A stretch of 29,154 bases of DNA from a virus, in IMG/VR virus record IMGVR_UViG_3300004369_000099, positions 1 through 29,154 of that record; one strand, written 5' to 3'. Below the pieces are notes generated by a model. It saw only the letters and a list, made by a program, of their open reading frames with translations, did no database searches and was not told where the DNA came from. Shown here in pieces: positions 1-29,154 of this stretch (the first letter of the stretch is position 1; the number at the start of each line of letters is the position of its first letter). The position numbers were made by a program, and so were the translations under genes.

Positions 1-143
1 ACAACAGTGCTTTCCCCAAGTATTCGGACGCTAGAGCCGTATGTGTTTGAATTACTTGTCTTGACAGTGATACAAGGTTTGTTCTCACCAGTCTTGGTGT
101 TTGAACGGATAACGTGTTGGTTTATGTGTATTCGTTTAAGCAT
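1..143 (-). CDS. Small conserved phage protein, truncated by window edge
   Basis: This is an open minus-strand frame of 47 codons that runs off the left end of the window without a stop. It starts MLKRIHINQHVIRSN and continues with a basic, Thr/Asn-rich stretch ending GSSVRILGESTV at the edge. The start ATG (141-143) has a GAGGAG Shine-Dalgarno about 7 nt upstream, and that ribosome site lies inside the 3' end of the preceding gene (136-426), so the two are probably translationally coupled. The overall look (short, basic, NQHVIRSN near the N-terminus) resembles small hypothetical proteins of tailed phages. No function can be given. Confidence 0.7.
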   Translation of the reverse strand, partial: MLKRIHINQHVIRSNTKTGENKPCITVKTSNSNTYGSSVRILGESTV

Positions 144-426
144 CCTTGCTCTCCTCATCCTCGTCATAAAATCTGCTCACATCAATAACTTCCTCATGGT
201 CATAAGCATTCTTACCCTTAGCAAACTCTAAAGGCTTGCTACCGTAACTCACTACTAGATTAATTTTGCCATCTGCGCCCATGTGGAAGCCAGAGCCTGT
301 GCTTAATTCATCGTCTGGATCGTAGTCACCAGAATACACTTTTGCTTCTGCATCCTGTGCGTTATCTGCTCCAACAGTTACAACACTGTAACCTGTCCAC
401 TCTGTGAACACTTTATACTTAGGCAT
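136..426 (-). CDS. Small acidic phage protein, unknown function
   Basis: Encodes 96 residues beginning MPKYKVFTEWTGYSVVTV. An in-frame ATG exists 18 nt earlier, but the ATG at 426 has AAAGGAG about 8 nt upstream and is the better start. The N-terminal pattern (aromatic beta strand, then V-x-A-D-N-A-Q-D-A-E, then a short GDYDPDDE acid run) recalls the small DpnD/PcfM-type fold common in phage and plasmid accessory proteins; that resemblance is by eye only. The acidic tail EDEESKDA is encoded by a DNA repeat that also holds the ribosome site of the next gene. It overlaps its upstream neighbour (419-505) by 8 nt. Confidence 0.75.
   Translation of the reverse strand: MPKYKVFTEWTGYSVVTVGADNAQDAEAKVYSGDYDPDDELSTGSGFHMGADGKINLVVSYGSKPLEFAKGKNAYDHEEVIDVSRFYDEDEESKDA
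137..162 (-). repeat. Translation-start cassette Q, copy 1
   Basis: These 26 bp are identical to positions 499-524. Read on the minus strand the repeat codes for the EEDEESKDA-like tail of the upstream gene, contains GAGGAG, and ends at the ATG of the downstream gene (ATGCTTA). It works as both a gene end and a translation start region. Confidence 0.85.
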
Positions 427-505
427 CACATCTACTCCTTTCATATCTGGTTGCGATAAGATTCTGCATAAAAGCGTTTAGTTGTCTTGTATTTCTAATA
501 AGCAT
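419..505 (-). CDS. 28-residue peptide, unknown function
   Basis: A 28-codon frame starting MLIRNTRQLNAFMQNL fills the gap between the genes at 495-647 and 136-426. Its ATG (503-505) sits in the second copy of the translation cassette, with GAGGAG about 7 nt upstream. Its stop overlaps the start region of the next gene by 8 nt, as in the rest of this overlapping chain. Spacing, ribosome site and coupling support it as a real gene; there is no homology-type evidence. It could instead be a leader peptide whose translation couples the next gene. Confidence 0.5.
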   Translation of the reverse strand: MLIRNTRQLNAFMQNLIATRYERSRCDA

Positions 506-647
506 CCTTGCTCTCCTCATCCTCATCCTCATCAGGGTCAATATTAAAGCACACTTTAACAACGCCCTCATCCTCACCACAGATAAACCAATCCTCACGG
601 CTAGGGTATCTCCACTCTAGGTATTGCAACAAATCGTATTTAGTCAT
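495..647 (-). CDS. Small acidic phage protein, unknown function
   Basis: Encodes 50 residues, MTKYDLLQYLEWRYPSRED then a run ending DPDEDEDEESKDAY. Two adjacent ATGs are possible. The one at 647 has AGGAGG 6 nt upstream, a better spacing than the ATG at 650. The start overlaps the stop of the 640-777 gene. The N-terminal half (YLEWRYP) looks like a short amphipathic helix; the C-terminal half is almost entirely acidic. Unknown function. Confidence 0.7.
   Translation of the reverse strand: MTKYDLLQYLEWRYPSREDWFICGEDEGVVKVCFNIDPDEDEDEESKDAY
499..524 (-). repeat. Translation-start cassette Q, copy 2
   Basis: Identical over 26 bp to 137-162. It supplies the ribosome site and ATG of the 28-codon gene at 419-505 and codes for the acidic C-terminus of the gene at 495-647. 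Confidence 0.85.
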
Positions 648-777
648 CATCAGCCTCCTTACTTTCTGGGTCACCATATAATTCGTCCGCTTGTTCTGGT
701 GTTAGCTCAAACCTACCACATGGTGATTTCATTCTGTCGGTAATCCACATACCTTCAAATTCAAATCCATCATCCAT
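640..777 (-). CDS. 45-residue phage protein, unknown function
   Basis: Encodes 45 residues: MDDGFEFEGMWITDRMK, then a middle with CGRFELTPEQADELYGDP, ending ESKEADDD. The ATG at 777 overlaps the stop of the upstream gene (TAATG) and has GGAG 8 nt upstream. The frame is complete and flush with both neighbours, which is the main support. The tail YGDPESKE is shared with the upstream protein because both are encoded in the same 24-bp DNA cassette. No function can be assigned. Confidence 0.65.
   Translation of the reverse strand: MDDGFEFEGMWITDRMKSPCGRFELTPEQADELYGDPESKEADDD
655..678 (-). repeat. Translation-start cassette P, copy 1
   Basis: These 24 bp are identical to 786-809. On the minus strand the repeat codes for YGDPESKE at the C-terminus of the upstream gene and carries AAGGAG, the ribosome site of the next gene (495-647). 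Confidence 0.85.
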
Positions 778-1292
778 TATGCAATCTCCTTACTTTCTGG
801 GTCACCATAGGTTGGGACATCATTGTCACGCATCCATTCCATCTCTTGAATCGTATCAGAGATACCAAACTCTTCGTCAAGTTCGGGACGCTCTGTGACT
901 ACACTTTCCACATCGTCAGTAGCCCAGTCATCCCCATCTACATACTCGCCAATGTACATCCAACCTTCGTCAAGATAACGTGCGTTCACTTCAAAGCCCA
1001 TGTCTACCAGTTTATCAAAGACTTTGAAAGGTGGTGACCATGCAGTATAGAAGTACAGCACAAGTGTGTTGGCATCCATGAGGTCACAATTGGCATCATA
1101 GATTTCCCATTTAGTTCCCCAATTGTCAATACGCCAGTCATACCAATCGTTGCCATCAAGTAACTTTTCATCCATAGGGATAATTGTCTGACACAAGGGT
1201 GTGTCCTCTGTATTCATGATGTTGTAAATCATGTCAATCATTTGGGTGTCATCATGTGACAGGATGACTCTGTTGTCTGTGTGATTAGGCAT
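777..1292 (-). CDS. Probable ferredoxin-like fold phage protein (YubB/Api92-like)
   Basis: Encodes 171 acidic residues from ATG 1292 (GGAG 7 nt upstream; the ATG 6 nt earlier is too close to it). The centre has WYDWRIDNWGTKWEIYDA and later LYFYTAWSPPFKVFDKL. The W-x-x-x-NWGTKW signature followed by a beta-rich TAWSPP block is characteristic of the DUF1281/YubB ferredoxin-like domain of phage and plasmid proteins; the assignment is by remembered motif, not search. The first 20 residues (MPNHTDNRVIL) also fit that family. Its biochemical role is unknown. The C-terminus YGDPESKEIA lies in cassette P. Confidence 0.75.
   Translation of the reverse strand: MPNHTDNRVILSHDDTQMIDMIYNIMNTEDTPLCQTIIPMDEKLLDGNDWYDWRIDNWGTKWEIYDANCDLMDANTLVLYFYTAWSPPFKVFDKLVDMGFEVNARYLDEGWMYIGEYVDGDDWATDDVESVVTERPELDEEFGISDTIQEMEWMRDNDVPTYGDPESKEIA
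786..809 (-). repeat. Translation-start cassette P, copy 2
   Basis: Identical over 24 bp to 655-678. It carries the ribosome site of the 640-777 gene within the 3' end of the 777-1292 gene. Confidence 0.85.
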
Positions 1293-1464
1293 TATCATAC
1301 TCCTTTATAAACTCAAACTCAATTCTCTGTTTTGGATACAGTGACTGCATCATTTCCATAGCATACTCAATGGCATTAGTCCAGTCACCACCTTCGAGGG
1401 CTGAAGGGTGGACATTAATCTGTCCACGCTCCATGCCGATTTTGATACCAATTATCCAATACAC
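1285..1464 (-). CDS. 59-residue phage protein with GTG start
   Basis: Encodes 59 residues beginning MYWIIGIKIGMERGQ and ending FEFIKEYDNA. The GTG at 1464 has AAGGAG exactly 8 nt upstream; no in-frame ATG has a better site. The frame fills the 170 bases between the genes at 1452-1649 and 777-1292 and overlaps both ends, which is why I accept it. It contains GGDWTNAIEYAMEMMQSLYP, a plausible amphipathic helix. Function unknown. Confidence 0.65.
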   Translation of the reverse strand: MYWIIGIKIGMERGQINVHPSALEGGDWTNAIEYAMEMMQSLYPKQRIEFEFIKEYDNA

Positions 1465-1649
1465 TGCTCATTCTCCTTTTCGATTAGGATTACATCCTTG
1501 TTACAGTCTTCGCATTTACTTTTTGGCTTGAGAAAATCTGTATAAACATCTTCATCATACTCAAGCATCCATGATATGCGGTTGGCACGAACCCATGAGA
1601 GTTCCCATACATTCGTGCCACCACATTCATAGCAAACCCATTTACTCAT
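1452..1649 (-). CDS. Small zinc-ribbon-like protein
   Basis: Encodes 65 residues with two CxxC knuckles: CYEC at residues 6-9 and CEDC at about 46-49. The knuckles are separated by a Trp-rich segment (VWELSWVRANRISWML). Two CxxC pairs at this spacing are typical of zinc ribbons used in nucleic-acid or protein binding. The ATG at 1649 overlaps the TGA of the upstream gene (ATGA), so it is probably coupled to it; a separate ribosome site is weak. The specific role is unknown. Confidence 0.75.
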   Translation of the reverse strand: MSKWVCYECGGTNVWELSWVRANRISWMLEYDEDVYTDFLKPKSKCEDCNKDVILIEKENEQCIG

Positions 1650-2095
1650 GCAACTTTGAAGTCAGGATTACGAGGGGTAAGGATACGCTTACCATTTGCA
1701 TCTACCTTTAGAGTAGACTTACCCTTCTGATTGCCACGCTTTCCACGAGCAAGGTCACGAAGGTTGTCAATCTTGACACTGCCAATCTCAATAGCGATAG
1801 GCTCTGATGCATCCTTGCGGCGTACAGCCTTGCCAAGTTCCTTGTGCATATGGTCAAGGAAGATACCTGCAATAGCCTCTGCGGTGTACTGCAAGTAACC
1901 ACCTGCTTCAGCCTTGGCTTCACGAGCATGGGTAAGGGCAAGGTCATAGAACTTCACACGCCCCATCTTTGTACCATGATAACGCTGATACAATGCCTCT
2001 ACTTTAGCAAGTTTCTTTTCAATCTGAGGTGATGCAAGTATCTGCCCTGTCTTACCGCCAGAACGCTGATGAAATGTGATAGTTTTGATAGTCAT
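1646..2095 (-). CDS. Basic phage protein, unknown function
   Basis: Encodes 149 lysine-rich residues, starting MTIKTITFHQRSGGKTG, with a good AAAGGAG site before ATG 2095. The first half reads as helices (KKLAKVEALYQRYHG, KFYDLALTHAREAKAEAGG). The C-terminal third is very basic (RDLARGKRGNQKGKSTLK) and may contact nucleic acid. GGKTG near the N-terminus is not a convincing Walker A, since the downstream elements of an NTPase are missing. I do not recognise the family. Confidence 0.8.
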   Translation of the reverse strand: MTIKTITFHQRSGGKTGQILASPQIEKKLAKVEALYQRYHGTKMGRVKFYDLALTHAREAKAEAGGYLQYTAEAIAGIFLDHMHKELGKAVRRKDASEPIAIEIGSVKIDNLRDLARGKRGNQKGKSTLKVDANGKRILTPRNPDFKVA

Positions 2096-2118
2096 AATAA
2101 AATCTCCTTTAGGTTGGG

Positions 2119-2520
2119 TTAGTTAGTTGGGTTAGTATTAGTGTCCAATGTTGGACGATTTTCAATAGCCAATACAGAAGGCTTGCCTTCAGGGGTCATG
2201 GCTAAAGATATGACAGATACATCTGCGGCAGGTTCACCTGTTTGAGCAAATATAAATGTGTCATTCTTGTATGGATTGTATGTCACTTTCTTAGCGTTGA
2301 ACAGTGCATACATATCAGCAGGGTATATAGTGCCGACAGCAAAGGCATGAACATTCTTCTTGCCCTCACGCCTTACCTTTTCCTGCCCTGCCTTACGCAC
2401 TACAAACTTAGCGTCTGTCAGTGCGATGTGGTCAGTGTGTGCAATCACAAGTCCAGTCTTGCGGTCTTGTACTGACCATAGTTTCTTGTGTAAATTCCAA
2501 TATACTCTTACCTTAGTCAT
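2119..2520 (-). CDS. Conserved-looking phage hypothetical protein
   Basis: Encodes 133 residues, starting MTKVRVYWNLHKKLWSVQDR. The N-terminal block (VYWNLHKKLWSV, then G-L-V-I-A-H-T-D, then FVVRKAGQEKVRREGKKNVHAFAVG) has the regular strand pattern of a small beta-rich phage protein seen in many phages, though I cannot name a function. The C-terminus reads ENRPTLDTNTNPTN, and its RPTLD is encoded by one copy of the GTCCAAYRTTGGAC palindrome. The start at 2520 overlaps the end of the preceding gene by 8 nt. Confidence 0.8.
   Translation of the reverse strand: MTKVRVYWNLHKKLWSVQDRKTGLVIAHTDHIALTDAKFVVRKAGQEKVRREGKKNVHAFAVGTIYPADMYALFNAKKVTYNPYKNDTFIFAQTGEPAADVSVISLAMTPEGKPSVLAIENRPTLDTNTNPTN
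2144..2157. repeat. Palindrome GTCCAAYRTTGGAC, copy 1
   Basis: GTCCAATGTTGGAC lies inside the 3' end of the 2119-2520 gene. It is a 14-bp palindrome with one central mismatch pair, flanked on the right by GATTTT. One of five copies, all between 2.1 and 5.3 kb. Confidence 0.85.
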
Positions 2521-2746
2521 AGGTAGTGTCCCTTCTCCAGTGACGCATTATATACTTAGCACGATTGATAAACTGTCTTGCCGTATTATTATCACCATGT
2601 GACATGGCTTCCTGTGCATCAGACAGGATAGACATGACAAGCATATAATCTCCACCTATTGAAATACTAGGTCGGTTCATTAAGCCTGTCAATGCTTCCT
2701 GTGTACATCCATACATATCCATGTAGGTATCTTCTACTTTACGCAT
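2513..2746 (-). CDS. Small helical phage protein, unknown function
   Basis: Encodes 77 residues from ATG 2746, which has AGGAG 7 nt upstream. It reads as mostly helical: EDTYMDMYGCTQEALTGLM, then GDYMLVMSILSDAQEAM and NTARQFINRAKYIMRHWRRD. It overlaps both neighbours by 8 nt in the standard pattern of this arm. No recognisable domain. Confidence 0.75.
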   Translation of the reverse strand: MRKVEDTYMDMYGCTQEALTGLMNRPSISIGGDYMLVMSILSDAQEAMSHGDNNTARQFINRAKYIMRHWRRDTTYD

Positions 2747-2912
2747 ACCATTTCTCCTGTGTCATATGCTTTGCCTTACGCAATGCCTTACGCTCACGCT
2801 TCCAGTCATCACGCCTAGTCTTACCTGCTGTCTTGTGTACAGGTAATTTCTCAAACAATGACAGGTCATTCCAGTCATGTTCAAAATCATTTGTTGGTTT
2901 TAGTTTCCGCAT
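2739..2912 (-). CDS. 57-residue basic phage protein
   Basis: Encodes 57 residues beginning MRKLKPTNDFEHDWNDL. The second half is strongly basic (KTRRDDWKRERKALRKAKHM), resembling short RNA- or DNA-binding helices. The ATG at 2912 has GGAG 7 nt upstream (GGAGCAGACCAATG). Its stop overlaps the ATG of the next gene. It is complete, coupled at both ends and free of odd codons, hence accepted despite its length. Confidence 0.7.
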   Translation of the reverse strand: MRKLKPTNDFEHDWNDLSLFEKLPVHKTAGKTRRDDWKRERKALRKAKHMTQEKWYA

Positions 2913-3027
2913 TGGTCTGCTCCTTTGATTTGTTGCGGTTATACTTCGTCTTGTCAGGCACTACTTGTGTACGCCTACGGCTCACTGCTACTGCCTTGGC
3001 AATAGGATTAACAGGTTTGATTTTCAT
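2887..3027 (-). CDS. 46-residue basic phage protein
   Basis: Encodes 46 residues beginning MKIKPVNPIAKAVAVSRRR. It is rich in Lys, Arg and Asn throughout and probably unstructured. The ATG at 3027 is preceded by GGAG-ATTGACA, the same ribosome/start context as the gene at 3008-3184. It overlaps the next gene by 26 nt. Unknown function; accepted on ribosome site and placement. Confidence 0.6.
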   Translation of the reverse strand: MKIKPVNPIAKAVAVSRRRTQVVPDKTKYNRNKSKEQTNAETKTNK

Positions 3028-3184
3028 TGTCAATCTCCATATGAATATGGCACACTATGTTACAGTCATCATCACAATAACACTCACTTTCAATGAGGCA
3101 TTCGTCATAGCAATTGTGGCAATACATATCATCATTGTGATATATGACTGCATTGTGTTGGTCACAACCTGCACATTTACTCAT
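3008..3184 (-). CDS. Cysteine-rich small metal-binding-like protein
   Basis: Encodes 58 residues with ten cysteines. They form CAGC (4-7), CHNC (22-25), then C29, C35, C37, C41, C45 and C58, with several His residues. This density suggests a small zinc-binding module with two knuckles. The start at 3184 has GGAG 7 nt upstream and overlaps the stop of the preceding gene; a further in-frame ATG 33 nt earlier lacks a site and lies deep in the neighbour. Partners and role unknown. Confidence 0.75.
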   Translation of the reverse strand: MSKCAGCDQHNAVIYHNDDMYCHNCYDECLIESECYCDDDCNIVCHIHMEIDNENQTC

Positions 3185-3350
3185 TGTCAAACTCCATAGC
3201 AATAGCCACCCATCCACCTACGAAACACGCACCACAGGCTAGTAACACAAGCCCCATGAATGGCGTACCATTAGCCATTAACTCAATCATAGCAAATACA
3301 CTAGCAAAGGCACTGCTGATAATCATAAAGAAACATCCTAAAATATACAT
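3177..3350 (-). CDS. Small two-helix membrane protein
   Basis: Encodes 57 residues: MYILGCFFMIISSAFASVFA, a short polar turn (ELMANGTP), then FMGLVLLACGACFVGGWVA and the acidic end EFDNE. This predicts two membrane-spanning helices. The ATG at 3350 has GGAG 8 nt upstream; the frame extends further upstream but only through the palindrome and hairpin, so the longer reading is rejected. The upstream 31 bp (3359-3389) are identical to those before the 3461-4147 gene. Possible roles include a membrane-altering early protein; unknown. Confidence 0.7.
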   Translation of the reverse strand: MYILGCFFMIISSAFASVFAMIELMANGTPFMGLVLLACGACFVGGWVAIAMEFDNE

Positions 3351-3358
3351 ATCAAAGT

Positions 3359-3389
3359 CTCCAAAAAAGTGTCCAACATTGGACGGTTT
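3359..3389 (-). promoter_or_regulatory. Palindrome plus ribosome-site cassette R, copy 1
   Basis: This 31-bp stretch is identical to 4156-4186. It contains GTCCAACATTGGAC (3371-3384) and, on the minus strand, a T-tract and GGAG that serve the gene starting at 3350. In RNA the palindrome could form a five-pair stem with a four-base loop just upstream of the ribosome site. A DNA operator is the alternative reading. Confidence 0.75.
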
Positions 3390-3390
3390 A

Positions 3391-3456
3391 TTATATCTAA
3401 AGTGAAAATACACTTTCACAAAGTTTCAAGTGTATTTATCACTAAGATATATATAA
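3391..3456 (-). repeat. Shared-loop hairpin, element 1
   Basis: An imperfect inverted repeat between two minus-strand genes. The inner stem is 10 bp perfect (3406-3415 with 3428-3437) around the 12-nt loop TCACAAAGTTTC; the outer arms (3391 onward with 3440-3456) pair with small bulges. The loop closely matches those of the elements at 4202 and 5077, while the arms are different. The minus strand carries TTGAAA at the right arm but no well-spaced -10. Confidence 0.75.
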
Positions 3457-3460
3457 GGGT

Positions 3461-4147
3461 TTAGGCTGAAGCAACAGCATCGGCTTTCTTCTTACCATTG
3501 CCATGAGCAGGAAAGCCAACGATTGCATCACGAAGTCTGGCGCATAGACCACAATCTTCACATGACACATCGTCTTTGACGACAGCAGGACAAACCACAA
3601 CCTTGCGTCCCTTCGGGGTAACAGTGTTGGTCATTTGGTCTGACGGTAAAACCGTTGTAACAGGGGCAATGCCCAAGTCATACAAGGCATCGGCATGAGC
3701 CAAATTATTGCCAGACAGATTGACTACGAAGCCATCACCATTCATCTGCTGAACAACATTAGCATTATGCTTGCTGTTCAACACATCATAGTGAGTGTAT
3801 GTCCAACCACGCTTGCCTTTGTTGGCTTCGCTCAACTGAAAATTAGCCTTGGCATCAAGACGCTTGCCATCACCTGCCAAGTCACCTGCCTGATTATGCC
3901 GCCATAACTGCCCATCTTTGAGATTGGCAATCTTGCCGATAAAAACTGACCATGTATCACCACGATTGCCATCAGTCACCTTTGCCCAATGCATAGCAAG
4001 CGGACCTGCATTCGCATAGCATCCACCATCATTGGCATGGTTGAATGGGCATACATCAGGACAGGTGGCGGCAGATGTTGTGGATACAGGTATCTTGCCT
4101 ACCTTGCTATTGCCTGATTTCATGGTGATATGAACATTGTATTGCAT
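3461..4147 (-). CDS. Cysteine-rich phage protein, possible Fe-S enzyme (DUF7227-like)
   Basis: Encodes 228 residues from ATG 4147, with GGAG 8 nt upstream. An earlier ATG would read through the regulatory repeats and is rejected. It has two cysteine groups: C29-x3-C33-x9-C43 followed by YA, and C186-x9-C196-x2-C199-x2-C202. Between them are GQLWRHNQAGDLAGDG (79-94) and WTYTHYD (115-121). This motif order matches a phage/proteobacterial hypothetical family I know as DUF7227. The CxxxC...CYA start resembles proteins of the Gp37/Gp68 group that look radical-SAM related, so a cluster-binding enzyme is plausible but unproven. The palindrome and hairpin element 2 lie immediately upstream. Confidence 0.8.
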   Translation of the reverse strand: MQYNVHITMKSGNSKVGKIPVSTTSAATCPDVCPFNHANDGGCYANAGPLAMHWAKVTDGNRGDTWSVFIGKIANLKDGQLWRHNQAGDLAGDGKRLDAKANFQLSEANKGKRGWTYTHYDVLNSKHNANVVQQMNGDGFVVNLSGNNLAHADALYDLGIAPVTTVLPSDQMTNTVTPKGRKVVVCPAVVKDDVSCEDCGLCARLRDAIVGFPAHGNGKKKADAVASA

Positions 4148-4155
4148 AACATTTA

Positions 4156-4186
4156 CTCCAAAAAAGTGTCCAACATTGGACGGTTT
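4156..4186 (-). promoter_or_regulatory. Palindrome plus ribosome-site cassette R, copy 2
   Basis: Identical over 31 bp to 3359-3389, with GTCCAACATTGGAC at 4168-4181. It places GGAG 8 nt before the ATG at 4147 and follows hairpin element 2 by 15 nt, so hairpin, palindrome and ribosome site form a composite leader that is duplicated in front of two genes. Confidence 0.75.
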
Positions 4187-4201
4187 CTGTTTGTCTTGTG
4201 T

Positions 4202-4260
4202 ATGTCTAAGTAAATATAACACTTTCACTAAAGTATCAAGTGTTTATTTACATAAGACAT
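4202..4260 (-). repeat. Shared-loop hairpin, element 2
   Basis: Left arm 4202-4224 and right arm 4238-4260 pair through ATGTCT (outer), GTAAAT (middle) and AACACTT (inner) with one- to two-base bulges. They enclose the loop TCACTAAAGTATC, identical to the loop of element 3. On the minus strand TTGATA (4239-4234) and TATATT (4218-4213) are 15 bp apart and could form a promoter for the 3461-4147 gene. The right arm ends at the stop codon of the gene at 4260-4487, so a terminator role is also possible. Confidence 0.75.
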
Positions 4261-4487
4261 TACAACAAGGTTTTAAGGATTGCAAGTGCCTCTTGTTTAT
4301 CTTGCTTGGCTTTATGCTCTGCATAAGCCTTTGCCATGTTATCAAACTGTCCATTGACAGATGCAAAGCATCTAAACTCTGGACGGTTTTCTGGCTCATA
4401 GACACGACTATAAGCCATGTCCATTGCTTGACAAGATGAGCCTAAAGGCTTATGCTTTCCCATTGGGGTAATGCGCCGCTTTGCCAT
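4260..4487 (-). CDS. 75-residue basic phage protein, unknown function
   Basis: Encodes 75 residues beginning MAKRRITPMGKHKPLGS, with AGGA 7 nt before ATG 4487. The C-terminal half is helical and charged (FDNMAKAYAEHKAKQDKQEALAILKTLL). Its stop codon abuts hairpin element 2. No recognised domain. Confidence 0.7.
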   Translation of the reverse strand: MAKRRITPMGKHKPLGSSCQAMDMAYSRVYEPENRPEFRCFASVNGQFDNMAKAYAEHKAKQDKQEALAILKTLL

Positions 4488-4516
4488 GTGTCAATCCTCA
4501 CAAATAGTGACGGCAA

Positions 4517-5065
4517 TTATGCCGCCACCTTGGTTTCGTCTAACATTTCTAATTGTTCTTTTAGAGCAAGCATGAAATCCTTAATGGCAATACCATTGGT
4601 TTCACACTGTATCATTGCTTCAAGAGCAATGTCACTGGCTGACATAACTTTATCAGACTGTCCAACATTGGACGCTTTCTCAGCCTTTGGCTGTTCAGGC
4701 TTGTCAGCCTTTGGCTCACTAGGTGCATCCGCTTTCTTGGATTTATTCCAAGCGGCAAGCAATGCTGTTGTTGAAGTAAATCTTTTCACCATAGGTGACA
4801 ATTCATCCCAATTTGCCGCCAGATGCTTTGCATCATTGCGGCGGCGGCGGTCAATATTATTGACTCCGCAAGCAATCAGTCTGGCTTTCTTGATTTGACC
4901 AGAGCCTTCGGCTTCAAGAGCAAGCATCAACTTGCCTAAAGGCAAGTCAAAGTCAGTGATTTGCTTTCTATCGCTACGCTGTATGGCTCTCCAAGCCTTG
5001 CCCAAGGCATGACCTTGTGCTTCAAGAGTGTTCAGATTTTCAGTGGTTTTGGTTTTGGTAGTCAT
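4517..5065 (-). CDS. Phage hypothetical protein, first gene of the leftward arm
   Basis: Encodes 182 residues from ATG 5065, with GGAG 7 nt upstream (GGAGAAGTAAAATG). It starts MTTKTKTTENLNTLEAQGHA. The helical N-terminal domain ends with KKARLIACGVNNIDRRRRNDAKHLAANWDE (split here by GV), a pattern I associate with small phage proteins of unknown role. A Lys/Pro/Ala linker (about 115-135) follows, then a C-terminal helical domain (ASDIALEAMIQCETNGIAI). The linker end KASNVGQSDK is encoded by a palindrome copy, so the repeat has been accommodated in coding sequence. As the first leftward gene, 12 nt from hairpin element 3, it may be expressed early. Confidence 0.75.
   Translation of the reverse strand: MTTKTKTTENLNTLEAQGHALGKAWRAIQRSDRKQITDFDLPLGKLMLALEAEGSGQIKKARLIACGVNNIDRRRRNDAKHLAANWDELSPMVKRFTSTTALLAAWNKSKKADAPSEPKADKPEQPKAEKASNVGQSDKVMSASDIALEAMIQCETNGIAIKDFMLALKEQLEMLDETKVAA
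4660..4673. repeat. Palindrome GTCCAAYRTTGGAC, copy 4
   Basis: GTCCAACATTGGAC lies inside the coding region of the 4517-5065 gene, in the same orientation and with the same right flank type (GGACG-n-TTT) as copies 1-3. Confidence 0.85.
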
Positions 5066-5076
5066 TTTACTTCTCC

Positions 5077-5161
5077 ATATCTCTAGGTTACTTAACAAAT
5101 TATTATATTACTTTCACTAAAGTATCAAGTAATATTAATTTGTAGTAACCCTAAGAGATAT
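5077..5161 (-). repeat. Shared-loop hairpin, element 3, with possible leftward promoter
   Basis: Arms 5077-5113 and 5127-5161 are complementary over about 33 bp with a few one- or two-base bulges: ATATCTCT outermost, then AGG, TTACT, ACAAATTA and ATATTACTT. The loop TCACTAAAGTATC equals that of element 2. On the minus strand TTGATA (5128-5123) and TATAAT (5107-5102) are 15 bp apart, which would start transcription about 30 nt before the ATG at 5065. The promoter reading is an inference because the spacer is short. Confidence 0.75.
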
Positions 5162-5231
5162 GAGAGGAATAAAGTTTGAGGCTTTCCATGTCATGTCATG
5201 CCATCCTCTGCGCTTGCCGTTTCATGTGATT

Positions 5232-5545
5232 GCAGGATTACAAAGTAATCCGAAATACCTGCGCTAAACTTGTGAGGCTTTGAAGTGTCCAACGTTGGAC
5301 TGTTGAACCAGCCATGCCCCTCACCATAGGTGGGGTATGCTCCGCCACTTCATACGTAGTATGTTTTTCAAATCTACTACTTCATCTCTGATGAAACAAT
5401 GGCGACTGATACCATATCAGTTAGCATAACTGATTAAGTCATTGAATTTGTTGCATCTTTGATGCAGATTATGGGATTGATTGTCTCACATATGCTTCAA
5501 TGCGCTGAAATACAAGGCATAATGCGCATATTTCTGCTTACAGAA
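5232..5545. other. Cluster of short, tight-loop hairpins
   Basis: Eight stems with 3-4 nt loops lie in about 310 bases. GGATTAC/GTAATCC at 5235-5251; CACC/GGTG with flanking C/G run at 5317-5335; CATAC/GTATG at 5351-5363; TTCATC/GATGAA at 5381-5395; ACTGATA/TATCAGT at 5405-5421; ATCAGTTA/TAACTGAT at 5416-5434; TGCATC/GATGCA at 5452-5466; TTCTG/CAGAA at 5532-5545. The stems at 5405 and 5416 overlap and exclude each other. Either a structured RNA or a structured DNA locus such as an origin is possible. Confidence 0.65.
5287..5300. repeat. Palindrome GTCCAACGTTGGAC, copy 5 (perfect)
   Basis: This is the only copy with a perfectly symmetric centre (AACGTT). It lies in non-coding DNA upstream of hairpin element 3, preceded by the same AAGT as copies 2 and 3. 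Confidence 0.85.
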
Positions 5546-5671
5546 GGGGTAGGGGCAGGAGCCACCCCCCGGTAGGTACGTACTATATACACAGAAATAC
5601 ACAGATTAGGATTTTTCACTGTTAACCACAAGAGTAACTGATAGTGGTGTGCTTAATAGTTGTGCAATATC

Positions 5672-5688
5672 TGCCTATTATTTAGGCA
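5672..5688. other. Hairpin TGCCTA/TAGGCA
   Basis: A six-pair stem with a five-base loop (TTATT), extendable by TGTG (5661-5664) pairing with CACA (5688-5691). It sits just left of the direct repeats. It lacks a following T-run, so it is not an obvious terminator. Confidence 0.5.
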
Positions 5689-5695
5689 CACATTC

Positions 5696-5760
5696 TAAGA
5701 TTACACTTTAACTGATTATAAGATTACACTTTAACTGGTTCTAAGATTACACATTAACTG
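5696..5760 (+). repeat. Three direct repeats on a 23-bp period
   Basis: TAAGATTACACTTTAACTG occurs at 5696-5714 and 5719-5737, and with one change at 5742-5760. The starts are exactly 23 bp apart, about two helical turns, so bound proteins would lie on one face of the DNA. This fits iterons or operators upstream of the promoter at 5793. Confidence 0.85.
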
Positions 5761-5792
5761 ATACATATTGTCGCACTTACATATTATTTGTA

Positions 5793-5821
5793 TTGACAGG
5801 GGGTTGACAGTGTGGTATAAT
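5793..5821 (+). promoter_or_regulatory. Consensus sigma70 promoter for rightward arm
   Basis: TTGACA (5793-5798), 17-bp spacer, TATAAT (5816-5821): both hexamers match consensus exactly. A second TTGACA at 5804-5809 is too close to the -10 to be used. Transcription would start near 5828 and read into the gene at 6012. Repeats related to the 23-bp units flank the promoter on both sides, which suggests regulated firing. Confidence 0.85.
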
Positions 5822-5834
5822 TATAGACATAAAC

Positions 5835-5946
5835 TAGGATTACACTTAAACTGTCTACACTTAACTGCTTTATAACTTATCTATATTAATACTTAAATAT
5901 AAAAACACTTAGATAACACTTTAACTGTACAGTTAATTGAAGTGTT
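5835..5946 (+). repeat. Downstream repeat units and a perfect palindrome
   Basis: Diverged copies of the upstream unit end in AACTG at 5835-5853, 5854-5867 (short) and 5910-5927. The last runs into TTAACTGTACAGTTAA (5921-5936), a 16-bp perfect palindrome. That is framed by AACACTT (5915-5921) and AAGTGTT (5940-5946), so the unit here is present in both orientations. This lies in the transcribed leader of the rightward operon. Confidence 0.75.
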
Positions 5947-6011
5947 TCATTAACAGGTCAGTAACATGTATAATGACTTATTTGTGTTAAATAATAAGAA
6001 AGTTCTTGACA

Positions 6012-6224
6012 ATGGCAAAGAAATCCGTAAAACTATACACAGATAATGTCATAGAGGCATTCTATGATGCTATACGTAACAATTCATTAGACCGTTTGCA
6101 TATTCCCCACAGTGATGTGTACTATGTCCGTGCCGCATGTGAAGCAAGGTACGGACGTAAGTTTACGCTGAAGCATGTAGAAGAGGCAATGAGAGCAGAG
6201 GGCTGGACAGATGGAACAAATTAA
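6012..6224 (+). CDS. Small phage protein, first gene of the rightward arm
   Basis: Encodes 70 residues, MAKKSVKLYTDNVIEAFYDA and onward, with YYVRAACEARYGRKFTLKHVEEAMRAEGW. It reads as a compact helical, slightly basic protein; the second half could be a helix-turn-helix-like unit but is not a clear one. I choose ATG 6012 over a TTG 6 nt earlier. Ribosome site is weak (AAGAAAG). The stop overlaps the next ATG (TAATG). Confidence 0.7.
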   Translation: MAKKSVKLYTDNVIEAFYDAIRNNSLDRLHIPHSDVYYVRAACEARYGRKFTLKHVEEAMRAEGWTDGTN

Positions 6225-6424
6225 TGTTTACTGCCATTATCATTGCTTGCCTTGCCTCTGTGCCAGATAGCTGTATCACCTTTGCTGATAGCAGAGGTCC
6301 ATATGCTACACAGGCACAGTGCCTTAATCGCACATTAGAGATGGCTCAGTCAGCTGCTAACATAGCTGGTGAGCCTGTTCTTGTTAAACGTGGTTGTATT
6401 CCAAACAAAGGACAAAGCACATGA
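6224..6424 (+). CDS. Small possibly secreted cysteine-containing protein
   Basis: Encodes 66 residues. The N-terminus MFTAIIIACLASVPDSC looks like a short signal or export segment. A small domain with four cysteines in all (9, 17, 34 and 58 approximately) and the sequence RGPYATQAQCLNRTLEM follows. This could be a periplasmic phage protein with a disulphide. It is coupled at both ends: TAATG upstream, ATGA downstream. Function unknown. Confidence 0.65.
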   Translation: MFTAIIIACLASVPDSCITFADSRGPYATQAQCLNRTLEMAQSAANIAGEPVLVKRGCIPNKGQST

Positions 6425-6696
6425 GTATTACGTACCGTGGTGAAACATTTGCTGGTTATAATAAAGCAAAGCGTACACCGGGACATAAAACAAAATCACA
6501 TGCTGTGCTTGCCAAGGAAGGTGACACAGTTAAACTAGTTCGCTTTGGACAACAAGGCGTAAAGGGGGCTGGAAAGAGTCCTGCTACTGCCAAAGATAAG
6601 GCACGTAAAAAATCCTACTATGCACGTCACAATGCACAGGGTAAACCAACCAGTAAACTTTCTGCAAAATACTGGTCACACAAAGTCAAATGGTAA
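6421..6696 (+). CDS. Basic phage protein, DUF6321-like
   Basis: Encodes 91 residues, MSITYRGETFAGYNKAKRTP, with the central signature KLVRFGQQGVKGAGKS and a tail KARKKSYYARHN...KLSAKYWSHKVKW. This layout matches a small basic protein family common in marine phages and annotated DUF6321, recalled from memory. The role is unknown; the high positive charge suggests DNA or RNA binding, perhaps in the virion. The start overlaps the stop of the preceding gene (ATGA); an earlier in-frame codon was rejected because it lies inside that gene. Confidence 0.75.
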   Translation: MSITYRGETFAGYNKAKRTPGHKTKSHAVLAKEGDTVKLVRFGQQGVKGAGKSPATAKDKARKKSYYARHNAQGKPTSKLSAKYWSHKVKW

Positions 6697-6712
6697 TTAG
6701 GAGATACTAACA

Positions 6713-7582
6713 ATGGCTGATGTAAAACGCAAAGGTAGTATATTCTCATACGAGAATCGTGCCTTAGGCAAAACTGTTAAATACAAATTAGTTGATGGAA
6801 AGTTTTATAAAATAAAAGACGATGGAAGTCTGTCTGGTAGTTCTGTAAACAATCCCATTATTCGTGCTGCTTTAAACAAAGAGTTATCTGGAAGTGATTC
6901 CTCAATTGTAACTCGTGGTACAGGCGAAGGTGTTGCCACCAAACGTCCCGGACCGGGCATAAAACAAAAGAAACAAAAAGCACAAGAAAAAGCAATGTTT
7001 CCGTATGAATATAAAACAACGGGGTCTGATGCTTTATCCACAGAGAAACTTAAACGTACTGCGTATAGTGAGCGTAAGCCTACTACACCATCATCTGCTA
7101 TTGGACGACAGCGTACAAAGTATAAAACAGATGTAAAAGATAAAGGCGTACCTGTACCACCTAAAAAGCCTACAGAGTCTGGGCGAATTAAAATGGACGA
7201 GTTCAGTGCCTTAATGGATACTGTAAAGCCAAGAGGTACAGTGGACCAAAGTAAGAAACGTCCACCTGCTCAAGAAAGCACACCTACGTCTACACAAGCA
7301 CGTGTACGGACTAAACAAGCTAAACGTATTACTGCTGGTCCAAATGTAGGGTTTGGTCCAAAAGGTAACATCTTTCCTAGCAGTACAGAAGAACGCCGTG
7401 AGTTAATGGCTAAGTATGGTGGCACAGGAAGTGCTGCTGCTAAAGCTGCTGCTGCAGGTAGACAAGGTAACCTTACTAAGAAAGCTGCTAAAGGTGGCTA
7501 TATGAAAAAGAGTAAAGGTTCTATGGATTATCGTAAAGGCGGTATGGTAATCTCTAGTGTTGATAACAGAAAGAAAAGATAA
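6713..7582 (+). CDS. Lys-rich, low-complexity phage protein with KGG tail (A)
   Basis: Encodes 289 residues with GGAG before ATG 6713. The first 50 residues (SIFSYENRALGKTVKYKLVDG, split here) may fold as a small beta unit. The rest is basic, rich in Lys, Thr, Pro and Ala, and probably disordered. The C-terminal 30 residues (KGGYMKKSKGSMDYRKGG then SSVDNRKKR) are nearly the same as those of the next gene, and the DNA encoding them is a 98-bp direct repeat. The gene may be a structural or DNA-associated virion protein; unproven. Confidence 0.75.
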   Translation: MADVKRKGSIFSYENRALGKTVKYKLVDGKFYKIKDDGSLSGSSVNNPIIRAALNKELSGSDSSIVTRGTGEGVATKRPGPGIKQKKQKAQEKAMFPYEYKTTGSDALSTEKLKRTAYSERKPTTPSSAIGRQRTKYKTDVKDKGVPVPPKKPTESGRIKMDEFSALMDTVKPRGTVDQSKKRPPAQESTPTSTQARVRTKQAKRITAGPNVGFGPKGNIFPSSTEERRELMAKYGGTGSAAAKAAAAGRQGNLTKKAAKGGYMKKSKGSMDYRKGGMVISSVDNRKKR

Positions 7583-7587
7583 TGGCT
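7490..7587 (+). repeat. 98-bp gene-end repeat, copy 1
   Basis: Near-identical to 8362-8459, with only scattered mismatches. It covers the KGGYMKK...SSVDNRKKR tail, the stop, and the ATGGCT start of the following gene. The whole junction has been duplicated. Confidence 0.85.
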
Positions 7588-8454
7588 AACGTAGGTAAAG
7601 CAATTGTTAAAGGTGTGCGTAAACTTGCTGGTAAATCTAATAAAAGTAAAAAAGGTTTAACCAAAGCTGAACTAAAAGAAAAAACAAAGGGCAAAGCTAC
7701 ACAAGAAAATGTGCGTTTTAAAAAGAAGTATGAAGTACAAGAAGGTGCTGGTCTTGCCTCAGAAGGCGGCGGCAGTGTAAAAGCTACACGGGCTTCTGGT
7801 ACTCGTGGTGAAAAAGTTACTGTAGGCAGCAAGTCTTATACTAACTTTATTAATGACCAGATGGCTATGTTCCGTGGGAAACCAGATAGAGCATCCAGAA
7901 TAAGACGTAAATTGCTAGACAAAATTGTAGAAGCAGAACAAGCTGGAGATACTGCAGCAGTTAAAAAGCTACGTGCTGCCGCTAATAAAATGGAAGATGC
8001 AGAAATTAAAAAAGGTAAGGCAGAAGCTGCCACAACTCGCCGCAAGATTTCTTCCACTTTAAGTGGTCGTAAAAAACCAGTAGATAACTACGGTATGGCA
8101 CTTAAACAGGCAGTAGAAGATGGTGTTATTGAAAGTGAGTATACTAAAAATCTTACACCACCTCAGATGGCACAAGTTGAAAAAGCTGCTCGTAATGCTA
8201 AAAAGCCTACAGGCCGTAGAATTGTTGAGGCAGGATATGAAGAAGAAAAACGTAAACCGGGTGATAGTGCAGTAGGTCGCCGTAGTGGTTCACGTGGTAT
8301 GGCTAGTGGTATTCGTGCAGAAGACCGTGCAAGCATTAAAGACCCAATTAATAAAAGAGCCAAAGGTGGCTACATGAAAAAGAACAAAGGTTCTATGGAC
8401 TATCGTAAAGGCGGTTTGTTAATGTCTAGTGTCGATAACAGAAAGAAAAGATAA
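7582..8454 (+). CDS. Lys-rich, low-complexity phage protein with KGG tail (B)
   Basis: Encodes 290 residues, starting MANVGKAIVKGVRKLAGKSN. It is very basic, with long helical Lys/Glu/Ala segments (around residues 95-145) and no recognised domain. The body differs from the preceding gene, but the length is the same and the last 30 residues match it closely, so the pair arose by duplication or shared-tail recombination. The start overlaps the upstream stop (TAATG). Likely a virion or nucleoid-type protein by composition; that is an inference. Confidence 0.75.
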   Translation: MANVGKAIVKGVRKLAGKSNKSKKGLTKAELKEKTKGKATQENVRFKKKYEVQEGAGLASEGGGSVKATRASGTRGEKVTVGSKSYTNFINDQMAMFRGKPDRASRIRRKLLDKIVEAEQAGDTAAVKKLRAAANKMEDAEIKKGKAEAATTRRKISSTLSGRKKPVDNYGMALKQAVEDGVIESEYTKNLTPPQMAQVEKAARNAKKPTGRRIVEAGYEEEKRKPGDSAVGRRSGSRGMASGIRAEDRASIKDPINKRAKGGYMKKNKGSMDYRKGGLLMSSVDNRKKR

Positions 8455-8459
8455 TGGCT
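8362..8459 (+). repeat. 98-bp gene-end repeat, copy 2
   Basis: Second copy of the repeat at 7490-7587. It encodes the C-terminus of the 7582-8454 gene and the start of the 8454-8768 gene. Confidence 0.85.
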
Positions 8460-8768
8460 GATACAATGACAAAAAAAGAAATGGACAAGTATTATAAAGA
8501 AGAAGGTGTATATCACAAAAGTGACCCACGTCATCCTATGAATAAAGAACTTACTGGTCCATCCGTAATGATTATGTTAGGCGTTAAACCACCTAAGAAA
8601 AAACCAGCAGAGCCAAAGAAAAAGAAAAAGCCAGCAATGGCATACGGCGGTATGGCAAGTGGAAAGAAACACATGTATGTTGCTGGTGGGATGGTAAAAG
8701 ATAATCCTGGACTAAAGGCACTGAAGGCTGCAAGTCCACAGGCATACAAAAAGATTACAGGTAAGTAA
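8454..8768 (+). CDS. Lys/Pro-rich small protein with GGM motifs
   Basis: Encodes 104 residues. The N-terminal half has HKSDPRHPMNKELTGPSV and a short hydrophobic stretch (MIMLGV). A lysine/proline run (48-60) and two glycine-pair motifs, AYGGMASGKK (63-72) and VAGGMV (76-81), follow. These match the KGG/GGM element seen in other proteins of this arm. Coupled to the preceding gene by TAATG. Unknown function. Confidence 0.7.
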   Translation: MADTMTKKEMDKYYKEEGVYHKSDPRHPMNKELTGPSVMIMLGVKPPKKKPAEPKKKKKPAMAYGGMASGKKHMYVAGGMVKDNPGLKALKAASPQAYKKITGK

Positions 8769-9299
8769 TTGCATCCTGTAGAACAAGACATACGCAAATG
8801 GTCTCACGAGTTTCTTGAAGTACCTAATGCAAAGTTAAATGGACTACCGCCATGTCCATATGCGAAACAGGCATGGCTAGAGAACCAAGTTAAGTTTAGT
8901 ATTAACACGGGGCTAGATGGACTAGCTGAGTGTGTGCAGAAGTTTGAGTCCCACGAGTATGATATAGTTGTGTGGGCTTCAGAAGAATTGCCAGACATGG
9001 AATACCTAGATGGTTTCTGTGATGGCATGAACGAAGCATTATCTATTGCTGGCATTGATATGCACTTGATGGTGTTTCATCCAGACTATGACGCAACAGA
9101 AGCTGGTCTGGATTTTTTAGTAGATGACGATGTAACAGACGAAGAGTTAGTCTACTGCATGGTCTTTGTGCAGAGGTTATCATTACTTGATGATGCTTCT
9201 GTAAGTTTAGAGAAGTCAGGATATTATGCGCACTTTCCTGATGAAGTTTATCAAAGCCTAGTTATAGATAGAAGGAGACTCCGACATGGCAATGGGTAA
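8769..9299 (+). CDS. Acidic phage protein, unknown function
   Basis: Encodes 176 residues and starts with TTG directly after the previous stop; AGG about 7 nt upstream supports it, and no better ATG is near. It has LNGLPPCPYAKQAWLENQVKF (here from 23, split after KF), a GLPPCP(F/Y)A signature also found in DUF1415-type and marine phage hypothetical proteins. A mixed alpha/beta acidic body follows. The C-terminus overlaps the next small gene by 14 nt. Neighbours are structural-like, but nothing in the sequence shows its role. Confidence 0.65.
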   Translation: MHPVEQDIRKWSHEFLEVPNAKLNGLPPCPYAKQAWLENQVKFSINTGLDGLAECVQKFESHEYDIVVWASEELPDMEYLDGFCDGMNEALSIAGIDMHLMVFHPDYDATEAGLDFLVDDDVTDEELVYCMVFVQRLSLLDDASVSLEKSGYYAHFPDEVYQSLVIDRRRLRHGNG

Positions 9300-9429
9300 A
9301 GCAAAGATGGCTAAAAAGAAAATGATGATGCGAGGCGGCATGGCAAAGAAGAAGATGCGTGGCGGTGGCATGGCTAAAATGGCTAAGAAAAAGATGATGC
9401 GTGGCGGCATGGCAAAGAAAAAGAAGTAA
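9286..9429 (+). CDS. 47-residue Met/Lys/Gly repeat peptide
   Basis: The peptide is built from repeats of MAKKKMMMRGG, MAKKKMRGGG, MAKMAKKKMMRGG and MAKKKK, so about 40% of residues are Lys or Arg and there are no acids. AGAAGGAG, 9 nt before ATG 9286, is one of the strongest ribosome sites in the arm. The gene overlaps the previous one by 14 nt, and its stop overlaps the ATG of the SET-domain gene (TAATG). RGGM carries the same glycine-pair motif as other proteins nearby. It may be a DNA-binding or virion-packaged peptide; function not shown. Confidence 0.75.
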   Translation: MAMGKAKMAKKKMMMRGGMAKKKMRGGGMAKMAKKKMMRGGMAKKKK

Positions 9430-9785
9430 TGCCATATGTCGCTGATTCGTCAATACATGGACATGGTGTGTTCGCAGATAAGGGCTATTCAGTCGGAGAT
9501 ACGATTGAGTTATGCCCTTATCTCGTCACAGATGATGATGACGTGGGAGAAAATTGTGTCTTACATGACTATATGTTTCAATCACCTAATGAAGATGTTA
9601 AAGAATATTTGGTCCCACTTGGTCTCGCTATGGTCTACAATCATAGTGCAAGCCCAAACGCTGAGTGGGAAATTGATGAAGAAGATAACCGCTTTGTACG
9701 CTTCTATGCCGTGGAAGAAATAGAGCAAGGCGAAGAGATACTACACGATTATGGTGTAGATTATTGGGAAAGTAGAGATGCCTAG
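9429..9785 (+). CDS. SET-domain protein, predicted lysine methyltransferase
   Basis: Encodes 118 residues, essentially only a SET domain. The family motifs appear in order: GHGVFA (11-16), the YNHSASPNA block (70-78, the NHS-x-x-PN S-adenosylmethionine/lysine site) and GEEILHDYGVDYW (101-113, the pseudoknot GEE-x-x-x-DY-x-x-x-Y/W). SET proteins transfer methyl groups from S-adenosylmethionine to lysines. There is no pre- or post-SET cysteine cluster. The gene is translationally coupled to the lysine-rich peptide upstream and overlaps the next gene by 8 nt. The substrate is unknown; lysine-rich phage proteins next door are attractive candidates. Confidence 0.85.
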   Translation: MPYVADSSIHGHGVFADKGYSVGDTIELCPYLVTDDDDVGENCVLHDYMFQSPNEDVKEYLVPLGLAMVYNHSASPNAEWEIDEEDNRFVRFYAVEEIEQGEEILHDYGVDYWESRDA

Positions 9786-10137
9786 AATTTCCGAAGGTTC
9801 AAAGTTTGTAACACGTGCAACTGCGTTATCTACTACTTCTGATACAGATGTGTATATAGTACCAAAAAACTTTTCATCGCATGTAGAGCATTTACTAATC
9901 ACTAACAGTGATGCTAGTAATCGTAACTATACGCTTAAATATTATGAAAAAGCATCAAACACAACATACACATTGTTTACCTCACATGCAGTCACAGGTA
10001 AAGGTTCAGAATCTATTTTTACAGTAGATAAGCCTTTGTACATTCATGCTGAAGATAAAATAATTGTTGCTGCTGGAACTGCAGACACACTTACTGTAGT
10101 TATTGCAGCAGAAGAATTTTTTGACCCAACCCGATAG
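9778..10137 (+). CDS. Beta-rich probable virion protein
   Basis: Encodes 119 residues, MPRISEGSKFVTRATALST, with regular Ser/Thr-rich strands (DVYIVPKNFSSHVEHLLITN, NYTLKYYEK, KIIVAAGTADTLTVVIAAEE). The composition and strand pattern suggest a small beta-sandwich of virion type, such as a decoration or fibre-base protein. It overlaps the SET gene by 8 nt. No specific family recognised. Confidence 0.65.
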   Translation: MPRISEGSKFVTRATALSTTSDTDVYIVPKNFSSHVEHLLITNSDASNRNYTLKYYEKASNTTYTLFTSHAVTGKGSESIFTVDKPLYIHAEDKIIVAAGTADTLTVVIAAEEFFDPTR

Positions 10138-10147
10138 GAGATAGGAG

Positions 10148-10429
10148 ATGGTACGTGTCTCTAAAAAAACCCCCGCAAAAAAGAAAGCCACACAAGCTAG
10201 AGCGAAAACGAAACAGGCTAGAACGGTTAAACTTTCAACGGGCGGTGCGCCAAAGAGCAAAAGTAGAGTTAATGAAGCTGGCAACTACACTAAGCCAACC
10301 ATGAGAAAAAGATTATTTGAAAAGATTAAAGCTGGCAGCAAGGGTGGTAAACCCGGACAGTGGTCAGCACGTAAGGCGCAGATGTTAGCACGTGAATATA
10401 AGGCAGCAGGTGGAGGCTATAAGTCATAA
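10148..10429 (+). CDS. Basic phage protein, DUF5872-like
   Basis: Encodes 93 residues with GGAG just before ATG 10148. The N-terminal half is a Lys/Arg/Ala tail. The C-terminal half reads MRKRLFEKIKAGSKGGKPGQ then WSARKAQMLAREYKAAGGGY. That block matches a short conserved domain I know as DUF5872, found in phage and other genomes, function unknown. Its arginine/lysine content fits nucleic-acid contact. The next gene starts 4 nt after the stop. Confidence 0.75.
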   Translation: MVRVSKKTPAKKKATQARAKTKQARTVKLSTGGAPKSKSRVNEAGNYTKPTMRKRLFEKIKAGSKGGKPGQWSARKAQMLAREYKAAGGGYKS

Positions 10430-10433
10430 TGGA

Positions 10434-10661
10434 ATGGTGCATGTCTTCATCTTACTTGTATACATCGGAACTGGAGAAAGCCGCTACCTTGCTAGTGGAG
10501 ACATGTATTTCCGCAGTATTACGGACTGCAACTTCTATGCCCGTGAAGTGTCAAGACGTTATGGAAGCTACACCTATCGTGATTGGGTGGATAAACGAGA
10601 CCGTGTTACCGCATATTGTGTCCCTAAATATCTGAAGAAAGGCACAGTCGAGGTGTATTAA
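10434..10661 (+). CDS. Small possibly exported protein
   Basis: Encodes 75 residues. MVHVFILLVYIGTGESR opens with a hydrophobic stretch that may be a signal or anchor, followed by YFRSITDCNFYAREVSRRYG and a short Arg/Asp-rich domain with two cysteines. An overlapping 68-codon frame from 10429 was rejected because this one has the more protein-like composition and ends flush against the next ATG. The pattern echoes the gene at 6224-6424. Unknown function. Confidence 0.6.
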   Translation: MVHVFILLVYIGTGESRYLASGDMYFRSITDCNFYAREVSRRYGSYTYRDWVDKRDRVTAYCVPKYLKKGTVEVY

Positions 10662-11108
10662 ATGTTAGCAGAACTAGCCGCTGCTAACGCAGCCTTCGGA
10701 GTAATTAAACAAGCAGTAGCCAACGGACGTGACATTGCAAGTGTTGGTAGTCAGATTGTTAAGTTTGTAGATGGCAAAGAAGAATTACAAAGAAAAGTAA
10801 CAAATAAAAAGAATAGCCCATTCTATAGAGGCAATGACTTTGAAGAGTTTATGGCTCTTGAAGTCATCAAAGAAAAAGAAGAAGAACTAAAACAAATAAT
10901 GTTATATGTAGGTCGTCCGGGATTATGGAACGACTGGCAGAAGTTTCAAGCAGAAGCACGTAAGGCCAGACTAGAAGCAGAAGAAGCTGCACGTAAACGT
11001 AAACAGAAAATACTAGAAACAATTATATTATCTCTGGCGTGTATCATAGGGCTTAGTGTTCTTGCTATTGTAATATACTTCGGACTAAAACGCAGAGGAA
11101 TGTTTTAA
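10662..11108 (+). CDS. Helical protein with C-terminal membrane anchor
   Basis: Encodes 148 residues and starts directly after the previous stop. Residues 60-115 are charged and helical (KEKEEELKQIMLYVGRPGLW, then QAEARKARLEAEEAARKRKQ). A single hydrophobic segment, about 119-142 (TIILSLACIIGLSVLAIVIYF), ends in KRRGMF. The cytoplasmic coiled domain with a C-tail anchor resembles small proteins placed before lysis genes in marine phages. It could be a lysis accessory protein or a virion/membrane protein; it lacks the N-terminal anchor of a classical inner spanin. Confidence 0.7.
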   Translation: MLAELAAANAAFGVIKQAVANGRDIASVGSQIVKFVDGKEELQRKVTNKKNSPFYRGNDFEEFMALEVIKEKEEELKQIMLYVGRPGLWNDWQKFQAEARKARLEAEEAARKRKQKILETIILSLACIIGLSVLAIVIYFGLKRRGMF

Positions 11109-11350
11109 TGAAAAAGCCACAGAAAAGTCTAGTAGCATGGACAAAACAGAAGTGGCGCACAAAAAGTGGCAAGCCATCTGGACAGACAGGTGAAAGGTAT
11201 TTACCTGAAAAAGCAATAAAGTCCTTGACAAGCGCAGAGTATTCTGCTACAACTAAAGCCAAACGAGAAGGTACACGTGCAGGAAAACAATTTGTACGAC
11301 AGCCGAAGCGAATTGCAAAGAAGACTGCACAGTTTCGCAGAGGAACTTAA
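11108..11350 (+). CDS. Basic phage protein, conserved type
   Basis: Encodes 80 residues containing LVAWTKQKWRTKSGKPSGQT, GERYLPEKAIKSLTSAEY and a Lys/Arg-rich tail ending QFRRGT. I associate this WTKQKWRTKSGKPS...GERYLPE pattern with small proteins recurring across marine phages, function unknown. The start overlaps the previous stop (TAATG). Confidence 0.75.
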   Translation: MKKPQKSLVAWTKQKWRTKSGKPSGQTGERYLPEKAIKSLTSAEYSATTKAKREGTRAGKQFVRQPKRIAKKTAQFRRGT

Positions 11351-11468
11351 TATAAAGTTATTGCGTGAAGAGTTTCCTGATTTGGAAACGCGAGTTGAGA
11401 TACTGCAATACGAGATAGGACAAAGATATGCTGCAAGCACTAATCGGACCAGTAACAGGTCTACTTGA
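11277..11468 (+). CDS. Small overlapping gene with GTG start (tentative)
   Basis: A 63-codon frame opens with GTG 11277, preceded by GAGAAGG at 5-nt spacing. It bridges the 77-base gap between the genes at 11108 and 11428, overlapping both. The protein-like part is HSFAEELNIKLLREEFPDL then ETRVEILQYEIGQRY, amphipathic and acidic. The first 20 and last 10 codons overlap other genes. If false, the gap is simply a leader for the holin. Confidence 0.45.
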   Translation: MQENNLYDSRSELQRRLHSFAEELNIKLLREEFPDLETRVEILQYEIGQRYAASTNRTSNRST

Positions 11469-11823
11469 TAAGTTTATTGAAGACAAAGACCAAAAAGCAC
11501 AACTGGCACATGACCTTGCTACAATGGCACAACGCCATGCACAAGAACTGTCCAAAGGTCAACTTGAGATTAATGCAGCAGAAGCAAAGCATCGCAATAT
11601 CTTTGTTGCTGGTTGGAGACCATTTATCGGCTGGACATGTGGCGTTGCGTTAGCATGGCACTATGTTATTTCCCCGTTTGTCATCTTCGGTGCAAGCATG
11701 GCTGGTGTAGAACTACCTGAACTACCAGAGTTTGATATGGGCAGTCTTATGACGGTACTCATGGGCATGTTAGGACTTGGTGGCTTAAGGACATTTGAAA
11801 AGGCTAAAGGCTTAACCAAGTGA
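11428..11823 (+). CDS. Holin, GTA three-transmembrane type
   Basis: Encodes 131 residues. The N-terminal helical region (to about 55) is followed by AGWRPFIGWTCGVALAWHYV (61-80), the diagnostic WRPFIGW segment of the GTA_holin_3TM family. A second hydrophobic stretch (ISPFVIFGASMAGV) and a third (LMTVLMGMLGLGGL, 107-120) complete it. Holins of this kind open the inner membrane at the end of infection so the lysozyme can reach the wall. It sits directly before a second membrane protein and the endolysin, forming a lysis cassette. Confidence 0.88.
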   Translation: MLQALIGPVTGLLDKFIEDKDQKAQLAHDLATMAQRHAQELSKGQLEINAAEAKHRNIFVAGWRPFIGWTCGVALAWHYVISPFVIFGASMAGVELPELPEFDMGSLMTVLMGMLGLGGLRTFEKAKGLTK

Positions 11824-12023
11824 GTGCAAAGCAAATCCTAGAATGGAAAATTATTCCACGCTTTATGATGCTAGTAATAACTCTAATGAGTTGGCGTTGT
11901 GCGGAGTGGTTTATGAACTTGGAAGACCCGACAGCACCACAGTCAGCCTTTGTAAGCGTTGTGATGGGTGCTATGACAGGTGCATTCGGAATTTGGATGG
12001 GCGGCGAGAGCAGAAAAGTTTAA
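11820..12023 (+). CDS. Small two-helix membrane protein in the lysis cassette
   Basis: Encodes 67 residues with a GTG start overlapping the holin stop (GTGA). Hydrophobic helices at about 14-31 (FMMLVITLMSW...) and 43-60 (FVSVVMGAMTGAFGIWMGG) are joined by a polar loop with MNLEDPTAPQS. Proteins of this size and topology commonly accompany GTA-type holins in phages and may modulate lysis timing; that role is inferred. Confidence 0.7.
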   Translation: MSAKQILEWKIIPRFMMLVITLMSWRCAEWFMNLEDPTAPQSAFVSVVMGAMTGAFGIWMGGESRKV

Positions 12024-12026
12024 CTA

Positions 12027-12512
12027 ATGAAATACGATAAAAGCATATTCATACAAAAACTAATTGAGCATGAAGGCTTAGTGTTGCAAGTTTATAAAGA
12101 TAGCTTGGGCATTGACACTATTGGAATTGGTAGAAACCTAGAAGACCGTGGCATCAGTGACGAAGAACTGGAAGACATGGGCATTGCCAGCATTGACCAC
12201 GTGTATTCATTTGGCATTACAGAAGCAGATGCCATACTTCTAGCAGAGAATGACGTACAGATTGTTGAGAAAGAACTGTTGGATGCTCATCCTTGCATCG
12301 CAGGATTAGACGCTGTACGTCAACTTGTACTCATGGACATGGCATTTAATATGGGTGTGCCTCGTTTATGTAAGTTCAAAAAGATGTGGGCTGCTATACA
12401 TGACGAAGATTTTACTACTGCATCAAAAGAAATGCTTGACAGCAGGTGGGCAAATCAGGTAAAATCACGTAGTACAAAATTAGCACACGCTATGTATTCA
12501 GGAGAAATGTAA
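12027..12512 (+). CDS. Endolysin, T4-type lysozyme (GH24)
   Basis: Encodes 161 residues, a normal length for the family. Near the N-terminus, HEGLVLQVYKDSLGIDTIGI carries the catalytic triad E16, D25 and T31 with T4 lysozyme spacing (9 and 6). The C-terminal part, LVLMDMAFNMGVPRLCKFKK, matches the F-N-x-G block, followed by SRWANQVKSRSTKLAHAM. The enzyme hydrolyses peptidoglycan glycan strands once the holin has fired. There is no signal peptide, which fits a holin-dependent release. Confidence 0.92.
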   Translation: MKYDKSIFIQKLIEHEGLVLQVYKDSLGIDTIGIGRNLEDRGISDEELEDMGIASIDHVYSFGITEADAILLAENDVQIVEKELLDAHPCIAGLDAVRQLVLMDMAFNMGVPRLCKFKKMWAAIHDEDFTTASKEMLDSRWANQVKSRSTKLAHAMYSGEM

Positions 12513-12542
12513 TATGTTTCCATATACAGAAGAAGAGAGAAA

Positions 12543-12920
12543 ATGGCTAGAGAGTTAAACGAAAAACAGCAGTTATTTTTAGACGTACTGTTTGACGAAG
12601 CAGGTGGTGACATGGTTGCCGCTAAGAAACTTGCTGGTTATTCTGACGGTACGCCTACTACATCTATTGTAAAAGGTTTGAAAGAAGAGATTCTTGAAGC
12701 CACTCAGATGTACATGGCACGTAATGCGCCAAAGGCTGCACTTGCTATGACAGGTGCGCTGTACGACCCAACTGAACTTGGTATTCGTGATAAGATGTCT
12801 GCCGCTAAAGATTTGCTGGACCGTGTAGGTTTGGTAAAGACAGAGAAGATGGAAGTTAAAGCAAGTGGTGGTATTATGCTTATGCCGCCTAAAGCTGTAG
12901 CAGAAGAGGATGATGAGTGA
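12543..12920 (+). CDS. Terminase small subunit
   Basis: Encodes 125 residues. It begins MARELNEKQQLFLDVLFDEA, and KLAGYSDGTPTTSIVKGLKE forms a helix-turn-helix, the DNA-binding fold of small terminases. Then come a helical core (KMSAAKDLLDRVGLVKTEKM) and an acidic tail (AEEDDE). It would recognise the packaging site and regulate the large subunit. Placement two genes before the large subunit supports the call. AGAAGAGAGAAA upstream is a weak ribosome site. Confidence 0.85.
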   Translation: MARELNEKQQLFLDVLFDEAGGDMVAAKKLAGYSDGTPTTSIVKGLKEEILEATQMYMARNAPKAALAMTGALYDPTELGIRDKMSAAKDLLDRVGLVKTEKMEVKASGGIMLMPPKAVAEEDDE

Positions 12921-13174
12921 TGGCTGGCTTTAAAAAAGAATCTGCTGGTAATTACTACATAATTAATCCTGATGGAGAAAAAATAGATATATTTAAATCT
13001 TCTGACGGAAAAGCTTGGATTGGTGCTGGTAACCGTTATCAGTATCTATCAGAGGCTAAAGCAGACATTGCACAAAAAATACGAGATGGCGGTTCGGGGT
13101 ACAGTAAAGGTGGACTCGTTCCTAAAAAATACGTAAACCCTGTAACAATAACAGACAATCGTAAAAACAAATGA
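12920..13174 (+). CDS. Small phage protein with KGG tail
   Basis: Encodes 84 residues. The ATG at 12920 overlaps the stop of the small terminase (TGATG). It has a small beta-rich body (GNYYIINPDGEKIDIFKSSDG, split here; WIGAGNRYQYLSEAKADIA) and the tail YSKGGLVPKKYVN then TITDNRKNK. This tail is a variant of the KGG...DNRKKR ends of the two long Lys-rich proteins at 6713-8454. Unknown function. Confidence 0.7.
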   Translation: MAGFKKESAGNYYIINPDGEKIDIFKSSDGKAWIGAGNRYQYLSEAKADIAQKIRDGGSGYSKGGLVPKKYVNPVTITDNRKNK

Positions 13175-13572
13175 CACGTAGTATAGGCAAATGGAAACTT
13201 CCACAGCCAACAGATATAAAAGAAGAAAACGAATGGGTACAGATACCACGTATAGCAAGAACTGTACCTTTCGGCTACAAGCAAAACGAAGATGACCCCG
13301 ACATACTTGACCCCATCAAGACTGAATTAGATTTGCTAGAAAAAGCAAGACAACATGTAAGGCAGTATTCATATCGTGAAGTAGCTAACTGGTTAAGTAA
13401 AAACAGTGGCAGATATATTTCACATGTGGGTTTAAGGAAACGGTTAGATAATGAGCGACAGCGTAAGAACCAAGCTGCAAGTCTCCGCAAGTGGGCAAGC
13501 TATGCGGAAACGGCAATCGCCAAGGCGAAAGAAATCCAAGAAGCCAGAACAGGCGCAAAAGCCAACAGTTGA
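13171..13572 (+). CDS. Helix-turn-helix protein upstream of large terminase
   Basis: Encodes 133 residues. VPFGYKQNEDDPDILDPI (32-49) and YSYREVANWLSKNSGRYISH (66-85) followed by VGLRKRL make a resolvase-like helix-turn-helix. I have seen this arrangement beside or fused to large terminases in marine phages. It may help bring the terminase to DNA. The C-terminal 40 residues are Lys/Ala/Glu helical and are encoded in the 122-nt overlap with the large subunit. Coupled to the previous gene by ATGA. Confidence 0.7.
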   Translation: MTRSIGKWKLPQPTDIKEENEWVQIPRIARTVPFGYKQNEDDPDILDPIKTELDLLEKARQHVRQYSYREVANWLSKNSGRYISHVGLRKRLDNERQRKNQAASLRKWASYAETAIAKAKEIQEARTGAKANS

Positions 13573-15031
13573 AATAAAAGAAACTGTACCTGTTTCACAT
13601 GAAACTAAGTATGAAACAGCTAGTATTGAAGAGACAGCAAACGTACTCTTCAAGCCTAACCCCGGACCGCAAACAGAGTTTCTTGCCGCATCTGAACGTG
13701 AAGTTTTATATGGCGGCAGTGCAGGGGGCGGTAAGTCATATGCTATGCTTGCTGACCCACTGCGTTACATGGGGCATCCACAGTTTAGTGGATTGATGTT
13801 ACGACATACAACTGAAGAACTGCGAGAACTTATATTTAAATCGCAGGAGTTGTACCCAAAAATCTGGCCCGGTATTAAGTGGTCAGAACGAAAGATGCAG
13901 TGGACTGCACCATCTGGCGCAAGGTTGTGGATGTCTTATCTGGATAGAGATGAAGATGTCTTGCGTTATCAGGGTCTGGCATTTAGCTGGATAGGGTTTG
14001 ACGAATTAACACAGTGGTCCACACCCTACGCATGGAATTATATGCGTTCTCGTCTAAGGTCCACTGCACCAGACTTGCCAATCTTTATGAGGGCAACAAC
14101 TAACCCCGGTGGACGGGGACATCATTGGGTCAAGAAAATGTTCATTGACCCTGCCCCATATGGAAAGGCATTCGATGCGACAGACATTGAAACAGCAGAG
14201 GTGTTACGATATCCAGCTGGACATGAGAAGGCTGGAAAGTCTTTATTCAAAAGACGCTTTATCCCTGCAAGACTATCTGATAACCCATACCTCTCTTCTG
14301 GCGGTGATTACGAAGCCATGCTTCTCTCCCTACCAGAGCAACAGCGTAGGCAGCTTCTGGAAGGCGATTGGGACATTAAAGAAGGAGCAGCCTTTACTGA
14401 GTTCAATCGTGATATTCATGTTGTTGAACCTTTTCACATCCCTAGTAACTGGGTTAAGTTTAGGGCTTGTGACTATGGCTACGGGTCTTTTTCTGGTGTA
14501 CTTTGGTTTGCAGTCGCACCTTCAGAACAACTTATTGTCTACAGAGAACTTTACGTATCAAAGATACTTGCGACAGACTTGGCTGAAATGATACTAGATT
14601 TGGAGGCAGGGGATGGAAACATCAAGTACGGGGTTCTTGATTCTTCTCTTTGGCATAAGCGTGGGGATACTGGTCCTAGCCTTGCTGAACAAATGATTCA
14701 ACGAGGATGTCGCTGGAGACAGTCAGATAGAAGTAAAGGTAGCCGTGTAGCAGGTAAAAATGAAATACACCGTAGACTACAGGTAGATGAATACACAGAG
14801 GAACCAAGACTTGTCTTCTTTAATAATTGCACGAACATTGTTGCGCAACTACCATCCTTGCCCATTGACAAAAGGAATCCAGAAGATATTGACACGCATT
14901 CAGAAGACCACTTGTATGATGCGTTAAGATATGGTATAATGTCCAGACCAAGGTTTAGTATATTTGACTATGACCCTATGGGAAGACCGGGCGGTGGAAT
15001 GCGCGTAGCAGATGCAACATTTGGATACTAA
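13451..15031 (+). CDS. Terminase large subunit
   Basis: Encodes 526 residues. The ATPase half has Walker A GGSAGGGKS (88-96), Walker B FSWIGFDE (178-185) and the coupling motif RATTNPGG (214-221). The RNase H-like nuclease half has acidic residues at D341 (FRACDYGYG), D397 (YGVLDSSLW) and D486 or D490 (HSEDHLYDALRYG). It pumps DNA into the capsid and cuts it to genome length. Residues 1-65 are basic, low complexity and overlap the helix-turn-helix gene by 122 nt; the true start could be slightly later, but no good in-frame ATG exists before residue 99 except at 18. Confidence 0.95.
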   Translation: MSDSVRTKLQVSASGQAMRKRQSPRRKKSKKPEQAQKPTVEIKETVPVSHETKYETASIEETANVLFKPNPGPQTEFLAASEREVLYGGSAGGGKSYAMLADPLRYMGHPQFSGLMLRHTTEELRELIFKSQELYPKIWPGIKWSERKMQWTAPSGARLWMSYLDRDEDVLRYQGLAFSWIGFDELTQWSTPYAWNYMRSRLRSTAPDLPIFMRATTNPGGRGHHWVKKMFIDPAPYGKAFDATDIETAEVLRYPAGHEKAGKSLFKRRFIPARLSDNPYLSSGGDYEAMLLSLPEQQRRQLLEGDWDIKEGAAFTEFNRDIHVVEPFHIPSNWVKFRACDYGYGSFSGVLWFAVAPSEQLIVYRELYVSKILATDLAEMILDLEAGDGNIKYGVLDSSLWHKRGDTGPSLAEQMIQRGCRWRQSDRSKGSRVAGKNEIHRRLQVDEYTEEPRLVFFNNCTNIVAQLPSLPIDKRNPEDIDTHSEDHLYDALRYGIMSRPRFSIFDYDPMGRPGGGMRVADATFGY

Positions 15032-15042
15032 GGAATTAAAAC

Positions 15043-17184
15043 ATGGCTGATGATGATATTATGATTGAAGATGATGCAATTGCATTAGAAGATACAGATG
15101 ATTCTGTGCAAGAAGATGTTGGCATTTCTTCCATCATACCGTTTATTCAGGAACGATATCAAAAGGCAGAAGACTATCGCTATCAAGATGAAGAGCGTTG
15201 GATTCGTGCTTATCGTAACTATCGTGGTTTATATGGTCCAGACGTACAGTTTACAGAAGCAGAAAAATCACGTGTATTTGTAAAAGTTACTAAAACAAAA
15301 ACACTTGCTGCTTATGGACAGATTGTTGATGTACTATTTGCTAACAATCGTTTTCCGCTTTCTATTGACCCAACTGAGTTGCCTGAAGGTGTAGTTGCAG
15401 ATGTTCACTTTGACCCACAGGAACCAGAGCAGTTACGTGAACAACAGCCTGAATTAATCAATCCTTATGGATACAGTGGTGACGGACGTGACTTGCCACC
15501 CGGTGCTACCGCTAAAACATTAACAGAGCAACTTGGACCACTTCAAAATAAACTTGACCCTGTTCAAGATAAACTGAAAGAAGGTCCGGGTCAAACACCT
15601 ACTGCTATTGAGTTTAGCCCAGCTATGGTTGCAGCTAAAAAGATGCAGAAAAAAATTCATGACCAACTTGAGGAGTCAGGGGCAAGCAAAAGCCTACGCA
15701 GCAGTGCATTTGAAATGGCATTGTTTGGTACAGGCGTAATGAAAGGTCCTTTTGCTGAAGATAAAGAATATGCAAACTGGAATGACGATGGTGAGTATGA
15801 CCCACTGTTTAAAACTATTCCTAAAGTATCTCATGTATCTATATGGAACTTCTACCCTGACCCAGATGCTAACAACATGGATGAGGCGCAGTATGTTATT
15901 GAACGACATAAAATGTCACGTTCACAACTGCGTAATTTAAAGAAGCGTCCATACTTCCGTTCTAAAGTTATTGATGAAGTTATTACCTTTGGTGAAAACT
16001 ACACCAAGAAATACTGGGAAGATGATTTATCTGACTATGCTCCAGAGCATGGCGTTGACCGTTTTGAAGTCCTTGAGTATTGGGGCATGGTTGATGTTGA
16101 GATGCTGCTGGAACAGAACATTGAGATTCCAAAAGAACTGCGTGACTTTGATGAGTTGCAAGCTAATGTGTGGGTATGTAACAATAAAGTCATTCGTATG
16201 GTACTTAATCCGTTTAAGCCAGCTAAGATACCTTACGTTGCTGCACCATATGAACTGAACCCATATTCATTCTTTGGCATTGGTATTGCAGAAAACCTTG
16301 ATGATACACAGACATTGATGAATGGCTTTATGCGTATGGCTGTGGATAACGCTGTACTGTCAGGTAACTTGCTTATTGAGGTAGATGAAACAAACCTAGT
16401 GCCGGGGCAGGACTTAACTGTGTATCCGGGTAAGGTGTTCCGCAGACAAGGTGGCGCACCGGGACAGGCTATTTTTGGCACAAAGTATCCTAACGTGTCT
16501 AGTGAGAACATGATGATGTTTGACAAGGCTAGACAGCTTGCTGACGAAAGTTCTGGCTTTCCATCCTTTGCGCATGGACAGACTGGCATAACAGGCGTAG
16601 GACGTACAGCCAGTGGTATCTCAATGCTTATGGGTGCTGCTGCTGGTTCTATCAAGACTGTTATCAAAAACGTAGATGACTATCTACTACGTCCGTTAGG
16701 TGAAGGACTGTTTCGTTTTAATATGCAGTTTGACTTTGACCCAGAGATTAAGGGTGACTTAGAAGTTAAAGCACGTGGAACAGAAAGCCTGATGGCTAAT
16801 GAAGTACGTAGCCAAAGACTTATGCAGTTTTTACAAATCGCAAGTAATCCAGCACTTGCACCATTTGCTAAGTTTCAATATGTTATTCGTGAGATTGCAA
16901 AGTCAATGGGACTTGACCCCGAAAAAGTTACCAACAATATGAGCGAGGCTGCACTGCAAGCTGAAATGTTAAAAGGGTTTCAGCAGCCTATGGACCAACA
17001 GGGACAAGCACCAGCAGGTGCTAACCCAATGGACCCAACAGGAGCAGGTGGTGGTAATATAGGTGTAGGACAGGCTCCTGTACCGGGTGAACAAGGATTT
17101 AGTGGAAATGCACAACAACAAGGAACTCCTCAACAAACTGAAGCCAATGGTCAGCAACAAACGCCAATGGGACCACTTCAGTAA
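15043..17184 (+). CDS. Portal protein, P22-like size
   Basis: Encodes 713 residues, close to the P22 portal length and much longer than T7-type portals. An acidic N-terminus (MADDDIMIEDDAIALED) leads into the helical start EERWIRAYRNYRGLYG. The central part has VSHVSIWNFYPDP and FFGIGIAENLDDTQTLMNGF near residues 407-427, followed by a long crown helix region. The last 65 or so residues are Gln/Gly/Pro rich (GQAPVPGEQGFSGN...) and likely disordered. The dodecameric portal is the DNA gate at the capsid vertex. Directly after the large terminase, GGAA site before ATG. Confidence 0.9.
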   Translation: MADDDIMIEDDAIALEDTDDSVQEDVGISSIIPFIQERYQKAEDYRYQDEERWIRAYRNYRGLYGPDVQFTEAEKSRVFVKVTKTKTLAAYGQIVDVLFANNRFPLSIDPTELPEGVVADVHFDPQEPEQLREQQPELINPYGYSGDGRDLPPGATAKTLTEQLGPLQNKLDPVQDKLKEGPGQTPTAIEFSPAMVAAKKMQKKIHDQLEESGASKSLRSSAFEMALFGTGVMKGPFAEDKEYANWNDDGEYDPLFKTIPKVSHVSIWNFYPDPDANNMDEAQYVIERHKMSRSQLRNLKKRPYFRSKVIDEVITFGENYTKKYWEDDLSDYAPEHGVDRFEVLEYWGMVDVEMLLEQNIEIPKELRDFDELQANVWVCNNKVIRMVLNPFKPAKIPYVAAPYELNPYSFFGIGIAENLDDTQTLMNGFMRMAVDNAVLSGNLLIEVDETNLVPGQDLTVYPGKVFRRQGGAPGQAIFGTKYPNVSSENMMMFDKARQLADESSGFPSFAHGQTGITGVGRTASGISMLMGAAAGSIKTVIKNVDDYLLRPLGEGLFRFNMQFDFDPEIKGDLEVKARGTESLMANEVRSQRLMQFLQIASNPALAPFAKFQYVIREIAKSMGLDPEKVTNNMSEAALQAEMLKGFQQPMDQQGQAPAGANPMDPTGAGGGNIGVGQAPVPGEQGFSGNAQQQGTPQQTEANGQQQTPMGPLQ

Positions 17185-17320
17185 CTACTTAGATAGTTTG
17201 ATTGAGCAACAACATAGAACGCTAGAGCAAGGTGACAATTCAATTTTAATGCATCGTGCGCAAGGTGCAGTTGCAGTATTACGTAGCTTACAAAAACTAA
17301 GGGATGCAGTAGATGGCTGA
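17150..17320 (+). CDS. Small helical protein after portal
   Basis: Encodes 56 residues: MVSNKRQWDHFSNYLDSLIE and QQHRTLEQGDNSILMHRAQG, then a final leucine-rich helix. The frame is longer upstream, but the extra part lies in the portal's low-complexity tail, and ATG 17150 gives a W-x-x-F-x-x-YLD start typical of small proteins placed beside portals in marine phages. It overlaps the portal end by 35 nt and the next gene by 8. Possible head-completion accessory; not proven. Confidence 0.65.
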   Translation, partial: VSNKRQWDHFSNYLDSLIEQQHRTLEQGDNSILMHRAQGAVAVLRSLQKLRDAVDG

Positions 17321-19808
17321 CGTTAATAGTTCAATAGATTATGAAGATAAAATTATATCTGATGAAGTACGCCGTAAAATGGATGCTGCGGTAAAAAAAG
17401 CAGAAGAAGAAGGAATTGAAATAGAATCTGAATACTACACAGGTAGTGATTTAGATAAAATGAAAGAACTTGCTAGATTAAATGATATAGGTGTTATAAC
17501 TGGTCCTTTTGCTGATTTTGGACGTGGTGTAAATATTCCACGTACTCCAACTTTATTTAATTTATTTGCTATGGAAGAAGAACTTTCACATAATCGAGAG
17601 GCTGAACGCTTGCGTTCTCTGTTCTCACCAGAAGGACCCGATATAAACGAAGGTAAATTTACTGTTAATGACTATAAAGCAAATCCAGCAAAAGCATTAA
17701 AAATTATTAAAGCTCGTTATGATGAAGAAAAAAGAGCTAAAAAAGAAGCCTTACAAAGAACAGGTGGTCTTTTGCCTAAAGGACAAAGAACAGTAGAATT
17801 AACGAAAAATACATATGCAGAAATGTTTAAGGATGCTATAGATAGATATGTTAAAAAAACAGGTGATATAGAAACTAAAAAAGTATTACTTAATGATTAT
17901 CCTGAATTAAAAAATGTAAAAAAAATTATATACCCAGAAGGGGACTTACCATTTAATAAAGGAGGAGTAGTACCTATGGAAAAACAAATGGAAATGTTTG
18001 AAAACGGTGGTCTTATGCAGGAAGGTGGCACAACAGACCCTGTGTCTGGTAACGATGTACCAGTTGGCTCTACACAAGAAGAAGTACGAGATGACATTCC
18101 TGCACAGTTAAGTGAAGGTGAATTTGTTTTTCCTGCTGATGTAGTTCGTTTCTATGGACTAGAGAAGTTAATGGAGATGCGGCAACGTGCTAAAGCTGGT
18201 CTACAGATGATGGAAGACATGGGTCAGATGGGTAATAGCGAAGAAGCTACACTGCCTGATGATATTCCTTTTGATTTAGAAGACCTTGATATGGAAGATG
18301 AGCCAGAGTATAATATGGCTGTTGGTGGTTTTATACAGCCACAAGCAGGTTATGGTACGACTTTAATGCAACCAACGCAACCTATGATGCAACCTTCTAT
18401 GTTTGCTAACTATGCACAGCAACCTGCAACACAACCTGTATTTCAACCTGTACAACAGCAACAGCAACAACCTGTAGCACCTACTTATACTGCTCCTACG
18501 TATACAGGTCCAAGTTTTCAACAGTTACTTCCTACCACTACAGGGCAGTATGACGAAATGAAAACATATGTTAATGCTGCAGGAGAAGAAAGAGTAATTC
18601 CATTTGTTAATGGTCAACCTATTTATCCTATTCCTGCAGGGTTTACTTTAAAAGAAGAAGCAGCTAAAGCTGTAGAAGAAGCACCAACTGCTGTAACAAC
18701 TAAAACTGCTAAAGTAGCTGACCGTGGTGGTAGAGATGATGGTGATACTCCTTCGGGTGCAACTATGTCATTTGGTGGCACAGTAGACCCAAAAACAGGT
18801 TTAGTAAACAATGCTATTACTGCTAATCTTTCTTATAGTGGTATACCGCGTGGCTTCATGGGGGTAGGTAGTGCTGTAGCAAGTATGTTTGGATTTGGAG
18901 ATGGTATTTCGTTAAAGGAAGGTCAAACCGCTACTATTGATTCTTCTACTATGGGAAATACAACAATTACTTTTGACGCAGATTCTTTTAATAAATTAAA
19001 TAAAACAACAGTTACTTCTAAAGAAAGAGCAGAAGTAAAATCAATAATGGAAACTGTAGGTAAAGTTTTAGGTAATTCAAAATACAAAAACGAGTTAACT
19101 TTTAAAGAAGCAAAAGATATACATGATGGTTATGACAGTGATTTAGGTATGTCTGTTGGTTATGGTAAAGGACAAGTAGACCCTAGTCTTGCTGCGGCTG
19201 TTGCAATATCAAAAGGAATAAACCCATCAGATAAAGGATTACCAGATACAAGTAAAGATACAAGTAAACCCGATACATCAAAAACTTCCACTACTTCTCC
19301 CGGTTTTGGTGATGTCAGCAAAAGTGGTACATCCACTACTCCGGGTGATAGAGATGGTGGTATGAGTGGTCGTGACAGTTCTGATAATGACAGTTCAAGT
19401 GGCTCAAGTTGTTTTGCGGCAGGTACTAAATTTATTATGGAAGATGAAACAACTAAAAACATTGAAGACATTAAGATTGGTGATAAACTTAAATTTGGTG
19501 GACGTGTATATTCAACAATTCAAGGCGATGGTCTTATTGAAACTTGGTATAATTATGGAACTACTAAAGTTACTGGAAATCATGCTATATTTGAAAATGG
19601 TGAATGGAAACGTGTTAAGGATGCTAAAGAAGCAATTCCTGCCCTACATAAAGAAGAAATTCTTTATACTCTCATTAACGAAAACCATAGAATGGTTGCA
19701 GAAGATGGAGTTATCTACACAGACTATGATGAAGTTGATAATAAAGGAATTGAAGAAGATTTGCTCATTCAACTTAATGGGCAAAGTGCTGAAGCAACAG
19801 CAGCATAA
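17313..19808 (+). CDS. Large structural-type protein ending in a Hint domain
   Basis: Encodes 831 residues. An N-terminal helical region (1-215) ends in PFNKGGVV. A block common in marine phage structural proteins follows, roughly 222-330 (NGGLMQEGG, then DDIPAQLSEGEFVFPADVVR, then FYGLEKLMEMRQRAK). Then come a Gln/Pro/Thr-rich segment, a beta-like region, and a Ser/Gly/Thr/Asp-rich linker to 699. Residues 700-831 are a Hint (Hedgehog/intein) domain starting at Cys700: CFAAGTKF, IEDIKIGDKL, then T754-x-x-H757 in KVTGNHAIF. No C-terminal HN splice site exists, so self-cleavage rather than splicing is predicted. The gene lies between portal and scaffold. Confidence 0.8.
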   Translation: MADVNSSIDYEDKIISDEVRRKMDAAVKKAEEEGIEIESEYYTGSDLDKMKELARLNDIGVITGPFADFGRGVNIPRTPTLFNLFAMEEELSHNREAERLRSLFSPEGPDINEGKFTVNDYKANPAKALKIIKARYDEEKRAKKEALQRTGGLLPKGQRTVELTKNTYAEMFKDAIDRYVKKTGDIETKKVLLNDYPELKNVKKIIYPEGDLPFNKGGVVPMEKQMEMFENGGLMQEGGTTDPVSGNDVPVGSTQEEVRDDIPAQLSEGEFVFPADVVRFYGLEKLMEMRQRAKAGLQMMEDMGQMGNSEEATLPDDIPFDLEDLDMEDEPEYNMAVGGFIQPQAGYGTTLMQPTQPMMQPSMFANYAQQPATQPVFQPVQQQQQQPVAPTYTAPTYTGPSFQQLLPTTTGQYDEMKTYVNAAGEERVIPFVNGQPIYPIPAGFTLKEEAAKAVEEAPTAVTTKTAKVADRGGRDDGDTPSGATMSFGGTVDPKTGLVNNAITANLSYSGIPRGFMGVGSAVASMFGFGDGISLKEGQTATIDSSTMGNTTITFDADSFNKLNKTTVTSKERAEVKSIMETVGKVLGNSKYKNELTFKEAKDIHDGYDSDLGMSVGYGKGQVDPSLAAAVAISKGINPSDKGLPDTSKDTSKPDTSKTSTTSPGFGDVSKSGTSTTPGDRDGGMSGRDSSDNDSSSGSSCFAAGTKFIMEDETTKNIEDIKIGDKLKFGGRVYSTIQGDGLIETWYNYGTTKVTGNHAIFENGEWKRVKDAKEAIPALHKEEILYTLINENHRMVAEDGVIYTDYDEVDNKGIEEDLLIQLNGQSAEATAA
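17960..17978 (+). promoter_or_regulatory. Internal ribosome site and in-frame ATG
   Basis: AGGAGGAG is followed after 8 nt by an ATG at 17976, in frame with the 831-residue gene (residue 222, MEKQMEMFENGG). It is a better ribosome site than that of the annotated start at 17313. A second product of 610 residues is predicted. Confidence 0.55.
19410..19808 (+). other. Hint domain coding segment (residues 700-831)
   Basis: The domain begins at the TGT codon of Cys700, preceded by SSGSS. It has an intein block A (CFAAGTK, with IEDIKIGD) and block B (T754-G-N-H757). It stops at the end of the protein with IQLNGQSAEATAA. In this family the cysteine attacks its own peptide bond with the help of the block B histidine, giving a thioester and N-terminal cleavage or transfer to a nucleophile. 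Confidence 0.8.
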
Positions 19809-19879
19809 ATCTGTTGCATTAACTGGCTACCTAACCCCCCTAACACGGCATACGGTTAGCCCCAGACTAGGAGACATAT

Positions 19880-20749
19880 ATGTCTGATACAATTATGGCT
19901 GAAGAAATGCAGCCACCAAAAAAAGTAGCGTTTGCAAATCGTAAATACACTAACGAAGAAAAACGCAAAATGGAAGAAGAAGAACTGGAGCAAATGCTCA
20001 AAGAACAAAAAGGTGAGGTAGAAAAAACTGCTGAACCAAAAGAAGCTGAACCAACTAACGCAGAAGAAAAGACATTTAAAAAGCGTTATGGTGACCTGCG
20101 CAGACACATGCAGGAAAAAGAACAAGAGTTTCAAACTCAAATTGATGAACTTAAAAAGCAACTAGACAGTGCATCACGTAAAGAAATGAAACTGCCTAAG
20201 TCAGACGAAGACCTTGACGCATGGGCAAAAGATTATCCTGACGTTGCAGCTATAGTTGAAACAATTGCTATCAAAAAAGCTAAAGAGCAATCATCTGCTC
20301 TTGAAGAACGAATGAAAGTAATTGATGATATGCAGTCGTCTGCAAAGAAAGAAAAAGCTGAAGCAGAACTAATGCGTTTACATCCTGACTTTGGTGAAAT
20401 TCGTGACAGTGATGAGTTTCATGAGTGGGCTGAAGAACAGCCTAAGTGGGTACAGGATGCATTGTATGAAAATGACAATGACGCAAAGTCTGCTGCACGA
20501 GCAATTGACCTGTATAAAGCTGACAAAGGTATTACTGCAAAGAAACCTGCAAGCAGCAAGGATGCAGCGAAATCAGTTGATACACGTAACACACGTAGTA
20601 AGCCGCAAGAAGATGAGGCATCTACTTATTTACGTGAATCTCAAGTTCAGAAAATGTCTCCTCAAGAGTATGAGAAGCGTTCTGATGAAATCATGGAAGC
20701 TATCCGCACAGGAAAGTTTATTTATGATATATCTGGTTCTGCCAGATAA
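19880..20749 (+). CDS. Scaffolding protein
   Basis: Encodes 289 highly charged residues with AGGAG before ATG 19880. Long coiled-coil segments run from about 22 to 98 (EEKRKMEEEELEQMLKEQKG, RYGDLRRHMQEKEQEFQTQI). A Trp-containing helical middle follows (LDAWAKDYPDVAAIVE, EWAEEQPKWVQDAL), then a basic or mixed C-terminus ending FIYDISGSAR. The composition, size and position directly before the coat gene are typical of capsid scaffolds, which direct coat assembly and leave the procapsid. A small hairpin (20731-20747) overlaps the 3' end. Confidence 0.85.
   Translation: MSDTIMAEEMQPPKKVAFANRKYTNEEKRKMEEEELEQMLKEQKGEVEKTAEPKEAEPTNAEEKTFKKRYGDLRRHMQEKEQEFQTQIDELKKQLDSASRKEMKLPKSDEDLDAWAKDYPDVAAIVETIAIKKAKEQSSALEERMKVIDDMQSSAKKEKAEAELMRLHPDFGEIRDSDEFHEWAEEQPKWVQDALYENDNDAKSAARAIDLYKADKGITAKKPASSKDAAKSVDTRNTRSKPQEDEASTYLRESQVQKMSPQEYEKRSDEIMEAIRTGKFIYDISGSAR
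20731..20747 (+). other. Hairpin at the scaffold gene end
   Basis: ATCTGG and CCAGAT pair around TTCTG, and the stem can extend through flanking AT bases. It is followed by an A-run, not a T-run, so it is not a normal rho-independent terminator on the plus strand. It may protect the mRNA end or separate scaffold from coat expression. Confidence 0.45.
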
Positions 20750-20762
20750 TATAAAAAAAGTG

Positions 20763-20790
20763 TTGACAAACAGTTTACTTTAAGTATAAC
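20763..20790 (+). promoter_or_regulatory. Sigma70-type promoter for the coat gene
   Basis: TTGACA (20763-20768), 16-bp spacer, TATAAC (20785-20790). It lies 15 nt after the scaffold stop and about 205 nt before the coat ATG, so coat mRNA can be made independently of the upstream genes. Confidence 0.75.
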
Positions 20791-20796
20791 TATAGT

Positions 20797-20996
20797 CACA
20801 TTAGTGTGAGTGAGTTAGCTACTTGCTTACACAAAACCGCAAACAGTCCCGTCTTACGGATTACCTGAAGAGCATGGCCCGTTAATTATCTGGTAGGCCA
20901 ACTAGATATGTCACGCACCCATAGTGAATCAGCCTCTAAATAGTCTGGTAAGTTTGCATCTGTAACGAAAAACAGCCAACATTAGGAGAATATATC
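20797..20996 (+). promoter_or_regulatory. Long untranslated leader of the coat gene
   Basis: About 200 nt without a gene in a genome that otherwise overlaps its genes. Small stems are visible: TCACA/TGTGA at 20796-20809, CCGT/ACGG at 20849-20859, and TGGCC (20875-20879) with GGCCA (20896-20900). AGGAG precedes the coat ATG. A structured leader that raises coat mRNA stability or translation is an inference. Confidence 0.5.
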
Positions 20997-22055
20997 ATGG
21001 CTTTTACTACCGCAGCCGGGTATGGTAATCTTCCTAACGGTAATTTTTCACCTGTAATCTACAGCAAACAGGTGCAGCTTGCTTTCCGCAAGTCTGCTAT
21101 TTGCGAAGCAATCACAAACTCCGACTACTTCGGTGAGATTGCAAACATGGGTGATTCCGTTAAGATTATCAAAGAACCCGAAATTACTGTTAAGGCTTAT
21201 GCTCGTGGCACAACTGTCACTCCACAGGACCTTGACGATGAAGACTTCAACCTAACAATTGACAAAGCTAACTACTTTGCATTTAAGGTTGATGACATTG
21301 AAGAGGCACACTCACACGTTAACTTCCAGTCATTGGCAAGTGACCGTGCTGCGTATCGCCTTGCTGACCAGTTTGACCAAGACGTTCTTGGCTACTTGTC
21401 AGGGTACAAACAGTCTGCCATTCATGGCTCACCAGACACAGTTAACACAACTGTTAATGGTTCAAAGGCTGTGTCAACCGCTGGTTCAGACGAATTGCTT
21501 TCTAGCATGAAGCTGGAAGCTGACGACTTTGGTGGTTCTTCAGGTTCATCAATTGGTATTCAGCCACGTTCTGGTGGCGCAACTTCTGCAATAGTTGGTT
21601 CAGGTAATGCCAACGCACTGCAAGTTGTTGCTCGTATGGCTCGTAAGCTGGACCAACAGAATGTGGACACACAAGGACGCTGGTTGGTTATTGACCCTGT
21701 ATTCAAAGAAATCCTCATGGATGAAGATTCACGTCTTCTGAATGCTGATTTCGGTGGTTCAGGTCTGCAAAATGGTCTTATCCTAAATAACCTGCATGGT
21801 TTCCGCGTTTACGTTTCCAACAACCTGCCTTCAATTGGAACTGGTTCCGCTACAACTGGTGGTACTAATGCCACTAACTATGGCGTAATGGTTGCTGGTC
21901 ATGATTCTGCTGTTGCTACTGCAGAGCAGATTAACAAGACTGAAACCTACCGTGACCCTGACAGCTTCGCTGACATCGTTCGTGGTATGCATCTTTACGG
22001 TCGCAAGATTCTTCGTCCAGAAGCACTTGTGAACGCAAAGTACAACTTGGTTTAA
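20997..22055 (+). CDS. Major capsid protein
   Basis: Encodes 352 residues, MAFTTAAGYGNLPNGNFSPV. It has an HK97-type N-arm, then AFRKSAICEAITNSDYFGEI, VDDIEEAHSHVNFQSLASDR, ARMARKLDQQNVDTQGRWLV followed by IDPVFKEILMD, and FRVYVSNNLPS near the C-terminus. This strand/helix order is that of HK97-fold coat proteins (P-domain GRW-x-V-I-x-P). It follows the scaffold and has its own promoter, leader and AGGAG site. Codons here are richer in G and C at third position than in neighbours, as expected for a highly expressed gene. Confidence 0.9.
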   Translation: MAFTTAAGYGNLPNGNFSPVIYSKQVQLAFRKSAICEAITNSDYFGEIANMGDSVKIIKEPEITVKAYARGTTVTPQDLDDEDFNLTIDKANYFAFKVDDIEEAHSHVNFQSLASDRAAYRLADQFDQDVLGYLSGYKQSAIHGSPDTVNTTVNGSKAVSTAGSDELLSSMKLEADDFGGSSGSSIGIQPRSGGATSAIVGSGNANALQVVARMARKLDQQNVDTQGRWLVIDPVFKEILMDEDSRLLNADFGGSGLQNGLILNNLHGFRVYVSNNLPSIGTGSATTGGTNATNYGVMVAGHDSAVATAEQINKTETYRDPDSFADIVRGMHLYGRKILRPEALVNAKYNLV

Positions 22056-22069
22056 GGGAGGATTAAACA

Positions 22070-22549
22070 ATGGCTACAATTACTTCATTGCTTAAAGCCG
22101 CTACTGGTAATTCCCAGCGTGGTCGCAACCCTTATATGGTTGAAAACACAATTGACATCGTGGCTACTACTATAGACCCATCGTCAGGTGATGTTGTTCA
22201 AGCAATTACTATTCCTGCAGGTCATAAAATTATGGCTGCTGGCGTAGAAGTTGTTGAAAGTGCAACCATGAACACTGGCACAGACGCTACCGTAACTCTT
22301 GGTGCGGCTGATGCTGATGAGTACGTCACTGCATTTGACATTGACGGTGCTGCTGATGGTGCATACGCACCTAGTGCAACCGTTGCTGCTGATGTGGTTC
22401 TTGCTTCTGCAGATACCCTTGACCTTACCTTTGCAGGTACTGGTGCATCTTTCACTGCTGGTAAACTTCGTGTTTATGCAGTTATGATGGATGTAAGTTC
22501 TCAGGGTGATACTTCTGCTAACGAAGTAGACCGTGACACACTTGCCTAA
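22070..22549 (+). CDS. Probable capsid decoration/stabilisation protein
   Basis: Encodes 159 residues with GGGAGG before ATG 22070. It is Ala/Thr/Val/Asp-rich with beta-strand repeats (ATVTLGAADADEYVTAFDID, TLDLTFAGTGASFTAGKLRV, split here). No cysteines. Placement directly after the coat gene, with a terminator-like hairpin following, fits a head protein made in large amounts with the coat. Exact family not recognised. Confidence 0.7.
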   Translation: MATITSLLKAATGNSQRGRNPYMVENTIDIVATTIDPSSGDVVQAITIPAGHKIMAAGVEVVESATMNTGTDATVTLGAADADEYVTAFDIDGAADGAYAPSATVAADVVLASADTLDLTFAGTGASFTAGKLRVYAVMMDVSSQGDTSANEVDRDTLA

Positions 22550-22556
22550 ATAGTAC

Positions 22557-22586
22557 ATGGGAGAGCAGGGCAACTTGCTCTTCCAT
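22557..22586 (+). terminator. Probable terminator after coat-decoration unit
   Basis: An 11-bp stem (22557-22567 with 22576-22586, one G-T pair) encloses an 8-base loop and is followed by TTCTCTC rather than a pure T-run. It would be a partial terminator, allowing lower expression of the tail genes beyond. Confidence 0.6.
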
Positions 22587-22605
22587 TTCTCTCTGAGGAT
22601 TTATA

Positions 22606-23328
22606 ATGGCATACACTTACCTTGACATTACGAATGAAGTTCTTGCGCGGTTTAATGAGGTATCATTAACTGTTTCAAACTTTTCTAGCGCACGTGGATT
22701 TCAGACGCAGTGTAAAAATGCCGTAAATGATGCCATTAACTATATATTTCAACGTGAGTTCGGTTGGGGCTTTAGTCACTCCGAACAAACAGATACATTA
22801 GTCGCGGGTACTGCTCGTTATACATTTGACAGCACAATATATAATGCAGACTATGAAACATTTAGAATATCAAAAGATGAAAGTCTTGGCGTAGCAGGTG
22901 TAAGTCTTCGCGTACTGGATTACAAAGAATATGTAGACAAATACATTGACCAAGAAACAACAAGTGACGTAGGCGGTGTGCCTATTTTTGTGTTTAGAAC
23001 ACCTAATAACAATTATGGTTTATACCCATATCCTGATGCTGCATATACATTGAAGTATGATGCTTATATTAAACCTACTGCGCTAAGTGCTACAACAGAT
23101 GTGCCACTTATTCCTGAACAGTTTCGTCAGGTAATTGTTGATGGTGCTACAGCATACGGCTATCAGTATCGTGGTGAAGCACAGCAGTATGGTATTAACT
23201 TTGCACGATTTGAAGATGGCATTAAACAAATGCAGAGTCTATACTTGAACAGCTACGACTATGTACGTTCTACTTATCTACCACGGTCACAGAGGTACGG
23301 CACTTCTATATTCCCATCAGGAGCATAA
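22606..23328 (+). CDS. Head-tail adaptor / tail tubular A-like protein
   Basis: Encodes 240 residues starting MAYTYLDITNEVLARFNEVS. An N-terminal helix pair (QCKNAVNDAINYIFQREFGW) is followed by strands and a T-x-x-Y-x-F patch (GTARYTFD), then VPIFVFRTPNNNYGLYPYP and a C-terminal helical part that ends in RYGTSIFPSGA. This is the usual pattern of the podovirus ring adaptor between portal and nozzle. GAGG site before ATG; next gene starts 4 nt after the stop. Confidence 0.75.
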   Translation: MAYTYLDITNEVLARFNEVSLTVSNFSSARGFQTQCKNAVNDAINYIFQREFGWGFSHSEQTDTLVAGTARYTFDSTIYNADYETFRISKDESLGVAGVSLRVLDYKEYVDKYIDQETTSDVGGVPIFVFRTPNNNYGLYPYPDAAYTLKYDAYIKPTALSATTDVPLIPEQFRQVIVDGATAYGYQYRGEAQQYGINFARFEDGIKQMQSLYLNSYDYVRSTYLPRSQRYGTSIFPSGA

Positions 23329-23331
23329 GGC

Positions 23332-24837
23332 ATGGCTGATGAATCAGGACTTAGCCCATACGTCTTTGCTTGTGAAGGTGGTTTGGTATTAGACCAATCT
23401 ACGTTTTCTATGCAGCCGGGAATGGCATTAGAACTACAGAACTTTGAGCCTGACATTCGTGGTGGCTACAGACGTATCTCTGGTTACAGTAAATGGAATA
23501 GCAACGAAGTACCTTACACAGCATCTGATACAGAAAAAGTATTGATGTCTGCGTACTTTAAAGGCAACATTCTTGCTGCTAGAGGCGAAAGCGTTTACAA
23601 AGGTGGTACAACAGGTAGTTGGACATCTATTGATAGCGGCAGAACAAGTGCTGGTAAGTACACATTCTTTCGTTATAATCTTGCTGGAACAGATTACATT
23701 GTTTGGGCAGATGGTGCTAACAACGCTAGTAAGTATAACAACACAACCGTTACAGATTTAAATGCTACAGGCGCACCAGCAGACCCTAGCATTGTAACAG
23801 GATTTAAGAATGCTTTATTCTTTGCTGGTATGTCTAGCACACCACAAGAAATAGTATTTACTGCACCATACACAGATGATGACTTTAACGTAGCAAATGG
23901 TGCAGGTAGTATTGCAGTAGATAGCCCAATCACAGGACTGTTTCCTTTTCGTGAAGCACTGTATATTTTTTGTGAAGAACGTATATTTAAACTGGTAGGC
24001 AATACATCTGCTGACTTTGTACTACAACCAGTAACACGTGAGATTGGGTGTCTTAATGGTTTTACTATTCAGGAATTTGCTGGTGACATTGTTTTTCTTG
24101 GTCCAGACGGACTGCGTACAGTAGCTGGTACAGAAAGAATTGATGACGTTGAACTTGGTACAATTAGCCGTGTAGTTCAAAGACGCTTTACAGATTTATC
24201 TGATGTTGATGAGTTTGATAGTGTAGTCATACCAAACAAAACACAGTATCGTATTTTCTTTTCTAACTCAGATGTTACACGTGGAAATACTACTGGCATT
24301 ATCTGTGTAAGAAAAGGTGACAAGTACGAGTTTGCAGATACTCGTGGCATACGTCCAAGTTGCACAGACTACATTGTATCTGATGGTGATAGCATTGTAG
24401 TACATGGTGAGTATGATGGTTACGTGTACAGACAAGAACAAGGCAATGACTTTGATGGCAATGTAATCACAGGCAAGTATCGTTCACCTGACTTATCAAT
24501 GGGTGATGCTGGCATAAGAAAAACATTTCAGCGTATTATTATTAACTACGCACCAGAAGCTGCAGTGAATGCTGACTTGTTTGTAAGATATGACTATGAA
24601 GCACCAGATGTAGCAAGACCAGCCGCATATCCATTTGATACCGCAACGGTTGTTGCTATTTATGGAACATCATCTTATGGTACTGCAACATACGGTGGTC
24701 AGTCAAACCCACTCTTTAGACAACCCATTGAGGGTAGTGGATTTGCAGTAGCCCTACGAGTAAACGACAGAGGAACATCTGCACCATACTCTCTTAAAGG
24801 ATTTCAGTTAGAATTTGACGCAGGAGCAAGACGCTAA
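23332..24837 (+). CDS. Tail knob/nozzle-type structural protein
   Basis: Encodes 501 residues of mainly beta strand. The start GLVLDQSTFSMQPGMALELQ then NFEPDIRGGYRRISGY resembles the beginning of podovirus tail-tube proteins with beta-propeller cores. Repeated motifs of the G-x-Y-x-x-x-x-G-x-x-W type occur (VYKGGTTGSWTSI). No catalytic motif. Its place between adaptor and fibre fits a nozzle protein. The stop overlaps the next ATG (TAATG). Confidence 0.75.
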   Translation: MADESGLSPYVFACEGGLVLDQSTFSMQPGMALELQNFEPDIRGGYRRISGYSKWNSNEVPYTASDTEKVLMSAYFKGNILAARGESVYKGGTTGSWTSIDSGRTSAGKYTFFRYNLAGTDYIVWADGANNASKYNNTTVTDLNATGAPADPSIVTGFKNALFFAGMSSTPQEIVFTAPYTDDDFNVANGAGSIAVDSPITGLFPFREALYIFCEERIFKLVGNTSADFVLQPVTREIGCLNGFTIQEFAGDIVFLGPDGLRTVAGTERIDDVELGTISRVVQRRFTDLSDVDEFDSVVIPNKTQYRIFFSNSDVTRGNTTGIICVRKGDKYEFADTRGIRPSCTDYIVSDGDSIVVHGEYDGYVYRQEQGNDFDGNVITGKYRSPDLSMGDAGIRKTFQRIIINYAPEAAVNADLFVRYDYEAPDVARPAAYPFDTATVVAIYGTSSYGTATYGGQSNPLFRQPIEGSGFAVALRVNDRGTSAPYSLKGFQLEFDAGARR

Positions 24838-26738
24838 TGGCTGGATACACTAGACAATCTTCGTATACTGACGGTGACATTATCAATGCAGCCGATAGTA
24901 ACGATGAGTTTGACCAACTCGTAAACGTCTTTAGCAATACAACAGGTCACAAACACGATGGTACAGCAGCAGAAGGTCCAGTCATTGGTTTGATTGGTGA
25001 CCCCGGCGTTGCTACACCAATTAACAAAGTAGTTGTAGATGATACCAACAATCGTGTTGGTTTCTTTGTTGATGTTTCCTCCGTATCGACAGAGCAGCTA
25101 CGAGTTCAAGACGGGGCTGTTGTTCCTGTAACGGATAACGACATTGACCTTGGTGCATCAGGTGCTGAGTTTAAAGATTTGTACATTGATGGTGTTGCAT
25201 ATGTTGATAGCATTGCAATGCCTACTACAACCGTTACTGACATTCTTGATGAAGACACTATGTCTTCTGATAGTGCTACTGCTCTTGCAACACAACAGTC
25301 CATTAAAGCATACGTAGATGCACAAGTAACTGCACAAGACTTAGACTTTCAGGCAGATACTGGTGGCGCACTAAGTATTGACCTTGATAGTGAAACACTT
25401 ACACTGACAGGCGGTACTGGTATTGATACAGCAGGTTCAGGCAATATTGTAACCTTTGCTATTGATAGCACTGTAGCCACATTAACTGGCGCACAGACAC
25501 TTACCAATAAAACGCTTACAACGCCCATTATCGCCTCTATAAGTAATTCAGGTACTCTGACACTACCTACTAGCACAGACACGCTTGTAGGACGTGCTAC
25601 GACTGATACACTGACTAATAAAACAGTTGATGCTGACAGCAATACTATTTCCAATCTTGAAGTAGACAATTTAAAGTCTGGTGTACTTGACACTGACTTA
25701 ACATCTGTTGCTGCTACAGATACTACACTTGCTTCTGCAAAGGCTATTAAAACATATGTAGATGCTCAAGTCACTGCACAAGACTTGGACTTCCAAGCTA
25801 ACACAGGCGGTGCATTAAGCATTGACCTTGACAGCGAAACACTGACCTTTACTGGTGGTACAGGCATTGATACAAGTGGTGCAGGTAACGCTGTTACATT
25901 TGCCATTGACAGTACAGTTGCTACACTGACTGGCACACAGACACTGACAAACAAAAGCATTGATGCGTCACAGCTTACTGGCACAGTTGCCAATGCTCGT
26001 TTGGACACAGAACTACAAGCACTTGCTGGTCTAACATCTGCTGCTGACAAAGGTATTCAGTTTACTGGTTCAGGTACTGCTGGTACATTTGATTTGACCA
26101 CTGCTGGTAAGGCACTGCTTGATGACGCTGATGCCAGCGCACAGCGCACTACACTTGGATTAGGTACAGCAGCTACAACTGCTTCTACTGACTATGCTAC
26201 AGCAGCACAAGGTGCATTAGCAGATAGCGCATTGCAAGATGTTGTAGATGACACTACACCACAGTTAGGTGGTAATTTAGATGTTCAGTCTAATACTATT
26301 ACAACAAGCACAGTAAACGGTGGCATTACACTATCGCCTAATGGTACAGGAAATGTTACATTAGGTACAATGGTATTTGATGCTGACCAAACTATTGGTG
26401 CAGGTCAAGATAACTATGTGCTTACATATGATAATGCTGCTGGTGTAATTAACCTAGAAGCTGTAGCAGCAAGTGGTATTAGTAATGTTGTAGAAGATAC
26501 TACCCCACAGTTGGGTGGTGACTTAGACCTTAACAGTAATGATATTACAGGTACAGGTAATGTTAATATAACTGGCACTGTTACAGTTACAGGTGCTACC
26601 ATAGCAAGTCTAACATACCCAACATCAGACGGTACATCAGGTCAAGTGCTTACAACTAATGGGTCAGGTACTTTATCATTCCAGCCTGTAACTGAAACAG
26701 ACCCGTCTGCCTTGGCCTTTGCGATTGCTCTGGGCTGA
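24837..26738 (+). CDS. Tail fibre with internal repeats
   Basis: Encodes 633 residues. The N-terminal module, MAGYTRQSSYTDGDIINAAD ... TTGHKHDGTAAEGPVIGL, is a virion-attachment segment common in marine podovirus fibres. A long low-complexity shaft rich in Thr, Asp, Gly and Ala follows. A unit of about 70 residues (VDAQVTAQDLDFQA...TVATLTG) occurs twice, and TTPQLGG(N/D)LD occurs twice near 475 and 555. It ends QPVTETDPSALAFAIALG. It likely trimerises and binds or positions the receptor-binding tip; the later genes may add tips. Confidence 0.85.
   Translation: MAGYTRQSSYTDGDIINAADSNDEFDQLVNVFSNTTGHKHDGTAAEGPVIGLIGDPGVATPINKVVVDDTNNRVGFFVDVSSVSTEQLRVQDGAVVPVTDNDIDLGASGAEFKDLYIDGVAYVDSIAMPTTTVTDILDEDTMSSDSATALATQQSIKAYVDAQVTAQDLDFQADTGGALSIDLDSETLTLTGGTGIDTAGSGNIVTFAIDSTVATLTGAQTLTNKTLTTPIIASISNSGTLTLPTSTDTLVGRATTDTLTNKTVDADSNTISNLEVDNLKSGVLDTDLTSVAATDTTLASAKAIKTYVDAQVTAQDLDFQANTGGALSIDLDSETLTFTGGTGIDTSGAGNAVTFAIDSTVATLTGTQTLTNKSIDASQLTGTVANARLDTELQALAGLTSAADKGIQFTGSGTAGTFDLTTAGKALLDDADASAQRTTLGLGTAATTASTDYATAAQGALADSALQDVVDDTTPQLGGNLDVQSNTITTSTVNGGITLSPNGTGNVTLGTMVFDADQTIGAGQDNYVLTYDNAAGVINLEAVAASGISNVVEDTTPQLGGDLDLNSNDITGTGNVNITGTVTVTGATIASLTYPTSDGTSGQVLTTNGSGTLSFQPVTETDPSALAFAIALG
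25305..25955 (+). repeat. Two ~210-bp repeat units in the tail fibre gene
   Basis: Units at about 25305-25515 and 25745-25955 encode nearly the same about 70 residues (VDAQVTAQDLDFQ to TLTNK), 147 residues apart. DNA identity is lower than protein identity, so the duplication is not very recent. Confidence 0.75.
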
Positions 26739-26749
26739 GTAAATAACGC

Positions 26750-26778
26750 TTGACAATTAATTGTATGTATGGTATAAT
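26750..26778 (+). promoter_or_regulatory. Consensus sigma70 promoter for the fibre cluster
   Basis: TTGACA (26750-26755), 17-bp spacer, TATAAT (26773-26778), both exact. It shares GGTATAATTATA with the promoter at 5793. It lies 11 nt after the tail fibre stop and about 17 nt before the expected start site, giving a short leader to the gene at 26802. Confidence 0.85.
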
Positions 26779-26801
26779 TATACTAAATTTGGAGTAAAGA
26801 A

Positions 26802-27146
26802 ATGGCAAACGCTTTCCTATCAGAAACAGACACAGCAGTTGGAACGTCCCCAGCGACTATTCTAACTTGTGGTTCTTCCACCGAAACCACCATCATTGGT
26901 CTGAGCATTGCTAACATCGTAACAAGTCAGATTCTCGTGGATGTACAACTTGATGGTTCAGGTCGTACATCAGGAGCAGTAGACAGTGTTTACCTTGTTA
27001 AAGCTGCTCCAGTGCCAGTTGGTGGTTCTTTAGTTGTAGTTGGTGGTGACCAAAAGGTAGTGCTTGAGCCGGGTGACGCAATCAAAGTCACATCGGATAC
27101 GGCATCATCTGCTGACGTTGTTCTTAGCCATCTTGACATTACATAA
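26802..27146 (+). CDS. Beta-rich virion protein
   Basis: Encodes 114 residues, MANAFLSETDTAVGTSPATI. It has regular strands with Thr, Val, Gly and Asp (ASIANIVTSQILVDVQLDG-type pattern) and a turn PGDAIKVTSD. Typical of small phage beta-sandwich or fibre-associated proteins; no cysteine motif beyond a single Cys. GGAG before ATG; first gene after the promoter at 26750. Confidence 0.7.
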   Translation: MANAFLSETDTAVGTSPATILTCGSSTETTIIGLSIANIVTSQILVDVQLDGSGRTSGAVDSVYLVKAAPVPVGGSLVVVGGDQKVVLEPGDAIKVTSDTASSADVVLSHLDIT

Positions 27147-27157
27147 GGAGTAGGGGC

Positions 27158-27610
27158 ATGGCTTATCTTGGCAATCCACCTGCAGCTTCGTATCTTGCTA
27201 CACCAGCGGTACAGCAGTTTAATGGTGATGGCACAACAACTACATTTACCCTGAACCGCACAGTTGCTACGAAGCAAAGCATTATTGTGTCGGTTGATGG
27301 CGTTGTCCAAGATGCGGCTAGTGCCTACACTGTGCCTGATGGTGTTACCCTGACCTTCACTGCTGCCCCTTCTAGCGGCACTGCAAACATCTTTGTGAAC
27401 TTCCTTGATTTGCCAATCGGTACGGTCACTCCCCCTGATGAGTTTAAAGGCAACTTCAAGAATAACGGTATGTTCCGTATCAATGCACAGACGTTGAGTT
27501 CGAACATTACCATTGTCGGAACCGAGAATGCTAACGTAACTGGACCGCTTACCATAGCATCTGGTGTAACATTGACCGTAGATAGCGGTGGAACATTGGT
27601 GACACTATGA
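27158..27610 (+). CDS. Short tail-fibre-like protein
   Basis: Encodes 150 residues. The opening MAYLGNPPAASYLATPAVQQ then FNGDGTTTTFTLNRTV is a pattern I know from marine phage fibre or virion proteins. Beta strands rich in Thr/Val follow (SIIVSVDGVVQD, GVTLTFTAAPSSGTANIFVN). The C-terminal half, VTGPLTIASGVTLTVDSGG, looks like a beta-helix end. GGAG site before ATG 27158; ATGA overlap with the next gene. Confidence 0.75.
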   Translation: MAYLGNPPAASYLATPAVQQFNGDGTTTTFTLNRTVATKQSIIVSVDGVVQDAASAYTVPDGVTLTFTAAPSSGTANIFVNFLDLPIGTVTPPDEFKGNFKNNGMFRINAQTLSSNITIVGTENANVTGPLTIASGVTLTVDSGGTLVTL

Positions 27611-27966
27611 GTACATTACGAGCAGATACAATCCAGAACACATCGGGCGGTGCAGTCACGCTGACTGACCAAGTTGCAGCAAAAGCACGTTGTAAATGGA
27701 ATGGTACAGGCACAATAGCAATTAATGAATCATTCAATGTCAGTTCATTAGACGATAATGCTACAGGTCAATATGATGTAAATTACACAAATGCTTTTGG
27801 CACTGGCAATTACACTTGCTTAACATCTGGCGTTGGTGGTTCAGGAACAAGTGGTCCTTATGATGTGTCGGAGCAAGTAACTACTTATGTAAATATTAGA
27901 TATTATGCTGGCGGTTACTATGATGGCAATACTTGTAATATGGCAAACATTGGAGACCTAGCATGA
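27607..27966 (+). CDS. Tail appendage paralogue 1
   Basis: Encodes 119 residues. MSTLRADTIQNTSGGAVTL is a start widespread in marine phage tail proteins. KARCKWNGTGTIAINESFNV, SSLDDNATGQYDVNYTN and a tyrosine-rich end (IRYYAGGYYDGN) with the terminal GDLA follow. It is aligned in layout with the next two genes, so all three are paralogous. Such small beta proteins may be receptor-binding tips or fibre caps; unproven. Confidence 0.75.
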   Translation: MSTLRADTIQNTSGGAVTLTDQVAAKARCKWNGTGTIAINESFNVSSLDDNATGQYDVNYTNAFGTGNYTCLTSGVGGSGTSGPYDVSEQVTTYVNIRYYAGGYYDGNTCNMANIGDLA

Positions 27967-28358
27967 GTACCATCCTAGTTGACAATCTCACAGGCAAGAC
28001 CTCTGCTGGCTCTATTACGGTGACGAGCGAGGGCGGTGCGGCTACTCAGTCCTTGCAACAGGGGCTGGCGAAGGCGTGGGGTCATGTAGCAACAGCAAAC
28101 TCAACAACGCTTGATGACAGTTTTAACTACACATCAGTTACAGATAATGGCACAGGCGATTGGACATACGCCTTTGTAAATAGCATGACAAACAGCGCAT
28201 ATTCTTTTGTATCTATTCACGGTTCTGCTGGGAGCAATAGCGCATTTTCTAGGTCTAACACTTATGCAACTGGAAGCATCCGTTTTTGGACATATACAGG
28301 TGCAGGTGTAACAGATGCAGTTTTGATTACCAACACAGTATCAGGAGACCTCGCATAA
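27963..28358 (+). CDS. Tail appendage paralogue 2
   Basis: Encodes 131 residues. MSTILVDNLTGKTSAGSITV, LAKAWGHVATANSTTLDDSF, NYTSVTDNGTGDWTYAFVNS and the terminal SGDLA follow the same plan as the flanking paralogues. The start overlaps the previous stop (ATGA). The variable part lies between the DNGTGD motif and the end, as expected for a surface-exposed binding region. Confidence 0.75.
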   Translation: MSTILVDNLTGKTSAGSITVTSEGGAATQSLQQGLAKAWGHVATANSTTLDDSFNYTSVTDNGTGDWTYAFVNSMTNSAYSFVSIHGSAGSNSAFSRSNTYATGSIRFWTYTGAGVTDAVLITNTVSGDLA

Positions 28359-28720
28359 TGGCTGGAACAATAGTAGCGGATACACTGACCCACTCAACCG
28401 CAGGGTCAATCGCCACGAACTTTGTTGTTAATGGTAGTGCGAAGTCTTGGGCTTTTGCTACGAGTGCGGCCGCATTGACTGGTGAAACATTCAATATTTC
28501 AAGCGGATTAGATAACGGAACTGGCGACTACACTTTGTCTTTGTCAAACTCTATAAGTAGCAATGACTCCGTTTTTTCAGGGACTGTTGGCAATTCAACA
28601 GCACAAATATTAAGTGTAGCCTCAAGAACAACATCGTCTTATGACGCTCACACTTTTAATGCGTCAGGGAGTGCTACAGACAACACTACTATGACATTAG
28701 TTCACGGAGACTTAGCATAA
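28358..28720 (+). CDS. Tail appendage paralogue 3
   Basis: Encodes 120 residues. MAGTIVADTLTHSTAGSIAT, SAKSWAFATSAAALTGETFN, ISSGLDNGTGDYTLSLSNSI and the terminal HGDLA give the same frame as paralogues 1 and 2. An upstream in-frame start in the previous gene is rejected; ATG 28358 overlaps that gene's stop (TAATG). Confidence 0.75.
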   Translation: MAGTIVADTLTHSTAGSIATNFVVNGSAKSWAFATSAAALTGETFNISSGLDNGTGDYTLSLSNSISSNDSVFSGTVGNSTAQILSVASRTTSSYDAHTFNASGSATDNTTMTLVHGDLA

Positions 28721-29154
28721 TGCAGACACCTGATTTCAAAGGCACTCACCTGTTTGACCGACTGTGCTGGGCTAAAGAAAACCTAGACGGTGTGCAGTCT
28801 GACTACCGTGTTGTCTATGAGGACAGCGTGGACGAGTGCGCCAAGATACTTGTGCCTGACCCTAACTGGATGGCTTGCGCTTTACAAGGCGGCATCCTCC
28901 CTCCGGTGTGGGTGTACTGGGAACTTGCAAAAGACGAAGCACAACCTGATTTCAAGAAGCATACTCGTGGCTACCTTTTGCATGAAACTGAGCCTATGCC
29001 AGCGATGACAGAAGAAGAAGCTATTGAGTATTTGATTATGAAGGACTGCCCACAGCACGTGTGGCAGAACTGGGATTCTGGCAACAAACCAAAGATGGTT
29101 ATCTGCCGCAAAGAACAGCTACCAAGCACTAGAGAGTGGCGTAATGCTTGGAAG
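28720..29154 (+). CDS. Tail-assembly-type phage protein, truncated by window edge
   Basis: Open for 145 codons to the right edge without a stop, starting MQTPDFKGTHLFDRLCWAKE at an ATG that overlaps the previous stop (TAATG). It has SDYRVVYEDSVDECAKILVP, an acidic YEDS patch, PPVWVYWELAKDEAQPDF and the late segment QLPSTREWRNAWK. An ending of the type LPS-x-R-x-x-RNAW is characteristic of phage tail or fibre assembly/chaperone proteins, recalled from memory. Placement directly after the appendage genes supports that. Confidence 0.65.
   Translation, partial: MQTPDFKGTHLFDRLCWAKENLDGVQSDYRVVYEDSVDECAKILVPDPNWMACALQGGILPPVWVYWELAKDEAQPDFKKHTRGYLLHETEPMPAMTEEEAIEYLIMKDCPQHVWQNWDSGNKPKMVICRKEQLPSTREWRNAWK

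Follow-up and report, generated by a model that had tools for sequence, protein, structure and literature searches.

The window, the whole stretch of 29,154 nucleotides analysed here (IMG/VR record IMGVR_UViG_3300004369_000099, a partial contig), contains a gene for a short lysine-rich peptide and, directly behind it, a gene for a stand-alone SET-domain protein; Table 1 gives the positions of these genes and of their neighbours. The phage is of the HMO-2011 type: its capsid, terminase and portal are related to those of HMO-2011, its major capsid protein shares 89.5% identity with that of Puniceispirillum phage HMO-2011, and a 25-kb window query matches the HMO-2011 genome over 39% of its length, terminase and portal included, at 77.7%. 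Isolates of this type infect SAR116, Roseobacter and SAR11 bacteria, and the type is marked by a DNA polymerase with an inserted DnaJ-like central domain (PMC9038755).

Table 1. Features at and around the peptide and SET genes, in window positions.
Feature	Position	Strand	Basis
Basic protein, net +18	6424-6696
Basic 289-aa protein, net +38	6713..7582	+
Basic 290-aa protein, net +39, C-terminal KGGYMKKNKGSMDYRKGGLLM	7582..8454	+
Basic protein, net +15, GGM motifs; possible alternative substrate	8454..8768	+
Acidic protein, net -22, phrog_28122; immediate upstream neighbour, overlaps the peptide gene by 14 nt	8769..9299	+
47-aa lysine-rich repeat peptide (MAKKK / MRGGM units), core gene	9286..9429	+	ORF, conservation at locus
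Stand-alone SET-domain protein-lysine methyltransferase (predicted), 118 aa, net -23	9429..9785	+	PF00856, vSET match, predicted fold, motifs
SET cofactor-binding motif HGHGVFA, residues 10-16	9456..9476	+	aligns with vSET GGYGVFA
SET motif YNHSASPNA, residues 70-78, NHxxxPN signature	9636..9662	+	aligns with vSET FNHSKDPNA
SET C-terminal motif EILHDYGVDYW, residues 103-113	9735..9767	+	aligns with vSET EITISYGDDYW
Gene downstream of SET, weak phrog_1276 match	9778..10137	+
Basic 93-aa protein, net +24, phrog_17747	10148..10429	+
Basic protein, net +19	11108-11350

The peptide, MAMGKAKMAKKKMMMRGGMAKKKMRGGGMAKMAKKKMMRGGMAKKKK, has the N-terminal motif GKAKMAKKK, a net charge of +19 and a pI of 12; lysine makes up 34% of its residues, and its DNA is a degenerate 30-bp tandem repeat (9315-9424). 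The first-pass annotation had proposed a 47-residue lysine-rich repeat peptide here, similar in composition to a histone tail: the reading frame is indeed present, and it contains no acidic residue at all. Its MxGG repeats may resemble adenovirus protease sites and the core peptide mu. A tblastn search of 'phages' with the 47 residues returned no match, with the low-complexity filter on, so that absence is not implied.

The second gene had been described as a stand-alone SET domain with intact catalytic motifs, a description that is borne out. The Pfam SET profile, PF00856, matches the protein with 45.2 bits (cut-off 22.4) over profile positions 1-105 of 105, and the best solved relative is vSET of chlorella virus PBCV-1 (1n3j), with an E-value of 3.7e-16. 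The protein is minimal: the domain fills the whole reading frame, there are no pre-SET or post-SET cysteine clusters, and the C-terminus has the form YGxxYW. The three motifs (GxG, NHxxxPN and ELxxDYG-type) are invariant in 23 phage homologues and mostly conserved in chromosomal ones; the invariant residues are H10, G11, G13, V14, F15 and A16 in the first, Y70, N71, H72, P76, N77 and A78 in the second, and E103, I104, H106, D107, Y108, G109, Y112 and W113 in the third, where Tyr108 is the residue that we take to be the catalytic tyrosine.

An AlphaFold2 model of a monomer was built on a relative in which peptide and SET are read through in frame (L020; alignment of 41 rows). Its SET part, residues 61-170, has block pLDDT values of 83-97 and superposes on 4rz0 (PFL0690c) with a Z-score of 14.0 and on vSET with a Z-score of 13.4, at 2.3 A over 103 residues; SET modelled on its own, with an alignment of 23 close rows, gave a poor result, with a pLDDT of 66.5. 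The peptide part of the L020 model is of low confidence (pLDDT 41-53), and the model consequently gives no support to a docking of peptide and SET. Taken together, motifs and predicted fold make it very likely that the window protein functions as a lysine methyltransferase. Its charge, -23, is opposite to that of the peptide; the mean net charge is -20 for phage SETs versus -15 for chromosomal ones.

The stop of the peptide gene and the start of the SET gene share one base, in the sequence TAATG. This overlap, reported in the first-pass annotation, is present but not distinctive: six of 22 listed junctions in the window are alike, and among the 91 relatives without SET there are at least 37, L089 for example, in which the end of the peptide gene is joined by the same kind of overlap to the start of another gene. 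Such overlaps being general in the operon, translational coupling was rejected as evidence that the two genes form a pair. The expectation that further lysine-rich proteins lie nearby fares better, with six strongly basic ones, of net charge +15 to +39, within 5 kb. Two of them, encoded at 6713-7582 and 7582-8454, have near-identical C-termini (AKGGYMKKxKGSMDYRKGG...SSVDNRKKR), which suggests a tail that is shared or duplicated. The acidic upstream neighbour has weak Pfam matches (DUF6875, 0.047; DUF1415, 0.00057 in one member of phrog_28122). That this acidic protein and the basic peptide might be a toxin-antitoxin pair was considered and set aside. In some relatives, the same small-gene region carries genes for Rieske-type oxygenases (L059, 939-2012; L214, which is HMO-2011, 6359-7441), the one in HMO-2011 being annotated as a methanesulfonate monooxygenase.

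Other parts of the window hold a few features of their own. The palindrome GTCCAAYRTTGGAC occurs in five exact copies, at 2143, 3371, 4168, 4660 and 5287, versus 0.01 expected from shuffling; all lie in the leftward-transcribed arm, and the palindrome is possibly an operator or another protein-binding site. Between the divergent gene blocks there is a 23-bp tandem repeat (3.1 copies, 5692-5762), with scattered ACACTTTAACTG-like copies at about 5690-5930; these are candidate iterons of an origin or an operator. At 17313-19808, an 831-residue protein is encoded whose C-terminal part starts like a Hint domain, of intein type, with PF05203 below its cut-off.

Searches with the SET protein and with a SET profile retrieved more than 100 contigs, nearly all of which have a lysine-rich MRGGM/MAKKK peptide directly upstream. 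An independent search with phrog_28122 yielded 80 loci, with the peptide in all of them and SET in 30. The two phrog_28122 searches, de-duplicated and limited to loci with sufficient downstream sequence, give 174 comparable loci, a set gathered partly through SET in which counts are not prevalences: the peptide is present in 173, versus 82 for SET, and in 91 the peptide is present with no SET nearby. The peptide is thus a core gene and SET an accessory gene; and, since a peptide of the same type recurs at the same place in nearly every locus, the reading frame is not due to chance. The phrog_28122 product is the constant partner of the peptide: in the 174-locus count this constancy is there by selection, the loci having been chosen by phrog_28122, and it is also seen in the SET-based searches. 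The records of the isolates HMO-2011 and CRP-345 contain the peptide and gave no SET match, and no isolate of this phage type with SET was among the matches.

Where SET is present, it starts 0-3 nucleotides past the peptide stop in 83 of 84 loci; in the exception, L056, the peptide is found one gene upstream of SET. The first-pass annotation had asked whether the pair is conserved together, and more than 80 distinct phage loci do keep the arrangement. Its proposal of an enzyme and its substrate draws strength from this spacing and loses some to the 91 loci without SET, which lead us to reject the peptide as a partner specific to SET.

On a tree of phrog_28122 DNA, the presence of SET changes 13 times, at least seven of them on well-supported branches. 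In the close pair L097 (with SET) and L089 (without), which are 97% identical upstream, SET is inserted precisely where the peptide stop would meet the gene that follows, and the pair L095/L136 has the same clean insertion behind the peptide stop. Many loci without SET have other small genes in the slot, often for a 39-46-aa hydrophobic/basic-rich peptide; in some (L075 and L135, for example), the counterpart of the window gene at 9778-10137 directly follows the peptide. In L062 and L063, near 6001-6075, the first 25 codons of SET remain, followed by a stop, a sign that SET was lost in that lineage. In a tree of SET proteins, the 74 sequences from phages group in a single clade (SH-aLRT 95.8), next to the 16 from bacteria, which leaves repeated independent capture unsupported. 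The outgroups of this tree are long and weakly placed, so that the direction of transfer between bacterium and phage is something we can only infer.

The type of peptide varies with the presence of SET. The motif GKAKMAK is found in 74 of the 82 SET-linked peptides, eight lacking it, versus none of the 91 SET-less ones, whose N-termini read GKTKMASKK, VAKKK, GHKMKAAKKK and the like. Similarly, MMGG occurs in 69% of distinct SET-linked peptides versus 0% of SET-less ones, and KKKK in 90% versus 21%. When independent pairs are compared on the phrog_28122 tree, GKAKMAK goes with SET in five to six of seven and the opposite never happens, giving a median sign-test p of 0.03 that must be taken as indicative, the motif having been picked after viewing the SET-linked peptides. 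KKKK and MMGG show the same pattern; the number of lysines covaries more weakly (3.4 to 0.1 of seven pairs, median p 0.25) and was set aside. Among phages with SET, the divergence of the peptide follows that of SET no better than phrog_28122 predicts (partial r 0.05), a distance-matrix comparison that is uninformative for a peptide of low complexity. At the level of sequence, the covariation would fit either an adaptation of the peptide as substrate, or a transfer of peptide and SET together as one segment.

We are inclined, with definite reservations, to conjecture that the adjoining core basic peptide, a plausible target, is the substrate of SET, a methyltransferase of bacterial type that this phage group gained in effect a single time. 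The peptide does not need methylation, since it is kept without SET in the 91 loci and in HMO-2011. We are more doubtful of a chromatin-like phage system, in which a dedicated accessory SET would methylate a core peptide resembling a histone tail, and in which the recognition sequence GKAKMAKKK would have coevolved wherever the enzyme is present.

It is also rather unlikely, in our opinion, that SET is a host-related auxiliary gene acting on a substrate of the bacterium, such as a protein of the nucleoid or of translation, with the slot behind the peptide simply permissive. Several findings agree with such a role. A chromosomal homologue with 61% identity is found in an alphaproteobacterial metagenome-assembled genome (L216), close homologues are on the chromosomes of 54 of 136 genomes of the same order, and none of the 15 chromosomal loci examined has a lysine-rich ORF within 300 bp; these chromosomal genes (L216, L303-L317) stand in at least two types of neighbourhood. 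Our guess is that the order is SAR116, which would fit the phage group. The phage SETs form their single clade beside the chromosomal ones, and the slot accepts other small genes when SET is missing. More distant SETs exist in unrelated phages, namely Menderavirus phages of Stenotrophomonas, two of which were inspected and have no lysine-rich repeat peptide adjoining SET, and one 735-kb phage, where a lysine-rich repeat neighbour is likewise absent. The first-pass annotation had held that phages with SET and no lysine-rich partner would speak against the pair; these few phages do so in part, and together with the chromosomal genes they imply that SET is not confined to its pairing with the peptide. 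However, an auxiliary role alone leaves two things unexplained: that the peptide switches type along with SET on branches independent of each other, and that SET is so consistently placed right behind it.

The covariation could, in turn, arise with no functional link at all, if SET and the adjoining peptide allele were exchanged together by recombination within a variable region and the signature were due to hitchhiking, an explanation that we consider improbable. In the two closest pairs with and without SET, the peptide ORFs are 91% and 81% identical, versus 97% and 95% for the upstream gene, a difference that fits import with SET as well as substrate adaptation, and the repeats in the peptide DNA invite recombination. 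However, the peptides of L097 and L089 can be aligned over their whole length, their differences being dispersed substitutions and changes of repeat units, with no clear boundary of import, and the strongest signature is at the N-terminus of the peptide, which is farthest from SET. Least probable, and to our minds quite improbable, is that the targets are other lysine-rich phage proteins (8454-8768, 10148-10429, 7582-8454, 6713-7582 and 11108-11350, possibly virion or DNA-binding proteins) and not the 47-residue peptide: basic proteins abound within 5 kb, but covariation with SET was compared for the peptide alone.

If SET does act on the adjoining peptide, the sequence of events might be the following. 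A vSET-type enzyme, related to an alphaproteobacterial chromosomal gene, would have entered the HMO-2011-type phages in effect once, and its gene would now come and go at the site just behind the core gene for the lysine-rich peptide. Both being translated from one message, the acidic SET would meet a nascent, disordered and strongly basic peptide, and could methylate some of its lysines, perhaps also those of the neighbouring basic proteins. Methylation might then tune the binding of the peptide to DNA, or to other acidic partners, while the phage assembles or takes over the host. The activity of SET, its substrate, the binding of the peptide to DNA and the biological effect are, in this scheme, what we infer.

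Several known systems can be set beside this one. The vSET protein (A612L) of chlorella virus PBCV-1 is a methyltransferase of histone H3 lysine 27 whose activity requires a homodimer. It is also a stand-alone SET, of about 119 residues, and shares the GxGVFA, NHSxxPNA and YGxDYW motifs with the window protein, but its target is histone H3 of a eukaryotic host, whereas there is no histone in the present system, and its charge over the stretch compared is about +1 as against -23. Go1-SET of Methanosarcina mazei, set beside the window protein by its description, is a prokaryotic SET that methylates a small DNA-binding protein, the archaeal MC1-alpha (PMC3980110); unlike the window SET, which comes from a phage, it is cellular. 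One study saw no methylation of the histone-like Hc1 by NUE of C. trachomatis, and a homologue in C. pneumoniae is reported to carry it out (PMC2904774). The precedents for SETs acting on such proteins are mixed.

Closer to the window, the chromosomal alphaproteobacterial SETs are the nearest relatives outside phages, similar in length and motifs, but they have no lysine-rich neighbour in the 15 loci examined and are less acidic than the phage SETs. The Menderavirus SETs (Moby gp259 and Ps15 ORF62) are encoded by phages, as is the window SET, but are only 26-29% identical to it. HMO-2011 itself has, in the same place, a 50-residue counterpart of the peptide, MKGKTKMASKKMMRGG..., at 4018-4170 of L214, between gp66 and gp65, unannotated in the public record NC_021864; it reads GKTKMASKK where the window peptide has GKAKMAKKK, and the next gene encodes a virion structural protein, not SET. 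Phage SET domains have already been annotated (PMC9025141), and annotated SET proteins are also found in other uncultured Caudovirales phages; in our literature search, phage SET domains were mentioned as annotation only.

Should the peptide be the substrate, an abundant group of marine phages would have at this locus its own counterpart of histone-tail methylation, and the natural pairs with and without the enzyme, L097/L089 and L095/L136, make the effect of SET directly testable. Should it not be the substrate, a lysine methyltransferase would still be common to these phages and to an alphaproteobacterial order, and the finding would point to a bacterial SET enzyme that is of interest in its own right.
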